A DNA stretch of 64,000 nt from an uncultured Lacinutrix sp. (GTDB lineage: Bacteria > Bacteroidota > Bacteroidia > Flavobacteriales > Flavobacteriaceae): assembly GCF_947500605.1 (NCBI RefSeq), contig NZ_CANMSJ010000003.1, positions 1 through 64,000 of the forward strand, read 5' to 3'. A program made the position numbers and the translations under genes. Position 1 is the first letter of the stretch; the number at the start of each line of letters is the position of its first letter. The notes below the pieces were generated by a model. It did no database searches and was not told the origin of the DNA. It saw nothing but the letters and a program-made list of their open reading frames with translations. Below, one piece after another: positions 1-64,000 of the stretch.

Positions 1-29
1 AAGGCTAAGTTTGTGTTTTGTGTTTTCAT
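1..29 (-). CDS. GG-leader RiPP precursor, 5' fragment (runs off the window)
   Basis: Reading leftward from an ATG at 29, the visible codons give MKTQNTNLA, identical to the beginning of the next precursor (58-198). The gene continues beyond the left edge, so its core is not visible. It belongs to the tandem array of GG-leader peptides that fills 1-2.0 kb. The assignment rests only on the identical N-terminus and on the position, one repeat step downstream of its neighbour. Confidence 0.6.
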
Positions 30-57
30 AATTTGTGTTTTTAGTGGTTATTAAATT

Positions 58-198
58 TTATTTTCTTGTAATTAATAGGCTAATAATAATCCCTGTACAT
101 ACTGGAGAAGTTCCTCCGTTCACATCTTGTAATTGGTTATCATTTAACTCTGTTACTGAACTCTTGTTGAAGGCTAAGTTTGTGTTTTGTGTTTTCAT
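58..198 (-). CDS. GG-leader RiPP (class I lanthipeptide-like) precursor, 46 aa
   Basis: A 46-residue peptide with the array's shared leader: MKTQNTNLAFNKSS, then TELN and VNGG. The predicted core after Gly-Gly is TSPVCTGIIISLLITRK, with one Cys and several Ser/Thr. The leader type (a K-rich start, an 'ELN' block and a terminal GG) is that of the Bacteroidota GG-leader natural-product precursors, many of them annotated as class I lanthipeptides. No ring chemistry can be read from sequence. It is too short for most gene callers, and its homology to eleven other copies is the main evidence that it is real. Confidence 0.75.
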   Translation of the reverse strand: MKTQNTNLAFNKSSVTELNDNQLQDVNGGTSPVCTGIIISLLITRK

Positions 199-223
199 AA
201 TTTGTGTTTTTAGTGGTTATTAT

Positions 224-367
224 TTATTGAGTAATTGTTTTAATTTTTTCTTTTATAGGGTCTATTATTACTGTCCAGCTTCCACCATTAACAGTCGCCA
301 TAGAATCCATATTTAATTCTATTAAAGAATTCTTATTAAGCTTAAGCTTGTTATCTTGTGTTTTCAT
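224..367 (-). CDS. GG-leader RiPP precursor, 47 aa (Trp core, no Cys)
   Basis: The leader MKTQDNKLKLNKNS is followed by IELN and VNGG. The core is SWTVIIDPIKEKIKTITQ, with no cysteine, so a lanthionine could not form within this core. The core start GGSWTV is shared with the precursor at 1182-1340, so the two form a Trp-type subgroup. The leader is more divergent (NMDSMAT before VNGG) than in the Cys-type members. It lies 25 bp upstream of the next precursor on the same strand, consistent with co-transcription. Confidence 0.72.
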   Translation of the reverse strand: MKTQDNKLKLNKNSLIELNMDSMATVNGGSWTVIIDPIKEKIKTITQ

Positions 368-376
368 AATTGTTTA

Positions 377-532
377 TTAATTTATAACTGTTACAGTTAT
401 TGATTTTTCTGAAATTGTCATACAGTTTGAACAAACTATTCCTGTTCCTCCGTTTACAGAGTGAATTTCTGCATCTGTTAATTCTGTTATCGCGTTCTTT
501 TTAAATACTAATTTTGTGTTTTGTGTTTTCAT
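377..532 (-). CDS. GG-leader RiPP precursor, 51 aa, CSNCMT core
   Basis: The leader MKTQNTKLVFKKNAITEL ends in VNGG. The core begins TGIVCSNCMTISEKS and ends in a Thr/Val-rich tail. The block CSNCMT is shared with the three following copies (596, 806 and 1016), which marks these four as recent tandem duplicates. Cys-x-x-Cys beside Ser/Thr would suit lanthionine or disulfide formation; this is inference. This copy has the longest tail of the four. Confidence 0.78.
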   Translation of the reverse strand: MKTQNTKLVFKKNAITELTDAEIHSVNGGTGIVCSNCMTISEKSITVTVIN

Positions 533-595
533 AATATTAATTTGATTTTTATTGTTGTTAACGGATATTATATCGATTTCTATAAAAAATGCATT

Positions 596-739
596 TTATT
601 TAATAGTAATTGGTATTGTTATCGTCATACAATTAGAGCATACAAAACCTGTTCCTCCGTTTACAGCGTATGTTTCTTGATCTGTTAATTCTGTTATTAC
701 GTTCTTTTTAAATACTAGTTTTGTGTTTTGAGTTTTCAT
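596..739 (-). CDS. GG-leader RiPP precursor, 47 aa, CSNCMT core
   Basis: The leader MKTQNTKLVFKKNVITEL ends in VNGG, and the core is TGFVCSNCMTITIPITIK. It differs from the 806-949 copy at only a few positions, mostly in the core (Gly/Phe-Val against Ser/Phe-Leu). Start-to-start distances are 207 bp to the downstream copy and 210 bp to the upstream one. The spacers between copies are also similar to each other, so the duplicated unit was gene plus spacer. Confidence 0.8.
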   Translation of the reverse strand: MKTQNTKLVFKKNVITELTDQETYAVNGGTGFVCSNCMTITIPITIK

Positions 740-805
740 AATTTTAATTTAGTTTTTATTGTTGTTGACGAATATTTTATTAATAGAAATTAATAAAATT
801 TAAAT

Positions 806-949
806 TTATTTAATAGTAATTGGTACTGTTACCGTCATACAATTAGAGCATAAAAAACTTGTTCCTCCGTTTACAGCGTATATTTCTAGATCTGTTAATT
901 CTGTTATTACATTCTTTTTAAATACTAATTTTGTGTTTTGAGTTTTCAT
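806..949 (-). CDS. GG-leader RiPP precursor, 47 aa, CSNCMT core
   Basis: The leader MKTQNTKLVFKKNVITEL ends in VNGG, and the core is TSFLCSNCMTVTVPITIK. It is a near-identical tandem copy of its neighbours at 596 and 1016. It ends with the same ITIK-stop and is followed by an AT-rich spacer that resembles the other spacers in the array. Confidence 0.8.
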   Translation of the reverse strand: MKTQNTKLVFKKNVITELTDLEIYAVNGGTSFLCSNCMTVTVPITIK

Positions 950-1015
950 AATTTTAATTTGGTTTTTATTGTTGTTAATGGATATTTTATCGATTTCTAT
1001 TAATAATATTTAAAT

Positions 1016-1165
1016 TTATTTAATAGTGATTGGTATTGTTACTGTCATACAATTAGAGCATAAAAAACTTGTTCCTCCTTTTACAGCGTATGTTTCTTGA
1101 TCTGTTAATTCTATTATTGATTTTTTTCTAAAATCTAATTTTAATTTGTTGTTCTGGGTTTTCAT
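1016..1165 (-). CDS. GG-leader RiPP precursor, 49 aa, CSNCMT core
   Basis: The leader MKTQNNKLKLDFRKKSIIEL ends in VKGG rather than VNGG. The core TSFLCSNCMTVTIPITIK is almost identical to that of the 806 copy. The leader's first half differs from the sister copies while its second half and core match, which could be recombination between array members or simple drift. Confidence 0.78.
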   Translation of the reverse strand: MKTQNNKLKLDFRKKSIIELTDQETYAVKGGTSFLCSNCMTVTIPITIK

Positions 1166-1181
1166 AATTTTAATTTGGTTT

Positions 1182-1340
1182 TTAAAGTGGTCCATTATCT
1201 ATCCAAGTTCCATAGGTTGTTGCCCTTATTATACTTTCTACTACAGTCCATGATCCACCATTAATATTTTCAATTTGTTTGTCGTTAAGCTCGACAATTA
1301 CATCCTTTTTAAAGTTGAGTTTTTTCTTTTCTGTTTTCAT
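1182..1340 (-). CDS. GG-leader RiPP precursor, 52 aa (Trp core, no Cys)
   Basis: The leader MKTEKKKLNFKKDVIVELN ends in INGG. The core is SWTVVESIIRATTYGTWI followed by DNGPL, with no cysteine. It shares the GGSWTV junction with the 224-367 precursor. It lies 16 bp upstream of the 1016-1165 precursor, which makes co-transcription likely. Confidence 0.75.
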   Translation of the reverse strand: MKTEKKKLNFKKDVIVELNDKQIENINGGSWTVVESIIRATTYGTWIDNGPL

Positions 1341-1355
1341 AATTTCTATATTTTT

Positions 1356-1535
1356 CTAAAATGAAACATTATCGTTTTGAGATGGATTATCTGCAACTAT
1401 AGATATTTTTATAGTTAATGTTGGTCCTGATGAATGGCTCCATTGGCATCCTCCCTTTACAGCTATAGATTCAGAACTATTTAACTCTGTAATTGAATTT
1501 TTATCGAACTGTAATTTTGTACTTTGCGTTTTCAT
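1356..1535 (-). CDS. GG-leader RiPP precursor, 59 aa
   Basis: The leader MKTQSTKLQFDKNSITELN ends in VKGG. The core starts CQWSHSSGPTLTIKISI and continues with a polar Asn/Ser/Gln-rich tail. A single Cys directly follows Gly-Gly, which distinguishes this core from the CSNC and Trp types. It is 15 bp upstream of the next precursor. Assignment is by leader homology and position in the array. Confidence 0.75.
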   Translation of the reverse strand: MKTQSTKLQFDKNSITELNSSESIAVKGGCQWSHSSGPTLTIKISIVADNPSQNDNVSF

Positions 1536-1574
1536 AATTTGTAAATATTATTTTAATTATACTTTCAATTTATT

Positions 1575-1757
1575 TTATCTAGACTGTATATCTTCTCCTT
1601 GACTACCATTTGCAATTATAGAGACTGTAATTATAGATGTAGGAAGCATTGGTGAAATAGAAGAGATTGTTCCTCCATTAATTTGGCTTAATTGGTCAGT
1701 ATTTAATTCGCTTATTGAACTTTTCTTAAAAACTAATTTTGAGTTTTGTGTTTTCAT
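1575..1757 (-). CDS. GG-leader RiPP precursor, 60 aa (Ser/Thr/Ile-rich core)
   Basis: The leader MKTQNSKLVFKKSSISELN ends in INGG. The core begins TISSISPMLPTSIITVSI and ends in a polar NGSQGEDIQSR tail. It has many Ser/Thr but no Cys, so dehydration without thioether closure, or no modification, would be expected if it is processed. It resembles the 1769-1966 precursor in leader and in total length. Confidence 0.8.
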   Translation of the reverse strand: MKTQNSKLVFKKSSISELNTDQLSQINGGTISSISPMLPTSIITVSIIANGSQGEDIQSR

Positions 1758-1768
1758 AATTTTAATAT

Positions 1769-1966
1769 TTATTGTTTTCTCATTTGTGCTATTATATCTC
1801 CTCCTGCTCCATTACTACTATTTATACATAATGAGCAACTTAAAGAGCCTCCAGTTTGATTAATAATTGTGGTTCCTGTACCGCCTTTAATTTGATTTAA
1901 CTGGCTCTGGTTTAATTCTGTTATAGAACTTTTGCTGAATTTTAATTTTGCTTTTTGTGTTTTCAT
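1769..1966 (-). CDS. GG-leader RiPP precursor, 65 aa, CSLC core
   Basis: The leader MKTQKAKLKFSKSSITELN ends in IKGG. The core contains TGGSLSCSLCINSSNGAGG. The start at 1966 was chosen because it restores the MKTQ leader seen in every sister gene. A longer in-frame start at 2026 would add 20 residues that overlap the upstream small ORF (1978-2103) in another frame. This is the first GG-leader gene of the array in transcription order, 11 bp after that ORF. Confidence 0.8.
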   Translation of the reverse strand: MKTQKAKLKFSKSSITELNQSQLNQIKGGTGTTIINQTGGSLSCSLCINSSNGAGGDIIAQMRKQ

Positions 1967-1977
1967 AATGTTTTGTT

Positions 1978-2103
1978 TTAAATTTTTTTTATAAAAATTT
2001 TTAACTTTATTAATAGTTTTTTCCATAAAGATTTCTCTTCTTGGATTTCTACTATTGTTCTCTTTTTTAAATGCTCTTTAAAAGAGTTTTTAATCTCTTC
2101 CAT
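1978..2103 (-). CDS. Small ORF, 41 aa, cationic amphipathic C-terminus
   Basis: Begins MEEIKNSFKEHLKKRTIVEI and ends WKKLLIKLKIFIKKI. The last 15 residues alternate Lys with bulky hydrophobics and would form a strongly cationic amphipathic helix, like many antimicrobial or membrane-active peptides. There is no GG leader. It sits between the 40-aa ORF (17 bp upstream) and the first GG precursor (11 bp downstream), as expected for an operon member. I recognise no family. The AT-rich context makes Lys/Ile-rich chance ORFs possible, so confidence is moderate. Confidence 0.45.
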   Translation of the reverse strand: MEEIKNSFKEHLKKRTIVEIQEEKSLWKKLLIKLKIFIKKI

Positions 2104-2120
2104 AAATTTAAATTGTACTT

Positions 2121-2243
2121 TTAATCTAAAATTATGGCATCGCCTAATGAAAGACAAACGGTTGTAAACTCTTCTTGAAGCTCGTTAGAGATAAAGCCTA
2201 AGGCTTCATTTTCCTGATTTTGGTAATGTGGTGATGTTTTCAT
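2121..2243 (-). CDS. Small ORF, 40 aa, unknown; promoter-proximal gene of the peptide array
   Basis: Starts MKTSPHYQNQENEALGFISN and ends TTVCLSLGDAIILD. It has no GG motif, no membrane segment and one Cys near the end. It is the first ORF after a roughly 450-bp non-coding stretch and is tightly followed by the 41-aa ORF and the precursor array, all in the same direction. The acidic, non-cationic composition makes an antimicrobial role unlikely; a small accessory or recognition protein, or an unrelated precursor type, is possible. No family was recognised. Confidence 0.5.
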   Translation of the reverse strand: MKTSPHYQNQENEALGFISNELQEEFTTVCLSLGDAIILD

Positions 2244-2697
2244 TTTTTCGAATTTTTTAGATTTACAATTAATTCTTTTATGAAAAGTTGACTACTAACA
2301 AACCATAGTGTGTTCATCAACTTTTCATCTCAAGCGCTATCGTGCCTAAGCAATATTTAATTATGTATTCCGAAAAAAATAAGTGAAGACTCTTTTATAA
2401 TATATTCTACTTTGTAGTGATACAAAATATATATATATTTGTAGAGTATTCAATGTTGACGGACACGGAATACTTGAAAATTTGTGTTTTCAAAATTAAC
2501 AGGGCTTTACAGAGCTCTGTTTTTTTTGTTCTAATAATAAATGTTTTATTTGAGTTATAATTAATAGAACATATCTTTCGATGGTTCAAAGTAAGTTTAA
2601 ATAAAAGTCACTTCCAAACTAAGCTACCGTATATTTATAAAAAATACCATGCTTTTTTCAAAATCAAAACCCTTAAAATCAATTAGTTACACTAATG
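2244..2697. other. Non-coding stretch between the array and its upstream regulator
   Basis: About 450 bp without a convincing gene; a 60-codon leftward frame here has no recognisable features. It contains an 11-bp perfect inverted repeat (2281-2291 with 2317-2327) and a TAnnTTTG-like promoter match on the minus strand at 2498-2491. It also contains an imperfect hairpin with a T-run around 2497-2528, which may end the regulator transcript or an unseen one. The array's promoter or leader should lie here. Confidence 0.5.
2281..2327 (-). promoter_or_regulatory. Inverted repeat in the leader of the peptide array
   Basis: TGAAAAGTTGA at 2281-2291 is the exact reverse complement of TCAACTTTTCA at 2317-2327, with a 25-nt loop. 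It lies 38 bp upstream of the first small ORF. It could be an operator for a dimeric regulator such as the neighbouring AraC-type protein, or an mRNA leader structure. Only the symmetry is directly seen. Confidence 0.4.
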
Positions 2698-4518
2698 TTA
2701 ACTGTTTTTAATTTCTTCAATCTTTTTTATATAAACAGTAGGAGAAATACCTGTAGCAACTTTAAAATAACGTGAAAAAGCATCTGCATTTTTATAGCCC
2801 ATTTCTTCTGCAATTCCTTTTACAGAATAAGAGCGCAAACGCTTGTTATTTTTTAGTTCTAATATAGCATGATTGATTCTAAGCTCATTAATGTAGGTAC
2901 TAAAAGATTTTTCTAAATGAGTATTTACTATTTTAGAGAGGTATGAGGTGTTTGTTTTAAGTTTTTTAGCCATATTATGCATAGTACAGTCTTGGCGTAA
3001 ATAATATTGCTTATCCTCTAATTTTTGAATTTTTATTAATATTTCTTCTACTTTTTTATCATCTATAACATAACCAGAATCTGTTTCTTCTTCTTCTTCT
3101 TCTTCTTCTTCTGTAGTAGTGTTAGTTTTTTTTGTTTTGGAAAGCTCTTTTTCTAAATCCTTTTCACCTACAATATCCTGTGTTCCTTTAAGCTCATTAA
3201 CTGTTTCTTGTTTTTCAATAGCAATAGGATCTAAAGCAGTGGTTTTCTTTTTATCTTCATAAGCTTTAATTTTAATCATAAGTTCGTTAAAACGTTTCTG
3301 ATTTTGAAAAGCTTTTATTTTGAAAAAGAAAAACAAAGCAACTATTAAAACTATTAGTGAAATACTAATAAATGTCCACACCCAATTATTTTTTTTATAT
3401 TTTTCTTTTTCTAAAATCTCTTGATCTAACTCTAATTCAAAATCACTTTGTAATGAAGCTACTTTTTTATTTAAATTAAAATTATATAAAGTCTCTAAAG
3501 TAGATAGTTTGTTCTCTGAAACTTTTTGTTTTTCCTCTAAGTATTTATAATAAAACACCTCTGCCATCTTACTATCCTTAAGAGCCTTATAGGTGTCTGA
3601 AATCAGTTTGTAGTATTTTATTTTTTGTAATGGTGTTTTATCTATCGTACTTTCTATTATTATATTTAAATCTGTTATAGCAGCAGTAAAATTAGAGCTC
3701 AAAAAATTAATTTCTGCATTTCTATATTTAATTTCATTAATAAATTCCTGATTTTTTAGTTTTATTGCACAAGTTAGAGCTTCTGCGCTTGCTTTTTTTG
3801 CAGAATTGAGCTTGTTGTTAAACACATCTATTTTAGATTTTAAAAAATTCATGTGATAAATAAACTCACAATCATTTTTAGCTTTTGCTTCAGCTAAACC
3901 ATCTATTATTAACTGCTCTGCTTCCGTTAATTTTTCTGCCTTTATATAAGCCTCAATTAATGTTTTTCGAATAAACCTTAAATTAAAATCGCCAAGTAAA
4001 ATTTTATTGTTATAATCTGTTTTAAGCTCTTCTAAAGCGTTATTAGATTTACTTATTTTTAATTTTAATGATCTTATATATGCTTCAACAGTTTCTATAG
4101 ACTTAGAGTCTTTATTTTTTTCTGCTAAGTCTAAAGTTTGTTGATATAATCTCAAACTCTCTCTAAAACGTTCTTTATTCTCTAAAATCCTAGCTATACT
4201 ATGCTTTGTTTGAATAATATCTTTAGGTTTCTCTGCTATACTTAAATTTTTATAGTGATAAAAAAGCGTACTATCCGTTTGGTTCATTATTTCATGAGCA
4301 GCAGCTATGGACGCATTAGTAATTATAATATTTTCTATATTGTTTTCAGATTCTAAAATATTAAGGTATTTATGAAGATAGTTTAAAGCCTTGTCTGGAT
4401 TACTATAAATATTATTTCTAATTGAATCTTCTAATATTTTTTTATCCTGTTGTGAGAATGATTGAATTGAAAATAGAGATACAATAAATAGTATTATAAG
4501 TAATTTTAATGCTCGCAT
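2698..4518 (-). CDS. TPR-containing membrane-anchored AraC-family regulator
   Basis: A 606-residue protein with an N-terminal signal/anchor (residues 1-22, ending SIQSFSQ). TPR-like helical repeats cover roughly 40-350, one membrane helix lies near 378-400 (WVWTFISISLIVLIV), a charged linker follows, and a C-terminal AraC/XylS-type helix-turn-helix spans about 505-602 (VKGIAEEMGYKNADAFSRYF is the second helix-turn-helix). This layout is common in flavobacterial sensors that sense outside and bind DNA inside. The linker carries an unbroken Glu run from nine GAA codons (3085-3111). It lies upstream of the precursor array on the same strand, so it is a natural candidate regulator of it; this is inference from position. 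Confidence 0.85.
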   Translation of the reverse strand: MRALKLLIILFIVSLFSIQSFSQQDKKILEDSIRNNIYSNPDKALNYLHKYLNILESENNIENIIITNASIAAAHEIMNQTDSTLFYHYKNLSIAEKPKDIIQTKHSIARILENKERFRESLRLYQQTLDLAEKNKDSKSIETVEAYIRSLKLKISKSNNALEELKTDYNNKILLGDFNLRFIRKTLIEAYIKAEKLTEAEQLIIDGLAEAKAKNDCEFIYHMNFLKSKIDVFNNKLNSAKKASAEALTCAIKLKNQEFINEIKYRNAEINFLSSNFTAAITDLNIIIESTIDKTPLQKIKYYKLISDTYKALKDSKMAEVFYYKYLEEKQKVSENKLSTLETLYNFNLNKKVASLQSDFELELDQEILEKEKYKKNNWVWTFISISLIVLIVALFFFFKIKAFQNQKRFNELMIKIKAYEDKKKTTALDPIAIEKQETVNELKGTQDIVGEKDLEKELSKTKKTNTTTEEEEEEEEETDSGYVIDDKKVEEILIKIQKLEDKQYYLRQDCTMHNMAKKLKTNTSYLSKIVNTHLEKSFSTYINELRINHAILELKNNKRLRSYSVKGIAEEMGYKNADAFSRYFKVATGISPTVYIKKIEEIKNS

Positions 4519-4532
4519 TTTAAGGAATTAGT

Positions 4533-4540
4533 CAAATTTA
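4533..4540 (-). promoter_or_regulatory. Bacteroidota -7 promoter element for the TPR-AraC regulator
   Basis: On the minus strand the sequence TAAATTTG matches the Bacteroidota TAnnTTTG element and ends 14 bp before the ATG at 4518. No clear -33 TTG was found, so the call is tentative. Confidence 0.4.
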
Positions 4541-4719
4541 AGCCAAGCTACTAAAAAAAATAAAAGCAACCTAAAGCATTCTATAAAACATAATATTTAT
4601 AGGTGTTTTGACGCTTTTATTTATACTGTTTTTTTATAAATTTAGGGAGTTATATTTTTTATTATAGCTTTTAATACTAGATATTTGAAGTAACTAATAA
4701 CCCTCTTAAAATCTTTTTT

Positions 4720-4881
4720 ATGAAAACTCAAGCAAAAAAACTAAACTTTAAAAAAAGTAACATTACAGAATTAAACAGTAATATGCTAATGACAATTAAT
4801 GGAGGTAGCAATGTTGAAGCTGCAGGAGAAATTACAACAGTTTCTAGATACACAAGTCATTTGTGTGATAAAATTGGTTAA
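4720..4881 (+). CDS. Orphan GG-leader RiPP precursor, 53 aa
   Basis: MKTQAKKLNFKKSNITELN followed by INGG, then the core SNVEAAGEITTVSRYTSHLC with a DKIG tail. The leader matches the array at 1-2 kb closely. The gene is on the opposite strand, divergent from the TPR-AraC regulator, and has its own rho-independent terminator immediately after. The core has a single Cys near its C-terminus, preceded by several Thr/Ser. It may be a displaced array member made by the same unseen machinery. Confidence 0.78.
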   Translation: MKTQAKKLNFKKSNITELNSNMLMTINGGSNVEAAGEITTVSRYTSHLCDKIG

Positions 4882-4897
4882 AAAATTAAGATTTTTT

Positions 4898-4935
4898 AAA
4901 AAAGCGTGTAATTTTAAAATTACACGCTTTTTTTA
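4898..4935 (+). terminator. Terminator of the orphan GG precursor
   Basis: A perfect 24-nt palindrome, GCGTGTAATTTT joined to its complement (4904-4927), flanked by an A-tract before and a T-tract after. It could act in both directions. Confidence 0.85.
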
Positions 4936-5077
4936 TAATGTAGTTTTTATACTCTTTAACCCGAACTAAGTTAAATGAGCTTATCTTTATTATCACAAAT
5001 CAATTTAAAAGAGGCTATATAACAAAGACATTACTTAATTGTTATGCATTTTAACGCATTATAAAAACTTAAATTAC

Positions 5078-5085
5078 TAACTTTG
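5078..5085 (+). promoter_or_regulatory. -7 promoter element of tatA
   Basis: TAACTTTG matches TAnnTTTG and lies 22 bp before the ATG at 5107. An earlier in-frame ATG at 5083 would fall inside this element, which supports the later start. Confidence 0.55.
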
Positions 5086-5106
5086 TACTTTAAATATATA
5101 TATATT

Positions 5107-5292
5107 ATGATATCATTAAGCATATTTTTAGGAGCAATTGGCCCTTGGCAAATTGGTTTAGTAGTCGTTTTAATCTTATTATTATTTGGAGGTAAAAAAA
5201 TACCTGAAATGATGAGAGGTCTTGGAAGTGGTATTAAAGAGTTTAAAGACGCTAGTAAAGAAGAAGAGGGAAAAGCTGAAGAAAAAAAGTAA
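5107..5292 (+). CDS. tatA: Sec-independent (Tat) translocase subunit TatA/E-like
   Basis: A 61-residue protein beginning MISLSIFLGAIGPWQIGLVV. It has one short N-terminal membrane helix, then the FGGKKIPEMMRGLG hinge and amphipathic helix, then a Lys/Glu-rich tail, which is the standard TatA layout. TatA oligomers form the variable pore that passes folded twin-arginine substrates received from TatC. The start at 5107 gives the usual short N-terminus; an upstream ATG would add MYFKYIYI and overlaps the promoter. tatC is not in the window, and stand-alone tatA genes are usual in this phylum. Confidence 0.92.
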   Translation: MISLSIFLGAIGPWQIGLVVVLILLLFGGKKIPEMMRGLGSGIKEFKDASKEEEGKAEEKK

Positions 5293-5312
5293 ATTCACAA
5301 ATTAAATTATAT

Positions 5313-5345
5313 AAAAAAAACCATCGTATTACGATGGTTTTTTTA
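5313..5345. terminator. Bidirectional terminator between tatA and the DUF4837 gene
   Basis: Hairpin CCATCGT/ACGATGG at 5321-5337, preceded by eight A and followed by a run of T, so it serves convergent transcripts. Confidence 0.85.
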
Positions 5346-5368
5346 TGTTTTATACTTTCAAAAAAAGC

Positions 5369-6358
5369 TTAGTTTATTCTAATAGATTTTATAATAGACT
5401 CTAGTTCAAAAACATAATTGCGTTTAGACACAGATGGCGCGTATGCAAAACCTTCGGCAACTACATATCTATTATTAACTTTATCTTCAATTAAATACAT
5501 AATAAAAGGTCCTGACATAAATTGATTTTTAACATCCCAAAGCCCTTTAACTTCTATAGTTGGTTTGTTATCTATTATTGTCTCGTAAACATGTGGAGCA
5601 TATGCCATCTCTGTTGCCATATAACTACCATCAACTGGTCCTGAGATATACTTTTTACCTATAGAATCTCTAATTTTTATAATTTGACTTACTAAACTAT
5701 CATCCTTTTTAATTGCATTTAAAGGCAACTCATAAAACAAGACATTTGTATAACCTGTTTGGATATCGCGCTTAATCCAATGAAACTTATCTTCCGGCTT
5801 TGCTACAGTATTAGTTACTCTATAGTAAGATGGAAATTTAACTTTTAAGCCTAAAGACTCTTGAATATCTTTAGTACCAGATAAAGATTTAGACATCTGC
5901 ATTTGCTTATATCTTATTTCTTCAGCTTTTAAAGCTTCAACAATATTATCTGCATTATTAGTTATTTGCGCTTTAATTTCGGCTATATCTTTTCCAGAAA
6001 CTGTTACTATTTTTTGAGGTCTCGCATGCACATCTCTTTCTATTTTAAAACTAGCTTCTCCTTGTTCTACTTTTAAAATACTTCTGCTTTGTTTAGCAAA
6101 ACCTGTAAAAACTTGAGTAGGAATCTGGTTTAAAGAAAATATTGGCTCTGGTTGTGGCAATCCATCTATAGACTGTGCCATAACGTTTCTTATGGTTTCT
6201 CCTACTGTGTTTTTCCATAGCTCATTGTCTACAACAATTGCTATTTTATTTACTGGCCCTGCAGAGTCTGGTAGTATTTTTATACCCGCAGAACTACCGT
6301 CGTTACCGCAAGAAAATGTAGTGGCTACAATTACTACTAATAGAATAAGTTTACGCAT
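5369..6358 (-). CDS. DUF4837 family lipoprotein
   Basis: 329 residues with a lipoprotein signal: MRKLILLVVIVATTFSCG places the lipobox Cys at 17. The rest is soluble, with features I associate with the DUF4837 family of Bacteroidota (a DNELWKNTVGE block near the start and a C-terminal segment ending FELESIIKSIRIN). Function is unknown; it is likely anchored in the inner or outer membrane facing the periplasm. It is the last gene of a leftward run (SPOR-like protein, pgk, lytic transglycosylase), 20 bp downstream of the transglycosylase, so a cell-envelope role is a reasonable guess. Confidence 0.82.
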   Translation of the reverse strand: MRKLILLVVIVATTFSCGNDGSSAGIKILPDSAGPVNKIAIVVDNELWKNTVGETIRNVMAQSIDGLPQPEPIFSLNQIPTQVFTGFAKQSRSILKVEQGEASFKIERDVHARPQKIVTVSGKDIAEIKAQITNNADNIVEALKAEEIRYKQMQMSKSLSGTKDIQESLGLKVKFPSYYRVTNTVAKPEDKFHWIKRDIQTGYTNVLFYELPLNAIKKDDSLVSQIIKIRDSIGKKYISGPVDGSYMATEMAYAPHVYETIIDNKPTIEVKGLWDVKNQFMSGPFIMYLIEDKVNNRYVVAEGFAYAPSVSKRNYVFELESIIKSIRIN

Positions 6359-6378
6359 AATTTGTTTTTTTAGTTTTA

Positions 6379-7962
6379 CTAGCTTTTAGACATTCTTAAA
6401 GTCATGCCTGGTTTTAACTTAGTACCACTAATATCGTTCCAATCTTTAATATCTTGAACAGAAACACCAGAAAATTTTTGAGAAATACTCCATAATGAAT
6501 CTCCACTTTTAACTTTATACGTCGTTCCCTTAAAGTTTACAGTACTTTTAGGCTTACTAGCGGCTTTAGTTACAGCTGAAGTATTACGTGGATATACCGT
6601 TAAGTTTTGGCCTATTTTTAAATTATTACTTCGTAGGCCATTCCATTGTTTTAGTTGACTCACCCGTACACCAAATTTTCTCGCAATTTTACCTAAATAA
6701 TCACCTTGTCGTACTTTATATCTTGTTCTAGTATCTGCATTTTGAAGCTGTGGTAATGGTTTTTCTCGTTTATCGAATTCCGCTTTAGCGAAAGCATACA
6801 TTTCCTTTTCGTTATTAACAAATTTACCGACCACGTCTCTAGGCAATCTTAAAGTATAGTTTTTTCCTTTTATATATGGAATAACATCTAATTTATACGA
6901 TGGGTTTAAAAATTGAAGTGTTTCCATTTTTACACCTGTAAACTCTGAAACTTGATCTAAAGTAATCATCTGTTTTACATGAATAGTATCCGTTTCAACA
7001 TAATTAAACTGTGGTTTATGCTGTACAAAACCATGCTCGTTTGCATATTCGAAAATATACATTGTTGCTAAAAAAGCAGGAACATAACCAGCTGTTTCAC
7101 GTGGAAGATTTGGTCTAATATTCCAGTAATTTGTATATCCACCAGAACGTCTTATAGCTTTACTTACATTACCAGGTCCAGAGTTATAAGCCGCTAAAGC
7201 CAAATCCCAATCTCCAAAAATTTGATATAATCTGGCTAAATATATTGCTGCCGATTTTGTAGATTTTATAGGGTCACTACGCTCGTCTACATAACTACTT
7301 ACATCTAGCCCATATTGTTTTCCTGTGGCGAACATAAATTGCCATAAACCTGTTGCTCCTACTCGTGATTTTGCTCTTGGTTTTAAAGCAGATTCTACAA
7401 TCGAGAGGTATTTCATCTCTAGAGGAATATCGTAATTATCTAGTTCACGCTCAAACATTGGGAAATAATACTTACTTAATCCCATTAAACGCTCCATAGA
7501 TTGGTGTCTGGTTTTTAACCAACGTTTAATTAAATTCTCTAATTGCGGATTGTATTCTACATTAAATGGAGTTCTCGCATTTAAGCGTTCTAATCTTGCT
7601 TTTAAAGTATCTGTAGTTAATTCTGGATAGTAAACCGCTTCGTATTTTAAATCTGTTACGTCTCGATAGATAGTATCGAAAAGCGAAGTGCTATACAGCT
7701 CTTCCATCCATTTTTTATCTATTTCAGATGCTAATTTATGATCTTCTAACTCTTTGGTTAGGTCTATTTGCTTTAATGGTTCAATAGATTTTTTATAGAA
7801 GGCTTTTCCGTCTACTATTGTATCTATTACATAATTTTCGCCTGCAACCAATTCGGATTCTGACAGTTTTGTTGTTTTTACTTCTAAAGAATCTTGTGCA
7901 TGCAATTGCAATCCGAAGACAACAAAAAATAATACGACTATATGTTTTGAAACTAATGTCAT
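6379..7962 (-). CDS. LysM-containing lytic transglycosylase (MltD-like)
   Basis: 527 residues with an Sec signal peptide (cleavage after LQLHA). An N-terminal helical region precedes an SLT-type transglycosylase domain at about 165-330 with the expected motifs: SIVESAL (catalytic Glu190), ATGLWQFM and AAYNSGPGNV. Two C-terminal LysM repeats follow, YKVRQGDYLGKIARKFGV at about 412 and YKVKSGDSLWSISQKF at about 480. It cleaves the MurNAc-GlcNAc bond of peptidoglycan, forming 1,6-anhydro ends, while the LysM domains hold it to the wall. It sits between pgk (63 bp upstream) and the DUF4837 lipoprotein (20 bp downstream). A near-match to parS lies within its coding sequence at 7093-7108. Confidence 0.93.
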   Translation of the reverse strand: MTLVSKHIVVLFFVVFGLQLHAQDSLEVKTTKLSESELVAGENYVIDTIVDGKAFYKKSIEPLKQIDLTKELEDHKLASEIDKKWMEELYSTSLFDTIYRDVTDLKYEAVYYPELTTDTLKARLERLNARTPFNVEYNPQLENLIKRWLKTRHQSMERLMGLSKYYFPMFERELDNYDIPLEMKYLSIVESALKPRAKSRVGATGLWQFMFATGKQYGLDVSSYVDERSDPIKSTKSAAIYLARLYQIFGDWDLALAAYNSGPGNVSKAIRRSGGYTNYWNIRPNLPRETAGYVPAFLATMYIFEYANEHGFVQHKPQFNYVETDTIHVKQMITLDQVSEFTGVKMETLQFLNPSYKLDVIPYIKGKNYTLRLPRDVVGKFVNNEKEMYAFAKAEFDKREKPLPQLQNADTRTRYKVRQGDYLGKIARKFGVRVSQLKQWNGLRSNNLKIGQNLTVYPRNTSAVTKAASKPKSTVNFKGTTYKVKSGDSLWSISQKFSGVSVQDIKDWNDISGTKLKPGMTLRMSKS

Positions 7963-8025
7963 TTAAAAAAGGATTGTGTTTAAATTGATATAACGCAATA
8001 ATAACAGAAATGGTACAATGCTATT

Positions 8026-9213
8026 TTACTCTAAAATAGCTGCGATTCCCGGAAGTGTTTTACCTTCTAAACTTTCTAACATTGCTCCGCCGCCTGTACT
8101 TACGTAACTTACTTTCTTCTCGAAACCAAATTGCTTAACTGCTGCTACAGAATCTCCACCACCAACTAAAGAAAAAGCTCCTTTTTTGGTTGCTTCGGCA
8201 ATAGAATTTCCTAATGCTATTGTTCCATTAGCGAAGTTTTCCATTTCAAAAACACCTAAAGGCCCGTTCCAAAGTATTGTTTTACTCTGCATTACAACCT
8301 CGTGAAATTGCTTCCTAGATTCTGGTCCAGCATCTAATCCCATCCAACCGTCTGGAATTGCTTTTATGTCGCAAACTTGAGTGTTTGCATCGTTACTAAA
8401 AGCATCTGCAATTATAGAATCTACAGGAAGATGTATGTTAACATTTTTAGCTTTTGCTTGCTTTAAAATATCTAAAGCCATTTCTAATTTATCGTCTTCT
8501 ACTAGCGAATCGCCAATAGTTCCACCTAAAGCTTTTACAAATGTAAATGCCATTCCTCCTCCAATAATAACATCGTCTACCTTATCTAAAATATTTTCTA
8601 TAACTGTTATTTTAGAAGATACTTTTGCTCCTCCTAAAATAGCTAAAACTGGTCTGTCGTCCGATTTTAAAACCTTGTCAATACTTTTTATTTCTTGCTC
8701 TAATAAAAGACCAAAGCATTTGTTTTCAGGAAAAAACTGTGCTATAACCGTTGTAGAAGCGTGCGCTCTGTGAGCAGTACCAAAAGCATCATTTACATAA
8801 ATATCTCCAAGCTTAGAAAGTTTTTTGGCAAAGTCTTTATCTCCTTTTGTTTCTTCTTCGTGAAAGCGTAGGTTTTCTAATATTAATATCTCTCCTGGCT
8901 TTAAATTAGCAGCTGCTTCTTCCGCTTCAGCTCCAACACAATTTGATACAAATTTAGTCTCTACACCAATTATATCTTCCACTTTACTTGCAATATGCTT
9001 TAAAGAAAACTCGTCTTGAGCTCCTTTTGGACGACCTAGATGAGACATTAAAATACAACTTCCGCCATCTTCTAAAATTTTAATAATTGTAGGTTTAGCC
9101 GAAGAAATTCTTGTAGCATCTGTTACTTTAAAAGTAGCATCTAATGGTACATTAAAATCTACTCTAATTAATGCTTTTTTGTTTTTAAAATTGAAATCGT
9201 TTAAGGTCTTCAT
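8026..9213 (-). CDS. pgk: Phosphoglycerate kinase
   Basis: 395 residues, the normal length for bacterial PGK. Diagnostic blocks are all present: RVDFNVPLD near the N-terminus, [47 protein letters not shown] and the nucleotide-binding GGGDSVAAV near the end. It interconverts 1,3-bisphosphoglycerate plus ADP and 3-phosphoglycerate plus ATP in glycolysis and gluconeogenesis. It begins 18 bp after the stop of the SPOR-like protein gene, so it is probably co-transcribed with it and with the transglycosylase downstream. Confidence 0.98.
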
Positions 9214-9231
9214 ACTTTAGTTTTTGTGCTT

Positions 9232-10794
9232 TTAATCTAAGTTTATTTTTAATATCCAAGTATCTCTAAAACGATATTCTTGAATTAATTCTTGTTGTTT
9301 TGTAAAGGCTTCTTTGGCACTTTCTGTTTGCATTACAGCAACATATTGCCAATTGTTTTTAGGATTAGTAATTGTAATTGGTGTGTAACCTTTTTTAATA
9401 AGATAACCTTCCCATTTTCTAGCTCGAGTACCTTCTGAAAATACATTTGTAACAACATAATATCCATTACTAACATCACTAAGTTGTTTCGATCGTTTTG
9501 CTACCAAGGTTTTAAAAGCTTTAGAATTAAAACCTAACTTCCCTGGTGGTTTCCACACGTATTTTCTTTTGCTTTTCTTTGCTTCGGCTTGTGTTGTTCT
9601 AATAACTTCTGGCTCTATTGTAGATACTTTACTTACTGGTTCTTTTTCTTCAATTACATCTTCAAAGAAGTCTTGACTAATTTCGGTTTGAAATGCTGCA
9701 AAATACATGTAAAAACGATCTGAACGTGTCTTTAATCGTAGTGTTGTAGAACTCATATTATTATCTATAATCGAGTTGTTATAATTAGGTATTTCTAACT
9801 CTGCGATATCGAAACCTAATGTGTTTCTACTGCTAGGCATACGGTCTGTATTTAACAAGCTGTTATTTGTAATACTACTGTTAAAGAAGTTTTGTTGATT
9901 TCTAACACCATTACTAAGCGATTGATAAGAACCATCTTTTTTAATAATTGCACATTCATCTTGCGATAAAGTTATATCTCCTTCTAGAGCAGAAACAACT
10001 AAAGACGTTTTTACATCACCTTGATCTATTGACTTAAAATTTTTAAAAGTAATATCTACAGGTAAATTATTTACAAGAGCAAAACCATTGTAAGACGCAA
10101 TATATTTTGGGTTATCCGTTGGAGATTGATAAACAACATATAACATCCATCCTGCTGCACTACCTCCAGATATATAACCTTGAGATGCTTTTACATTGGC
10201 AACAGTATAGTCTCCGTTTTGTTCTTCAGCATTTCTTAATATTTCTGTTACGTCTGCGAAACAAACGTAAGGTGAATTTATTGCATGTGTTGGGTTTTTA
10301 GATCCATCATAAAGCACTTTTCCACCAATAGTTTGGTATTCACCATTTGGTGTTTTAAATTTGATAGTATCTATAGCTCTATTTTGTCTAAAATCTCCTC
10401 TATACTCGTAGCTGTCTTTAGATTTTCTTCTTTTACCTTCTTCTAAACTGTAAGTTGCTGTCCAGTATAAAGCAGCATAAGTAACTTTTTTTAAATTATC
10501 TGGAAGTTTTAATTTGGCAGCACTTGAACTAAAGGTAGATTTATCATTATCAATGTCAATGTATTTCATTTTTACATCATCATTACTAACATTCAAATCA
10601 TCGAAATCGTTAGTTTTATGTTCTCCTAAAATACTGTTTCCAATAGCTTTAGAGTCTCCATAAATATAAAACTCGTTTACCGATTTAAAGTCTACACCAT
10701 CGTAATCCAAATGTTCTTTAATTGCCTGTTTATCTTGCGAATAGACATTATTAAATCCTATACAGGAAATACATAATAGTAATAAAAATCTCAT
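9232..10794 (-). CDS. Secreted/envelope protein with C-terminal SPOR-like domain (paralogue A)
   Basis: 520 residues with a signal peptide (ends NNVYSQ). The first roughly 375 residues form a beta-rich domain marked by NEFYIYGD, YAALYWTATYS, NSPYVCFADVT, GDYTVANV, GGSAAGW and YMYFAAFQTEIS. A linker follows, then a C-terminal segment (about 440-518, starting SNGYYVVTNVF and containing a YLIKKGYTP block) that reads like a SPOR-type repeat. The same architecture recurs in the gene at 12190-14079. Domains resembling the N-terminal one occur in large cell-surface proteins of gliding Bacteroidota, but I cannot name the family with certainty. It is probably the first gene of the run leading into pgk. 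Confidence 0.7.
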   Translation of the reverse strand: MRFLLLLCISCIGFNNVYSQDKQAIKEHLDYDGVDFKSVNEFYIYGDSKAIGNSILGEHKTNDFDDLNVSNDDVKMKYIDIDNDKSTFSSSAAKLKLPDNLKKVTYAALYWTATYSLEEGKRRKSKDSYEYRGDFRQNRAIDTIKFKTPNGEYQTIGGKVLYDGSKNPTHAINSPYVCFADVTEILRNAEEQNGDYTVANVKASQGYISGGSAAGWMLYVVYQSPTDNPKYIASYNGFALVNNLPVDITFKNFKSIDQGDVKTSLVVSALEGDITLSQDECAIIKKDGSYQSLSNGVRNQQNFFNSSITNNSLLNTDRMPSSRNTLGFDIAELEIPNYNNSIIDNNMSSTTLRLKTRSDRFYMYFAAFQTEISQDFFEDVIEEKEPVSKVSTIEPEVIRTTQAEAKKSKRKYVWKPPGKLGFNSKAFKTLVAKRSKQLSDVSNGYYVVTNVFSEGTRARKWEGYLIKKGYTPITITNPKNNWQYVAVMQTESAKEAFTKQQELIQEYRFRDTWILKINLD

Positions 10795-10965
10795 TAATAT
10801 TGGTTTAATTTTTAAAAAATAGCGATAACACTTTTAATCTGTAAATATATATAAATACAACGACACCTTTTTGGGATAAAGCGTATAAAAGTGACGTTTA
10901 ACCCAATACTTAACAAAAATAAATAATTTCCTTTAGGTTAAATTTAAACTATAATTGGTATAAAC

Positions 10966-10973
10966 TATATTTG
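10966..10973 (+). promoter_or_regulatory. -7 promoter element of holB, very close to the start codon
   Basis: TATATTTG matches TAnnTTTG and ends only 4 bp before the ATG at 10978. Transcription would start at or next to the A of the start codon, implying a leaderless mRNA if this element is used. Confidence 0.45.
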
Positions 10974-10977
10974 CTCT

Positions 10978-12132
10978 ATGCTTTTTAATAAAATTATTGG
11001 TCAGACACATATTAAAAAACACCTTACAACAAGTGTGGATAATGGTCGTGTACCTCACGCTCAACTCTTTATTGGTCCAGAAGGATCTGGAACTTTACCA
11101 ATGGCTATTGCTTATGCGCAATACATTTTATGCTCTAATACCGATGGAGAAAACAATAATGGTAATGCTGCCTGCAATTTAAAATTTAATAATTTTTCGC
11201 ATCCAGATTTACATTTCGCTTTTCCTGTTACAACAAACGATAAAATAAAAAGGCACCCAGTTTCTAGTCATTTTTTAAGCGAATGGCGAGATCTATTAAC
11301 TAAGCAGCCGTATGGAAATTTGTTTGATTGGTACAAACAATTGGGAGTCGATAATAAACAAGGTCAAATAGGTGTAGATGAGGCACAAGATATTATTAAA
11401 TCTCTTGCGTTAAAATCTTATGAAGGCGGATATAAAGTGATGTTAATTTGGATGGCAGATAAAATGAATACTGCTGCCGCAAATAAACTTTTAAAGCTTA
11501 TTGAAGAGCCACCAAATAAGACTGTTTTTATTTTAATTGCTGAAGAAGAAGAACAAATAATTAATACTATTAGGTCTCGATGTCAACTGTTACATTTTCC
11601 TCCTTTAGCCGAAGTTGATATAAAAAATGCACTTATTAAAAATTATGATTTAAATGAAGCTGTAGCTACAAAACTAGCACATCAAGCCAATGGAAATTAT
11701 AACAAAGCCTGCGATTTAGTATATAACGATAGCGAAGATACCCAGTTTGAAGATTGGTTTATTTTCTGGATTCGTGCTGCCTTTAAAGCAAAAGGAAATA
11801 AAGCTGCAATTCACGATTTAATAAAATGGAGTGAAGACATTGCTAAAACTGGTCGTGAAACACAAAAGCATTTTCTTAATTTTTGTTTAGACTTTTTCCG
11901 TCAAGCATTACTATTAAACTACAATGCAGAGGCATTAGTTTATATGGAAATTAAGAATGAAAAGTTTAAACTTGAAAACTTTGCTCCATTTGTACATAAT
12001 AATAACATTCTTGATATTTCTAACGAACTACAAGATGCTATTTACCATATTGAACGTAATGGAAATTCTAAAATAATTCTTACCGATTTATCTATAAAAC
12101 TGACCAGATTACTTCATAAAAAATCTGAATAA
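10978..12132 (+). CDS. holB: DNA polymerase III subunit delta'
   Basis: 384 residues of the AAA+ clamp-loader family. It starts MLFNKIIGQTHIKKHL (the usual 'G-Q-x-x-x-K-x-L' opening) with HAQLFIGPEGSG, a degenerate P-loop as expected for delta', which does not hydrolyse ATP. Also present are NKLLKLIEEPPNKTVFIL and the clamp-loader SRC motif (NTIRSRCQLLHFPP). It opens the beta sliding clamp together with delta and gamma/tau. Only two Cys lie in the region that carries a zinc module in E. coli delta' (ILCSN and AACNL), so that module is probably absent. The gene stands alone between two leftward paralogous genes. Confidence 0.92.
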   Translation: MLFNKIIGQTHIKKHLTTSVDNGRVPHAQLFIGPEGSGTLPMAIAYAQYILCSNTDGENNNGNAACNLKFNNFSHPDLHFAFPVTTNDKIKRHPVSSHFLSEWRDLLTKQPYGNLFDWYKQLGVDNKQGQIGVDEAQDIIKSLALKSYEGGYKVMLIWMADKMNTAAANKLLKLIEEPPNKTVFILIAEEEEQIINTIRSRCQLLHFPPLAEVDIKNALIKNYDLNEAVATKLAHQANGNYNKACDLVYNDSEDTQFEDWFIFWIRAAFKAKGNKAAIHDLIKWSEDIAKTGRETQKHFLNFCLDFFRQALLLNYNAEALVYMEIKNEKFKLENFAPFVHNNNILDISNELQDAIYHIERNGNSKIILTDLSIKLTRLLHKKSE

Positions 12133-12180
12133 AAAAACTATAAATATTTGATTTAGAATTATTTACACTTTAATAGTTCA

Positions 12181-12215
12181 AAAAAAAAGTTATATTTTTT
12201 TTATAACTTTTTTTT
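12181..12215. terminator. Bidirectional terminator overlapping the end of the paralogue B gene
   Basis: AAAAAAAAGTTATA (12181-12194) pairs perfectly with TATAACTTTTTTTT (12202-12215). It lies between the convergent holB and paralogue B genes, and its right arm encodes the Lys/Ile-rich last residues of the latter. Confidence 0.75.
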
Positions 12216-14079
12216 CTATATTAATATTTAATATCCATACTTGTTCTAAAAATTCACTTTTAATAAATGCTTTTCTAAGCATAAATACGTCGTAAAAATT
12301 TATAGAATTATATAAATAAACGTAGTACTTGCCTTGAGAAACATCTTTAAATAATTTAGAATTAACGCCTTGATCTTGTAGCTCTTTTTGGTAAGCTATT
12401 GCATAATCTAAATCGTATAACAAACCTGCAATTATATAATATCCTTTCTCAACTCCATCTATTAATGTTGGTTCTTGATTAAGAATACGCTTAAACTTTT
12501 GCGTTTCGTAAACGTAATCTTCTTTGGTTAGTAATTTTTCGTAATTTTCCCTATTCATTACAAGAGAATAAATTGAGAATACTGGTTCTTTTAAAGAAAC
12601 TTCTGGTTGATAAATATTAGTGTTTTCTATAGTTACAATCTCCTCCGTCTTGTTTTTTTGTAACCAAATTGGTAATGGTTTTTCCTTTTTTTCAAGAATA
12701 GGAACATAATTTTCTACTTTAGAAAGTTCTTGTTTTGGTGTATAAATATCTTGTTCAATACCTGCTGGTTTACCTATACTTTTACTCTCTTTAACGACTA
12801 CTATTTTAGCTTTTTTTACTGGTATTAATTTTTCTTTCTTTGCTTTGTTATTCTGCACTAACTTCTTAGGTTTCTTCTTCTCTTTTTTAGTTTTTTCAGT
12901 CTCTTTAACAGTGTTTTTAGCAATCTTTTCTTCAATAATTTTTGACACTATAACACTGTTTTTTTCTTCGTAAAAGGTCTTACTTATTTCTGTTTGGAAG
13001 GCAGTAAAAAACATATAAAATCTATCGGATTCTGTATTAAAAGCCATTTCAATTTCTGTAGTAGTATTATCTATAATAGCATCCGCTCCATTTGGCACAT
13101 CCATGGATACAATATCGAAACCTAAAGTGTTTTCACTTTTAGGATATCTATAATTAAAAACCTTATCACTATATGTTATTTTACTATTAAAAAAGTTATT
13201 ACTTGGCCTAGATTCTGTACTTAAAAGAGTGACTTTTTCGGCTATTGGATTTACCAAAAAACAATTATCTTCTGTAAGTGCAGAGTCTCCTTCTAAAGCA
13301 GCAAAAACTAATGAAGTATTTATATCTCCTTTATCAAAAGCTTTAAAATTATTGAATTTAAGTTTTAATGGCGCATTACTTACATGTGCAAAACCATTAA
13401 AAGTAGTAATATATTTTGGCTTTATTGTAGCTGTTTCATACACAACATACAACAACCAACCTGCGGCACTTCCTCCTGCAACAAAGCCTTTTGTAGCATT
13501 AACATTTGCAACAGTATAATCTCCATTTACAGCACTTGTATTTTTAAGCAATTTTGTTACATCTGCAACACAAACATAAGGAGAGTTTAATGCAAAATCT
13601 GTGTCTTGGTCTCCGTCGAAAATTATAGTTCCTTTAATTTTTTTATACTCGCCTCCGGGTAATTTTAGCTTTATATTATCTATCTCGTCTCTTTTTGTTA
13701 CTCGTTTTCCTTGAAACAAAAATTGCCCATTAGATTCTTGCCTATAGCCTTGTTCGTAACTATAGGTAGCCGTCCAATACAAAGCTGCATAGACAATTTT
13801 CTTGTGGTTTTCGGGTAACTTTAAACTCGCGGAACTGGAGCTAAAAGTAGAAGGATCATTATCAATATCAACAAAAACCATATCAATATCATCATTGGTT
13901 AGTGATGTATCATTAAATGGTTCTTTTACGTCTTTACTTAATATATTATTTCCTATAACAGCAGCATCTCCATAGATATAAAATTCATTTTGAACTTTAA
14001 AAGGAACTGCTTCTTGACTATACAAAAGGCCACAAAAAGTAAAGACAATGAAACTGATTGGTAAGCAGTTTTTCATCAT
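12190..14079 (-). CDS. Secreted/envelope protein with C-terminal SPOR-like domain (paralogue B)
   Basis: 629 residues with a signal peptide (ends CGLLYSQ). Residues about 25-385 are clearly homologous to the first domain of the protein at 9232-10794: NEFYIYGDAAVIGNNIL, YAALYWTATYS, NSPYVCVADVT, GDYTVANV, GGSAAGW and YMFFTAFQTEIS. A long Lys-rich linker (about 400-450, for example KKEKKKPKKL) and a spacer follow, then a C-terminal SPOR-like segment beginning EKGYYIIAGLLYDLDYA. The two copies flank holB, as if a tandem pair had been separated. The function is unknown; export, a surface domain and a possible peptidoglycan-binding SPOR-like end suggest an envelope role. The final residues are encoded inside a terminator stem. 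Confidence 0.7.
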   Translation of the reverse strand: MMKNCLPISFIVFTFCGLLYSQEAVPFKVQNEFYIYGDAAVIGNNILSKDVKEPFNDTSLTNDDIDMVFVDIDNDPSTFSSSSASLKLPENHKKIVYAALYWTATYSYEQGYRQESNGQFLFQGKRVTKRDEIDNIKLKLPGGEYKKIKGTIIFDGDQDTDFALNSPYVCVADVTKLLKNTSAVNGDYTVANVNATKGFVAGGSAAGWLLYVVYETATIKPKYITTFNGFAHVSNAPLKLKFNNFKAFDKGDINTSLVFAALEGDSALTEDNCFLVNPIAEKVTLLSTESRPSNNFFNSKITYSDKVFNYRYPKSENTLGFDIVSMDVPNGADAIIDNTTTEIEMAFNTESDRFYMFFTAFQTEISKTFYEEKNSVIVSKIIEEKIAKNTVKETEKTKKEKKKPKKLVQNNKAKKEKLIPVKKAKIVVVKESKSIGKPAGIEQDIYTPKQELSKVENYVPILEKKEKPLPIWLQKNKTEEIVTIENTNIYQPEVSLKEPVFSIYSLVMNRENYEKLLTKEDYVYETQKFKRILNQEPTLIDGVEKGYYIIAGLLYDLDYAIAYQKELQDQGVNSKLFKDVSQGKYYVYLYNSINFYDVFMLRKAFIKSEFLEQVWILNINIEKKVIKKI

Positions 14080-14167
14080 CTTAAATAGAATAATTAATAG
14101 CGTTAAATTATTAGGCTAAATATAGTTAATTATTTAAAAGCATTGAAATCTAAGAGTTTAATACATA

Positions 14168-14198
14168 AAAAAAGCGCTAAATGGTAGTTTAGCGCTTT
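14168..14198 (-). terminator. Terminator of the OmpH-like gene
   Basis: AAAGCGCTAAA (14171-14181) pairs with TTTAGCGCTTT (14188-14198). On the minus strand it is followed by a T-tract, so it ends the leftward gene at 14222. Confidence 0.8.
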
Positions 14199-14221
14199 AA
14201 GAATAGAGGATTAAACTCTAA

Positions 14222-14734
14222 TTATTTTTTATACTTAGCATCAATTTCTTTGATAATTACATCTGAAAGATCTAAAGTTTCATCACCATATAAGATATTA
14301 GCCGTAGACTCGTTAGCACCAATAATAAATTTATATCCGTTAGTTTTACCGAAATCTTTCACTGTTACTTTCATTTTAGATATAACAGAATCAATATCTG
14401 CTTGATAAGCGGTTTGTAATTGTTGCTGCTCTGCTTGCATCATTTGCTGAAACTGTTGCGCTTTTGCTTGAAAAGCTTGACCAGCTTCTTGCTGCTTACT
14501 TTGAGACATTCTAGCCATTTTAGACTGTAATGCTAAATATTCAGACTGGTAGCTTTTTCCAAGACTATCTGCACGCTTTTTAAACGATTCGTTTAAAACG
14601 TCATATTTAGATTCTACATCTTTTTTCTCTTGGATATCGTTAATCACTTTAGCATTATCAATAAAACCAATTTTTTGTTCTTGACAAGATGCGAATGTTA
14701 CTAAAACGATAACGGCTAATAATATTTTTTTCAT
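14222..14734 (-). CDS. OmpH/Skp family periplasmic chaperone-like lipoprotein
   Basis: 170 residues. The signal MKKILLAVIVLVTFASC ends in a lipobox Cys, so this copy is probably lipidated, unlike soluble E. coli Skp. It continues KIGFIDNAKVINDIQEKKD (the usual OmpH start), a long Gln/Lys-rich coiled-coil stretch with AKAQQFQQMMQAEQQQLQTA, and a C-terminal beta strand pair (NGYKFIIGANES). Family members bind unfolded outer-membrane proteins in the periplasm. It stands alone with its own promoter and terminator. Lipidation and the role are inferred. Confidence 0.88.
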   Translation of the reverse strand: MKKILLAVIVLVTFASCQEQKIGFIDNAKVINDIQEKKDVESKYDVLNESFKKRADSLGKSYQSEYLALQSKMARMSQSKQQEAGQAFQAKAQQFQQMMQAEQQQLQTAYQADIDSVISKMKVTVKDFGKTNGYKFIIGANESTANILYGDETLDLSDVIIKEIDAKYKK

Positions 14735-14758
14735 TTTATAATAATTTTATGTTTTGAG

Positions 14759-14766
14759 CAAAAATA
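14759..14766 (-). promoter_or_regulatory. -7 promoter element of the OmpH-like gene
   Basis: TATTTTTG on the minus strand matches TAnnTTTG and ends 24 bp before the ATG at 14734. No clear -33 element was found. Confidence 0.45.
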
Positions 14767-14959
14767 GAAAAGAGAACTAATTTAATTGTAAAAAATCTCA
14801 CTAAAAGCTTAATATAAGAGTTTGCTATGGTGAAATTTATTTATAATAGTTTTTTCTTATCGAAAACGGGTTCAAATAAAGCGTTTTAAGACGTTTTTAG
14901 AAAATCTTAACCTTATCTCACGAAACAAACCAAAACAAAAGCAACAAGGTGTCTAATAT

Positions 14960-15820
14960 TTAATTTTTACTGTTTTTAATGACATAAATAAGCGAAGAAT
15001 ACTCTCCTGAGCGTTTTGCTTTTAAGTTTGAGCGTAAACCAACAAAAAAAGCTCGCACAGGACTCATTGCTTTTCTTTTGTATTTTTCTGAAAGTAAACT
15101 AACATAGAAAGCATCAAAAGCCATAGGAAGTGTTTTTTCAACTTTCATATTTTCTTCGTTAAACAAATTTGAAATAGATTCTTTAGAGAAATGCCACAAA
15201 TGTCTAGGGACATCGAAAGCAGCCCAAAAGTTTTTATAATATAATGCGTCGTAACTTTTAAAGTTTGGAACAGCAATAACTAATGTCCCATTTGGTTTTA
15301 ATAGTCTTTTAAAAGTTGAAATTTGTGATTCTAAATCTGGTAAATGTTCTAAAACATGCCAAAGTGTAATAACATCGAAGCTTTCATTTTTTAAAGATTC
15401 TAACTTTTCTGTATTAAAAACAGAATCATTACAACTTGTATTAGCTATGCTCCTAGCCTTTTCATTTGGTTCTATTCCGTAAACTTCCCAAGCATTATCT
15501 TTTGCTGTTTTTAAAAACGCTCCTGTACCACAACCTATATCTAATAGTTTTTTCTCTTCAGAATTGAACGAATTAATAAGCTTCAACTTCCTTTTTAAAG
15601 AAATATTACGAATAGTATGGTATGCTTTTTCAAACAAATTACGCTTACTATCTGTATGCGAAATGTAATCTTCGCTTTCATAATATCCAGCAAGATTATC
15701 TAAAGATGGTTGCGGCGCTGTCTCCAAATAACCATATTTAGCATTTGGAATTAACTGAAATTCTTCTCCAGAAACTGAATAATCTTTAACCGATAAATAT
15801 TTTTGATGATTGCTTTTCAC
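14960..15820 (-). CDS. Class I SAM-dependent methyltransferase
   Basis: 286 residues with a Rossmann-fold methyltransferase core: KLLDIGCGTGAFLKTA (motif I, about 91-106), VYGIEPN (acidic residue binding SAM ribose), then FDVITLWHVLEHLPD and LKPNGTLVIAVPNF. The short N-terminal region (ETAPQPS, then YYESEDYISHTD) is typical of the UbiG/Coq3-like methyltransferases found next to glycan or lipid genes in flavobacteria. The substrate is not readable. It begins 14 bp after the end of the 127-aa gene and is probably the last gene of the unit that includes mnmG. Confidence 0.88.
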   Translation of the reverse strand: MKSNHQKYLSVKDYSVSGEEFQLIPNAKYGYLETAPQPSLDNLAGYYESEDYISHTDSKRNLFEKAYHTIRNISLKRKLKLINSFNSEEKKLLDIGCGTGAFLKTAKDNAWEVYGIEPNEKARSIANTSCNDSVFNTEKLESLKNESFDVITLWHVLEHLPDLESQISTFKRLLKPNGTLVIAVPNFKSYDALYYKNFWAAFDVPRHLWHFSKESISNLFNEENMKVEKTLPMAFDAFYVSLLSEKYKRKAMSPVRAFFVGLRSNLKAKRSGEYSSLIYVIKNSKN

Positions 15821-15834
15821 AGATAACTTAATTA

Positions 15835-16218
15835 TTAATCTACTTTATTTAACACAAGATCTTTTAACCAAACTGTTTTAGAATAATAAATTTGAAGGCT
15901 ATTATTATTTACAATTTTTAATTTAGTGTCTTTTAAATTTAAAAGATTATTGTTTTTAGTATTGCTTTTTTCTTTCGGAATAAGCGTAATTTCTTCACCA
16001 TTAATAACACAATTACCATTCACTATTTCATTATCTACATAACACAATTGGTCTTGGTAAAAATAAAATTTAAAGGTAAAATCTCTAGCTATAATTAATT
16101 CATATTTAACATGTATTCCATCTTTAAATTTTTCTTCATTTACATAATTACCGTAAACAATTTGAGCTTGACTATTACCTAAAAAAGCAAAGAACAAAAT
16201 AAAAAAAAAACAAAACAC
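15835..16218 (-). CDS. Small secreted protein of unknown function
   Basis: 127 residues from a GTG start, beginning with a very hydrophobic signal (MFCFFFILFFAFLGNSQAQ), then a soluble beta-rich domain (YGNYVNEEKFKDGIHVKYEL, ending VWLKDLVLNKVD). The signal is encoded across a run of ten T (complement of 16201-16210). A one-base change there would join this frame to an upstream one opening with a TTG and reading LKLNSFILKEAC, which would make a more usual signal peptide, so the start and the run length deserve care. It lies between mnmG and the methyltransferase. I do not recognise the family. Confidence 0.65.
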   Translation of the reverse strand: MFCFFFILFFAFLGNSQAQIVYGNYVNEEKFKDGIHVKYELIIARDFTFKFYFYQDQLCYVDNEIVNGNCVINGEEITLIPKEKSNTKNNNLLNLKDTKLKIVNNNSLQIYYSKTVWLKDLVLNKVD

Positions 16219-16250
16219 GCTTCCTTCAAAATAAAACTATTTAATTTCAA

Positions 16251-16266
16251 TGTTCCACGTGAAACA
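16251..16266. promoter_or_regulatory. parS centromere site (ParB binding), copy 1
   Basis: TGTTCCACGTGAAACA, 15 of 16 bases symmetric and identical to the well-known bacterial parS consensus recognised by ParB/Spo0J. It lies between mnmG and the downstream small gene. Confidence 0.85.
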
Positions 16267-16287
16267 TTATAGAAAATCGTCAGATAA

Positions 16288-18159
16288 TTATCTACCCATA
16301 TAAACTAACAACACAGAAATATCTGCAGGAGATACTCCACTAACTCTTGAAGCTTGAGAGATTGTAACGGGTTGAATTTTGTTTAATTTTTCTCTAGCTT
16401 CTAAGCTCATAGATTGCAACTTTGAGTAATCAAAATTAGCAGGAATCTTTATACTCTCTAGACGAGAAAGCTTATCAGCATTATTCTTTTCTTTATCTAT
16501 ATAGCCAGCATATTTAACCTGAATCTCGGTCTGTTCTATAATCTCTCTGTCTAGATTATGTTCTTTAATATAGTTGTCTACAGACTCAATTTTACGCATA
16601 TCCTCTATAGTAATATTAGGTCTAGCAAATATTTTATGCATCTTCCCTTGCTGTTTTACAGCAGCAGATTCTTTAGCTTCTAGCACAGGATTAGCTTCTT
16701 CTTTTGTTACACTAGTATCTTTAAAAAACTGAACAAATTTCTCTGAAGCATCAAGCTTCTCTTCCATACGTCTCAATCTTTTTTCGCTAGCTAAACCTAA
16801 ATCGTAACCTCTTGGTGTTAATCTAAAATCTGCATTATCTTGTCGTAATAGCGTTCTATATTCCGCACGAGAGGTAAACATTCTATAAGGCTCTTCTGTA
16901 CCTTTAGTAATTAAATCATCTACTAAAACGCCAATATAAGCTTCGTTACGTTTTAGTATAAATGGATCTTTTTCTTGCACTTTAAGCGTTGCATTTATAC
17001 CAGCCATTAAACCTTGAGAAGCTGCTTCTTCGTAACCTGTAGTTCCATTAATTTGACCAGCAAAATACAAACCTTCAACTAACTTAGTTTCTAGCGTGTG
17101 CTTTAATTGTGTTGGTGGAAAATAATCGTATTCAATAGCATAACCCGGTCTAAAAAACTTTACGTTTTCGAAACCAACTATAGAACGCATGGCTTTAAAT
17201 TGAACATCCTCTGGTAACGATGTTGAGAAACCATTAACATACATTTCAACCGTATTCCATCCTTCTGGTTCAACAAATAATTGATGACTATTCTTATCTG
17301 AGAATCTATTTATTTTATCTTCTATACTTGGACAATATCTTGGGCCAAGACTTTTAATTCTACCATTAAACATTGGAGAACGATCGAAACCTTCACGAAG
17401 CAAATCGTGAACCAACTCACTTGTGTGAGCCATATAACAAGAACGTTGATGCTCTAGTGGTTTTGTAATATCTAAATAAGAAAATTTTTCTGGAACTGCA
17501 TCGCCAGGTTGCTCTGCCATTTTAGAAAAATCTAAAGACCTACCATCTACTCTTGGAGGTGTTCCTGTTTTCATTCTGCCAGATTCGAAACCTAAATTAA
17601 CTAGCTGTTCTGTAATTCCAGTTGCGGCTCTTTCACCTGCTCTACCTCCTCCAAAATTTTTATCTCCAATATGAATTAACCCATTTAAAAAAGTACCATT
17701 AGTAAGTACTACAGATTTTGCTCTCACCTCTATTCCTAAAGATGTTTTTACACCTGCAATTTTTCCGTTTTCTACAATTAGACCAGAAACCATTTCTTGA
17801 TAAAAATCTAGATTCTTTGTCTTCTCTAAAAGCAATCTCCAATCTTCTGCAAAACGCATACGGTCACTTTGGACTCTTGGACTCCACATTGCAGGTCCTT
17901 TAGATTTGTTAAGCATCTTAAATTGGATAGCAGAAGTATCACTCACAATTCCACTGTATCCTCCAAGCGCATCAATCTCTCTAACAATTTGTCCTTTTGC
18001 AATTCCTCCCATAGCAGGATTACAAGACATTTGAGCAATATTTTGTAGGTTCATGGTAATAAGCAAGGTTTTGCTTCCCATGTTTGCTGCCGATGCTGCA
18101 GCCTCACTTCCTGCGTGACCACCTCCAACAACAATAACGTCGTAAATTTCGTTAAACAT
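16288..18159 (-). CDS. mnmG: tRNA uridine-5-carboxymethylaminomethyl modification enzyme MnmG (GidA)
   Basis: 623 residues, full length for the family. The N-terminal FAD-binding site is VIVVGGGHAGSEAA (about 10-23), followed by SCNPAMGGIAKGQ, GTFLNGLIHIG, the GGGRAGE signature, CPSIEDKI, the FAD-contacting FAGQINGTTGYEEAASQG, and EPYRMFTSRAEYR. The C-terminal helical domain ends with SRVSGVSPADISVLLVYMGR. With MnmE it installs the cmnm5 group at wobble U34 of several tRNAs. parS sites flank the gene on both sides; in many bacteria gidA lies near the chromosome origin. Confidence 0.98.
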   Translation of the reverse strand: MFNEIYDVIVVGGGHAGSEAAASAANMGSKTLLITMNLQNIAQMSCNPAMGGIAKGQIVREIDALGGYSGIVSDTSAIQFKMLNKSKGPAMWSPRVQSDRMRFAEDWRLLLEKTKNLDFYQEMVSGLIVENGKIAGVKTSLGIEVRAKSVVLTNGTFLNGLIHIGDKNFGGGRAGERAATGITEQLVNLGFESGRMKTGTPPRVDGRSLDFSKMAEQPGDAVPEKFSYLDITKPLEHQRSCYMAHTSELVHDLLREGFDRSPMFNGRIKSLGPRYCPSIEDKINRFSDKNSHQLFVEPEGWNTVEMYVNGFSTSLPEDVQFKAMRSIVGFENVKFFRPGYAIEYDYFPPTQLKHTLETKLVEGLYFAGQINGTTGYEEAASQGLMAGINATLKVQEKDPFILKRNEAYIGVLVDDLITKGTEEPYRMFTSRAEYRTLLRQDNADFRLTPRGYDLGLASEKRLRRMEEKLDASEKFVQFFKDTSVTKEEANPVLEAKESAAVKQQGKMHKIFARPNITIEDMRKIESVDNYIKEHNLDREIIEQTEIQVKYAGYIDKEKNNADKLSRLESIKIPANFDYSKLQSMSLEAREKLNKIQPVTISQASRVSGVSPADISVLLVYMGR

Positions 18160-18170
18160 AATTTTTTAAT

Positions 18171-18186
18171 TGTTCCACGTGAAACA
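18171..18186. promoter_or_regulatory. parS centromere site (ParB binding), copy 2
   Basis: TGTTCCACGTGAAACA, identical to copies 1 and 3 and in the same orientation. It is 12 bp upstream of the mnmG start codon, so bound ParB might also touch mnmG expression. Confidence 0.85.
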
Positions 18187-18248
18187 TTCGAAAATATCAA
18201 ATGATTTCAAAATGGATTTAATACTAAATAATTTAAATCTAAACACAA

Positions 18249-18264
18249 TGTTCCACGTGAAACA
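18249..18264. promoter_or_regulatory. parS centromere site (ParB binding), copy 3
   Basis: TGTTCCACGTGAAACA, third identical site, 78 bp from copy 2, in the ybeY-mnmG intergenic region. The region between copies 2 and 3 is otherwise featureless AT-rich DNA. Confidence 0.85.
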
Positions 18265-18314
18265 TTATTCTCTCAATTTAAAAAGTTTCCAAATATACTG
18301 AGAATTACTGAATT

Positions 18315-18725
18315 CTATTTTAGTGTATTAAGATAGAAGTTTTCTTTCTCTCTCATTAACTTTGCTTCCTCGTCTGTTTTATCTTTGTAGCCGCAGTAAT
18401 GTAAAACACCATGAACTAAAACGCGATGTAATTCTTCTTCAAAAGTATTCTCAAAATCTTTTGCATTATCCTCTACTCTTTCTGTTGAAATAAAAATATC
18501 ACCATGTAATGTTTTTCCTACGGAGTAATCAAAACTAATAACATCGGTTAAAGTGTCGTGGTCTAAGAAGTCTACGTTAAGTTTATGAAGATAATCATCG
18601 TCACAAAAAACATAGTTAATCTCTTCCTCTTTACAGTTTTCTGTTACAATGACAGATGATATCCATTTAGAGATTTGAGTCTCGTTAGGTAGCTTAAAAT
18701 CGTTTTCGTAGTTAAAACTAATCAT
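18315..18725 (-). CDS. ybeY: Endoribonuclease YbeY (rRNA maturation/quality control)
   Basis: 136 residues. The conserved block TDVISFDYS and the metal site HGVLHYCGYKDKTDEEAKLM are present. Most YbeY proteins read H-G-x-L-H-L-x-G-Y-D-H; here the third ligand position is Lys-Asp instead of Asp-His, so Asp may complete the zinc site. I believe this is usual in Bacteroidota. YbeY acts in 16S rRNA 3'-end processing and 70S quality control. Its first 8 bp overlap the end of the DUF4175 gene, so the two are translationally coupled. Confidence 0.92.
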   Translation of the reverse strand: MISFNYENDFKLPNETQISKWISSVIVTENCKEEEINYVFCDDDYLHKLNVDFLDHDTLTDVISFDYSVGKTLHGDIFISTERVEDNAKDFENTFEEELHRVLVHGVLHYCGYKDKTDEEAKLMREKENFYLNTLK

Positions 18726-21700
18726 TCTTTTGTTTAAAATATTCTTGTACTTTCTGTTTGTAAATTTGCTGCAAAGGTAATGCTTGCTTATTCAATATTT
18801 CTGTAGTGTTAAAATATTCTTTAGCATTAGGAATTTGATTATTAGTATTATTTGAAAAATCCTTTTTATTAGTTTCAGATTTACGCTTACTTTCTTGACC
18901 TTGTTCTAAAGTTGCTTTTTCTAATTTTAAAAGCTGATGTTGTAAATTCATCATCTTAGAAAGTGTTTCGTTTGTAAATCCATTATTAATAAGATCTTCT
19001 TCAACGTCCTCCATCTGCTTAATTAATTGCTTAGCATCGGCAGGTGTTCCTTTTCCTAATTTTTCGTCTAAAGCTAACTTTTCTTCAAGTGCTTGACGAA
19101 TCATTTGTTGCTGTTGGTAGATTTTATATAATTCACCATTTACATCTTCATTAAACCCGTCTTGTCCTTTTCCTTTTCCGCCATTACCTTCACCTTCACC
19201 GTTTCCTTCTCCTTTACCGTTTTTGCCTTTTTTTCCTTTGCCACCTTTTCCATTTTCACCATCTACTCCTCCTTCTCCTTTATCTCCGGGCTTTTTTCCT
19301 TTGCCAGGTTTGTCTCCTGGTTTATCTCCAGGTTTATCACCAGACTTATCTCCTGGCTTATCTCCTTCTCCTTCATTAGGTTTGCCGCTTTCTCCCTTTT
19401 TTGTTCCTTCTTCCATTTTTTTATTAAGCTCTTCTTGGCTCATAATAATATCTGGAAGTGGCATTCCGCCTTCTCCTTGACCTTGTCCTGGAGATGGCAT
19501 TGACATTGCATTTTGTAATTGATCTAGAGCATCACTTAAAAAATTAGCTAAATTATTTGCAGATGTTACTGTATATTGTTGCGATGCTACTCCTTTATAA
19601 ATATTATTTTCCGCCAATTCTGCCATTGCTTTATCTATATTAAAATAGACATCGGAAATTTCCTTATTTACTTCTTCAGAAATTTTTGGCTGTCTTAAAG
19701 CCATTGCAAACAAACTATCGTCTACATGTTCAAAATGTGTTCTTAAATCTTTTTGCTTTTTTAAATATGTAGCGTATTCATTATGATTTATTTCTATGCT
19801 GTTAAATTGCTTCATCAGTTTTTCTTCATCAAAAGAAAATAAAACTAAATTATCCAAAATTTGACGTAACATTTCAATATCCTCTTCTAGTGCTTCTTTA
19901 GAAGATTGTCCCATTTGAGCTTGCATTTTCATGCTCATCTCATTCATTTTTTTAGCTGCAGCTTTTTGGCTTTTATTAGCTTTAGCATTATCGGTTTTCT
20001 TTTCTTCTTCACTAGAAGATTCTTCTTTTTTCTCTAATGCATCAGATGCTTCTTCTTGATCTTCTTTTACATTCTCTTCCTTATTCTCGTCTCGCGGTAA
20101 ATTAATAGGTTTCTTTAATTCCTTATTATCTTTCTCAAGCTCGTCTAGTTGTTTTTGTATGTCTTCAAACTTTTTATTAAGCTCCTCTTGTTTTTCTTTA
20201 GTGTTTTCTTTTGGATCTTCGTTAGCTAACTTATTTTGATCCTTAGCAAGCATGTCTAACTCATTACCAATTTTTTCCATCTTTTTATTAACGTAATAAC
20301 GCTTCGTTAATTCAAGCATTTGCTCAAGACTTCTTTTTTGGCTTTTCGCTTTTTTAGCTAGCTTTTCTAATTTTTCTGAAAATTCTTCTTTGTTAATTTT
20401 ATCTTTTAATTTCTCTAATTCTTCTATTAGCTTTTCGTCTTCTTTAAGTTGCTCTTCGTTTTGTTTTAAGCGTTCTTTTAAATCTTCTTTAAATTGATCT
20501 TTTTCTTTATTTTCTTTTTGAAAATCCTCTAAATTCTTTTGAAGCTTTTTATTAAACTTCTGCATCATTTTATCTTGCTGCTTTTGACGCTTCATAAAAT
20601 TCTCAAACTTCTTTTTATCGTTAAAATTAAGTTCAGATTTTTCTTTTTGTGTTTTGGACAATTCTTCTAATTCTTTTTGTTGCTTTTCGAAATTGTCTAA
20701 AGATTTATTAAAATCCTGAATGGTTTCATTTTGTTCCTTTAATTGTTTCTTCTCCTCTTCGTCTGCAGTTCTTTTTCTATAACTAAACACACTACTTTTT
20801 GTGCTTTTGTTTTTACTTACAGCATCGTTATCGAAAACCTCAAAGTATAAATCGTAGCTTGTACCTTCAGTAATTTCCAAATTATTAGGAAAAGCACTTA
20901 TAAACTCACTAAAATTAGATTTAGATATTGAAATAGGTTCTACCTTTTTATCCTTATCATTTCCGGTAGGATAATACACTAATTGTAATTTGCTTAAACC
21001 GTAATCGTCACTAACTTTTCCGTAGAAATATAAAGATTGTTTGTCTAAAGAATCAACTTTAGATTGTAGTTTTAGTTCTGGATATTCATCTCTAACTACT
21101 TGAATATTAAATGCTAAGTTTTCGTAGTCTTTTAATTGTTTATTACTTGTTGCAATACTGTAATCTAAATTACTATAAACTCTTTTTTCAACAGAAAACT
21201 GACCATTTTCATTACTTTTAAACAGCGTAGTATCTTTAGCATAAAGCGTTGCATAATCTGTTGCTTTAGTTCTTAATTTCCAGGTAATACTCGTTCCTGT
21301 TGGTACCACAGCATTTCCTGTACTTTTTAATACTTCATCTCTTTTATTAGTATAATTTGGATAATTTAAAACCATATCGAAACCAAGTAACGTTGGTACT
21401 GGTGCAACAGCTATCGTGTACGGTCTCGAGGTTACGTTATTTGCAAATAAATTAAAAGTGATATCGTTTTGAGGTTGCTCGAAAACATATTCGAAAGCAC
21501 CTACTCCACGTTGTTGCAGATAATACGTTTCGTTATTAAAAGTAATTTGTGCGTTCTCTGGAACAACATCTCCTGCGGTTTTAACAATTAATCGGAATTC
21601 TTTATTCTCGACAGCCTGCATATCTTCATTTAAAATAAAAAATTGAAATGGTGCTGGTGGCTCGTAGGCTGTTTGATAATTTACAACACGCTCATAACTG

Positions 21701-22230
21701 TCGCTAAACCAATTTAATTTTCCTGAAATTGCTATAACGAAAATAATAAGCAACGGAATGGCTGCATATTTTAAATATTTAGCATTTTTTTTGAAGTTAA
21801 TAGCCAATTTAAATGGAACTGGCGTTAGCTCGGCAGCTTTTTGATCGATGCTTGCTAATAATAACTCAGAATCTGAATTTGTATTTTTTAATTGAAGTAC
21901 ATTAAGTAACTTATCGTTAACCTCCGGAAAGTGATTTCCTATTAAACGTGACGCTTCTTCAAAATTAATTCCTTTTTTAAGCTTGAATAGTTTAGCTAAT
22001 GGAATGGCAATAAACTTAATAAACAATGCAATTTCAACGGCTACAAACAACCAAAATAAAACAGTTCTAGCTGTAGAACCTAACCAAAGAAAATGCTCTA
22101 CCAATAATGTAATTAATAAATATAATAGTCCAATACTAAAAAATAGAATTACACCTTTAATTAACTCATTAGTGTAATATTTTCTAATAAACTGGTTTAG
22201 TTTGGATTGTATATTTTGGAAATTACTCAT
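18718..22230 (-). CDS. DUF4175 family large membrane protein
   Basis: 1170 residues. Two membrane helices lie near 22-72 (IKGVILFFSIGLLYLLITLL, then a second) and a third near 153-170. A periplasmic beta-rich region (about 180-490) follows, then a very long charged coiled coil (about 495-790, dense in Lys/Glu/Gln) with a Gly/Lys/Asp-rich low-complexity stretch later (GDKSGDKPGDKPGDK repeats near 975-1000, then GEGNGEGEGNGGKGKG). The helical C-terminus contains NEDVNGELYKIYQQQQMIRQ. It matches the size and layout of Bacteroidota DUF4175 proteins, whose role is unknown. The repeat tract generates misleading open frames on the other strand at 19.2-19.5 kb. Confidence 0.88.
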   Translation of the reverse strand: MSNFQNIQSKLNQFIRKYYTNELIKGVILFFSIGLLYLLITLLVEHFLWLGSTARTVLFWLFVAVEIALFIKFIAIPLAKLFKLKKGINFEEASRLIGNHFPEVNDKLLNVLQLKNTNSDSELLLASIDQKAAELTPVPFKLAINFKKNAKYLKYAAIPLLIIFVIAISGKLNWFSDSYERVVNYQTAYEPPAPFQFFILNEDMQAVENKEFRLIVKTAGDVVPENAQITFNNETYYLQQRGVGAFEYVFEQPQNDITFNLFANNVTSRPYTIAVAPVPTLLGFDMVLNYPNYTNKRDEVLKSTGNAVVPTGTSITWKLRTKATDYATLYAKDTTLFKSNENGQFSVEKRVYSNLDYSIATSNKQLKDYENLAFNIQVVRDEYPELKLQSKVDSLDKQSLYFYGKVSDDYGLSKLQLVYYPTGNDKDKKVEPISISKSNFSEFISAFPNNLEITEGTSYDLYFEVFDNDAVSKNKSTKSSVFSYRKRTADEEEKKQLKEQNETIQDFNKSLDNFEKQQKELEELSKTQKEKSELNFNDKKKFENFMKRQKQQDKMMQKFNKKLQKNLEDFQKENKEKDQFKEDLKERLKQNEEQLKEDEKLIEELEKLKDKINKEEFSEKLEKLAKKAKSQKRSLEQMLELTKRYYVNKKMEKIGNELDMLAKDQNKLANEDPKENTKEKQEELNKKFEDIQKQLDELEKDNKELKKPINLPRDENKEENVKEDQEEASDALEKKEESSSEEEKKTDNAKANKSQKAAAKKMNEMSMKMQAQMGQSSKEALEEDIEMLRQILDNLVLFSFDEEKLMKQFNSIEINHNEYATYLKKQKDLRTHFEHVDDSLFAMALRQPKISEEVNKEISDVYFNIDKAMAELAENNIYKGVASQQYTVTSANNLANFLSDALDQLQNAMSMPSPGQGQGEGGMPLPDIIMSQEELNKKMEEGTKKGESGKPNEGEGDKPGDKSGDKPGDKPGDKPGKGKKPGDKGEGGVDGENGKGGKGKKGKNGKGEGNGEGEGNGGKGKGQDGFNEDVNGELYKIYQQQQMIRQALEEKLALDEKLGKGTPADAKQLIKQMEDVEEDLINNGFTNETLSKMMNLQHQLLKLEKATLEQGQESKRKSETNKKDFSNNTNNQIPNAKEYFNTTEILNKQALPLQQIYKQKVQEYFKQKND

Positions 22231-22332
22231 TAATTATCATTCTTATTTACAAAACAAGCACAAAAACCGCTTGTTTACAACTTATAAAACTACAATTTTA
22301 TTATTCAATCTCTAATAATTATGTGTTAATTG

Positions 22333-22340
22333 TATCTTTG
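22333..22340 (+). promoter_or_regulatory. -7 promoter element of gltX
   Basis: TATCTTTG matches TAnnTTTG, 88 bp before the gltX start. The transcript leader would contain the palindromic repeat at 22349-22369. Confidence 0.45.
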
Positions 22341-22348
22341 CGGTCGAG

Positions 22349-22369
22349 ATCCTGAAACAAGTTCAGGAT
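22349..22369. repeat. Short palindromic repeat-like element in the gltX leader
   Basis: ATCCTGAA and its complement TTCAGGAT with a 5-nt loop, embedded in gagatcctgaaacaagttcaggatgaca. Sequences of this form occur as dispersed intergenic repeats in many bacteria. It is more GC-rich than its surroundings, and only one copy is seen in the window. Confidence 0.55.
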
Positions 22370-22428
22370 GACAATTTATAAGTAACTTAAACATTTTTGA
22401 TGTTTAAGCGTTAATTTTCAACAAAACG

Positions 22429-23937
22429 ATGTCTAAAAACGTTCGTGTGCGTTTCGCACCAAGTCCTACAGGACCTTTACATATTGGAGGAGTTAGAACC
22501 GCTCTTTTCAACTATTTATTTGCAAAAAAATACAACGGAACTTTTGTGTTACGTATTGAAGATACAGACCAAAATCGCTACGTAGAAGGTGCCGAAAAGT
22601 ATATTATAGATTCTTTAAATTGGTGTAATATTCCTTTTGATGAAGGACCAAATAAAAACGAAAAATTTGGACCTTACAGACAAAGTGAACGTAAGCATTT
22701 ATACAAGCAATATGCAGAGCAATTAATTGCTTCTGGTAATGCTTATTATGCTTTTGATACTCCAGAAACATTAGATGCTAAAAGAAAAGAATACGAAGCT
22801 AACAAGCAAACTTTTATATACAATTGGCATAACCGTTTAGAGTTAATTAACTCTCTTTCGCTTACAACTGAAGAAGTAAAAACAAAGCTTGATAATGGTG
22901 ATGATTATGTTATTCGTTTTAAATCTCCTCAAGATGAAACATTACGTCTTAAAGATATAATTCGTGGAGACATTAAAATTGATACTAACGTTTTAGACGA
23001 TAAAGTTTTGTTTAAAAGTGATGGTATGCCAACGTACCATTTAGCAAATATTGTAGATGATCATTTAATGGAAATCTCTCATGTTATTCGTGGTGAAGAA
23101 TGGTTACCTTCTTTAGCATTACACATGCAATTATATACTGCTTTTGGTTGGGAAGCGCCAGAATTTGCACATTTACCATTAATATTAAAACCAACAGGAA
23201 AAGGGAAATTAAGTAAGCGTGATGGTGATAAATTAGGCTTTCCTGTATTTCCATTAGAATATACTTCTCCAGATGGAGACATTTCTAAAGGGTATAAAGA
23301 AGAAGGTTATTTTGCAGATGCTGTAATTAATTTCTTAGCCTTTTTAGGATGGAATCCTGGAACAGAACAAGAGATTTTTAACTTAGATGAATTAGTTGAA
23401 GCTTTCAATTTAGACCGCGTTAATAAAGCAGGAGCACGTTTTGATCCAGACAAAATAAAATGGTTTAACCACCATTATATGCAAGAGCAAAGTGATGATA
23501 TATTAGCTGAAGCTTTTCAAAAAAATCATTCTGAATTAGCCACTATAGATCCTAGTTATATTGCAATGGTTGTTGGTTTAATTAAAGAACGTGCAACGTT
23601 TGTAAACGATTTTTGGGCTTTAAGTAGCTTCTTCTTTGTTGCTCCAGAAAACTACGATGAGAAGGCTTCTAAAAAGGCATTTAAAGACGAAACTAAAGAC
23701 TTAATGACGCAATTAGTGTCTATAATTTCTAATATTGAAGAGTTTGAAGTAGAAACGCTTCAAAAAGAAATTAAAGGTTGGATTACTGGAAACGAAATAG
23801 GTTTTGGAAAAGTAATGATGCCTTTACGTTTAGCTTTAGTTGGTGCTTTACAAGGACCAGAAGTTTTTGATATTATGTATATGATTGGTAAAACTGAAAC
23901 TATAAAACGTATTGAAAAAATGATTACTGTTTTATAA
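22429..23937 (+). CDS. gltX: Glutamate-tRNA ligase
   Basis: 502 residues of the class I aminoacyl-tRNA synthetase family. The HIGH-type motif is FAPSPTGPLHIGGVRTALFN (residues 8-27), LRIEDTDQNR follows, and the KMSKS loop is GKLSKRDGDKLGFP at about 260. C-terminal helical anticodon-binding domain ends with IGKTETIKRIEKMITVL. It charges tRNA-Glu. The window also carries a separate glnS, so this need not be a non-discriminating enzyme. It stands alone between leftward genes and shares a bidirectional terminator with the metalloprotease gene. Confidence 0.97.
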   Translation: MSKNVRVRFAPSPTGPLHIGGVRTALFNYLFAKKYNGTFVLRIEDTDQNRYVEGAEKYIIDSLNWCNIPFDEGPNKNEKFGPYRQSERKHLYKQYAEQLIASGNAYYAFDTPETLDAKRKEYEANKQTFIYNWHNRLELINSLSLTTEEVKTKLDNGDDYVIRFKSPQDETLRLKDIIRGDIKIDTNVLDDKVLFKSDGMPTYHLANIVDDHLMEISHVIRGEEWLPSLALHMQLYTAFGWEAPEFAHLPLILKPTGKGKLSKRDGDKLGFPVFPLEYTSPDGDISKGYKEEGYFADAVINFLAFLGWNPGTEQEIFNLDELVEAFNLDRVNKAGARFDPDKIKWFNHHYMQEQSDDILAEAFQKNHSELATIDPSYIAMVVGLIKERATFVNDFWALSSFFFVAPENYDEKASKKAFKDETKDLMTQLVSIISNIEEFEVETLQKEIKGWITGNEIGFGKVMMPLRLALVGALQGPEVFDIMYMIGKTETIKRIEKMITVL

Positions 23938-23956
23938 AAACGGAAACATATTAAAT

Positions 23957-23989
23957 AAAAAAAGCGAGCTAAAATAGCTCGCTTTTTTT
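23957..23989. terminator. Bidirectional terminator between gltX and the metalloprotease gene
   Basis: AAAAAAAGCGAGCTA (23957-23971) pairs with TAGCTCGCTTTTTTT (23975-23989). Confidence 0.9.
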
Positions 23990-24007
23990 ATGTGTATTAT
24001 TTAATGA

Positions 24008-25846
24008 TTACTCTTTAATAAACTTTAATACTGTGTCTACACCATTAAATTTAATAAAGTAAGTTCCTGTTGCTAAGTTTGAAACATCCATTAAATTAGC
24101 CGATGTATTTATTGTTTGATCTTTTACTTTTTGACCTAACATATTAAATACAGCAACATTATACTCTTCTTTTATATTTTTAAAAGAAAGAATACCATTG
24201 GTTGGATTTGGGAATATTGAAATTGCATTAACAGCAAATTCATCTACACTTAAATTACAATTGTACGCTGGCAAACTATAACCTTGAGCTGTAAATCTAT
24301 CTATTATAGCTTGTATGTCATCACAAGTGTAACCATGAGCTGCTCCCATATCTATAGCAGCTTGTCTTACAGCAATTGCAGCATTTTGTTGGTTTGTTCC
24401 GCTATTTGTCATCCCTAAACCTTCTAAAAAGGCTTTATCTGTTTTTTCACGACCTATATCTTCCCAAATTTCCATTAAAGTAGTTGCCCACATTTGTCCA
24501 TCGGTATGTATTTGTCCTACTAATCCTCCTGGATATTGAGCGCCATAAACAGTTGTTCTTCCGTTCCAGCATACATTATGTCCATCCCAACCAAAAACCC
24601 AATTTCTAGCAGCATCACTTGCAGACCATAAGCTTAAACTTCTTTTATAAGAGTTAGCCCAATAATCTCCACTACCTTCACTTAAACCGTTTACTTGAGA
24701 TAATCCTCCGTTTGTAATCCAATCGTGTAAACCGTGACCTAATTCGTGTAAAATTACATCGGCATCTTCACCGTCATCTACACAACCTTCTCCAAAAGTT
24801 AACCTTCCTGAACCACCACTACCTCCTAAATATTGAGAATTGTCAGCTCCATTTTGTCCTGAGGGATCGGCTCTAACACCTGTATTATAATGATAAGGCA
24901 TTAAACTAATACCTAAAGTATTATTAATGTAGCGCATACTTTTATCTATATGGTAATACACATTAACAGCTTCGAAACCGTCTTGTTGTCTATTAAAGTT
25001 AAAAGTACTTGAGGATTGATTAAACAATCCTTTACTAGGGCTTTGAAAATCAACAACCTCAGCAAAAGGACCTGTTAAAAAAAACTGTCCTCCAGCTTGG
25101 GTAATATCTAACAATGTTACAGATGTTCTAGCAGCATCTAATGTTGCATTTGTAGCATCGTTTCCATCTACGTATTGTCCACCATAAGCACTTGTGGTAG
25201 CCGTTAAAGGATCAGTTTCATAAACAAAACCGATTCCGTTTGCCATCATAAAGCTACTTTCCGAAACTTTCCTTTTCTTATCTTTTTCTGTTTTATTATC
25301 CTCGTGATTAAAAGCTCTATCAATTACACTTACTACCTCTCCAGTTTGAGCGTTTACAACAATTTCCCAACTACCAATAGGTGCTTCTTTTGGTTCTAAT
25401 CTTATTACATAGACCAAAAAAGTGCTTCCTGTTACATTATAGATAAAAAGTTCTTTGTTCTCAAAAGATAGATCTCCTTGAACATTAATATTTGTTTTTG
25501 CAATCTCAAAAGCCTGTGCTTCAGAAATACTTGGCACTGTACTAATAGTTTCTATTGAAGAATCATAAGTACTAGCATGAAAAGTAACATTCTTACCATT
25601 AGATACATGTACAGTTATTTCCGCATCAAAAACCTGTACACCATTCATCATTTGATAAAAACGAAACGTTTCGCCAGACAAACCTACTCTACTAAATTGC
25701 ATATCTAAAGTGTGATTATCTTGAATATTTAATTCGTGTTTATTGTCTTCTAACCAACTACGTGCAATGATTTCATTTTCGCTTTGCGCAAAAATTGTAG
25801 TACAACTTAAAAGTGTAAATAAGGTAAAAAGTAGTTTTTGTTTCAT
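24008..25846 (-). CDS. T9SS-exported zinc metalloprotease (gluzincin, fungalysin/thermolysin-like)
   Basis: 612 residues. A signal peptide (to about 20) is followed by an FTP-like propeptide with VNAQTGEVVSVIDR, and a catalytic domain with HELGH at 367-371 in DADVILHELGHGLHDW. A downstream Glu in GLSEGSGDYWANS is the probable third zinc ligand. The final roughly 75 residues form a type A T9SS sorting domain (ISIFPNPTNGILSF, VFNMLGQKV, LATGTYFIKF, then KFIKE). This predicts export by the type IX system and either attachment to the surface or release. M36-like membership is inferred from the propeptide and motif spacing. The gene stands alone. Confidence 0.88.
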   Translation of the reverse strand: MKQKLLFTLFTLLSCTTIFAQSENEIIARSWLEDNKHELNIQDNHTLDMQFSRVGLSGETFRFYQMMNGVQVFDAEITVHVSNGKNVTFHASTYDSSIETISTVPSISEAQAFEIAKTNINVQGDLSFENKELFIYNVTGSTFLVYVIRLEPKEAPIGSWEIVVNAQTGEVVSVIDRAFNHEDNKTEKDKKRKVSESSFMMANGIGFVYETDPLTATTSAYGGQYVDGNDATNATLDAARTSVTLLDITQAGGQFFLTGPFAEVVDFQSPSKGLFNQSSSTFNFNRQQDGFEAVNVYYHIDKSMRYINNTLGISLMPYHYNTGVRADPSGQNGADNSQYLGGSGGSGRLTFGEGCVDDGEDADVILHELGHGLHDWITNGGLSQVNGLSEGSGDYWANSYKRSLSLWSASDAARNWVFGWDGHNVCWNGRTTVYGAQYPGGLVGQIHTDGQMWATTLMEIWEDIGREKTDKAFLEGLGMTNSGTNQQNAAIAVRQAAIDMGAAHGYTCDDIQAIIDRFTAQGYSLPAYNCNLSVDEFAVNAISIFPNPTNGILSFKNIKEEYNVAVFNMLGQKVKDQTINTSANLMDVSNLATGTYFIKFNGVDTVLKFIKE

Positions 25847-25902
25847 TATTTTAAATTTAAGTATTTATTATAATTAATTAACTGAAAGATAGTTACAATT
25901 AA

Positions 25903-26589
25903 TTAAAAAGTAATCATCGCAGAAAAAGCCAACATAGACTGGTTACCTTGAAACTTCTTATTACTACCTGTTAAATCTAAATCGTTATTAGAGTTTAGTG
26001 CATTTAGCGTGTTTAAAAAGCCATAAATATATTGGGCTTTAAACTTAATTATACTAAATCCTGCTGTTAAGCCAATTGCTCCATTTACGTTAAAATTAGA
26101 AATATCTGTAATATCGTTAGCGGTTAAAGCATCGTAATTAGAAATTAAAAAATGCTCTTGTTGGTCGTCTTTTAACTCTAAATCACTATTATATTGTAGC
26201 ATTGGTCCAAAGTCTAAAGTTAAATAGCTTCCAGCCAATTTAGCATGCCATAAAAAAGCTATTTGCGCTGTAAAAATCTTGTATTCTAATTCTTTTGCAG
26301 ATAAATCTAAATTACTTGTACGGCCAGAAATACCAATAGTATTTTCTGAAAGTTGCATACCATAACTAGCGTTATACCATTTATGTGGAAGGTCTACAGT
26401 GGCACTCATACCTCCTATCCAACCATCTCCTTTTGTAGTTTCAAAATTATCTGTTATAATATCGAATTGCGTAACACCACCAAACAAACCAAAGCCGTTT
26501 TTTATGTCGTAATTTTTATGTTGAGCAAAACTTTTTGTAACAAAACATAGCATAAGTGCTACTAATAAGGAAAGTTGTATTCTTTTCAT
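25903..26589 (-). CDS. Outer-membrane beta-barrel protein
   Basis: 228 residues with a signal peptide (cleavage near SFAQ, residue 22). Alternating strands follow, with Gly/aromatic patterns such as GFGLFGGVTQFDI, WYNASYGMQLSE, LTLDFGPMLQYN and AIGLTAGFSIIKF, ending in a C-terminal Phe (LAFSAMITF), a typical signature for insertion by BamA. The function is unknown. It lies 56 bp upstream of the metalloprotease gene on the same strand and may be co-transcribed with it. Confidence 0.75.
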   Translation of the reverse strand: MKRIQLSLLVALMLCFVTKSFAQHKNYDIKNGFGLFGGVTQFDIITDNFETTKGDGWIGGMSATVDLPHKWYNASYGMQLSENTIGISGRTSNLDLSAKELEYKIFTAQIAFLWHAKLAGSYLTLDFGPMLQYNSDLELKDDQQEHFLISNYDALTANDITDISNFNVNGAIGLTAGFSIIKFKAQYIYGFLNTLNALNSNNDLDLTGSNKKFQGNQSMLAFSAMITF

Positions 26590-26694
26590 CTCTAATTTGG
26601 GTGTTTATGAGCAAATATAACTTAAATTAGTATTTCATTTTTATTAACCTTAAAAGCTAGTTATTTAGCTTTATTAACCATTAAAAAAACTGTT

Positions 26695-27618
26695 ATGGGA
26701 ACAATTATTTTTATTCCAATTTTATTTTTTGCCCTTATTATTCTAATTTCTTCCTTCTTTGTGGTAAAACAGCAAACTGCTGCAATTGTAGAACGTTTTG
26801 GAAAATTTCATAGTATTAGACAATCTGGTTTACACTTAAAAATACCTTTAATAGATAAGGTTTCTGGACGTTTAAGCTTAAAAATTCAACAATTAGATGT
26901 TATTGTTGAAACTAAAACTAAAGATGATGTTTTTGTAAGACTAAAAGTATCTGTACAATACCGTGTTATTACTGAAAAAGTGTATGATGCTTTTTATAAA
27001 TTAGATTATCCGCACGATCAAATTACAAGTTATGTTTTTGATGTTGTACGTGCAGAAGTACCAAAAATGATACTTGATGATGTGTTTTTACGTAAAGATG
27101 ATGTTGCCATTGCAGTAAAGTCTGAACTAAATGATGCCATGCTAGATTATGGTTTTGATATTATTAAAACCTTAGTAACAGATATCGATCCAGATGCACA
27201 AGTAAAAGAAGCAATGAACCGTATTAATGCTGCAGATAGAGAAAAAACTGCTGCACAATACGAAGGTGACGCACAACGTATTTTAATTGTTGAAAAAGCA
27301 AAAGCCGAAGCAGAAAGTAAGCGTTTACAAGGACAAGGTATTGCAGACCAACGTCGTGAAATTGCACGTGGTCTAGAAGAAAGTGTAGAGGTATTAAATA
27401 AAGTTGGTATTAACTCTCAAGAAGCTTCTGCGTTAATAGTTGTAACACAGCATTACGATACTTTACAAGCTATTGGTAGCGAAACAAATAGTAACTTAAT
27501 TTTATTACCAAATTCGCCACAAGCTGGAAGTAATATGCTAAATGATATGGTAGCTAGTTTTGCAGCAAGTAACCAAATTGGTGAAGCTATGAAAGAAGCT
27601 AAGCTTAACAAGAAATAA
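26695..27618 (+). CDS. SPFH/band 7 (stomatin-like) membrane protein
   Basis: 307 residues. One N-terminal membrane helix (GTIIFIPILFFALIILISSF), then the SPFH domain (QQTAAIVERFGKFHSIRQSG, VQYRVITEKVYDAFYKL) with DIDPDAQVKEAMNRINAADR, an Ala/Glu-rich coiled coil (about 190-240), and a short C-terminal tail. Members form large rings and organise membrane microdomains or protease complexes such as HflKC-FtsH; the target here is unknown. There is no NfeD partner next to it. It is a single-gene unit ending at a bidirectional terminator. Confidence 0.92.
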   Translation: MGTIIFIPILFFALIILISSFFVVKQQTAAIVERFGKFHSIRQSGLHLKIPLIDKVSGRLSLKIQQLDVIVETKTKDDVFVRLKVSVQYRVITEKVYDAFYKLDYPHDQITSYVFDVVRAEVPKMILDDVFLRKDDVAIAVKSELNDAMLDYGFDIIKTLVTDIDPDAQVKEAMNRINAADREKTAAQYEGDAQRILIVEKAKAEAESKRLQGQGIADQRREIARGLEESVEVLNKVGINSQEASALIVVTQHYDTLQAIGSETNSNLILLPNSPQAGSNMLNDMVASFAASNQIGEAMKEAKLNKK

Positions 27619-27636
27619 AATTTAAATTAATACATT

Positions 27637-27671
27637 AAAAAAACCTGAAGTATTTACTTCAGGTTTTTTTT
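27637..27671. terminator. Bidirectional terminator between the SPFH gene and the 67-aa gene
   Basis: AAACCTGAAGTA pairs with TACTTCAGGT (27643-27652 with 27655-27664), with an A-tract before and a T-tract after. The stop codon of the leftward gene lies in the loop. Confidence 0.8.
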
Positions 27672-27857
27672 TGCTTTTTCCAACATAGTTTCTAAACTAT
27701 TAAGATAGTTTTCAAGTTCTTTTTTTTCTACTTCTGGATTTTCAACATCTGGAATAGTTTGTGGAATCTCGCCGAGATGCTCGTAAACTTCCGGATATTT
27801 AGTTTCAATTTCTCTAGTTAATGCACTTATTTTAGTAAGAAGGTTTCTATTTTCCAT
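27654..27857 (-). CDS. Small conserved-looking hypothetical protein, 67 aa
   Basis: MENRNLLTKISALTREIETK, then a proline-containing middle (GEIPQTIPDVENPEVEKK) and a helical C-terminus (NYLNSLETMLEKAKKN). It is acidic, soluble and likely helical. Balanced amino-acid use, an ATG with an A-rich upstream region and its own terminator support a real gene. The last codons fall in the terminator hairpin. No function was recognised. Confidence 0.65.
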   Translation of the reverse strand: MENRNLLTKISALTREIETKYPEVYEHLGEIPQTIPDVENPEVEKKELENYLNSLETMLEKAKKNLK

Positions 27858-27970
27858 AATCTATTTTGTGTTTAAATTAAAGTTATAAAAACTAATACGT
27901 AATAAGAATTTTTTGATGTTAATTAATACTTAAATATTTGTTTCCCAATATATTAAAACAACAAAACATA

Positions 27971-29131
27971 CTATTTAAAAGGATGGCGCTCTACCCATTT
28001 AGTTACTGGGTTTAAGTACTTAACAATTAATTTTAGCATAGCATTGGCAATAAAATTGGTGTGCTTCATGTATATATGCATATTCTTAGCTTTTGCACCA
28101 ACCGAGCTTTTAATTTCCATTGCTGTTCTAGCATAAACAATTTGCTTAAACTTATTTTCTATACCAAACTGCGCCATATCAAATAGCATATTTAAATACA
28201 TTTGGTACTTATGTTGATAGTTATGGTTATACCCTAAAAAATAAGTTTCTAATGTATTTTTATTAATAATTAAAGTGAAAAAACCTACAAGTTCTTCCTC
28301 AATAAAATAACCAAAGACTATAAAGTTATCTTTTAGTTCTTCTTTTAAAGTTTTAAAATGATTTTCGTTTAATATGAAAGAGTTTACACGTGCATTATCC
28401 GATACATTTTTATACAACTGAAACATTTTAGATTCTAATGCATATAAATCTTCAATAGTTAATTCTCGTTTAACAATTTGTTTTCCTTTTTTTCTAGCCG
28501 ATTTAAAACGATCGCGATACTTTTTTGTAAAAGCCGAAGTATAGTCTTCTAAAGTGTTCCAAGACTCTGGAATATTAAAAACCATATTAGGCTGTACTTG
28601 CACTTTATAAAGCTTTTCGGTATTAAAAAACGTTTGATTATTATGGATTGCATCCTCTTCAAAATAATCTTTAAAAGCTATTAACCTTACTTTTTTATTA
28701 TACTCTTGCTTTAAATTAGATTTAATTTTGTTTATAACTAAAGCTAATTGGTTTAAGTATTCTTTATAAGTTATTTCTTCAGTATTAAAATACAAACCGT
28801 GTTGTCCTGTATGCATTATATTACCAATAACTAACGTATTACCTCTAACTATTCTAGATATTAACTGTTTTGTTTTTTGAGTTAAATACTTATCGTTATT
28901 ATTTCTAAAAATATCTTCGAGATACATTTCTACTCGCTCTATTATAGCTATTGCAACGAGCTTTTCGGCTTTAAAAATACCAACATACTGTGATGTAATG
29001 TTTTTAGGCGAAGATTGCTCTAAAGCGCTTAAAAACGATGTTTTTAAAAACACATCATTATTAGGCAAAGCATTCCAAGAGTCTGGAAGCTCGTTAACTT
29101 TGTTATATATTTTTACTTGTAGTTTATCCAT
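27971..29131 (-). CDS. FemAB/GNAT-type acyltransferase-like protein
   Basis: 386 residues. An N-terminal half has WNALPNNDVFLKTSFLSALE, a pattern seen at the start of many 'GNAT family' FemAB-like proteins of Bacteroidota. A C-terminal acyltransferase fold contains YRDRFKSARKKGKQ, FIVFGYFIEEELVGFFTLI and LETYFLGYNHNYQHKY. Relatives transfer amino acids or acyl groups to cell-wall or lipid precursors; the substrate here is unknown. It ends ...VTKWVERHPFK. The ATG directly abuts the T-tract of a terminator for the DUF1761 gene upstream, leaving little room for a ribosome site, so expression may depend on read-through or on a start further in. Confidence 0.75.
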   Translation of the reverse strand: MDKLQVKIYNKVNELPDSWNALPNNDVFLKTSFLSALEQSSPKNITSQYVGIFKAEKLVAIAIIERVEMYLEDIFRNNNDKYLTQKTKQLISRIVRGNTLVIGNIMHTGQHGLYFNTEEITYKEYLNQLALVINKIKSNLKQEYNKKVRLIAFKDYFEEDAIHNNQTFFNTEKLYKVQVQPNMVFNIPESWNTLEDYTSAFTKKYRDRFKSARKKGKQIVKRELTIEDLYALESKMFQLYKNVSDNARVNSFILNENHFKTLKEELKDNFIVFGYFIEEELVGFFTLIINKNTLETYFLGYNHNYQHKYQMYLNMLFDMAQFGIENKFKQIVYARTAMEIKSSVGAKAKNMHIYMKHTNFIANAMLKLIVKYLNPVTKWVERHPFK

Positions 29132-29158
29132 AAAAAAACTGATGGTAACCCATCAGCT
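29132..29158 (-). terminator. Terminator of the DUF1761 gene, abutting the next start codon
   Basis: CTGATGG (29139-29145) pairs with CCATCAG (29150-29156) with a TAAC loop. On the minus strand the T-tract (29138-29132) directly precedes the ATG at 29131. Confidence 0.75.
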
Positions 29159-29189
29159 TTACATTTATTTATTCTATAAAATTACATTT

Positions 29190-29669
29190 TTAAATCCAAC
29201 CACAAACAATTGCACCCATTACTGCCAAAGAAACAATCCAATATCCAGAATTAATAAAAATATACTTCCAGCTTTTACGCTCGAACATTCCATTAATTGC
29301 TATAACAGGAAAAAATAAGAAAACACCGGCTAAAATACCGTGTAAAGCGCCATGTTTAAAAGTTCTAAATTCATTTTTAAACTCTTCCATAAAAGCTTTA
29401 TAATTTACAGTTTCTCCTAGTTCTCCTTGTGCTAAACTATAAGCTCCCATTTGATGCGTTGTTAATTGCTGTAAAAAGAAAGATAAAACAAATGATAATA
29501 ATAACGTGATACTAAAAATAATAGCCATATTACCACCTTTCATTTTTTCTGGCGTCATTTCTGCTTCTCTCATCCATACGTTTCCAAAAGTTTTAGGGTT
29601 ATACCATAAAAAACCTATTAAAATAGGTGCAATTGCAGCTACTAAAATTGCTAAAAAGTTAAATTCCAT
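29190..29669 (-). CDS. DUF1761 family membrane protein
   Basis: 159 residues with four membrane helices (LAILVAAIAPILIGFLWY, IFSITLLLSFVLSFFL, LHGILAGVFLFFPVIAING, YWIVSLAVMGAIVCG). The first helix and its following WYNPKTFGNVWMREA segment are characteristic of DUF1761. The function is unknown; these proteins are small inner-membrane proteins. It is monocistronic, with a terminator immediately downstream and the glnS terminator upstream. Confidence 0.85.
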   Translation of the reverse strand: MEFNFLAILVAAIAPILIGFLWYNPKTFGNVWMREAEMTPEKMKGGNMAIIFSITLLLSFVLSFFLQQLTTHQMGAYSLAQGELGETVNYKAFMEEFKNEFRTFKHGALHGILAGVFLFFPVIAINGMFERKSWKYIFINSGYWIVSLAVMGAIVCGWI

Positions 29670-29705
29670 AAAAGTTTATGTGTTAGTTAGTTGTTTTAAA
29701 GATAC

Positions 29706-29738
29706 AAAAAAGCCTCTAAATATTATTTAAAGGCTTTT
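29706..29738 (-). terminator. Terminator of glnS
   Basis: AAAAGCCTCTAAA pairs with TTTAAAGGCTTTT (one bulge), with a T-tract on the minus strand, downstream of the glnS stop. Confidence 0.65.
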
Positions 29739-29756
29739 ATGTGTGTAAGTTATAAT

Positions 29757-31763
29757 TTAAGCTAATGCTTTAGCTTCTGCTACTAACAAATCGTTTTTAT
29801 CGTCTAAAGCTTTAGAAATAAAGTCGTTTATTGCTTCGTTTTTTTCTAATCCGTTTTCTATTAAAACACCTAAACTTATCATAGTAATAATACGTGTACC
29901 TGCTTTTTTAACTGCTGTTCCAAAAAGAGATTCTAAATCTTCGTATGATACATTTTTAGCTAGTTCTTGTATTTCAGCTTTAGCTTTTTCACGTTGATCG
30001 TCTTGCATACGATCGTACTTTTTACCGTAAGATTTTATTTGGTCTATTGCAGAACGTTTATTGTTTTGAGGTTGTTTTTGTTGATTGTCTGTAGCTGTCT
30101 TAGGCTTTACTTTTGCCCAAGAATCTTTTAAACCAACTGTTTTATTAAATACTAATTTATTAGCAGTTGACTCGATATCTAAATTAAAATAACCTAAACG
30201 TTGAAACTGAAACTGCTCTCCTATTTTAGCATCAGCTAAACTTGGTTCTACAAAAGCTTCAATTGTTTTTAAAGACTTCGGGTTAATAAACTCCATAAAA
30301 TCTTTATCTGCATGGCTATCTGGTGCTTCGTCTGTAAATAATCTATCGTATTCACGAACTTCTGCCTTAATAGCATGTTTTATAGATACCCAATGTAATG
30401 TTCCTTTTACTTTCTTTTCTGTGTCTTCAGAATATGTACAATTAATTTCGGTTACATTACCTTCTGTATCTTTTACAACACTTTCGGCTTTAATAATATA
30501 AGCGTTCTTTAATCTAACCTCTCCTCCTAGTTTTAATCTAAAAAACTTATTACTTGCTTCTACTTTAAAATCTTCTTTCTCGATATATAATTCGCGAGAA
30601 AAAGGTACTTTTCTAAAACCAGCACTAGCGTCTTCTTGATTATTTTCGGCTTCAAGCCATTCTTCTTTATCTTCTGGATAGTTAGTAATAACTACTTTTA
30701 TAGGATCTAAAACAGCCATTACTCTGTCTGCTTTTTTGTTTAAATCTTCACGAATACAGAATTCTAAAAGCGATACATCTATTAAATTATCGCGTTTAGC
30801 AACACCTACAGTTTCTACAAACTTTCTAATAGATTGTGGTGTGTAACCACGACGACGTAAACCAGAAATGGTTGGCATTCTTGGATCGTTCCATCCAGAA
30901 ACGATACCTTCTTCTACTAATTTAAGCAACTTACGTTTGCTCATAATAGTATAACTAAGGTTTAAACGTGCGAACTCTCGCTGTTTTGGTTGCATTGGGT
31001 ACTTGTCCTTTGCAAAACCATGTACTTGCTCCTTAAACCAATCGTAAAGTTCTCTATGAGGCTTAAATTCTAGTGAACATAATGAATGCGATACTTGCTC
31101 TATATAATCGCTTTCTCCATGCGTCCAATCGTACATTGGATATATACACCAATCGCTTCCTGTACGGTGATGATCTTTCTTTAAAACACGATACATAATA
31201 GGATCACGCATTAACATATTTACATGTTGCATGTCTATTTTTGCACGTAAAATATGCTCGCCTTCGTTACATTCTCCGGCTTTCATTTTAGCAAAAATGT
31301 CTAAATTTTCTTCAACAGTTCTATTTCTATAAGGTCCATCTACACCTGGTTGTGTTGGTGTTCCTTTCTGCTCTGCCATAGCTTGGCTAGATTGAGAATC
31401 TATATACGCTTTACCATCTTTAATAAGTAATATTGCCCAATCGTAAAGTTCTTGAAAATAGTCTGAAGAGTAGCGCTCTTCTGCCCATTTGTAACCCAAC
31501 CAAGATACATCTTCCTTAATAGCGTCTACATATTCTTGTTCTTCTTTTGCTGGATTTGTATCATCGAAACGTAAGTTTACAGGTGCATTATATTTTTCAC
31601 CTAAACCAAAACTAATACCTATTGCTTTTGTGTGTCCAATATGTAAATAACCGTTTGGCTCTGGCGGAAAACGAAAACGTAATTTATCTTTAGCTAATCC
31701 GTTTGCTAAATCTTCTTCTATAATGTGCTCTAAAAAATTGAGCGATTTTGTTTCTGTAGACAT
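29757..31763 (-). CDS. glnS: Glutamine-tRNA ligase with C-terminal extension
   Basis: 668 residues. Class I motifs are PEPNGYLHIGHTKAIG (about 33-48) and the KMSKS variant TIMSKRKLLKLVEEG (about 268). VNLRFDDTNPAKEE, SDYIEQVSHSLCSLEFKPH and a beta-barrel anticodon-binding region (about 340-550, ending VFNKTVGLKDSW) complete a normal GlnRS. The remaining roughly 110 residues (after PQNNKRSAIDQI) are a helical tail; Bacteroidota GlnRS are often annotated as fused to a YqeY-like domain and this would be that segment, which I cannot verify by eye. It charges tRNA-Gln directly, so the GatCAB route is not required for Gln. Confidence 0.95.
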   Translation of the reverse strand: MSTETKSLNFLEHIIEEDLANGLAKDKLRFRFPPEPNGYLHIGHTKAIGISFGLGEKYNAPVNLRFDDTNPAKEEQEYVDAIKEDVSWLGYKWAEERYSSDYFQELYDWAILLIKDGKAYIDSQSSQAMAEQKGTPTQPGVDGPYRNRTVEENLDIFAKMKAGECNEGEHILRAKIDMQHVNMLMRDPIMYRVLKKDHHRTGSDWCIYPMYDWTHGESDYIEQVSHSLCSLEFKPHRELYDWFKEQVHGFAKDKYPMQPKQREFARLNLSYTIMSKRKLLKLVEEGIVSGWNDPRMPTISGLRRRGYTPQSIRKFVETVGVAKRDNLIDVSLLEFCIREDLNKKADRVMAVLDPIKVVITNYPEDKEEWLEAENNQEDASAGFRKVPFSRELYIEKEDFKVEASNKFFRLKLGGEVRLKNAYIIKAESVVKDTEGNVTEINCTYSEDTEKKVKGTLHWVSIKHAIKAEVREYDRLFTDEAPDSHADKDFMEFINPKSLKTIEAFVEPSLADAKIGEQFQFQRLGYFNLDIESTANKLVFNKTVGLKDSWAKVKPKTATDNQQKQPQNNKRSAIDQIKSYGKKYDRMQDDQREKAKAEIQELAKNVSYEDLESLFGTAVKKAGTRIITMISLGVLIENGLEKNEAINDFISKALDDKNDLLVAEAKALA

Positions 31764-31900
31764 AAATTTTATACTTTATTTTATTGACTGTTTGCTATAA
31801 AATCAACTTAAAATAGGATGTAAAATTAATGAAATTACGTAACATTTATTCAGTTTGTAATACTTATAGTTTAAATACTATTAAAACTAAATTATACGCT

Positions 31901-32101
31901 ATGAATTACAAATGTCCAAAATGCCTTAATGCTAGTTGTGAAATAGACCGAATGCAAGCCACTGGAGGCCTGTTTTCTAAACTCTTTAATATACAGAATA
32001 AGAGTTTTACATCTGTTACTTGTAAAAAATGTACATATACCGAGTTTTTTAAAACCAAAACCAGTAGAATTAGTAATATCTTTGACTTTTTTACAAACTA
32101 A
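31901..32101 (+). CDS. Small zinc-ribbon protein (COG3478/YpzJ-like)
   Basis: 66 residues from the ATG at 31901: MNYKCPKCLNASCEIDRMQA, then GGLFSKLFNIQNKSFTSVTC and KKCTYTEFF. Two CxxC knuckles (CPKC and CKKC) with the central LFSKLFNIQNK block match the small zinc-ribbon family of predicted nucleic-acid-binding proteins. A longer frame from 31829 adds 24 residues with no family resemblance, so the inner start was chosen. It lies 9 bp before folB and probably shares its transcript. The role is unknown. Confidence 0.82.
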   Translation: MNYKCPKCLNASCEIDRMQATGGLFSKLFNIQNKSFTSVTCKKCTYTEFFKTKTSRISNIFDFFTN

Positions 32102-32110
32102 TATACTATA

Positions 32111-32473
32111 ATGGGAATAATTAAAGTTGAAAATATCCGCGTTCACGCAAATCATGGTTGCTTAAAAGAAGAAACAGCTATAGGTTGCGATTACCGCGTA
32201 GATTTAAAAATAAAGGCAGATTTAGAAAAAAGTGCAAGTTCTGATGCCTTAAGTGATACTGTAGATTACGTTTTTTTAAATAAAGTTGTAGCAGAAGAAA
32301 TGGCTACTCCAAGTGCACTTTTAGAGCACGTTGCAAAGCGTATTTTAAGACGTATATTATCTGAAGCTAAACAAGTTAGTATAGCAACAGTTGCCGTAAG
32401 TAAAATTAATCCACCTATTGGAGGAGATGTTGAAATGGTAACTATTGAATTGACTGAGAAAAGAAAAAGTTAA
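32111..32473 (+). CDS. folB: Dihydroneopterin aldolase
   Basis: 120 residues, the usual length. The family opening is IIKVENIRVHANHGCLKEET (GxxxxE with the substrate-contacting Glu), followed by LSDTVDYVFLNKVVAEEM, LLEHVAKRILRRI and PIGGDVEMVTIEL. It cleaves 7,8-dihydroneopterin to 6-hydroxymethyl-dihydropterin in folate biosynthesis and acts as a homo-octamer. It follows the zinc-ribbon gene by 9 bp and precedes tRNA-Cys. Confidence 0.95.
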   Translation: MGIIKVENIRVHANHGCLKEETAIGCDYRVDLKIKADLEKSASSDALSDTVDYVFLNKVVAEEMATPSALLEHVAKRILRRILSEAKQVSIATVAVSKINPPIGGDVEMVTIELTEKRKS

Positions 32474-32502
32474 TCTATATAGTTTAGAACGGTAAATATT
32501 TT

Positions 32503-32510
32503 TATATTTG
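32503..32510 (+). promoter_or_regulatory. -7 promoter element of tRNA-Cys
   Basis: TATATTTG matches TAnnTTTG, 13 bp before the first base of the tRNA, a fitting distance for a stable-RNA promoter. Confidence 0.6.
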
Positions 32511-32523
32511 CTGTCCTAATTAG

Positions 32524-32594
32524 GGTGTCGTGGCCGAGTGGCTAGGCAGTGGTCTGCAACACCATCTACAGCGGTTCGAATCCGCTCGACACCT
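32524..32594 (+). tRNA. tRNA-Cys (GCA anticodon)
   Basis: A complete 71-nt cloverleaf. Acceptor arms GGTGTCG (32524-32530) and CGACACC (32587-32593) pair, and the discriminator base is T, as required for cysteine. The anticodon loop CTGCAAC gives GCA on the stem GTGGT/ACCAT. The T-arm is GCGG-TTCGAAT-CCGC. CCA is not encoded. Confidence 0.97.
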
Positions 32595-32816
32595 CAAAGA
32601 ACCTTCAGTTAACACTGGAGGTTTTTTTATGCTTTAAATTTTAAGAAAATTATAGTAATGTTTTTAGCGGTTCGAAGCTGCTAGAAACCTCAAAAGAGCC
32701 ATCGGTTAACGCTGGAGGTATTTTTATATTTTAATTTTAAGAAAATTATAGTAATGGTTTAAGAGGTTCGAAGCTGCTCGATAACTTAAAAAGAGTTACT
32801 TTTTTAAGTGACAAGA
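32571..32816. repeat. Three 96-bp tandem units derived from the tRNA-Cys 3' end
   Basis: The T-arm/acceptor end plus the following terminator and AT-rich spacer (unit 1, 32571-32666) recurs in decayed form at 32667-32762 and begins again at 32763. All three units contain ggttcgaa and a following Leu-loop-like 'ctgctcg/ctgctag' segment in units 2 and 3; units 1 and 2 share ttaagaaaattatagtaatg. The copies lack the 5' half and cannot be tRNAs. Confidence 0.85.
32600..32628 (+). terminator. Terminator of tRNA-Cys
   Basis: AACCTTCAGT (32600-32609) pairs with ACTGGAGGTT (32614-32623, one G-T pair) and is followed by T's. A decayed copy (ccatcggttaacgctgg) lies in the next 96-bp unit. Confidence 0.75.
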
Positions 32817-33584
32817 TTATTTAGTCAATACAAACTCACTAAAACTAATTTTAGGTCTTGTATCGTTACCTTCTGTATAAACACCAGCTTTTAAATAATA
32901 TGATGTTGCATACGAATTCCAGTTAATTGATGGTGTAAACGTATGGTTTTTAGTACCACTTGTAGTTACTACAGAAAACTCAGTAACACCATTTTCTATT
33001 AATACAGTGACATTTAAAATAGAACCTTCTATATATTCTGGTCCAGTAATGGTAGTGTAAGTAGAAGTATCTATTGGATTATTAGATAGTTTAAATTTAA
33101 TTTTAAGATCATTATCTATATAGACACGAACTAATGGTCTTTCTACACCATTACCTCTATTATGTACTTGCGCAATAGTCACACCATTTTCTGGTATTAA
33201 ATCTACTTTTGCTGTATACTCTAACTTTTTATAAACATTAAGATCTTTTTCTTCTCCAGGTCTTTCTTTAAGTTCTGTACGTTTTCCATCACTTTCTTTA
33301 CTTTCAAATACCATATTATTATCTTCCATATAGAAAAAATCTGTAGGATTAAAAGTAGAAGCGGTTTCTGAAACTGTAGATCTGTCTGGTGTGTTCCAAC
33401 TTGTTTCAATTTGTAAAGTCTCTAAGTTAAAATTATCTCCGGGTAAACTACTAACATTTGTAGTGTTTGAAATAGATGTACTATTAGTATTTTGTTGTGT
33501 ATTACTAGTTGTTTCTGCTTCATCTTTAGAGCATCCAGACATAAGAATTAATGCAATAAGCGATGTTAAAGTTATAATTTTCAT
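32817..33584 (-). CDS. PL7 alginate-lyase-like lipoprotein
   Basis: 255 residues. The lipoprotein signal ends ALILMSGC (Cys 18), and a Ser/Thr/Asn linker (about 24-48) leads into a jelly-roll domain. The three PL7 signature strands are recognisable in order: KRTELKE (compare R-T/S-E-L-R), IAQVHN (compare Q-I/V-H) and YYLKAGVYTEG (compare Y-F-K-A-G-V/I-Y-N-Q). Gln, His and Tyr of the catalytic set are therefore present. It would cleave alginate or a related uronan by beta-elimination at the cell surface. No other alginate-use genes are adjacent. The neighbouring tRNA 3'-end repeats may mark an insertion hotspot. Confidence 0.85.
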   Translation of the reverse strand: MKIITLTSLIALILMSGCSKDEAETTSNTQQNTNSTSISNTTNVSSLPGDNFNLETLQIETSWNTPDRSTVSETASTFNPTDFFYMEDNNMVFESKESDGKRTELKERPGEEKDLNVYKKLEYTAKVDLIPENGVTIAQVHNRGNGVERPLVRVYIDNDLKIKFKLSNNPIDTSTYTTITGPEYIEGSILNVTVLIENGVTEFSVVTTSGTKNHTFTPSINWNSYATSYYLKAGVYTEGNDTRPKISFSEFVLTK

Positions 33585-33632
33585 TTTTTTTACTAAACTA
33601 TCAAAAAAATTAACCTTACAAAAATTAAATAC

Positions 33633-34526
33633 TTATTTCACCTTAACATAATACCTTAAATACTTGTTAGTTATCGTATGATCTGCATTTGATGCATCTG
33701 ATACTAATTGAAAAAAGTAACGCTCATTATTATAGTCTACAATTCTAGCAGTACCAATAACATTGGTTTTAGAATTATTTTTAATTTCGAAATCTATTCT
33801 ATCTAAATCGTTTGTAGCTGTATTGAGAGTTAACGGCGTTTTTACAACTAATGAACTACCTGGATAATTATTAATTAATTGATTTCTAAATGCTTTCCAT
33901 TGTTCTAACTGATCTAAATTTTTATCTATTTTTAATTTATTACAAATAAAATAATAACCTCTAGATGTAGCTTTTATTGGGAGTTCGTTATCGTCGTTGT
34001 AAATAGTTAACCTAAATCTTTTAGGGAGTTTTAATTTTACTTTAGAATTTAAAACAATAATAGTATCTGTTTCCATTTTTCTAGAAAACTCTGCTTTACT
34101 ATTATTTTTACTTAAGTAATTTATGGTTGGCACTTTATTTCTCCTTTCTTGTGCTTTTTCTAACTGTTTAAGGTAATCTTGTTCGTATTGAGAAGGCTTT
34201 GGATTACTATTATCTAAACTAGAAACAGTACGTGCTATTTTAAAAAGAAATATAGCTACTGTTAATACAATAGAACCACCAATCCAGAATGGACTTTTAC
34301 TTTTTACTTCTTTTCTACTTTGTTTAATGTAGGGCTGCTCTTGTCTTTTAGGCTCTGTAGAGGCTTTAAAAGTAGCTTTAGGCTTTCCTTTTATAAAATC
34401 TTTACAAGTGTATTTAAAATTTGGTTTTTGGTTTGTTAATCCGCAAAGTGTCCCAAAACGATCGTCTACTTTTTTATTAATGCATTTATTACAATATTTA
34501 AGTCTGACTTGTTCTTGAGATTCCAT
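33633..34526 (-). CDS. Single-pass membrane protein with N-terminal Cys4 motif, unknown
   Basis: 297 residues. The first 45 carry four Cys in the pattern YCNKCINKK, then TLCGLTNQKPNF, then YTCKDF, which could bind zinc or an iron-sulfur cluster. I recall this 'CGLTxxKPxFxxxCxDF' block as a recurrent N-terminus of Bacteroidota membrane proteins. A basic stretch and one membrane helix (about 82-100, FWIGGSIVLTVAIFLFKI) follow, then a soluble domain of about 190 residues (RFRLTIYNDDNELPIKATSR, NNYPGSSLVVKTPLTL) of unknown fold. It is 15 bp downstream of the LysE-type gene, so the two are probably co-transcribed. Confidence 0.65.
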   Translation of the reverse strand: MESQEQVRLKYCNKCINKKVDDRFGTLCGLTNQKPNFKYTCKDFIKGKPKATFKASTEPKRQEQPYIKQSRKEVKSKSPFWIGGSIVLTVAIFLFKIARTVSSLDNSNPKPSQYEQDYLKQLEKAQERRNKVPTINYLSKNNSKAEFSRKMETDTIIVLNSKVKLKLPKRFRLTIYNDDNELPIKATSRGYYFICNKLKIDKNLDQLEQWKAFRNQLINNYPGSSLVVKTPLTLNTATNDLDRIDFEIKNNSKTNVIGTARIVDYNNERYFFQLVSDASNADHTITNKYLRYYVKVK

Positions 34527-34541
34527 TAAATTAAGAGTTTT

Positions 34542-35222
34542 TTAATGGGTTTGTTCTTCGATTTTTTCGAAAATTTCTTGAGGGTTTAATTTATCTTTTG
34601 GAAGAAAACCTTTAATAATAAGTACTGTTCCACAAACTACTAAAATAAGACCAAGAAAACGTTTAACCTTAATAATAGCTGTAGGTGTAAGTTTATTTTT
34701 TAACTGCTTTGCTAACAAAATTTTAAAAAGATCTGTAACAAAATATGCAGTAATCATTGCTCCAAAAAAGACAACAAATCTATTAGTATCATTTTCTAAA
34801 CTAGGCCCAACAACTATAATAATACCTAACCAGAAAACTAATACTCCAACATTAATAAAGTTTAAGAAAAAACCTTTGATAAATAGTTTTATATAGTTTG
34901 TTTTAGGAATCACTATTTTCATAGTTTCTATAGCTTCCTTTTTAGGTTTTTTAAAGTAAATAATAAAACCATAAATAGCCAAAATAGTACCGCCAAAGAC
35001 ATAAAGACCTGGTTGGTTACTTAAGTTTTCTAATAATTGAAAGCTAGAAAAATAAGCAATACCAATAAATAATATGTCTGCAACAATAACACCCAAATCG
35101 AATGCTAATGCTGCTCTAAAACCTTTTATTACGCTGGTTTCTAAAAGCACAAAAAACACAGGCCCGATCATGAAAGCTAAAAAAAAGCCTAATGGTATTG
35201 CTGCCTGAATATCTTCTATCAT
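34542..35222 (-). CDS. LysE family amino-acid exporter
   Basis: 226 residues with six predicted membrane helices. The typical LysE/RhtB opening is present (AAIPLGFFLAFMIGPVFFVL followed by ETSVIKGFRAALAFDLGVIV). Family members export amino acids such as lysine, threonine or homoserine, driven by proton motive force; the substrate cannot be read. It is the first gene of a likely pair with the Cys4 membrane protein. Confidence 0.88.
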   Translation of the reverse strand: MIEDIQAAIPLGFFLAFMIGPVFFVLLETSVIKGFRAALAFDLGVIVADILFIGIAYFSSFQLLENLSNQPGLYVFGGTILAIYGFIIYFKKPKKEAIETMKIVIPKTNYIKLFIKGFFLNFINVGVLVFWLGIIIVVGPSLENDTNRFVVFFGAMITAYFVTDLFKILLAKQLKNKLTPTAIIKVKRFLGLILVVCGTVLIIKGFLPKDKLNPQEIFEKIEEQTH

Positions 35223-35313
35223 AAAAAAAATTAAATCTTGTTATTACAAAGTAAAGAAATTATGTGGTTAAAGTAAAGAATTAACTGTTTTTAGTATTTA
35301 AGAGGTACTATTA

Positions 35314-35346
35314 AACAAAAAAAAGCTTCAGAAAAACTGAAGCTTT
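35314..35346 (-). terminator. Terminator of the GIN-domain gene
   Basis: AAAGCTTCAG (35322-35331) pairs with CTGAAGCTTT (35337-35346). An eight-base T-tract follows on the minus strand. Confidence 0.8.
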
Positions 35347-35373
35347 AGTATACTTTTTAAAGTGTTTTAAACT

Positions 35374-36048
35374 CTAATTCTTTATTTTTATTTTTCCTCC
35401 AAACGTATTCTTTTTCTTCACGTTTTTAGGATTTCCGAAGATATAAATATCTCCTCCTGCAGTTACTTTAGCGTCTACATTTTCACTAGCATTTACATCT
35501 GCTTCTCCTCCAGCACTTACTTTAATTTTAGTGTTTTCTGTAACAAACTCTCTACCTTGATAAATACCTCCAGTATTAATAGTAATCTCTTGAGATTTAG
35601 CTTTTCCTTTAGTTTCTATAATACCACCAGAAACAGCTCTAACTTCCACTTTTTTAACATCTAATCCCATTCTTAGTATAGCACCTTCTTGTGCGCGAAG
35701 CTCTATTTTATCTTGCACTATTAATTCGTTTCCAAAAATTTTAGCACCTTCATTACCGTCTATAACTTCAATAGTTTTGTAATGTACAGCAACAAATGTT
35801 TTTGTACCATCAAACGTACGCTCTAATTTCATGCGTACTTTTAAAATACCATTTTTGTTTATTATTTCAACATCGTCTGCATCTTGACCTGATACAATAA
35901 CTTTGTTTTCTTCAGATTTAACTAAACTAATATGAATTAAATCGTAAACTTTAACGGTTGTAAAATCTCCTACACCTATCTCTTTTGGATTTTGAGAAAA
36001 GACAGAAATTGTTATAAAAAGAAATAATACTGATGCAAATTTTTTCAT
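35374..36048 (-). CDS. Head GIN domain (DUF2807) exported protein
   Basis: 224 residues with a signal peptide (cleavage after SVFSQ). A single right-handed beta-helix-like domain follows with short repeating strands: VYDLIHISLVKSEENKVIVS, LRAQEGAILRMGLDVKKVEV, AVSGGIIETKGKAKSQ and KVSAGGEADVNASENVDAKV. This is the DUF2807/'putative auto-transporter adhesin, head GIN' family common in Bacteroidota. The role is unknown, with suggestions of surface adhesion. It is monocistronic, with a terminator of its own. Confidence 0.88.
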   Translation of the reverse strand: MKKFASVLFLFITISVFSQNPKEIGVGDFTTVKVYDLIHISLVKSEENKVIVSGQDADDVEIINKNGILKVRMKLERTFDGTKTFVAVHYKTIEVIDGNEGAKIFGNELIVQDKIELRAQEGAILRMGLDVKKVEVRAVSGGIIETKGKAKSQEITINTGGIYQGREFVTENTKIKVSAGGEADVNASENVDAKVTAGGDIYIFGNPKNVKKKNTFGGKIKIKN

Positions 36049-36106
36049 TGTAAATAGTGTTTCTTTAAAGAGTATTAAAAATTAAAAGTGTTACACTTTT
36101 ATAAAA

Positions 36107-36415
36107 TTATTTTTCTGAAACTACGTGTACAGCAGTTCCAGTAACAGATACCATAGTCATTGCTAAATTAGGATTTGTTTCTAAATCTAACGTTATACCC
36201 ACAACAGCATTTGCATTTAATTTTGCTGCATTATCACTTAATTTTTGAAATGCTTGCTCTTGAGCTTCATTCATTGTTACTTCTACAGATTCGTAATATT
36301 TATCCATTTTAAAGCTAAACGATGCTTTTCTAACATTTACACTTACACCTGTAACAATGCCTTTATATTCAATTATTCTAAATCCTTCTATTGAGTTTGT
36401 TGTTGTTAAAACCAT
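36107..36415 (-). CDS. YbjQ family protein (UPF0145/DUF74)
   Basis: 102 residues, the standard length. It contains VLTTTNSIEGFRIIEYKGIV (the family opening), then GVSVNVRKA and AKLNANAVVGITLD, ending VTGTAVHVVSEK. Family members form pentamers and are annotated as 'heavy-metal-binding' without a proven function. It is single-gene, cytoplasmic. Confidence 0.92.
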   Translation of the reverse strand: MVLTTTNSIEGFRIIEYKGIVTGVSVNVRKASFSFKMDKYYESVEVTMNEAQEQAFQKLSDNAAKLNANAVVGITLDLETNPNLAMTMVSVTGTAVHVVSEK

Positions 36416-36493
36416 AATTTTTGTTTTTTATTAGTTGACTGTTTTATAAAAATGTTACAGTATTTATTTTTTTACTAATGAAGAATTTAAATA

Positions 36494-36540
36494 AAAAAAG
36501 TATCGAGAAACTAATATATTATTAAATAGCTTTTCGATAC
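36494..36540 (-). terminator. Terminator of rnr
   Basis: GTATCGA (36500-36506) pairs with TCGATAC (36534-36540), extended by A/T pairs, with a T-tract on the minus strand. Confidence 0.7.
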
Positions 36541-36577
36541 AATTCTCTTTTATATAATCACCCGAAGTGACAAATTA

Positions 36578-38776
36578 TTAAGCTTTTGGCTTACCTATTA
36601 ATTCGAAATCTAAGTGACGTTTTACTAAATCTGCATTTTTAACTTTTACAATAACCTCGTCTCCAAGTTGATACATGGTTTTTGTTTTCTTACCAATTAA
36701 TGCAAACTGCTCTTTATCAAACTCGTAATAATCACCTTTAATATCTCTGGTTCTTACCATTCCTTCGCATTTGTTAGATACAATCTCCACATAAATTCCC
36801 CAATCTGTAACACCAGAAATTACACCTACAAATTCTTCATCTTGATGATCTTGCATGAATCTAATTTGCATGTACTTAATAGAATCTCTTTCGGCTTTTG
36901 TTGCCAAATATTCCATGTTACTTGAGTGTTTACAACGCTCCTGATAAATTTCTGCATTAGCAGTTTTTTCACCGTCTAAATAACGTTGTAATAATCTGTG
37001 TGCCATAACATCTGGATAACGACGAATTGGCGATGTAAAGTGACTGTAATAATCGAAAGCTAAACCGTAATGACCAATATTTTTGGTAGTATACTCTGCT
37101 TTAGACATGGTTCTAATTGCTAAAGTATCTACTAAATTTTGTTCTTTTTTACCTTGAACATCATTTAATAACTGATTTAAAGAGGCCGCTATGCCATCTT
37201 TACTATTAAAGTTAAGCTTATGCCCAAATTTAGAAACAACGCCTTGTAAAGCCATTAATTTCTCTTCATTTGGCTCATCATGCACTCTGTAAACAAAAGT
37301 TTTCTCTGGTTTTTGTTTTCCAACAAATTCTGAAACCTTTCTGTTTGCTAATAACATAAACTCTTCAATAAGTTTATTAGCATCTTTACTCGTTTTAAAG
37401 AATACGCCTACTGGATTTGACTCTTCATCTAAATTAAATTTTACTTCAACTTTATCAAAAGAAATAGCACCATCACGCATACGTTTACCACGCATAATTT
37501 TTGCTAGTTCGTCCATTTTCAAAACAGCATCTGCAATGGCTTGATCTGTTTTGTATTCTTTTCCTGTTAAAGAAACTTCGGCAGGAATAGTATTATTTTT
37601 ATTTTCAATAATGGCTTGTGCTTCTTCGTATGCAAAACGTGCATCAGAATACGTTACCGTTCTACCAAACCATTCGTTTTTAATTTCGGCTTTATTATTC
37701 AATTCAAAAACAGCAGAAAAAGTATATTTTTCTTCGTGTGGACGTAATGAACATGCACCATTAGAAAGTATTTCTGGTAACATTGGTACTACTCTATCTA
37801 CTAAATAAACAGAAGTTGCACGCTCGTAAGCTTCATCGTCTAAAACTGTTCCTTCTTGTAGATAATGCGAAACATCTGCAATATGAATCCCTATTTCGTA
37901 ATTACCATTTTCTAAAACGGTAAACGATAAGGCATCATCAAAATCTTTAGCATCTTTAGGATCTATTGTAAAAGTTAAATCCTTTCGCATATCTCTACGC
38001 TTCGCTATTTCTTCTGGTTTAATGTTTAAATCTATATTATTTGCGTAGTCTTCAACTTCTTTTGGAAACTCGTAAGGCAAACCGTAGTCTGCTAAAATAG
38101 CATGAATTTCGGTATTATGTTCTCCTGCTTTTCCTAAAACTTTAAGAACTTTTCCGTTGGGAGAATCGGCTTTTTCTGGCCATTCTTCCATAGAAACCAA
38201 TACTTTATCGCCGTCTTCAGCATTCATAGTTTTATTAATTGGTACAAAAATGTCTGTTTTCATTTTATTACCATCAACTACTACAAAAGCAAAATTCTTT
38301 TTAGCATGTACTTGAATAATACCTACATATTCTGTTTTAGCACGCTTAATAATTTTAATGATTTCGCCCTCTTGTTTACCTTGTTTTCTACGTTTGTAAA
38401 CATAAAGTTCTACTTCGTCACCATTTAAAGCTTTGTTAACATTGTTAGATGCTATGTAAATATCGTCTTCAAAATCATCGCAAATAACGTAACCGTTACC
38501 ACGTTGAGCAGCATCAAAAATACCAATATGATATTCTGTACTATTTGCTATTTGAAATTTACCACGATCTACTTCTTTAATCTCTTCTTTAGCTTTAAGT
38601 TGCGCTAATTTTTTTATAATTTGGTTACGACTACTAGCATCGTTAACGTCTAGTATAGCACCAATTTGTTTATAGTTGAAATATTTATTTCTATCTTTTT
38701 TTAAAATACTAAGAATTGTATTTGTAAGGTTGGAAATCTTGTTATGTGAAGGTTTCCTGTGTTTCTTTTTTGTCAT
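36578..38776 (-). CDS. rnr: Ribonuclease R
   Basis: 732 residues of the RNase II/R family. In order: an N-terminal basic helix-turn-helix (YFNYKQIGAILDVNDASSRN), two cold-shock OB folds (GNGYVICDDFEDDIYIA, VPINKTMNAEDGDKVLV), the RNB catalytic domain (about 245-570) with TIDPKDAKDFDDALSF carrying the metal-binding Asp residues, YSHFTSPIRRYPDVMAHRLL, and a C-terminal S1 domain (VGVISGVTDWGIYVEIV). It degrades structured RNA 3' to 5' and has roles in tmRNA-linked and rRNA quality control. It faces the roughly 1-kb AT-rich gap. Confidence 0.96.
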   Translation of the reverse strand: MTKKKHRKPSHNKISNLTNTILSILKKDRNKYFNYKQIGAILDVNDASSRNQIIKKLAQLKAKEEIKEVDRGKFQIANSTEYHIGIFDAAQRGNGYVICDDFEDDIYIASNNVNKALNGDEVELYVYKRRKQGKQEGEIIKIIKRAKTEYVGIIQVHAKKNFAFVVVDGNKMKTDIFVPINKTMNAEDGDKVLVSMEEWPEKADSPNGKVLKVLGKAGEHNTEIHAILADYGLPYEFPKEVEDYANNIDLNIKPEEIAKRRDMRKDLTFTIDPKDAKDFDDALSFTVLENGNYEIGIHIADVSHYLQEGTVLDDEAYERATSVYLVDRVVPMLPEILSNGACSLRPHEEKYTFSAVFELNNKAEIKNEWFGRTVTYSDARFAYEEAQAIIENKNNTIPAEVSLTGKEYKTDQAIADAVLKMDELAKIMRGKRMRDGAISFDKVEVKFNLDEESNPVGVFFKTSKDANKLIEEFMLLANRKVSEFVGKQKPEKTFVYRVHDEPNEEKLMALQGVVSKFGHKLNFNSKDGIAASLNQLLNDVQGKKEQNLVDTLAIRTMSKAEYTTKNIGHYGLAFDYYSHFTSPIRRYPDVMAHRLLQRYLDGEKTANAEIYQERCKHSSNMEYLATKAERDSIKYMQIRFMQDHQDEEFVGVISGVTDWGIYVEIVSNKCEGMVRTRDIKGDYYEFDKEQFALIGKKTKTMYQLGDEVIVKVKNADLVKRHLDFELIGKPKA

Positions 38777-39810
38777 TTAATTTGTAATCTATTGAATCTC
38801 TGAGTTAAATGAGATTCTGTTATTGAAAACTTAATTGTTGGAGAAGATATGCTATCTCGATATCTCGAGAAGAACAATTTATAAAGCTCTTTTATTTTCA
38901 ATAAAAAGTGTCTTTTTTAATTAAGCTTATACAAATTTACGTTTTTTATATTAAATCGAAGTTTCTTTAATATTAAGTTAACGTAAAAACATATTAGGTT
39001 AACTGTTTACAATAGAACTCTTATTTATTTTTATTCTATAATTCTTCGTTTAATAAAACAGAATACCTTTTTAGTTTATTTAAACAAGTTTAGGTTACTC
39101 TACTATTTCAAGTTTAAATAAGAATTGAAATCAAACTCAATTTTAGAGTTATACACATATATACTATATATTACTTTTCTTTCTTTAAAATTTAAAAAAA
39201 AAATAATGATTATGATAGCTTGTGAATAGCGGTATAACTTTTTTGCGTTTTCATTGTGTAGGTTACTTTTCTGTTAATACTAACACCTTATTAACTATTT
39301 AATGTCTTGATTTTTATATAAGTTAATAGGGTTATTAACAACTGTTGATAACCTATGTTCACATCGTATTTTTAATAAGTATTTTATTTTTTTGTGTTTG
39401 TATGTGCATTTTTTTTAATGATAAATAACCTAAAGAAAACTGCTAACTTTTTTGGTAGTTTAGTTTACGTTTTGGTTTGGAAAATTAACTGGATATTCCT
39501 AATAAAAGTTTTAAAAAACAATGATAAGATATTAACAAGTAATCATTATTAAAAGGTATAGTTGTTAACAGTGATTTCTATTTCATTAAAAAAGAGACTA
39601 AAAATTATAATTTCAATGCTTTTAAACATTAAGTAATTGTTAGATTTATAATAAGTTAAGCCTTAAAATTTATTGTGTTTTTCAAAAATAAAACTTTTAC
39701 ATAAGTTCATTAATATTACTTATTAATAGTTGCAAGCAATTATTAACTTTACACTTTTAACACACACACAACTCTATTTCTATATAATATAGAAACTTAA
39801 AAAAACTACT
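38777..39810. other. Gene-free AT-rich region, candidate chromosome origin (oriC)
   Basis: About 1,030 bp with no gene on either strand, the largest gap in the window. It has long A/T tracts (for example 39188-39204), an exact DnaA-box consensus match TTATACACA (39149-39157) and near matches TTATTAACA (39332-39340), TGTTGATAA (complement TTATCAACA, 39343-39351) and TGTGAATAG (39221-39229). Near rnr there is a hairpin TCTCGA-TATC-TCGAGA (38855-38870). Three parS sites lie 21-23 kb away. A long non-coding region could instead hold an unseen small RNA. Confidence 0.35.
39149..39157 (+). promoter_or_regulatory. DnaA-box-like site
   Basis: TTATACACA fits the consensus TTATNCACA exactly. In sequence this AT-rich such a 9-mer can arise by chance, so its weight comes from its position in the 1-kb gap and from the paired near matches at 39332-39351. 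Confidence 0.4.
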
Positions 39811-40239
39811 ATGACAATTTCAATTGGAAACGATCACGCCGGAACAGATTACAAATTTGCTATTATTAAACATTTAGAAGGAAAAGGAATTACAGTAACA
39901 AATCATGGAACAGATGCTAGCGATAGTGTAGATTATCCAGATTTTGTACATCCTGTTGCTAACGATGTAGAAAGTAAAAAAGCAGATTTTGGTATCCTTA
40001 TATGTGGTAGTGCAAATGGTGTAGCCATGACTGCTAATAAACACCAAGGTATTCGTGCAGGAATTTGCTGGACTAGTGAAATTACAGCATTAACAAGACA
40101 ACATAATAATGCTAACATTATTTGTATTCCAGCTCGCTACACAGCCGTACAACAAGCAATTGCTATGGTTGATACTTTTTTAGAAACAGAATTTGAAGGC
40201 GGAAGACACCAAAATCGCGTAGATAAAATACCTTGTTAA
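39811..40239 (+). CDS. rpiB: Ribose-5-phosphate isomerase B
   Basis: 142 residues of the RpiB/LacAB family. It shows ISIGNDHAGTDYKFAII (start), DYPDFVHPVA, GILICGSANGVAMTANKHQG with the catalytic region, and NNANIICIPARYT. Most RpiB enzymes have Cys in 'I-C-G-T-G-x-G'; here the loop reads ICGSANG, with the Cys present. It interconverts ribose-5-phosphate and ribulose-5-phosphate. The gene faces away from the candidate origin and leads directly into the cation-efflux gene. Confidence 0.95.
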   Translation: MTISIGNDHAGTDYKFAIIKHLEGKGITVTNHGTDASDSVDYPDFVHPVANDVESKKADFGILICGSANGVAMTANKHQGIRAGICWTSEITALTRQHNNANIICIPARYTAVQQAIAMVDTFLETEFEGGRHQNRVDKIPC

Positions 40240-41157
40240 TTGACAGATAACCACTCACATAACCACACGCAAGATCACAGCGATTTAAAAGGTAGAAATT
40301 TATTAATTTCTATTCTTTTAAACATTGTAATAACTATTGCGCAGGTAATTGGTGGATTATTATCTGGTAGTTTAGCTTTATTAAGTGATGCATTGCATAA
40401 TTTTAGCGATGTTATTTCTTTAATTGTAAGCTATGTAGCTGAAAAATTATCTAAAAGAAAAGCGTCTTTACACAAAACCTTTGGTTATAAACGTGCAGAA
40501 ATTTTAGCTGCTTTTATTAATGCATCTACATTAATAATTGTAGCTATTTTATTAATTATAGAAGCTATTAAACGTTTTCAAAATCCTCAAGAGATAGAAA
40601 GTGATTTGGTAATTTGGCTTTCTTTTATTGCCATTTTAGGTAATGGATTTAGTGTTTTATTACTAAAAAAAGATAGCAAATCTAACATGAATATGCGAAG
40701 TGCATATTTACACTTACTTACTGATATGATGGCTAGTGTAGCTGTTTTAATTGGTGGATTGTTAATGAAATTTTATCAACTATTTTGGGTAGATAGTGCA
40801 CTTACTTTTATAATTGCTGTATACCTTATATATATGGGATTCGATTTATTAAAAGAATCTACCAAAGTACTTATGCTGTTTACACCAGACTCCATACCAA
40901 TTGATGAAATTGTTAAGGAAATTAATGCGATAGATGATATAAGTAATGTACACCACATACATGTTTGGCAATTAAATGAAGATGAAACACATTTTGAAGC
41001 TCATGTAGATTTTGAAAAAAATATAACGTTAACAGAGTTTGATGTTATTCTTTCTAAAATTGAAGCACTCCTTTTTAATAAATTTGAAATCAATCATATT
41101 AATATTCAACCAGAATTTGGAAAGGATGATGTTAAGGATGTGATAGTTCAGGATTAA
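40240..41157 (+). CDS. Cation diffusion facilitator (CDF) family metal efflux protein
   Basis: 305 residues. A His-rich start (DNHSHNHTQDHSD) is followed by six membrane helices with the CDF signature LLSDALHNFSDVISLIVS (metal-site HxxxD) and HLLTDMMASVAVLIGG in helix V, and a C-terminal cytoplasmic domain (VHHIHVWQLNEDETHFEAHV). It exports Zn2+ or similar divalent cations in exchange for protons; the exact metal is not readable. The only sensible start is a TTG at 40240, directly abutting the rpiB stop codon (TAA then TTG), so the gene must be translationally coupled to rpiB. Confidence 0.92.
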   Translation: MTDNHSHNHTQDHSDLKGRNLLISILLNIVITIAQVIGGLLSGSLALLSDALHNFSDVISLIVSYVAEKLSKRKASLHKTFGYKRAEILAAFINASTLIIVAILLIIEAIKRFQNPQEIESDLVIWLSFIAILGNGFSVLLLKKDSKSNMNMRSAYLHLLTDMMASVAVLIGGLLMKFYQLFWVDSALTFIIAVYLIYMGFDLLKESTKVLMLFTPDSIPIDEIVKEINAIDDISNVHHIHVWQLNEDETHFEAHVDFEKNITLTEFDVILSKIEALLFNKFEINHINIQPEFGKDDVKDVIVQD

Positions 41158-41182
41158 AAGCTAATGTTAATAACTACAAAAT

Positions 41183-41629
41183 ATGCTAGAAATTAAAGTA
41201 AAAACCTTTCAGGAATTAACAACTACAGAATTATATAACTTACTTCAATTAAGAAGCGAGGTTTTTGTTGTAGAACAAGACTGTGTCTATCAAGACATAG
41301 ATGGTAAAGATCAAAAAGCATTACATGTAATTGGTTATAAAAACAATAAAATAGTTGCTTATACGCGCTTATTTAAACCAGGTGATTATTTCAATTTATC
41401 TAGCATTGGTAGAGTAGTGGTCTATAAAAATGAAAGACAATATAAATACGGTTATAATATTATGGAAGCGTCTATAAAAGCCATAGAAGAGCACTATAAT
41501 ACAACTGAAATAAAAATTTCGGCACAATGTTATCTTAAACGTTTTTATAATAATTTAAATTTCTTTGAAATAGGAGAAGAGTATTTAGAAGATGGCATAC
41601 CACATATTGGAATGCTTTATAAAAAATAA
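41183..41629 (+). CDS. ElaA-like GNAT N-acetyltransferase
   Basis: 148 residues with the ElaA signature: LLQLRSEVFVVEQDCVYQDI, then DGKDQKALHVIGY near the start, and SSIGRVVVYKNERQYKYGYN with the acetyl-CoA-binding loop. The C-terminal part is HIGMLYKK. It is cytoplasmic, and the substrate is unknown. It is 25 bp downstream of the CDF gene and likely ends the rpiB transcript, which stops at the hairpin at 41631. Confidence 0.9.
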   Translation: MLEIKVKTFQELTTTELYNLLQLRSEVFVVEQDCVYQDIDGKDQKALHVIGYKNNKIVAYTRLFKPGDYFNLSSIGRVVVYKNERQYKYGYNIMEASIKAIEEHYNTTEIKISAQCYLKRFYNNLNFFEIGEEYLEDGIPHIGMLYKK

Positions 41630-41630
41630 A

Positions 41631-41657
41631 AAAGTCAGTGCATTACACACTGACTTT
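41631..41657. terminator. Terminator after the ElaA-like gene
   Basis: AAAGTCAGTG (41631-41640) pairs perfectly with CACTGACTTT (41648-41657). The T-tail is short. Confidence 0.7.
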
Positions 41658-41938
41658 ATAAAAGTAATAACTCTACTAAAAATTATTTACTTAAAAATAT
41701 TTGGTACTTGTATAACACTTTCAAATATAGTGCAAACATAAGCATACCAAATAGTTATAAAAAATATTTTAGTCAATCGTCATTATTATTTGTTTAAAAA
41801 CATAAACTAAGGCAAAAAATAAAAGCATTCGATTAATAGTAGTGTTGTTATCGATTAGTCAAGGCTATATTTTAAATATAAAGTATAAAAAAACGATCTT
41901 AATTAAGATCGTTTTTTTATGTCTTCTATAAATTTTTA
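41658..41938. other. Gene-free stretch between convergent units
   Basis: About 280 bp of AT-rich DNA between the ElaA-like gene and the OmpA-family gene. Apart from the terminator at its right end (41887-41918), I see no ORF or RNA-like structure. Confidence 0.6.
41887..41918 (-). terminator. Terminator of the OmpA-family gene
   Basis: The near-perfect palindrome ACGATCTTAATTAAGATCGT (41893-41912) is flanked by an A-tract and a T-tract, so it could work in both directions. Confidence 0.85.
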
Positions 41939-42814
41939 CTAATTATTTTTGCCAACGTAAGTAACTAAAATTTCTACACGTCTATCGAACTTAGGCTCGC
42001 CACCAAGTGGAAACTTTCTTCTCATACCAACAAATTTCATTCGTTTTTTTTCGACTCCTTTTCTTTCAAGATAATCATAAATATATTTAGCTCTAGCTAA
42101 AGATAAATTACGTTTTCCTGTTTTTTTATCTACTGCATCTCTACTGTTTTGTGTACAACAAACATGACCTTGAATAGTAAAATATACACCTTTATTATCA
42201 AGCATAATATTTGCAAGTTCAAGCAACGTTTTTTTAGAATCTGACGTTACATAGCTATAGTTAGTTTTAAAGTAAATTTTATCTAAACGTATTTTATCAC
42301 CTTTTTTTATGGTGCCTTTTTTAATATCGTCTGTTGTTTTTTCTTTGTTATCGCCTGCTGTTTCAGCTTCTTCTTTTGTATTCTCTACAATGGCTTCAAC
42401 AGGTTTTATAGGAAGTTTTTTGCTTACTATTATCTCTACTTTACGGTTAAGCCCACGAATTTGACTGACTTCATTTTCATTTAAAACCTTTAAAAGTATT
42501 TCGCCTTTACCATTAACATTTGTAATTAAATTAGGATCTATTCCATAACCAGCAAACATTTCTTTAATAGCATTTGCTCGATTTTGAGACAATTCGAGGT
42601 TGTATTCGTTAGAGCCTCTATCGTCTGTAAATCCATAGATTGAAACCTTTTCCACAGCAATGGTATCTAATTGAGAAATAAAGAGTAATAGTCTATTTTC
42701 TTCGGTTAAAGGAACAACATACCTATCTGTATCAAAATAAACATCGTGAGTAAATTCATTTTGAGAAAACCCAAGCTGAGTAATAAATAGAAGTATGGGT
42801 ATTAAGTATTTCAT
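41939..42814 (-). CDS. OmpA-family protein with two OmpA-like domains
   Basis: 291 residues with a signal peptide (cleavage after LGFSQ). Two OmpA/MotB-type peptidoglycan-binding modules are visible. The first (about 25-130) has SIYGFTDDRGSNEYNLELSQ and NRANAIKEMF. The second (about 175-290) has KIYFKTNYSYVTSDSKKTLL and ends FDRRVEILVTYVGKNN. They are joined by an acidic linker. Such proteins tie the outer membrane to the wall. The first domain is unusually close to the N-terminus and no beta barrel precedes it. It is a single-gene unit. Confidence 0.88.
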   Translation of the reverse strand: MKYLIPILLFITQLGFSQNEFTHDVYFDTDRYVVPLTEENRLLLFISQLDTIAVEKVSIYGFTDDRGSNEYNLELSQNRANAIKEMFAGYGIDPNLITNVNGKGEILLKVLNENEVSQIRGLNRKVEIIVSKKLPIKPVEAIVENTKEEAETAGDNKEKTTDDIKKGTIKKGDKIRLDKIYFKTNYSYVTSDSKKTLLELANIMLDNKGVYFTIQGHVCCTQNSRDAVDKKTGKRNLSLARAKYIYDYLERKGVEKKRMKFVGMRRKFPLGGEPKFDRRVEILVTYVGKNN

Positions 42815-42862
42815 TTCTTTTAAAAGGATATTAAATATATTGATTTCTCAATAATTTATCTA

Positions 42863-44509
42863 TTAGTTTAGGTAACGTTGATATTTAGAGGTGTTTGCTA
42901 GTATTTCTGTAGCTTTTTTAATCTCTTTGTTATGTATTTTATAATACTCGTACAAACCTTCTCTATAAACGTAACGTTTTATTATTTCGTCGCTTAATAA
43001 GCCAATAAGTTGAGATTTGTTATCATCGATAGCTTTTAATTTTGAATTATTTAAATTGTGAATTAAAGTATTGTAATCACGTTGTATATCATCGTCTAAA
43101 TTCTCTGTTTTAGCAACTTCTAATGCTTTGTTAAGTGACTTTTCGGTATCTGTTTCAAAAGAAAAATCTGAAGTTTTTAAGAAGTTTTTAAAATCACTAA
43201 AATCTGAATCTGTTAATTTCCAGTTATTAATATCGCTAATATTTTTATTGTTATAATAGTATTTAGTAGCGTAATCGAAAACACTTTGATTGCTTAAAAT
43301 AGCTTTTGTAATTGCAGAGTTTTTAGAATAATCTAAAACTTCGTCTGGTAAAACACCGCCACCGTCAAATACTTTTCTACCATTTTTAGTTTTAAATACA
43401 TGGTAATCTTGTTGTTTTACACGAACAGCATTTCCTTTTTCATCTTTATTCCAATAGTCTAAAGCTTGAATACAACGACCAGAAGGTGTGTAATAGCGAG
43501 AAATAGTTACTTTTAACTGTGTACCATAGGTTAATTTTTTAGGACGTTGTACAAGGCCTTTTCCAAAACTTCTAGCACCTACAACAACACCTCTATCTAA
43601 ATCTTGTATTGTTCCAGAAACAATTTCACTTGCCGAGGCACTTTTACCGTTAATAAGTACCACTAATGGTATTTCTGTATCTATTGGATCTTTTTTTGTG
43701 TAATACGTTCTGTTGTATTTTTTTACTTTAGATTTCGTTGTAACTACCAATTGGCCTTTAGGCACAAATAAGTTTACAATATTTACAGCTTCGTTAAGTA
43801 AACCTCCTGGGTTTCCGCGTAAGTCTAATATAATACTTTTGGCACCTTGTGCTTTTAAATCTTTTAAAGCATAACCTGTTTGTTGCGAAGCTTTAGCGTT
43901 AAATTTACTAAGTACAATATAACCTGTAGTTTCATCAATCATAGAAAAATGTGGTACAGCATCAATTTCAATCTCACTACGTTTTACCGTTGTATTTGTT
44001 TCTTTACCTTGTCTTAAATAGGTTATTTCAGCAGATGAATTTGGCGGACCTTTAAGTAGGTTTCCTGCATCTTCTTTATAATCTGTTACAGTTTGTCCAT
44101 CTATTTTAATAATCTCGTCTCCTGCTTTTAATCCTGCTTTATCTGCTGGATAGCCTTTGTAAGGTTCTACTATTAATAATTTATCTTTTAAAATACGTAC
44201 TTGTGCTCCAATACCAGTATAGTCTCCAGTTCTTTGAATTCGTGCTGCTTCTACATCTTGCTCGTTATAAAACTTAGTATAAGGATCGAGTTCGTTTAAC
44301 ATGTTTTTAATGGCATTATCCATTAAATCACCAGGATTTGTTTCGTCTACATAATTCATATTCAGTTCTTTAAAAAGAGTGGTGAATATTTCAATTTGCT
44401 TTGCAATCTCGAAAAAATCGTTGTTATAGGTTTTAAAAGCAGAGCCTGTAATTAATATTGTAAGCGCTAATACAGGAATGAGAACTTTTTGTTTTAATAG
44501 ATTTTTCAT
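42863..44509 (-). CDS. C-terminal processing peptidase (S41 family, CtpA/Prc-like)
   Basis: 548 residues. An N-terminal membrane anchor or signal (VLIPVLALTILITGSAF) precedes a PDZ domain (about 85-165, YPADKAGLKAGDEIIKIDGQ) and an S41 protease domain with GNPGGLLNEAVN, the nucleophile in GKSASASEIVSG (Ser) and the catalytic Lys in FGKGLVQ. A C-terminal helical extension of about 170 residues ends YKIHNKEIKKATEIL, as in many Bacteroidota. It cleaves periplasmic proteins near their C-termini. Its ATG overlaps the DUF4349 stop by 4 bp (ATGA), indicating translational coupling. Confidence 0.93.
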   Translation of the reverse strand: MKNLLKQKVLIPVLALTILITGSAFKTYNNDFFEIAKQIEIFTTLFKELNMNYVDETNPGDLMDNAIKNMLNELDPYTKFYNEQDVEAARIQRTGDYTGIGAQVRILKDKLLIVEPYKGYPADKAGLKAGDEIIKIDGQTVTDYKEDAGNLLKGPPNSSAEITYLRQGKETNTTVKRSEIEIDAVPHFSMIDETTGYIVLSKFNAKASQQTGYALKDLKAQGAKSIILDLRGNPGGLLNEAVNIVNLFVPKGQLVVTTKSKVKKYNRTYYTKKDPIDTEIPLVVLINGKSASASEIVSGTIQDLDRGVVVGARSFGKGLVQRPKKLTYGTQLKVTISRYYTPSGRCIQALDYWNKDEKGNAVRVKQQDYHVFKTKNGRKVFDGGGVLPDEVLDYSKNSAITKAILSNQSVFDYATKYYYNNKNISDINNWKLTDSDFSDFKNFLKTSDFSFETDTEKSLNKALEVAKTENLDDDIQRDYNTLIHNLNNSKLKAIDDNKSQLIGLLSDEIIKRYVYREGLYEYYKIHNKEIKKATEILANTSKYQRYLN

Positions 44510-45339
44510 TTTTTCATTTTTTTCTTATACCATTTTCTAATAAAAAATATTCCAATACTAAGTAGAATTAGAAATGGCCAAATATTTAATACACCAAGGA
44601 AAAAGTAAGATAAACCATTAAAACCAGATTTTAATGCTTTTCCCATTTTTGAACCATAAGATTGGGTGATTTTAGAACTTGTTGTAGTTTTATAAAAGGT
44701 TATGTTTATTGTACTTAATGCTACTTTATTATTTAAGTATTTTAAACGGCCTTGCTTGGCTTCAATTTCTTCACGAATACTAGAGAGTTCTCTCTCTATT
44801 TCTAACATTTCTTTTACATTTTTTGCTTTAGAAAGTAATTGTAAATAACGTGTTTCTAGTACCCTTTTGGCTCCTAACCTTGCTTCAAGGTCTATAAATT
44901 CTTCAGTAACGTCCTTAGACGAAATGCTTTTACTATCAAAATATTCTACAGATTTACTTATAGAATCTATAGTGTTTTGAAAACCATTAGTTGGTACTCT
45001 AACAATAAGAGTTCTTATGCTTCTGTTATAATTTTTAGAAGCATTATCGTTTTGTATAACACCATTATTTTGTTTTACGTAACGTTGAATATTATCGAAA
45101 GTTTTATCTAAATCGTTAGTTTCGAATTCTAGATAAGATTCTTTTATAATTTTTTGAGATGTTTCTTTTGGAACAGACATATTGTAAGTCACTTCCATTT
45201 CTTCAATAGTGTCTTCTATTTCGTAATCACCAGAAGTATTAACAAGACCTAATACTCCACTATCATTTTTATAATAGCTAGGTTCTTGATGACAACCAAA
45301 TAATATTAGAATTACAACAATGGATAGATATACACGCAT
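44506..45339 (-). CDS. DUF4349 domain lipoprotein
   Basis: 277 residues. The lipobox signal (MRVYLSIVVILILFGC, Cys 16) is followed by the DUF4349 body: KEGYLEFETND-like KESYLEFETNDLDKTFDNIQ, TLIVRVPTNGFQNTIDSISK, and a coiled coil around KNVKEMLEIERELSSIREEI, ending with one C-terminal membrane helix (about 245-268). This family occurs in many bacteria with an unknown role. The gene is positioned between rnpA (10 bp upstream) and the S41 protease (4-bp overlap), so the three form one unit. Confidence 0.88.
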   Translation of the reverse strand: MRVYLSIVVILILFGCHQEPSYYKNDSGVLGLVNTSGDYEIEDTIEEMEVTYNMSVPKETSQKIIKESYLEFETNDLDKTFDNIQRYVKQNNGVIQNDNASKNYNRSIRTLIVRVPTNGFQNTIDSISKSVEYFDSKSISSKDVTEEFIDLEARLGAKRVLETRYLQLLSKAKNVKEMLEIERELSSIREEIEAKQGRLKYLNNKVALSTINITFYKTTTSSKITQSYGSKMGKALKSGFNGLSYFFLGVLNIWPFLILLSIGIFFIRKWYKKKMKK

Positions 45340-45349
45340 GAGTATTATT

Positions 45350-45703
45350 TTATTTAGATAGAAACTTAGTTAAAAGTGCCTTCATTTTTGTGTTTATTAA
45401 TTCAAAATCTGGCATGTCTTTACTAATATATAAAATCATTAACGTATAATCGTTAACTTCATTATTAATTAACACAGGTTTATTTAACCTATAAGCTTCA
45501 CGAAGTAAGCGTTTTATACGAATTCTATCTACTGCACGTTTAAAATTTCGTTTACTAACCGAAACGCCAACTTTACGAGAATCGCCATGTTTTAAATAGA
45601 CTAACCGCAAAGGATATGCCGAAACCGATTGCCCGTCGAGAAATAATTTTTCGATGGTTTTCTGGCTTTTAAGTTTTTCGTGTTTATTATACGTCAGTTT
45701 CAT
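45350..45703 (-). CDS. rnpA: Ribonuclease P protein component
   Basis: 117 residues from the ATG at 45703: MKLTYNKHEKLKSQKTIEKL with the family block DGQSVSAYPLRLVYL and the RNA-binding RNR-like helix SKRNFKRAVDRIRIKRLLRE. It assists the RNase P RNA in 5' maturation of tRNAs. A TTG start at 45712 would add three residues but falls within the promoter element. The usual partner rpmH is not next to it. The gene heads the rnpA-DUF4349-S41 unit. Confidence 0.93.
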   Translation of the reverse strand: MKLTYNKHEKLKSQKTIEKLFLDGQSVSAYPLRLVYLKHGDSRKVGVSVSKRNFKRAVDRIRIKRLLREAYRLNKPVLINNEVNDYTLMILYISKDMPDFELINTKMKALLTKFLSK

Positions 45704-45709
45704 AGTTTT

Positions 45710-45717
45710 CAAAGGTA
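45710..45717 (-). promoter_or_regulatory. -7 promoter element of rnpA, very close to the start codon
   Basis: TACCTTTG on the minus strand matches TAnnTTTG and ends 6 bp before the ATG at 45703. As with holB, this implies a leaderless or nearly leaderless transcript. Confidence 0.5.
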
Positions 45718-45827
45718 GTAATGCTATTGTAATAAAAAAATCTAATAATACACCTTTTATACTATTTAAAACGTGCTTAAAATGTAATGTTTTCTTTTTA
45801 TTTAAGACTTATAGAAAAAAGAAAAAT

Positions 45828-46463
45828 ATGTCATTAACACAATTATTAAAAGAACATGCAGAGGAATCTGCAGCAAAATATCCAGAAGAAGTTAAAGCTA
45901 TAATGCAAAATGCTATAGACGATTTAGAAGTTTCTAGTTTAACTACTAATGCATTAAAAACAGGAGATATTTTCCCAAGTTTTAATTTACCAAATGCAAA
46001 AGGAGAAGTTATTAGTTCTTTAAGTTTACTAGATAAAGGACCATTAGTTATTGCTTTTTATCGTGGTGGTTGGTGTCCATACTGTAATATTGAATTAAAG
46101 GCATTACAAAATGCTTTACCTCAAATAAAAGAAAAAGGAGCGCAACTTATTGCTATAAGTCCAGAAAGTCCAGATAACTCTTTAACTACTAAAGAAAAAA
46201 ACGAATTAAGTTTTGAAGTTCTTACAGATAAAGATAACAGCTTTGCTAGAGACTTAAGTTTGGTTTATAAATTACCAGATAGTTTAATAGCTTTATATAA
46301 TAAATTTGGGCTTAGTTTAGATGAAAGCCAAGGAAATTCAAATTCCGAATTACCAATAGCAGCAACTTATGTTATAGATACTAATGGAAAAATTATGTAT
46401 CATTTTCTTAAAGAAGATTATAAGCTTCGTGCAGATCCATTAGCAATATTAGAAGTACTTTAA
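45828..46463 (+). CDS. Peroxiredoxin-like (AhpC/TSA family) thiol peroxidase
   Basis: 211 residues from the ATG at 45828 (MSLTQLLKEHAEESAAKYPE). A thioredoxin-fold domain carries GDIFPSFNLPNAKGE and the redox centre FYRGGWCPYCN, followed by AQLIAISPESPDNS and TYVIDTNGKIMYHFL. The centre is a CxxC (WCPYC), as in the 'peroxiredoxin-like' subgroup. It reduces hydroperoxides or serves as a disulfide oxidoreductase. A longer in-frame start at 45654 would overlap the rnpA gene and was rejected. Single-gene unit with its own terminator. Confidence 0.9.
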   Translation: MSLTQLLKEHAEESAAKYPEEVKAIMQNAIDDLEVSSLTTNALKTGDIFPSFNLPNAKGEVISSLSLLDKGPLVIAFYRGGWCPYCNIELKALQNALPQIKEKGAQLIAISPESPDNSLTTKEKNELSFEVLTDKDNSFARDLSLVYKLPDSLIALYNKFGLSLDESQGNSNSELPIAATYVIDTNGKIMYHFLKEDYKLRADPLAILEVL

Positions 46464-46481
46464 ATAGAAAGTAGGTTATAT

Positions 46482-46513
46482 AAAAAAGCCTCATCTTAAG
46501 ATGAGGCTTTTTT
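46482..46513. terminator. Bidirectional terminator between the peroxiredoxin and M1 peptidase genes
   Basis: AAAAAAGCCTCATCTT (46482-46497) pairs perfectly with AAGATGAGGCTTTTTT (46498-46513). Confidence 0.92.
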
Positions 46514-46534
46514 AGTTTCTAATATAAGTAGTTA

Positions 46535-48382
46535 TTACTTCGTATTATTTTCTCTGTTAATATCTGCCATTATATTTTTAGCATCAATTTCTACGCTCTT
46601 AACAGCCTTTTTAGCTTTAAAAGAGTATGTTGGGTGTGCCCAAGACCAATCTGCCATTACAGTAGCTGTAGTTGGCTTTTCGCCACGCATCATTTGTAGC
46701 GGTATGTATATACTTTCTGTAGTACCATCTGTATAAGTTACTTCAAGATCTATTGGCATTGGCATTTCGCCAATACGCTCTAAAGTTACAGTATTACCTT
46801 CAATAGTTTTTACGCCATAGTCTATAGTATTTGTAGTCATAGTCCAGTCTGTTAAATACCATTCTAATTCTAAACCAGATACTTTTTCTGCAACACGAAT
46901 AAAGTCGTTTGGTGTTGGGTGTTTAAAAGACCAATCTGTAAAATATTGTTTTAAAGTTTTCTTTAAATTGTCTTCACCAATAACATAACCTAATTGTGTT
47001 AAGAAAACTGAACCTTTGTTATAAGCTGTTATACTATAAGCCATATTAGTTTCGTAACGGTCTGCATGTGTACTTTGTGGTTTTTCTTTTCCAGATTTTG
47101 CTAAGTAGTTATAACCTCTGTATGCACTTGCAGCAGGATTATCGGCATTCTTTTTATTAATAAAATCCATTGCATGGTCGCTAATGTAGCTTGTAAAACC
47201 TTCGTCCATCCACTCGTGCTTAGCTTCGTTTGTTGCTAATAAAAACTGAAACCAAGTATGTGCTAATTCGTGAGCTGTAACACCTACTAAGCTACCAAAT
47301 TTACGTTTACCAGTAATTAAAGTACACATTGCATACTCCATTCCACCATCTCCACCTTGAATTACAGAGTATTGATCGTAAGGATACTTACCAATATGCT
47401 CGCTAAAATACTGCATCATTTCAACCGTTTTAGATTGAAGGTTTTTCCAATTTTCTAAGTTTTCTGCAGGTAAATCTTTTTTGTAAAAGAAATTTAACAT
47501 TGGCCCGTTAGGCACTTGCATTGTATCGTGAATATAATTTGGATCTGCAGCCCAAGTAAAATCGTGAACATTTGGTGCTTTAAAATGAAGCGTTTTCTTA
47601 TCTCCTTTTACAACAGGATTTGGTTGTAAGTATCCTGTACCTCCAACAACATAATCTTTATCGATAGTTAGTTTTAAATCAAAATCTCCCCAAACACCAT
47701 GAAATTCTCTTCCTATGTATGGGTAAGCATGCCATCCTTCAAAATCATATTCAGATAATTTTGGATACCATTGCGTCATTGATAATGCAACACCTTCGGC
47801 ATTGTTTCTACCAGAACGTCTAATTTGAACAGGTACTTGCGCATCAAAAACCATATCGAAAGTTACACTTTCTCCAGGCTGTATTGCTTTATTTAAAGTC
47901 ACTTCTAAAACAGTTCCAGCAGTAATGTGCTTAACAGTACTTCCGTTTTGTTTAAGAGATGTTACATTTATGTAACCTATTTCATTAGGCTTTAAAGTAC
48001 TTATTCTACTTTGTTTTTCACCATTTACTTCGTTTACCATTCTACCATCTGGATCTACAATAGACTGTAATCTAGCGTCCATGTCACTACCTGGTTGAAA
48101 AGCATTAAAATATAAATGATAGAATACTTTATCTAAAACGTCTGGCGAATTGTTTGTATAAACTAATTTCTGTTTTCCTTGATATTGGTAGTTATTAACA
48201 TCCATATCAATTTCCATTTTATAGTCTACACTTTGTTGCCAATATGTAGATTTTGAAGATGAAGAACTAACAGCTGTTGCACTACTTTGAGTAGTATTTG
48301 TAGTTGTAGACACACTTTTAGATGAGCCACAACTCACTAAAAACAATGAAGCTGAAAGACTAAAAAGAAGAACTTTTTTCAT
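46535..48382 (-). CDS. M1 family metallopeptidase, lipoprotein
   Basis: 615 residues. The lipoprotein signal ends SASLFLVSCG (Cys 18), followed by a Ser/Thr-rich linker. A beta-sandwich domain (about 55-270) precedes the thermolysin-like catalytic domain with VTAHELAHTWFQFLL (HELAH zinc site) and the third-ligand Glu in EWMDEGFTSYIS. Instead of the usual GxMEN exopeptidase motif it reads GGMEYAM, so the exact specificity may differ. It acts as a surface or periplasmic aminopeptidase in peptide use. A terminator at 48402-48440 sits directly upstream. Confidence 0.93.
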   Translation of the reverse strand: MKKVLLFSLSASLFLVSCGSSKSVSTTTNTTQSSATAVSSSSSKSTYWQQSVDYKMEIDMDVNNYQYQGKQKLVYTNNSPDVLDKVFYHLYFNAFQPGSDMDARLQSIVDPDGRMVNEVNGEKQSRISTLKPNEIGYINVTSLKQNGSTVKHITAGTVLEVTLNKAIQPGESVTFDMVFDAQVPVQIRRSGRNNAEGVALSMTQWYPKLSEYDFEGWHAYPYIGREFHGVWGDFDLKLTIDKDYVVGGTGYLQPNPVVKGDKKTLHFKAPNVHDFTWAADPNYIHDTMQVPNGPMLNFFYKKDLPAENLENWKNLQSKTVEMMQYFSEHIGKYPYDQYSVIQGGDGGMEYAMCTLITGKRKFGSLVGVTAHELAHTWFQFLLATNEAKHEWMDEGFTSYISDHAMDFINKKNADNPAASAYRGYNYLAKSGKEKPQSTHADRYETNMAYSITAYNKGSVFLTQLGYVIGEDNLKKTLKQYFTDWSFKHPTPNDFIRVAEKVSGLELEWYLTDWTMTTNTIDYGVKTIEGNTVTLERIGEMPMPIDLEVTYTDGTTESIYIPLQMMRGEKPTTATVMADWSWAHPTYSFKAKKAVKSVEIDAKNIMADINRENNTK

Positions 48383-48401
48383 TTTAAAAAGGTATTTAAA
48401 T

Positions 48402-48440
48402 AAAAAAGCCTCAGTAATTTTTGACTACTGAGGCTTTTTT
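48402..48440 (-). terminator. Terminator of the S8 peptidase gene
   Basis: AAAAAAGCCTCAGTA (48402-48416) pairs with TACTGAGGCTTTTTT (48426-48440). Confidence 0.9.
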
Positions 48441-48451
48441 GTGTTATTATT

Positions 48452-50065
48452 TTATTTAGATAATTGAGAAGCCATAATTAATGCATTATAAACATTAACC
48501 ATTTTTCCAGATTTTGTTAAATCACCAAATGGTCTTACATCTTCTGTATTACCACCAACAACAACTTTAGTATTGATAGCTAAACCAGAGTCCATAATAA
48601 CTTGCTTAACCTGTGCAGCAGTTAATTTTGGGTATTGAGACCAAACTAAAGCAGCAACACCAGCTACAGCAGGAGAGGCCATAGATGTTCCACTAATAGC
48701 TTTATATTCATTCTCTGGGAATGTAGAGTAAATTTGTCCTCCTGGAGCAAAAACATCTACGTTTTGTTTTCCGTAGTTAGAAAAATTAGCAACCATACTT
48801 GTACCGTATTTAGGAGCTAATGCACCAACACGAATGTAAGTATTACTAATTTCTACATAATTTACATTATCGTCTGGAAAGTTAGGTTCTGTATCTACAT
48901 CTTCGCTAGAGTTACCAGCAGCATGCACAAAAACAACACCTTTATCACTAGCGTATTTTATAGCATCTCTTACCCAATCAGCATGAGGAGAAAAGCTTTT
49001 ACCAAAACTTCCATTAATTACTTTAGCACCATTATCTACTGCGTATCTAATTGCTTTAGCAACATCTTTATCATACTCATCACCGTTTGGTACAGCACGA
49101 ACAGCCATAATTTCAACATTGTTAGCAACACCATTTGCTCCTAAACCATTGTTACGTTCTGCAGCAATAATTCCGGCAACGTGAGTTCCATGACTTTCAG
49201 TTTTTTTAACTGGCATAACGTTTCCGTTACCATATCCAGGCTTATCATTCCAATCGTCTGGATTATCACCTGTTTTACGTCCTTTAAAATCTTTATTTAA
49301 GTTAAAAGCAACTTGGTCTCCATAATAGTCTACACCACCTTTAACCTGCTCTAAAACTTCTGGTAAAGATTTAGCACCTCTTGCATACATACCTGTTGCA
49401 GTTTCTGCAGCAGCTTTTAATGTTGCATCTTCAGTTGTAATAGCTGCTACTTCTTTAGATGTATAATCTTCTTTTTTAAAATGAGCTGCTAATGCTTTGT
49501 GTGCACCTTCGACAGAGTTGTAAATACCTTCGTATTGTTGCTTTCCAGCTACAGCTGCATTATAATCTGTATCGTATTTTGCTTTAGCTTCAGCATATCT
49601 TGGAGCACTTGTGTCTCCACTAGCTACTAAACGAATATATTCTAATTGCTCATCGTATCCATCACCAAGAAAGTTCCAACCATGGATATCATCAATATAA
49701 CCATTTTTATCGTCGTCAATTCCGTTACCAGGGATTTCCTTTTTGTTAGTCCAAAGAACACCATCTAAATCTTCGTGAGAAATATCAATTCCAGAATCGA
49801 TAACTGCAACAATAATTTTTTGTCCTTTTTTACCTTTAATAATTTCAGAGTATGCTTTATCAACACTCATTCCTGGAATAGTATCTTTTGCAAGATCTAA
49901 ATGTCCCCAATTTTTAGCTTCAGCATCTGTAAGAGCTGCTTCTTTAAGAGGTGAAGTGTCGATGTTTTCAACAGGAGTTGTTAAAATTGGTGCTCCACCA
50001 CCACAGCTAGATAATAAGGTCGCTGAGAATACAGAAAACAAAAGTGTTTTATTAATTAATTTCAT
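48452..50065 (-). CDS. S8 family serine peptidase (subtilase), lipoprotein
   Basis: 537 residues. The lipobox signal ends FSATLLSSCG (Cys 21). The catalytic triad is visible: Asp in VIDSGIDISHEDLDG (about 90), His in ESHGTHVAGIIAAE (about 291) and Ser in SGTSMASPAVAGVAALVW (about 474). The oxyanion-hole Asn is in FVHAAGNSSEDV. An insertion of roughly 160 residues between Asp and His (about 130-280) is larger than in classic subtilisins. Likely a surface or periplasmic protease. It follows the MBL hydrolase by 21 bp on the same strand. Confidence 0.93.
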   Translation of the reverse strand: MKLINKTLLFSVFSATLLSSCGGGAPILTTPVENIDTSPLKEAALTDAEAKNWGHLDLAKDTIPGMSVDKAYSEIIKGKKGQKIIVAVIDSGIDISHEDLDGVLWTNKKEIPGNGIDDDKNGYIDDIHGWNFLGDGYDEQLEYIRLVASGDTSAPRYAEAKAKYDTDYNAAVAGKQQYEGIYNSVEGAHKALAAHFKKEDYTSKEVAAITTEDATLKAAAETATGMYARGAKSLPEVLEQVKGGVDYYGDQVAFNLNKDFKGRKTGDNPDDWNDKPGYGNGNVMPVKKTESHGTHVAGIIAAERNNGLGANGVANNVEIMAVRAVPNGDEYDKDVAKAIRYAVDNGAKVINGSFGKSFSPHADWVRDAIKYASDKGVVFVHAAGNSSEDVDTEPNFPDDNVNYVEISNTYIRVGALAPKYGTSMVANFSNYGKQNVDVFAPGGQIYSTFPENEYKAISGTSMASPAVAGVAALVWSQYPKLTAAQVKQVIMDSGLAINTKVVVGGNTEDVRPFGDLTKSGKMVNVYNALIMASQLSK

Positions 50066-50086
50066 TGTAAAAATATGTATTAGTAG

Positions 50087-50959
50087 TTATAAATTAAAAA
50101 TTTCGTTGCAAGTATAAGTGTCTTTTAAACGGACTCCTTTTTCTGTGTTTTGTACAGTAATTAACTCATTGTGCGCATCGTGTTCCAAAAATAGGTAATA
50201 ATTATTAGTTGCTGCCAGATTCAAGAATTTTTCTTTCTCGTCTAAAGTCAGTAAAGGCCTTGTGTCATAGCCCATTACAAAAGGAATTGGCAAGTGTCCA
50301 ACTGTAGGTAATAAATCTGCCATAAAACAGATGGTTTTACCCTTATAATTAATCATTGGAATCATTTGTTTTTCGGTGTGCCCATTCGCAAAAAAGATAT
50401 CGAATCCTAAAGCAGAATTTTTTAGAATGTCTTCAGAATGACCTAGTGGAAGTTTAGTAAATTTTAAATGGCCACTATCTTCCATTGGCATAATATTTTC
50501 TTTTAAAAATGAAGCAACCTCACGACGGTTAGGTTGTGTTGCCCATTGCCAATGTTTCTCGTTACTCCAAAAATGAGCATTTTTAAAAGCAGGTTCTAAA
50601 AGTGTTCTGTCTTTGTTATATTGTATAGATCCTCCGCAGTGGTCAAAATGCAAATGCGTCATGAAAACATCTGTAATATCATCACGATGAAAACCATATT
50701 TAGCTAAAGATTTATCTATAGTATCGTCTCCCCAAAGGTGATAATAACCATAAAATTTCTCGCTTTGCTTGTTTCCCATTCCCGTATCTATTAAAATAAG
50801 ACGATTTCCATCTTCAATTAATAAACAGCGTGCAGCAATATCTATCATATTATTGCTATCCGCAGGATTGGTTCGCGTCCATAGCGATTTTGGTACTACG
50901 CCAAACATAGCGCCACCATCTAGCTTAAAATTTCCGGCATTTATAGGATATAAATTCAT
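50087..50959 (-). CDS. MBL-fold metallo-hydrolase
   Basis: 290 residues. The metallo-beta-lactamase metal site is VFMTHLHFDHCGG (HxHxDH, about 108-119), with FANGHTEKQM (second His) and FLEHDAHNE (later His) completing two metal sites. LIDTGMGNKQ and FMADLLPT are further fold markers. The layout is like lactonases and other MBL hydrolases; the substrate is unknown. No signal peptide, so cytoplasmic. Possibly co-transcribed with the S8 peptidase gene downstream. Confidence 0.88.
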   Translation of the reverse strand: MNLYPINAGNFKLDGGAMFGVVPKSLWTRTNPADSNNMIDIAARCLLIEDGNRLILIDTGMGNKQSEKFYGYYHLWGDDTIDKSLAKYGFHRDDITDVFMTHLHFDHCGGSIQYNKDRTLLEPAFKNAHFWSNEKHWQWATQPNRREVASFLKENIMPMEDSGHLKFTKLPLGHSEDILKNSALGFDIFFANGHTEKQMIPMINYKGKTICFMADLLPTVGHLPIPFVMGYDTRPLLTLDEKEKFLNLAATNNYYLFLEHDAHNELITVQNTEKGVRLKDTYTCNEIFNL

Positions 50960-51010
50960 AGCTGCAAATTATGAAAAACAAAGGGATTGAGAGTAAACGT
51001 TAAGTTTTTA

Positions 51011-53197
51011 TTAAGAAACTACTTGTTGTAAACGTTTCCCAAAATCGTAAAGTGCTTTTATTTCTTTAATACTTGCTAGTCGCTCTCGACCAAAAATAAG
51101 TAAATCGTGACCATTAGATTCTACATGATAGTATGGGTTACTCTCGAAGAAATGGGTGATTTCATCAGTAAAAAAGTATTGAATTGCTTCAGTGTTTTCT
51201 CCAAGTAAATAAAATCTTTTAGAAAAATCGGTATGGTTTACAATAGGAATATCTTTAAAACCAGCAAAAGCATATACTTTTTCAAGAAATCCTTCACGAT
51301 CTAAAGTAAATTCTGGAATGTTTTTATCTAATTTTATATGAAGCATGGTTGAGCGGATGACTTCTTTCGCAATAAATTCGCCTTCAGAAAACTCGATATC
51401 AAAAGTATTTATTGCTTCACTTTCGTTAGATAATTGATTATAAATGTAATTTATTTTTTTAGTTCTAAAAAACAAGAAACCATCTAAAAAATGAGTCTCT
51501 CTTTCCTTTTTAGAGACATAATTTAAGTGGTAGTCTTTAGCCAATTCTTCTATAGTTTTTTGGCGACGTGTTAAACTGTTTTTAATAACGTTTGGCACTG
51601 GTAATAGGCGACGCAAAGCAAAAGGGTGTTCAGAATCTGTATCGTGTAAATCTAGCCCAAGCACTTCAAAATGACCACCTCTTTTGGTAAACAATTCTTG
51701 ATAGTTATTAAGATTTTCCATTACTGTGTGATCTACAAATTTGCAAAGAGAAAAATCTACAATTACATCTTCGGTTTCTGGAACTGCATCTAGCTTAGCT
51801 TTCAGTTTATAAAAGTTTAGAAAGCTACAAAAGTGTTTTACACTTACATAATAATTACGGTCTTCTTGAAACATTAATACGTTAGGTTTCATTAGGTTTC
51901 TACCAAAGAGTTCAAAACTTTTATTAAGTAAAAGATGAATAATAAAAGTAACCAAAACACCAGAAGCAATACCAGAAATTAGTCCAATTTTAAGCGTAAC
52001 TATAAGAGTAACGAAAAAGATAATAAGCTGCTCTTTACCAATTTTAAAAATTTTAATAATGTTCTCTGGCGAGGCTAATTTATAACCTGTGTAAACCAAA
52101 ATAGCCATTAAAGCAGGTAAAGGAATACGTTGTAATTGTGAACTAAAAAGTACTATAAAAATGACTAAAAAAGTAGCATGAAAGAAGTTTGAAGAACGAT
52201 TAGTTCCACCATTATTAACATTTACAGAGCTTCTTGCAATAACGGTTACCACATTTAATCCGCCAAGAAAACCACTACCAACAGTTGCTAAACCTAAAGC
52301 TTTTAGGTCTCTGTTTACATTACTACGGCGTTTTTCGGGATCTAATTTATCTACTGCTTTTATACTTAATAAAGACTCTATACTTGCTATTAATGTTAAT
52401 GCTAAAACACTTGTCCAAAAAGGAATCGTTCCAATTTTACTAAAGTTTACAGTTGGAAGTTGCTCAATAATTTCTGAAAATTCTGGAATACCAGAAATCA
52501 TATATTCAAGAGCAATAGGATTATTTTCGTGTGCAACAATTTCGAAATAATAACTAAATGCAATTGATAAAATAACAATCCACATGGGAGCAGGTATAAG
52601 TTGCAAGTACTTATTTCTAATTTTTGAATAAAAAACCATAATAATAAAACTTATTACTCCGGCTGCTGCTGCATAAAGTAGTCCTGTGTTATTATAATGA
52701 ATAGCATCGTTTATAGTAAAAGGTATTTCTAATAGATAGTCTATAGTGTCTTCTCGCTTAATACGATGCGCTAACATAATATGAAACTGTTTACCTAAAA
52801 TAATAAGACCAATAGCAGCTAGCATACCTTGTATTGCAGAAGACGGAAAGAAATCTGCTAATTTTCCTAAACGTAAAAAACCTAGTATTAAAAGTAAAAC
52901 ACCAGAGCAAATTATAGCAGCATATGCGCTTTCTATTCCTAAAGTTGATATTGCAACTAAAAGCACACCAACAAGTCCGTTTCCTGGTCCAGAAATAGTA
53001 ACATTACTACCTCCTAAAATTGAAACTAAAACACCACCAACTACAGCGGCAATTACTCCCGAAATAGGAGGTGCCTCACTGGCCATTGCCAATCCTAAAC
53101 CTAAAGGCAAAGCTATAAGGCTAACTACAAAACCAGAAAAAATATTTTTAGGTAATGTTTTAAAAAACACTTTTATGTTGTTCTTTTTTGGGCTCAT
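51011..53197 (-). CDS. SulP family inorganic-anion transporter with STAS domain
   Basis: 728 residues. The SulP membrane domain (about 15-415, ten or more helices) includes FSGFVVSLIALPLGLGLAMA, GGVLVSILGGSNVTISGPGN and GSGFLGGLNVVTVIARSSVN. A STAS-like domain (about 430-530, VIVDFSLCKFVDHTVMENL) and a C-terminal region of about 200 residues follow; the latter is longer than usual and I do not recognise it. Such proteins carry sulfate, bicarbonate or related anions. The ATG overlaps the stop of the Usp gene by 4 bp, so the two are coupled and likely work together. Confidence 0.9.
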   Translation of the reverse strand: MSPKKNNIKVFFKTLPKNIFSGFVVSLIALPLGLGLAMASEAPPISGVIAAVVGGVLVSILGGSNVTISGPGNGLVGVLLVAISTLGIESAYAAIICSGVLLLILGFLRLGKLADFFPSSAIQGMLAAIGLIILGKQFHIMLAHRIKREDTIDYLLEIPFTINDAIHYNNTGLLYAAAAGVISFIIMVFYSKIRNKYLQLIPAPMWIVILSIAFSYYFEIVAHENNPIALEYMISGIPEFSEIIEQLPTVNFSKIGTIPFWTSVLALTLIASIESLLSIKAVDKLDPEKRRSNVNRDLKALGLATVGSGFLGGLNVVTVIARSSVNVNNGGTNRSSNFFHATFLVIFIVLFSSQLQRIPLPALMAILVYTGYKLASPENIIKIFKIGKEQLIIFFVTLIVTLKIGLISGIASGVLVTFIIHLLLNKSFELFGRNLMKPNVLMFQEDRNYYVSVKHFCSFLNFYKLKAKLDAVPETEDVIVDFSLCKFVDHTVMENLNNYQELFTKRGGHFEVLGLDLHDTDSEHPFALRRLLPVPNVIKNSLTRRQKTIEELAKDYHLNYVSKKERETHFLDGFLFFRTKKINYIYNQLSNESEAINTFDIEFSEGEFIAKEVIRSTMLHIKLDKNIPEFTLDREGFLEKVYAFAGFKDIPIVNHTDFSKRFYLLGENTEAIQYFFTDEITHFFESNPYYHVESNGHDLLIFGRERLASIKEIKALYDFGKRLQQVVS

Positions 53198-54042
53198 TGA
53201 ATAATTAAAACATCGGTTGGTAGCTCGTTTAAAATATGTTCGATATCATGTGGGAACACACGATCCCAAAATGTCATTTTCGTTGGCGGATTCATTACTA
53301 ACAAATCGGCTCTTGCTATTTGCGCATAATGGCCAATACTATAACCTTGTGTACCAAAAATAGGTTGAGATTTTATAGCAATATCTTTGGTATATTCTTC
53401 AGGGATATCTTCTATAATATGGTTAATTCTTGATCGTTCTCTATTACTTAATCTTTCTTTTACAATTTGTGTTTTTCTAAGCGATTTATCATCGTCAATT
53501 TTTACATGAATTTCATTTTGCTTTATTTCTTCGACAATGGTTATTTTTTCAGCTTTTAATTTAGCTCCAATGTAAAAAGCAGTAGCAATTGTCTGTTCTG
53601 TTTTTGGGTCCATTAAACCATTAACAACAATGTGCTGGCAAGGTACACGCTCTAAAGAAGGATTTATAAGTAATAATAAAGAACACTTTGCACGACGTGT
53701 AATTTTTCGAGCAATAGAACCTATATAATAAGTAAAGAATTTTTCTTGTTTTGCGGCACCAATAATAAGTAAATCGATATTTTTTTCTTCCGAAGCATTT
53801 AAAATAACATCTACCGGATTACCAGATTTAAAAATGACTTCGTAGTTTAAATTGTCTTTTTTAAAAGGATTTAAAATAATTTTTAGTGTTTTTATTTTGT
53901 CTTCTGATTCTTTTCCAACATGAATTAAAACTAATTTACAGTCTAAAAACAACGCTAAACGCGCTGCCTCGTAAAGATTAGCTTTAAGATTTGGTGAAAA
54001 GGCAACACCTATACCTATGGTTTTAAATGGTTTTTTAATCAA
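53194..54042 (-). CDS. Universal stress protein (tandem Usp domains)
   Basis: 282 residues made of two Usp-like domains (about 1-140 and 145-282). The first has AFSPNLKANLYEAARLALFL, LLIIGAAKQEKFFTYYIGSI and SIARKITRRAKCSLLLL; the second ends LNELPTDVLIIQ. In the first domain the ATP-binding G-x-x-G-x-x-x-x-x-G-S/T pattern is only partly recognisable. It lies upstream of and overlaps the SulP gene, so it is a probable regulatory partner of that transporter; Usp-transporter coupling is well known in bacteria, but the role here is inference. Confidence 0.85.
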   Translation of the reverse strand: MIKKPFKTIGIGVAFSPNLKANLYEAARLALFLDCKLVLIHVGKESEDKIKTLKIILNPFKKDNLNYEVIFKSGNPVDVILNASEEKNIDLLIIGAAKQEKFFTYYIGSIARKITRRAKCSLLLLINPSLERVPCQHIVVNGLMDPKTEQTIATAFYIGAKLKAEKITIVEEIKQNEIHVKIDDDKSLRKTQIVKERLSNRERSRINHIIEDIPEEYTKDIAIKSQPIFGTQGYSIGHYAQIARADLLVMNPPTKMTFWDRVFPHDIEHILNELPTDVLIIQ

Positions 54043-54175
54043 TTAGAAATTATTTGTTAAAAAGTGAAGATAGTATTTTTTGTTATAATGAAACAAGTAT
54101 ATAAGATTTGAAACGGAAGATGTAATTATGATTTAATTATCTTTAACTTTAACATTTTAAAATTTAATAGAGCAT

Positions 54176-56026
54176 ATGTTAGAATTAGGAGGAATAATAA
54201 TATTAGGAATATTAGCACAATGGGTGGCATGGAAGTTTAAAATTCCTGCTATTTTACCATTAATTCTAATTGGTCTTTTAGTAGGCCCAATTGCTGCTGA
54301 ATTTTTAAGCGAAGATGGCACTAAGTGGATAGAGCCAATATGGAATGGAGAAGAAGGGCTTTTTCCGGGTGAAAGCTTATTCTATTTTGTGTCCTTAGCC
54401 ATAAGTATTATTCTTTTTGAAGGTGGATTAACACTTAAAATAAGTGAAATAAAAAATGTAGGACCAGTAATTACAAAGCTAATTTCTTTAGGATCCATAG
54501 TTACCTTTTTTGGTGCAGCAGTAGCAGCACATTTTGCTTTTTATTTAAGTTGGGAGATTTCATTTTTATTCTCAGGGCTTATAATTGTTACTGGACCAAC
54601 AGTAATTACGCCAATTTTAAGAAACATTCCATTAAAAAAGGATGTGTCGACAGTATTAAAGTGGGAAGGTATTTTAATAGATCCAATTGGAGCGTTAGTA
54701 GCCGTTTTGGTTTTCGAGTTTATTACTGTTGATGTAGGAGGAGAGTTTACAAAAACTGCTTTAATAGAGTTTGGTAAAATTGTATTGTTTGGAGCTACTT
54801 TTGGTTTCACTTTTGCTCATGCCATGAACTTTATTATTAATAAAAATTTAGTGCCACATTATTTATTAAATGTATTCGCATTAGCTGCAGTTTTAGGTGT
54901 TTTTGTTTTAGCCGATACTTTTGCACACGAATCTGGATTACTAGCTGTTGTTGTTATGGGTATGGTTTTAGGCAACTCTAATGCGCCTTATTTAAAAGAG
55001 CTATTATACTTTAAAGAATCTTTAAGTATATTATTAATTTCCATCTTATTTATACTCTTGGCGGCTAATATAAACATGTCAGATTTATATTTAATTTACA
55101 ACTGGAATACAGCAGTATTATTTGCAGCTGTTGTTTTTATTATTCGTCCAATTGGCGTGTTTTTAAGTACATATGGTTCATCATTAAAATTTAATGAAAA
55201 AATCTTTATTAGTTGGGTTGGACCTCGAGGAATAGTAGCAGCAGGTATTGCTTCTCTTTTTGGATTAAAATTAGCAAAAGAAGGTGTTCCGGGAGCAGAA
55301 TATATAACACCTTTGGTCTTTATGATTGTTTTAGGAACAGTACTATTAAATGCAACTACAGCGCGATTATTTGCAAAAATGATTGGTGTCTTTTTACCAA
55401 AATCTAATGGTATATTAATAGTTGGAGCGAGTAAAGTGTCTAGACTTATCGGGCATTATTTAGAATCTAACGGAAGACATGTTGTTTTAATAGACAGTAA
55501 TCCAAGTAATATTGCAAAAGCAAAAGAATTAGGTTTAGAGGCATTAAATACTAACATCTATTCCGATACTTTAATGGATAATATAGAATTAAACGATGTT
55601 GGCTATTTAATGGCACTAACAGGAAGTAACGATGTTAATAAGTATGCCATTAATAAGTTTAGCAAGCAGTTTGGAGAAAATGGTTCTTTTAGATTGGTTA
55701 GTGTAGACGAAATGATCGACGATAATAACAACCCAAAAGAAGGCTTGTTTTCGCACACAGACGATTTTAATACACTTAGTAATGTCACTAAAAAATATCC
55801 AAGTATTCAGGAAATAGTATTAAGAGATAAAGCGCATTACGATAGCTTAATTGAAATGTCTAATAATGATAAAGATATTATTCCTTTATTTATTAAAAAT
55901 GATGAATCTGAAATACAGATTATCCCTTCTAATAATAAAGATATTGAAGAAATAGGAGAAAATTTTCACCTCGTGTACTTAGGTAAACCATTTGATGTTG
56001 AAGAAGTTGCTAATGAAGAAGCATAA
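54176..56026 (+). CDS. Cation:proton antiporter with TrkA-N domain (CPA family)
   Basis: 616 residues. An N-terminal transport domain of about 12-13 helices (about 1-395) includes GGIIILGILAQWVAWKFKIP, SIILFEGGLTLKISEIKN, VTGPTVITPILRNIPLKKD and SWVGPRGIVAAGIASLFGL. A cytosolic nucleotide-binding domain follows (about 400-515, ILIVGASKVSRLIGHYLES, then VVLIDSNPSNIAKA), and a C-terminal regulatory tail of about 100 residues. It exchanges Na+ or K+ for H+; the ion cannot be decided by reading. The gene opens a rightward pair with the GT9 gene. Confidence 0.92.
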   Translation: MLELGGIIILGILAQWVAWKFKIPAILPLILIGLLVGPIAAEFLSEDGTKWIEPIWNGEEGLFPGESLFYFVSLAISIILFEGGLTLKISEIKNVGPVITKLISLGSIVTFFGAAVAAHFAFYLSWEISFLFSGLIIVTGPTVITPILRNIPLKKDVSTVLKWEGILIDPIGALVAVLVFEFITVDVGGEFTKTALIEFGKIVLFGATFGFTFAHAMNFIINKNLVPHYLLNVFALAAVLGVFVLADTFAHESGLLAVVVMGMVLGNSNAPYLKELLYFKESLSILLISILFILLAANINMSDLYLIYNWNTAVLFAAVVFIIRPIGVFLSTYGSSLKFNEKIFISWVGPRGIVAAGIASLFGLKLAKEGVPGAEYITPLVFMIVLGTVLLNATTARLFAKMIGVFLPKSNGILIVGASKVSRLIGHYLESNGRHVVLIDSNPSNIAKAKELGLEALNTNIYSDTLMDNIELNDVGYLMALTGSNDVNKYAINKFSKQFGENGSFRLVSVDEMIDDNNNPKEGLFSHTDDFNTLSNVTKKYPSIQEIVLRDKAHYDSLIEMSNNDKDIIPLFIKNDESEIQIIPSNNKDIEEIGENFHLVYLGKPFDVEEVANEEA

Positions 56027-56108
56027 CAAGTTGCTTTTAGCAGGAAATATTATTTAAAATGATATTAGCTTATCATACCTATTACAATAACTATATATAT
56101 TATAAAAA

Positions 56109-57155
56109 ATGTCCTTATTAAAATTTGATTCTATTAGACAAAAGATAATGCCAAAATTTACGCAAGATATTGGCAAGTCTCATTTTAATAATAAAGTAAA
56201 AGGCACTAAAAAAACAAAAATTAGTAAAATTTTAATCTGCCGCCCAAACCAAAGGTTGGGAAATATGTTACTAATAACACCTTTAATACAGGAGTTGGTA
56301 GCTACTTTTCCAGATTGTAAAATAGACCTTATTGTTAAAGGAGGTGTGGCTAGACCTGTTTTTCAAGAATACGAAAGTGTAAACAACATTATTATATTAC
56401 CTAGAAAACCGTTTAAAGAGCTATTTAAATATTTAAGAATTTTCTTTTCGGTTAAAGTAAAAAAATACGATTTAGTAATATGTGGAGATAAAGGCTCTTC
56501 TTCAGGTAGAATTTTAACCTACTTGTCTAATGCTAAATACAAGGTTTATGGAACATTAGAAAAGACGCCAAATAGCTTTGAAGAGGATTATTATCACATG
56601 GCTAAAAACAATGTGTATCTTCTAAGGTATTATCTAGAGCAAATAGGATATGGAATTAATACAAATTCTATTGCTAAATTAGATTTAAAACTTACCGAAA
56701 GCGAACTTGTAAATGGTAAAACGATTTTAGATAATTCAGTTATTGATTCTACTAAAAAAACGATACTAATTTTCACCTTTGCTACAGGTAATAAATGTTA
56801 TTCTAAAGCGTGGTGGAGTACTTTTTATACTGCCTTAAAAACTAAATTTGGGGATACTTATAACATTTTAGAAGTGCTACCAGCAGAAAACGTATCTCAA
56901 ATAGATTTTAAAGCAGGTTCTTTTTATAGTAAAGATATAAGAGAAATAGCAGCAGTAATTGCAAATGCAGAGCTGTTTGTTGGAGGAGATGGTGGTATTA
57001 TGCATTTAGCAGCTGCAACAAGTGCAACAACAGTAGGTTTGTTTTCTGTTACGCCAACACACAAATACAGACCTTATGGTAATAAAAACGATTTTATAGA
57101 TACAAAAACTGGAACTGTTGAGGATTATATGTCGTTAATAGAGAGTAAATTATAA
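56109..57155 (+). CDS. Glycosyltransferase family 9 (heptosyltransferase-like)
   Basis: 348 residues with the GT-B fold of family 9. The N-terminal motif is ICRPNQRLGNMLLITPLIQE (typically R-x-x-x-x-G-D-x-x-x-x-T-P), then CKIDLIVKGG, and the C-terminal FVGGDGGIMHLAAATSATTV has the nucleotide-sugar site. GT9 enzymes add heptose or other sugars to lipopolysaccharide core. The Asp common after the first Gly (G-D) is Asn here (GN). The start is 83 bp after the antiporter; the link may be only transcriptional. The acceptor is unknown. Confidence 0.88.
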   Translation: MSLLKFDSIRQKIMPKFTQDIGKSHFNNKVKGTKKTKISKILICRPNQRLGNMLLITPLIQELVATFPDCKIDLIVKGGVARPVFQEYESVNNIIILPRKPFKELFKYLRIFFSVKVKKYDLVICGDKGSSSGRILTYLSNAKYKVYGTLEKTPNSFEEDYYHMAKNNVYLLRYYLEQIGYGINTNSIAKLDLKLTESELVNGKTILDNSVIDSTKKTILIFTFATGNKCYSKAWWSTFYTALKTKFGDTYNILEVLPAENVSQIDFKAGSFYSKDIREIAAVIANAELFVGGDGGIMHLAAATSATTVGLFSVTPTHKYRPYGNKNDFIDTKTGTVEDYMSLIESKL

Positions 57156-57214
57156 ATTTAAAATGAATATAGCTTTATTCTAAACAATTGGAATTAAGAA
57201 AATAGCAGTAAAAC

Positions 57215-57246
57215 AAAAAACCTTCAGCGTAAACTGAAGGTTTTTT
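57215..57246. terminator. Bidirectional terminator between the GT9 gene and lepA
   Basis: AAAAAACCTTCAG (57215-57227) pairs with CTGAAGGTTTTTT (57234-57246). Confidence 0.9.
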
Positions 57247-57278
57247 TATATCTAAAATTCGAGTTGTTAATAATCGAA

Positions 57279-59075
57279 TTAATCATTCAACTTTAAAACA
57301 GCCATAAATGCCTGTTGAGGTATTTCTACATTACCTACTTGGCGCATACGTTTTTTACCTTTTTTCTGCTTTTCAAGTAACTTACGTTTACGTGAAATAT
57401 CTCCACCATAACATTTTGCAGTTACATCTTTACGTAATGCTTTTACTGTTTCTCTAGCAATAATTTTTGCTCCAATAGCTGCTTGAATTGGAATATCGAA
57501 TTGTTGACGTGGAATTAACTCCTTCAACTTTTCTGTCATTTTCTTACCGATATTATGTGCGTTATCTGCGTGAATTAATGCAGAAAGTGCATCTACAGGC
57601 TGTGCATTTAATAAAACGTCTAAACGTACTAATTTAGATGTTTTCATACCTATTGGGTGGTAATCGAAAGAAGCATAACCTTTAGAAACCGTTTTTAGTC
57701 TATCGTAAAAATCGAAAACAATTTCTGCTAAAGGCATTTCAAAAGTAAGCTCAACACGAACAGGTGTTAAATACGTTTGATTTGTAATCATGCCACGTTT
57801 CTCAATACATAAGCTCATTACGTTACCAACAAAATCGGCTTTTGTAATTATTGTAGCTTTAATAAAAGGTTCTTCAACCCTATTAATCATTGTTGGTTCT
57901 GGTAAATCACTTGGATTATTTACAATAAATGGCTCGTCAGGATTTTTGTTAGTATAAGCGTAGTACGATACGTTTGGTACAGTAGTAATTACCGTCATGT
58001 CAAACTCACGCTCTAAACGCTCTTGTATAATTTCCATGTGTAGCATTCCTAAGAAACCACAACGGAAACCAAAACCTAAAGCCGCAGAACTTTCTGGTTG
58101 AAACACTAAAGAGGCATCGTTTAATTGAAGCTTTTCCATAGAGTTTCTAAGCTCTTCGTAATCTTCTGTGTCTACAGGATAAATACCTGCAAAAACCATT
58201 GGTTTTACATCCTCGAAGCCCTCTACAATGTTAGTGGTCGGGTTAGCAAAATCTGTAATTGTATCTCCTACTTTTACTTCTTTAGCCGTTTTAATTCCAG
58301 TAATTAAATAACCAACATCACCAGTTTTTACACTCTGTTTTGCAACTTGAGTTAGTTTTAAAGTACCAACTTCGTCTGCGTTATATTCTTTGTCTGTAGC
58401 GACAAATTTAATTTTTTGTCCTTTTTTAATTTCTCCGTTAAAAACTCTAAAGTAAGTTTCAATACCTCTAAAAGTATTGTAAACCGAATCGAAAATTAAA
58501 GCTTGAAGTGGTGCATCTGGATCTCCTTTTGGAGCAGGAATACGTTCAATAATAGCTTTTAAAATGTTTTCAACACCAAAACCAGTTTTTCCACTTGCGT
58601 GTATTACTTCTTCTGGTTTACAACCTAAAAGATCTACAATATCGTCTGTAACTTCTTCTGGGTTTGCACTTGGTAAATCGATTTTATTTAAAACAGGAAT
58701 AATTTCTAAATCATTCTCAAGCGCTAAGTATAAATTAGAAATAGTCTGTGCTTGTATACTTTGCGCAGCATCTACAATTAGTAATGCACCTTCACAAGCA
58801 GCAATAGATCGTGATACCTCGTAAGAGAAATCTACGTGACCAGGAGTATCAATTAAGTTTAAAACATACTCTTGTCCTTCGTAAGTATATTCCATTTGGA
58901 TAGCGTGCGACTTAATGGTAATACCACGTTCGCGTTCCAAATCCATACTATCTAAAAGTTGCGCTTGTTGTTCACGAGCAGTTACAGAACCTGTTGCATC
59001 GAGTAAACGATCGGCAAGTGTACTTTTTCCGTGATCAATATGTGCAATAATGCAAAAATTTCTAATGTGCTTCAT
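57279..59075 (-). CDS. lepA: Elongation factor 4 (LepA)
   Basis: 598 residues, exactly the family's usual length. GTPase motifs: G1 [16 protein letters not shown]2 RERGITIK, G3 DTPGHVDF and G4 NKIDLP. The characteristic LepA C-terminal domain is present ([20 protein letters not shown], then [18 protein letters not shown] and [10 protein letters not shown]). It binds ribosomes and promotes correct elongation or assembly under stress. Promoter at 59108-59115. It stands alone. Confidence 0.98.
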
Positions 59076-59107
59076 AATCTATAGGCTCTTACTAAAGAAA
59101 GAGTCTG

Positions 59108-59115
59108 CAAATATA
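59108..59115 (-). promoter_or_regulatory. -7 promoter element of lepA
   Basis: TATATTTG on the minus strand matches TAnnTTTG and ends 32 bp before the ATG at 59075. Confidence 0.45.
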
Positions 59116-59235
59116 AGGCATTTATTAGCGATTTTTTCAGTTTTTCTTAGGAATACGGACTTCAAAAAATTACGGTTTTAACCGTAATAAAAATTAAAAA
59201 ACTATTAGTAACTTGCTTTTTCGTTAAAATATCAA

Positions 59236-61629
59236 ATGAAATATTACTTATACTCACTAATTTTTCTTTTTTCTACTGAAGTTATTGCACAGGAATTCAC
59301 CATTTCAGCGACAGTTATTGAGGAGGACACAAAGCCTATAGCATATGCTAATGTCGCAATTTTTTCCTCTGATAAATCTGAAGTAATTGATGGTTCAAAT
59401 ACAGATGAAGATGGGAATTTTATAATTGAAAACCTTAGTGCAGGTGAATATGTTTTAAACATATCATTTGTTGGTTACACATCTTACAGTAAAACTATTA
59501 CACTTTCTAAAAATATTAATTTAGGAGAAATAACTTTAAAAGAGTCTACCGAAACATTAGAAGGAGTAACTATTATTACTAAAAAACCAACGATTAAAAA
59601 ACTAGCAGATCGTCTTGTTTTTAATGTCGAAAATACTGCACTAACCCAAGGAAATCTTTTAGATGTTTTACGAAGTACTCCAACAGTTTTTGTTTCAGAA
59701 GGAGCTATTAAAATTAAAAGAAATATTCCAACTGTTTATATTAATGGTAGAAAAGTAAACTTGTCTGGCGCAGAAGTTATTCAGCTTTTAGAAAACACAC
59801 CAGCCAACTCAATTAAATTTGTAGAAGCTATTACAACACCAGGTGCAAAATATGAAGCTTCAAGCGGTACTGTTTTAAATATTATAATGGGTAAAAATTT
59901 AATAACAGGTTACAGAGGGCGAGTTTTTAGTAATTATAAACAAGGTGTTTTTCCAAATTATAACGTTGGAATTTCTAACTTTTACAAGACAAAAAAAATA
60001 AGTCTTTCGGCTAATTATAGCTTTTCTAAAAATAAAGTGAATAGAGATAATGAGGATGAAATTAGTTTTTTAGATAATAGTAATACATTAGACCAATTAT
60101 GGGCATCTAATATTAATAGAAACACTTGGTCCGAAACGCACAACACTAGCATTAGCTTAGATTATTTTATAAACAATAACAATACATTTACCTTATCTTC
60201 AAACATATTATTAACACCATACTTTAAGTATAGTACTAAAAATAAAACAACAGTTTTTAATGATGATGAAGTTTTATTGTCAAGTTTTAATGCCAATACA
60301 TTATCTAGAGACGATAAACATAATTTAAGTTTTGATGCAGATTATGTAAGTAAGTTTAAAAACGATGGAAAATTATCTTTAAATACTCACTATACTACTT
60401 TTGATTATTCTAGAGAACAAGACGTTAATAGTCAGTATTTATTAGCAGATAATAGTTTAGATTTTGATACTGCTTTTAGAACAAATTCAGGTCAAAATAT
60501 AGAGATTTTAACATCTCAAGTAGATTATTATATTCCATATAGTGAAGATTCTTCTTTATCTCTTGGGTTTAAAAGCTCCATAGTAGAGACAAGTAACGAC
60601 TTAACACAGGCAGATATTATAGATGGTCAACAGGTTTTAAATAATTCAAATGTTTTTGATTATAACGAAAACGTATTAGCTGCTTATGCTAGTTACGAAG
60701 ATAAATTTGGTAATTTTAATTTTACTGCAGGCTTAAGAGTAGAGCAAACAGACCTAGAAGGAAAATCTTTAAATGATGTTAATAAACAAGATTATTTAGA
60801 GTGGTTTCCTACCATTGTTTTAAACCATAAAACAACTGAAACTATAAATATATATACTAAATATAAAAGAACAATATCAAGACCAAGCTACCAATCTTTA
60901 AATCCTTTTGAGTTTTTTTTAAATGATAATACAATTGTTGTTGGTAATCCAAATTTACAACCGTCTTTTAGTAACAGGTGGGATTTAGGTATTGTATTTA
61001 ACGATAAACATACTTTTGAATTTGCCCTAAAAACTACAAATGGTAATGTTAATGAATTACCTATTCAAGACAACATAAACAATACTATTACTCATACTCC
61101 TAAAAATATTGGAGAAACAACAGAAGTAGTTTTAGCTTACGAAACCTATTTTACTCTATTTAAAAAGGCTTCTATTTATTTTACTAATGCAGTTTATAAT
61201 ACAACAGAGAAAACAGAAATAGAGAATAAAAGCATAGAGCTTGATCAATGGAGTGTTTATTCAGATTTAGGTATAAGTGTTAATTTTCTGAAAGATAATA
61301 GTCTATCAACATATCTATCTTTAACTTATATCGGTAAAAACTTAGAAGGATTACAAACGGTTAAAGGACAATTAGCTTCCGATCTTACAATATCAAAAAC
61401 AGTTTTTAATAAACGAGGAGCATTATTTTTAAATGTTGCAGATATTTTTAATAAATCCGATTTTTATACCAATACAAACTATTTAAATCAACGAAACAGA
61501 AAATTCATAAATGTAGATACGCGCTATATTAAGTTAGGATTTAGTTATAAGTTTGGTAACAGTACACTTGAAACTAACGAGAAGTACATAGACCACAAGG
61601 AGCGCGATAGAATAAAAACGATGGAGTAA
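59236..61629 (+). CDS. Outer-membrane beta-barrel receptor with carboxypeptidase-regulatory-like domain
   Basis: 797 residues. A signal peptide (ends TEVIAQ, about 18) is followed by a CarboxypepD_reg-like domain (about 20-105, with DEDGNFIIENLSAGEYVLNI), a plug-like segment (LRSTPTVFVSEG, then IKRNIPTVYINGRKVNLSG) and a large C-terminal beta barrel (about 240-780, with TIVLNHKTTETINIYTKYKR and ending near FKFGNSTLET-like YKFGNSTLET). This is the 'outer membrane beta-barrel family' related to TonB-dependent receptors. No SusD partner follows, so the substrate is open. It is a single-gene unit. Confidence 0.88.
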   Translation: MKYYLYSLIFLFSTEVIAQEFTISATVIEEDTKPIAYANVAIFSSDKSEVIDGSNTDEDGNFIIENLSAGEYVLNISFVGYTSYSKTITLSKNINLGEITLKESTETLEGVTIITKKPTIKKLADRLVFNVENTALTQGNLLDVLRSTPTVFVSEGAIKIKRNIPTVYINGRKVNLSGAEVIQLLENTPANSIKFVEAITTPGAKYEASSGTVLNIIMGKNLITGYRGRVFSNYKQGVFPNYNVGISNFYKTKKISLSANYSFSKNKVNRDNEDEISFLDNSNTLDQLWASNINRNTWSETHNTSISLDYFINNNNTFTLSSNILLTPYFKYSTKNKTTVFNDDEVLLSSFNANTLSRDDKHNLSFDADYVSKFKNDGKLSLNTHYTTFDYSREQDVNSQYLLADNSLDFDTAFRTNSGQNIEILTSQVDYYIPYSEDSSLSLGFKSSIVETSNDLTQADIIDGQQVLNNSNVFDYNENVLAAYASYEDKFGNFNFTAGLRVEQTDLEGKSLNDVNKQDYLEWFPTIVLNHKTTETINIYTKYKRTISRPSYQSLNPFEFFLNDNTIVVGNPNLQPSFSNRWDLGIVFNDKHTFEFALKTTNGNVNELPIQDNINNTITHTPKNIGETTEVVLAYETYFTLFKKASIYFTNAVYNTTEKTEIENKSIELDQWSVYSDLGISVNFLKDNSLSTYLSLTYIGKNLEGLQTVKGQLASDLTISKTVFNKRGALFLNVADIFNKSDFYTNTNYLNQRNRKFINVDTRYIKLGFSYKFGNSTLETNEKYIDHKERDRIKTME

Positions 61630-61668
61630 TAGAAGCTAACACTATTTTTAAGTGAAACCGTTTTGTTT

Positions 61669-61872
61669 TTAAGCCATCATACTACCACAAATACCTAAAC
61701 TAACAAGTACGTAAACTACAGCAAGTATAAAAAATACTTTTGCAGCTTTTTTATTTCTTTTAAGTAATAAGAAGCCAATAATAGCTAGTATTACAGCAGG
61801 TCCAAACATAATTACTGCAATTAACAGAATTAAACCATCTAAATTTCCTACCTCTATTAATAATGTATTCAT
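61669..61872 (-). CDS. Small membrane protein, 67 aa, last gene of the Lgt-radical SAM unit
   Basis: Two membrane helices (LDGLILLIAVIMFGPAVILA, continuing to about 35, and KVFFILAVVYVLVSLGICGS), joined by a basic loop (LKRNKKAAK), and ending in MMA. It begins 1 bp after the stop of the 57-aa gene (stop at 61876-61874, start at 61872), so it is almost certainly co-translated with it. No family was recognised. The tight packing links it to the radical SAM gene. Confidence 0.72.
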   Translation of the reverse strand: MNTLLIEVGNLDGLILLIAVIMFGPAVILAIIGFLLLKRNKKAAKVFFILAVVYVLVSLGICGSMMA

Positions 61873-61873
61873 T

Positions 61874-62047
61874 TTATAAATTATTTAATATTACTATCCC
61901 GTAAATAATAAAACTTACTACTAGCCAGACTATAGCTAATTGATAATACTCTTTTTGTTTTTTACTATTCTTTATAGCATCTTTACTATAATAAAGCAAT
62001 ACTACTGCAGGTAAAAACAGTACTAGAATAAGAATAATCCACAGCAT
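61874..62047 (-). CDS. Small membrane protein, 57 aa
   Basis: MLWIILILVLFLPAVVLLYY, a Lys-rich loop (SKDAIKNSKKQKEYYQ), and a second helix (LAIVWLVVSFIIYGIVIL) ending NNL. Two membrane helices are predicted. The ATG overlaps the radical SAM stop codon as TAATG (one shared base), a classic translational coupling. No function is known, and the gene is easily missed because of its size. Confidence 0.72.
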   Translation of the reverse strand: MLWIILILVLFLPAVVLLYYSKDAIKNSKKQKEYYQLAIVWLVVSFIIYGIVILNNL

Positions 62048-63438
62048 TACATTTCGTTTCTAAGTTCTTCTAAACGTGCTTTTTTGTCGTCGCGATAAAA
62101 TAAATTCATGGTTTCAAAAGGTATAATTTTATTGTCTTTATCTACAATATGCACACACGATTTTTTTATAGCGCGAACATCAAAATTATAGGCATCTATA
62201 AATTGCATTATAATTACACGAAAGAGATTGTCGTAACCCAAATTTGGCGCATCAATATTTGGTAGACAACACATAATAGATTTTAAATTTTCTTCTGCTA
62301 CTTCAACGGAATTTCCAGTACTAAACAGCTCAATCATTTTATCTTGAAGTTGCTCGTCTTGCTCGTAAATAATGGTGTTTTTACTATTGTCTAATAAATC
62401 TGCCGGATTAATATAACGTGTTAAAGGAAAGGTTTCATCGCCTAGTTTAAGTGCATAGCCCATAACTAAAGCATCAGGATTACAAGGCACAGGAATAAGA
62501 TCATCACTATTAAAAACAGTAGTCTGCTCCATTATTTTTCTGCGCACTTCGGTAAGTGTCATTCTATCGGTTTCCGGGTTAAAATTATCCAATCGTCCAG
62601 CAATTTGTGTTGGTTGTAATGTAACACCACGACAACATTTTTGCTTTAAAGCATATTCTATAATTTTTCCAATTTCATTATCATTCAAACCTTTTTGTAA
62701 CGTAACAACCAATGTTGTAGAAAGGTTTACAGCGTTTAAGCTAGCAATCGCTTTTTCTCTTATGTGGTTTAAATCTGCTCCACGAAGTTCACGGAGCACA
62801 CTGTTTTCAAAAGAATCGAATTGTAAATACACTTCAAAATCTGGAGCGTAGGTTTTTAGTCTTTCTGCGAAAGCAATATCTTTTGCAATTTTAATACCGT
62901 TAGTATTTAACATTAAATGTCGAATAGGTAACGATTTTGCATAATCCATAATCTCCCAAAATTGCGGATGTATTGTTGGTTCACCACCAGAAATTTGTAC
63001 AACATCTGGCTCTTTTTCATTCTCCACAATAGTATCTAACATGGCCTTAATTTCGTCTAGTGTTCTGTGCCTACCATAAGTTGGTGATGAGCCAGCATAG
63101 CATGTTGGGCATGTTAAATTACAACGGTCTGTAACCTCGACAACTGTTAAGCAAGAATGTTGCTCGTGGTCTGGACACAAACCACAATCGTAAGGGCAAC
63201 CATAATCGGTTTTAGTATTAAATTTATAAGGCGTTTCGCTTGGTTTATTGTAGTTTCTAATGTTTTTATAATACTCAATATCGTCTGCAATTAACACCTT
63301 ACTATTACCGTGTTCTTTACAGCGTTTAAGCATGTAAACATTGTCGTTTTCGAAAACTATTTTTGCGTCTACGCGTCGTAAACACTCAGGACATAAACTT
63401 AAAGTAAAATCGTAATAGGTATATTTTCTTACTGGCAT
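62047..63438 (-). CDS. Cysteine-rich radical SAM enzyme resembling the MJ0619/tetraether lipid synthase group
   Basis: 463 residues. An N-terminal Cys-rich domain has CPEC at 16-19, Cys40 in KRCKEHG, and CPYDCGLC at 81-88 with Cys96. The radical SAM motif CNLTCPTC (C106-x3-C110-x2-C113) follows, with VVQISGGEPTIHPQF (SAM-binding GGEP), and late Cys sites (CC in LKQKCCRG, PVPCNPDALVMGY, MCCLPNI). This order, with a possible rubredoxin-like or auxiliary-cluster N-terminus, is what I recall of archaeal MJ0619 and Tes (COG1964), which couple lipid tails. It follows an Lgt-like gene and precedes two tiny membrane proteins, consistent with a lipid substrate. Function in this bacterium is inferred. 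Confidence 0.7.
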   Translation of the reverse strand: MPVRKYTYYDFTLSLCPECLRRVDAKIVFENDNVYMLKRCKEHGNSKVLIADDIEYYKNIRNYNKPSETPYKFNTKTDYGCPYDCGLCPDHEQHSCLTVVEVTDRCNLTCPTCYAGSSPTYGRHRTLDEIKAMLDTIVENEKEPDVVQISGGEPTIHPQFWEIMDYAKSLPIRHLMLNTNGIKIAKDIAFAERLKTYAPDFEVYLQFDSFENSVLRELRGADLNHIREKAIASLNAVNLSTTLVVTLQKGLNDNEIGKIIEYALKQKCCRGVTLQPTQIAGRLDNFNPETDRMTLTEVRRKIMEQTTVFNSDDLIPVPCNPDALVMGYALKLGDETFPLTRYINPADLLDNSKNTIIYEQDEQLQDKMIELFSTGNSVEVAEENLKSIMCCLPNIDAPNLGYDNLFRVIIMQFIDAYNFDVRAIKKSCVHIVDKDNKIIPFETMNLFYRDDKKARLEELRNEM

Positions 63439-63460
63439 TTTTTAGTTTTTTAAGTGTTTT

Positions 63461-63542
63461 GGGCGTTACCTAAAGGTCAGGCTTTCCGCTATATCTTTTT
63501 TGTCGAAAAAAACAAAAAAGGATGCCGCTTCAATCCTTAACG
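63461..63542. repeat. Intergenic repeat-like element between the Lgt-like and radical SAM genes
   Basis: An 82-bp stretch, more GC-rich than its surroundings, that starts gggcgttacc and ends ccttaacgc, so its ends are inverted (GCGTTA and TAACGC). It contains gctttccgctatatcttttt, a T/A-rich centre and ggatgccgcttcaatcc. I recall similar elements in many intergenic positions of flavobacterial genomes. The Lgt-like stop codon (63539-63537) lies within its right end. Confidence 0.55.
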
Positions 63543-64000
63543 CGCTCGCCAGCTATTTATTAGTTTAGCGATAAATTTATAGTAATACAACCAACAAATT
63601 ACACATAATATTTGAATGCTGCTTAATCCTAAAACATAAAACACATTAGGTTTTATAAACTCAATACAAAAGCGGAAAGCAAAATAACTAAGCATAAAAA
63701 TTATAAACAGTTCGCCATTTTTTAAAGTTATTTTTTTTTGAAGGTATTTTAAAATGAAAAATAAAAGCACCAAAAAAACCAATTCGTATAAAGCAGTTGG
63801 GTGCCTTAAAGCGCCATCACCTAAATCCATACCAAATATTGAAGCTGTTACTTTTCCATAAGTAAACTCTTTTATACCTAACAAAAAGCAACCAATTCTA
63901 CCAATAAAGATGCCTAAAATAATAGGAAACACAAATAAATCTCCAGAAGATTTGGTTTCTCCAATTCGTTTTTTAGCGAATTCTACACCTAGTAATCCGC
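63537..64000 (-). CDS. Prolipoprotein diacylglyceryl transferase (Lgt)-like membrane protein, 5' end off window
   Basis: The frame is open to the right edge, reading GLLGVEFAKKRIGETK then SSGDLFVFPIILGIFIGRIG, so the gene starts beyond the window; a GTG at 63932 is internal, not the start. Lgt-like features are GRIGCFLLG (canonical G-R-x-G-N-F), HPTALYELVFL (H-P-T-x-L-Y-E) and FRFCIEFIKP. Lgt transfers diacylglyceryl from phosphatidylglycerol to lipoprotein Cys. The GRIGCF loop and the short length suggest a divergent paralogue rather than the housekeeping enzyme. Its last residues (WRAR) and its stop fall next to and into the repeat at 63461-63542. It directly precedes the radical SAM gene. 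Confidence 0.8.
   Translation of the reverse strand, partial: GLLGVEFAKKRIGETKSSGDLFVFPIILGIFIGRIGCFLLGIKEFTYGKVTASIFGMDLGDGALRHPTALYELVFLVLLFFILKYLQKKITLKNGELFIIFMLSYFAFRFCIEFIKPNVFYVLGLSSIQILCVICWLYYYKFIAKLINSWRAR

Follow-up and report, generated by a model that had tools for sequence, protein, structure and literature searches.

How can a locus that carries a single LanB-type dehydratase and no detectable LanC cyclase serve a library of precursors with highly diverse cores, and how would rings close in its products? The question arises from a stretch of 64,000 nucleotides from an uncultured Lacinutrix sp., a marine-type bacterium (hereafter the window), which begins with an array of ten complete GG-leader precursors and one truncated by the contig start (positions 1-1966, reverse strand). 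All are leftward ORFs, and an MKT...GG leader is common to the ten complete ones. The first-pass annotation had recognized at least eleven tandem precursors here, a count that holds, but it extended the array to position 2243. The array ends at 1966; the 40-codon ORF at its head (2121-2243, reverse strand) lacks a GG leader, matches no protein family above its cut-off, and its ORF body is present in L. venerupis.

Read from the contig start, the truncated precursor start (1-29, MKTQNTNLA...) is followed by a precursor at 58-198 with core TSPVCTGIIISLLITRK and the motif [S/T][S/T]xxC, which scores 33.5 bits against the leader profile NF038153 (cut-off 22 bits). Its neighbor at 224-367 has the Cys-free core SWTVIIDPIKEKIKTITQ and falls slightly below the cut-off, with 21.8 bits in a protein scan and 21.0 bits in a genome search. 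Cores TGIVCSNCMTISEKSITVTVIN (377-532, 29 bits) and TGFVCSNCMTITIPITIK (596-739, 27.8 bits) precede two with the motif TSFLC, TSFLCSNCMTVTVPITIK (806-949, 24.1 bits) and TSFLCSNCMTVTIPITIK (1016-1165, 22.9 bits in the genome search). The array continues with the Cys-free core SWTVVESIIRATTYGTWIDNGPL (1182-1340, 30.5 bits), CQWSHSSGPTLTIKISIVADNPSQNDNVSF (1356-1535, 25.6 bits), the Cys-free core TISSISPMLPTSIITVSIIANGSQGEDIQSR (1575-1757, 33 bits) and TGTTIINQTGGSLSCSLCINSSNGAGGDIIAQMRKQ (1769-1966, 28.3 bits), all on the reverse strand; by sequence comparison the precursor at 1769-1966 is missing from L. venerupis, where the upstream region joins the next leader directly. A divergent precursor on the forward strand (4720-4881, core SNVEAAGEITTVSRYTSHLCDKIG, motif TSHLC) scores 15.7 bits, below the NF038153 cut-off; a leader model whose seeds came in part from the window gives it 41.5 bits, and it has a counterpart in L. 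venerupis.

Two leader profiles had been proposed for these genes, and one of them fits. The NF038153 cut-off is reached by nine of the ten complete array precursors in the genome search, 224-367 being the exception, and by eight in the protein scan, where the 1016-1162 query was one codon short and scored 20 bits. Among 14 control genomes the profile gave matches at E<=1 in three and above the cut-off in none. The other profile, TIGR04149 for rSAM-modified GG peptides, has a cut-off of 25 bits that none of the ten precursors reaches (best 23.3 bits), and an identity of this type was rejected for them.

The start of the window is the start of contig C3, and its first bases overlap the end of contig C2 by 71 identical bases. 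Given this exact overlap and the presence of the entire locus on a single contig in L. venerupis, the precursor at 1-29 is taken to continue on C2. Repeat units of 169 bases occur across this C2-C3 junction. The end of C2 adds five further precursors, bringing the library to about 15-16 members with one leader (array, C2 and 4720-4881), and carries genes for an HlyD adaptor, a C39 peptidase-ABC exporter, a full-length LanB and, after LanB, a LanJ_A-type reductase. Modification and export genes were thus found beside the array by extending to the left, as the first-pass annotation had suggested, and the assignments of these genes are strong. No additional gene of at least 100 codons was found in the block from HlyD to the array; of the genes flanking it, four in C2 and two in the window have Pfam matches to unrelated families. 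In the window, 2698-4518 (reverse strand) encodes a regulator with an AraC-type HTH domain (PF12833, E 2.4e-16), a hydrophobic segment at residues 380-401 that is probably a membrane segment, and TPR matches that lie below the Pfam cut-off here and above it in the L049 homologue. Homologues at the equivalent position share 94% (L048), 48% (L052) and 42% (L049) identity, and this regulator possibly controls the array.

LanB is a single protein of 1039 residues that combines the glutamylation and elimination domains (PF04738, E 3e-129; PF14028, E 8e-66), and no second PF04738 match reaches E<=0.001 elsewhere in the window genome. LanB is found in all six genomes of the clade (the window genome and five relatives). 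In its N-terminal half, 56 columns are conserved by 20 or more of 21 other LanBs, and all five clade LanBs retain 51 of these unchanged; in the C-terminal half, where 45 columns are conserved by 13 or more of 14 others, the window genome's LanB keeps 42. Against L. venerupis, raw counts of codon differences are 115 synonymous and 26 nonsynonymous for LanB, 167 and 18 for the C39 exporter, and 23 and 12 for LanJ. These figures bear on the possibility that the peptides are unmodified secreted bacteriocins or the cluster is decaying, with LanB and LanJ acting elsewhere or not at all. In favor of it, LanB and LanJ are split into several frames in L. neustonica, and the core codon changes against L. 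venerupis (8 synonymous and 9 nonsynonymous of 148, in six precursor pairs) carry no sign of constraint. Nevertheless, the window genome has unbroken frames for LanB and LanJ, most of the changes in LanB and in the exporter are synonymous, and five relatives keep the order HlyD, C39, LanB, LanJ, with breaks in L. neustonica. Together with a Cys motif that recurs in cores across species, this makes such a reading highly improbable.

The description of these genes as class I lanthipeptide-like is limited to the leader and the dehydratase, since LanC was not found and a LanJ_A-type reductase is present instead. PF05147, the domain of LanC and of the LanM cyclase, matches nothing in the window genome at E<=1, nor was a LanM synthetase of the prochlorosin type found there. 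The five clade genomes G538-G542 have no PF05147 match at E<=0.1, which gives a count of 0/6; three of these five are represented by MAGs or uncultured assemblies and are possibly incomplete. Such absence is common within the family, where 9 of 15 LanB genomes, the window genome included, have no LanC above the cut-off. Elsewhere in the family, SPASM and RimK-like matches adjoin LanB at one LanC-less locus.

Because LanC was not found, rings may close by themselves, and the cores were examined for features that bear on closure. Across the six clade genomes, 47 of 76 non-redundant cores bear Cys, many of them only one, and 29 are Cys-free; Ser/Thr is present in all 76. These counts omit all ORFs below 8 bits, as well as six from the clade that match the leader but lack a GG/GA cut (two in L128, and a single one in each of L124, L125, L126 and L127); the leader model was built from seven seeds from the window, L048 and L052. 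Of 61 testable Cys, 35 lie in the motif [S/T][S/T]xxC; in a LanC-containing comparison set of 20 precursors (14 non-redundant) taken at NF038153 matches, 4 of 49 do (p 3e-8 per Cys). Matches in G102, G566 and G557, and further ones in G077, G562, G563 and G565, lie outside this reading. A stricter set of 17 precursors (11 non-redundant) leaves out L130 and L132 (G138), which may not lie near LanC, and L069, which has a LanC fragment only. Against it, at three redundancy cuts, the contrast is 35/61, 32/52 and 28/46 versus 3/38, 3/35 and 3/33 (p 4.5e-7 to 2.1e-6). The contrast is less pronounced when cores are counted instead of Cys (30/47 versus 4/14, p 0.031), and 17 of the 47 Cys-bearing cores lack the motif. 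The excess of Cys-free cores over the stricter set is also weaker (p between 0.013 and 0.047, depending on the cut). When residues are shuffled with Cys fixed, 4.3 motifs are expected (maximum 15 in 5000 shuffles), and with Cys and the first two residues fixed, 13.9 (maximum 20), versus 35 observed; Ser/Thr four and three residues before Cys (-4 and -3) far exceed the shuffles (z 7.6 and 6.8). The motif is common to cores across species of the clade, and in the window genome's cores it is Thr-Ser every time. In LanB and LanJ loci of three Flavobacterium and two Chryseobacterium genomes, with no LanC in the stretch read, the doublet is absent from the single precursor read per genome. An alternating Ser/Thr pattern, as expected for a gramicidin-like L/D arrangement, was rejected, since the clade has 98 lag-2 pairs where 124.2 are expected (z -3.2).

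Since Cys mostly follows two adjacent Ser/Thr, a small ring could close after dehydration without a cyclase. Considering the genes, their linkage, the lack of a detectable LanC and the motif, all read from the sequence, we place at roughly 50% the reading that this is a combinatorial RiPP locus. The single LanB would dehydrate core Ser/Thr across about 16 precursors with a common leader, and in Cys-bearing cores a small (methyl)lanthionine ring would close mostly by self-cyclization. Remaining dehydro residues, including those of Cys-free cores, would be converted to D-Ala and D-Abu by the LanJ_A-type enzyme, and the C39 exporter would cleave after GG and export the products together with HlyD; any antagonistic role would likewise be putative. 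There is a precedent for closure in rosin, in which, according to the available part of PMC12291118, Dha-Dhb-Xxx-Xxx-Cys closes enzyme-free and stereoselectively; for rosin, an Ala at the -3 position is reported to cost stereoselectivity or the ring. The same source counts against the proposal in describing a moderate acceleration by the dehydratase complex. The accessible text of PMC13343206 also counts against it, reporting the motif as common in other lanthipeptides; it adds a class II case in which a LanM enzyme overrides the motif's own preference and a ring closure from Dhb that is much slower than from Dha.

A doubtful alternative is that no thioether forms at all and the peptides stay linear, with dehydro or D-amino acids, the Cys motif serving in binding or disulfide pairing. 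The Cys-free cores, the Ser/Thr in every core and the presence of LanJ without a LanC found are in keeping with it, yet the Ser/Thr excess at -4/-3 is unexpected for disulfides and many cores have a single Cys. A purely ring-free reading, first drawn from the absence of LanC, was abandoned because of the Cys motif.

The reductase aligns over its full length with that of pMRC01 (32% identity, tblastn 2e-41), which adjoins two LanM-type genes and which we take to be ltnJ. The clade reductase groups with RiPP-linked homologues, and its predicted model (pLDDT 90.3) has a medium-chain dehydrogenase fold. Positions at which the other 44 rows of the alignment show no variation are kept (excepting L050, truncated by a contig end); Lys67, present in 43 of 44 others, is Phe/Leu in all five clade LanJs, and Cys62, found in 39 of 44, is Leu. 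The alignment and tree exclude L052 because its LanJ is broken; the tree also excludes L086, L094, L096 and L097-L104, and neighboring genes were examined at 49 of 57 loci (all but L097-L104). A daptide-type chemistry was rejected, the Actinomyces homologue lying on a long branch and the operon genes including no aminotransferase. The replaced residues, along with the strongly ring-like Ser/Thr spacing before Cys where no LanC was found, could mean that an unrecognized cyclase makes the rings, or that the LanB/LanJ pair assists, LanJ perhaps having been repurposed. This appears unlikely: the invariant positions and fold of LanJ are retained, we know of no cyclase with a medium-chain dehydrogenase fold, and no candidate was seen among genes of at least 100 codons in the HlyD-to-array block or among the six flanking genes with Pfam matches.

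Among the closest known systems, prochlorosins are alike in having one enzyme set, a common leader and highly diverse cores; however, their LanM has a LanC-like domain, whereas this locus has a LanB dehydratase and a reductase, and no cyclase domain was found. Their promiscuous enzyme, ProcM, is named in PMC10783134. Bacteroidota class I lanthipeptides, of which the available text of PMC7268733 names pinensins as the case that has been isolated, share the NF038153 leader family, GG cut site, LanB and C39 exporter; here, in contrast, no LanC is found, a LanJ_A-type gene follows LanB, precursors are many and more than one third of cores are Cys-free. The LanJ_A enzymes LtnJ (lacticin 3147) and RodJA resemble the locus reductase in their medium-chain dehydrogenase fold and RiPP locus, but serve class II clusters with LanM in the excerpt of PMC11519912, and the clade LanJ lacks Lys67 and Cys62. 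In that excerpt, the rodencin authors attribute LanJ-made D-residues mainly to class II, together with a single case from class V. The rosin Lan6-10 ring is likewise formed from two adjacent dehydro residues, two residues and Cys, but the available part of PMC12291118 assigns dehydration to a RosK-RosY pair rather than LanB, and here the motif recurs library-wide. LanJ_A homologues near class I clusters were already noted, without a product, in PMC7268733 as far as its available text goes; that survey, as described there, began from LanC domains and dropped precursors without Cys, and would therefore have missed this locus. No description of a LanB-LanJ locus without LanC was recognized in the available portions of the literature searched (including PMC7268733, PMC10352776, PMC11519912, PMC7440613, PMC9486935, PMC4979651, PMC13343206 and PMC12291118).

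Tentatively, and at somewhat less than even odds, the clade may represent a LanC-free class I branch in which a LanB-LanJ pair serves a fast-changing library, ring closure is encoded by the substrate (Dhx-Dhx-Xxx-Xxx-Cys), and Cys-free members become linear D-amino-acid peptides. If true, an entire library could do without the lanthipeptide cyclase, provided that the substrate has a self-closing motif, and LanB and LanJ would form a two-enzyme tool that naturally accepts many cores.

On the minus strand of the window, ten complete open reading frames (ORFs) with the leader MKT...EL...GG occupy positions 58-1966, and the start of an eleventh precursor is truncated by the window edge. The tandem GG-leader array proposed in the first-pass annotation therefore holds, while its proposed extent of 1-2243 is too long: GG-leader ORFs reach 1966, and the ORF at the array head (2121-2243, minus strand, 40 codons) has neither a GG leader nor a family match above its cut-off, its counterpart in Lacinutrix venerupis having an altered start. 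The leader model NF038153, suggested earlier as a check, passes its cut-off in nine of the ten precursors in a genome search and in eight in a protein scan, one of whose queries lacked a codon. Among 14 distinct leader/core pairs of the window genome, mean identity is 60% for leaders and 31% for cores, with 22% for shuffled cores.

The window begins at the start of its contig, and its first 71 bases are identical to the last 71 of a second contig of the same genome. That contig carries five more precursors within a 169-base tandem repeat and, on the opposite strand and in this order, genes for HlyD, a C39 ABC exporter, LanB and a medium-chain dehydrogenase-type protein. Since L. venerupis DSM 28755 has the enzyme and export genes, 13 array precursors, the regulator and a divergent precursor all on a single contig, the join between the two contigs is very probably the natural order. 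Copy numbers of the 169-base unit (six in L. venerupis; five on the second contig plus one in the window) fit a direct join, and copies may have collapsed at the junction. Genes on the locus flanks match unrelated Pfam families. The array of a Flavobacteriaceae MAG is likewise cut by a contig end, with an identical ORF found at two contig ends, at 14597-14734 of one inspected locus (L126) and 136-273 of another (L127).

LanB carries both dehydratase domains and is the sole match to PF04738 at E<=0.001 in the window genome, and the exporter contains a C39 domain. Across the N-terminal halves of 21 other LanB proteins, 56 columns are conserved in no fewer than 20; 51 of these show no change in any of the five clade members. 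Of 45 conserved columns in the C-terminal half, the window genome's protein keeps 42. The best plasmid matches over most of the length of the fourth protein are annotated dehydrogenases, and in two of the loci examined, pMRC01 and a Pseudanabaena plasmid, LanM-type genes adjoin the homologue. The pMRC01 homologue, known as ltnJ of lacticin 3147, is 32% identical over 369 columns (BLASTP). This LanJ-type protein is 97% identical to its L. venerupis counterpart, which suggests Lacinutrix or a close relative as the source. Its AlphaFold2 model (pLDDT 90.3) resembles alcohol dehydrogenases, quinone oxidoreductases and enoyl-type reductases. In a 50-row tree, the five Lacinutrix-clade sequences group together with full support and adjoin a Chitinophaga homologue. 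They sit within a 33-row part (97/86) shared with the remaining Bacteroidota and with rows from Cyanobacteria, Chloroflexota and other groups, a part that includes neither the pMRC01 protein nor the Bacillota rows. LanJ is rare in the class, matching in two of 395 genomes at E<=1e-25, own included. On the complete chromosome of L. neustonica, LanB and LanJ are broken over several frames (L052, 2274-11094), which may be decay or sequencing error.

The leftward search proposed for modification and export genes thus yielded LanB, the C39 exporter and HlyD; the LanC also sought there was not found. The LanC family PF05147 has no match at E<=1 in the window genome (99.98% complete), and in none of the five relatives with the locus does it match at E<=0.1; three of those relatives are represented by MAGs or assemblies of uncultured origin. 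This result argues against LanM-type cyclase domains also. LanC absence by itself is not rare: among 15 family genomes with a LanB, the window's being one of them, 6 have a LanC over cut-off. LanJ and LanB occur with LanC in Parapedobacter, Sunxiuqinia and Gynurincola, and without it in the stretch read in Flavobacterium, Chryseobacterium and Saprospiraceae; both Chryseobacterium genomes encode LanC elsewhere. Two Saprospiraceae loci (L053, 7990-11050; L055, 2611-5897) pair LanJ with a short LanM-like dehydratase half (630 and 708 aa) in a genome with no PF05147 match at E<=0.1, possibly a second cyclase-free layout for dehydration and reduction. In another family genome (L111, 4830-14802), a LanC-less split LanB adjoins a SPASM match, an AraC-type regulator and a subtilase, with a RimK-like match, under its cut-off, also nearby.

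Across the six clade genomes, 124 precursors show a GG or GA cleavage site: 16 in the window genome, 14 in L. venerupis, 33 in the Bizionia MAG, 12 in the Lacinutrix MAG, 11 in the Flavobacteriaceae MAG and 38 in L. neustonica. They give 108 unique and 76 non-redundant cores, and 63 of the 76 begin with Ser or Thr. Cores without Cys number 29 of 76, versus none of 14 in a LanC comparison set (Fisher p 0.0038; p 0.013 with a stricter set, 0/11, and p 0.047 once redundancy is cut most severely). Ser/Thr stands at position -4 of Cys in 45 of 61 cases (expected 18.1) and at -3 in 37 of 61 (expected 14.9), and position -1 is hydrophobic in 36 of 62 (expected 19.8); -4 and -3 are both Ser/Thr in 21 of 41 non-redundant Cys contexts, 37 of which extend to -4. 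In the clade, 35 of 61 Cys are preceded by the resulting doublet motif, [S/T][S/T]xxC; for the comparison set the figure is 4 of 49 (p 3e-8, per Cys). This contrast persists when redundancy is cut more severely and with the stricter set (p 4.5e-7 to 2.1e-6); per core the figures are 30/47 versus 4/14 (p 0.031). Shuffles that left Cys and the two leading residues of each core in place gave an expected 13.9 motifs and never more than 20. The doublets comprise 14 SS, 9 TS, 7 TT and 5 ST, and every motif in the window genome's own cores is Thr-Ser. The motif is absent from the Flavobacterium and Chryseobacterium precursors read. Chryseobacterium precursors adjoining LanJ (L073, 9709-9912; L074, 9594-9797) contain a stretch in which every other residue is Ser (SLSVSVSLSISYSKSKSK in L073); it would yield alternating D/L residues if every Ser were reduced.

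In rosin, the ring from Dha-Dhb-Xxx-Xxx-Cys closes enzyme-free with stereocontrol by the motif, and the dehydratase complex accelerates closure moderately (PMC12291118). A rosin-type motif with no findable LanC is as expected if, by analogy, ring closure had shifted into the substrate. Against such closure stand the 17 of 47 Cys-bearing cores without the motif, its absence from the Flavobacterium and Chryseobacterium precursors read, and the loss of two family residues (Lys67, Cys62) in the clade LanJ. As a further counter-argument, a second source places the motif also in LanM-made class II peptides, in one case with the motif's preference overridden by the enzyme, and describes enzyme-free closure from Dhb as slow (PMC13343206). 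In the Thr-Ser motifs of the window genome, the -3 Ser would supply a faster acceptor. No prior description of a LanC-free LanB-LanJ system was found in the literature searched.

An AraC-type regulator (2698-4518, minus strand) separates the array from a divergent GG-leader precursor (4720-4881, plus strand); the regulator contains a hydrophobic segment and matches TPR models weakly. Homologues of it hold the equivalent position in L. venerupis (94% identity), L. neustonica (48%) and the Bizionia MAG (42%), and one might speculate that the divergent peptide is a signal for the regulator. The precursor at 1769-1966 is absent in L. venerupis, where the upstream sequence joins the next leader directly at the common ATGAAAACACAAAA start. 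Judged from this sequence, L. venerupis looks to have lost the cassette via recombination between leader starts; alternatively, it may have been gained in the window's lineage. Together with the tandem 169-base copies, the apparent loss suggests how the library changes.
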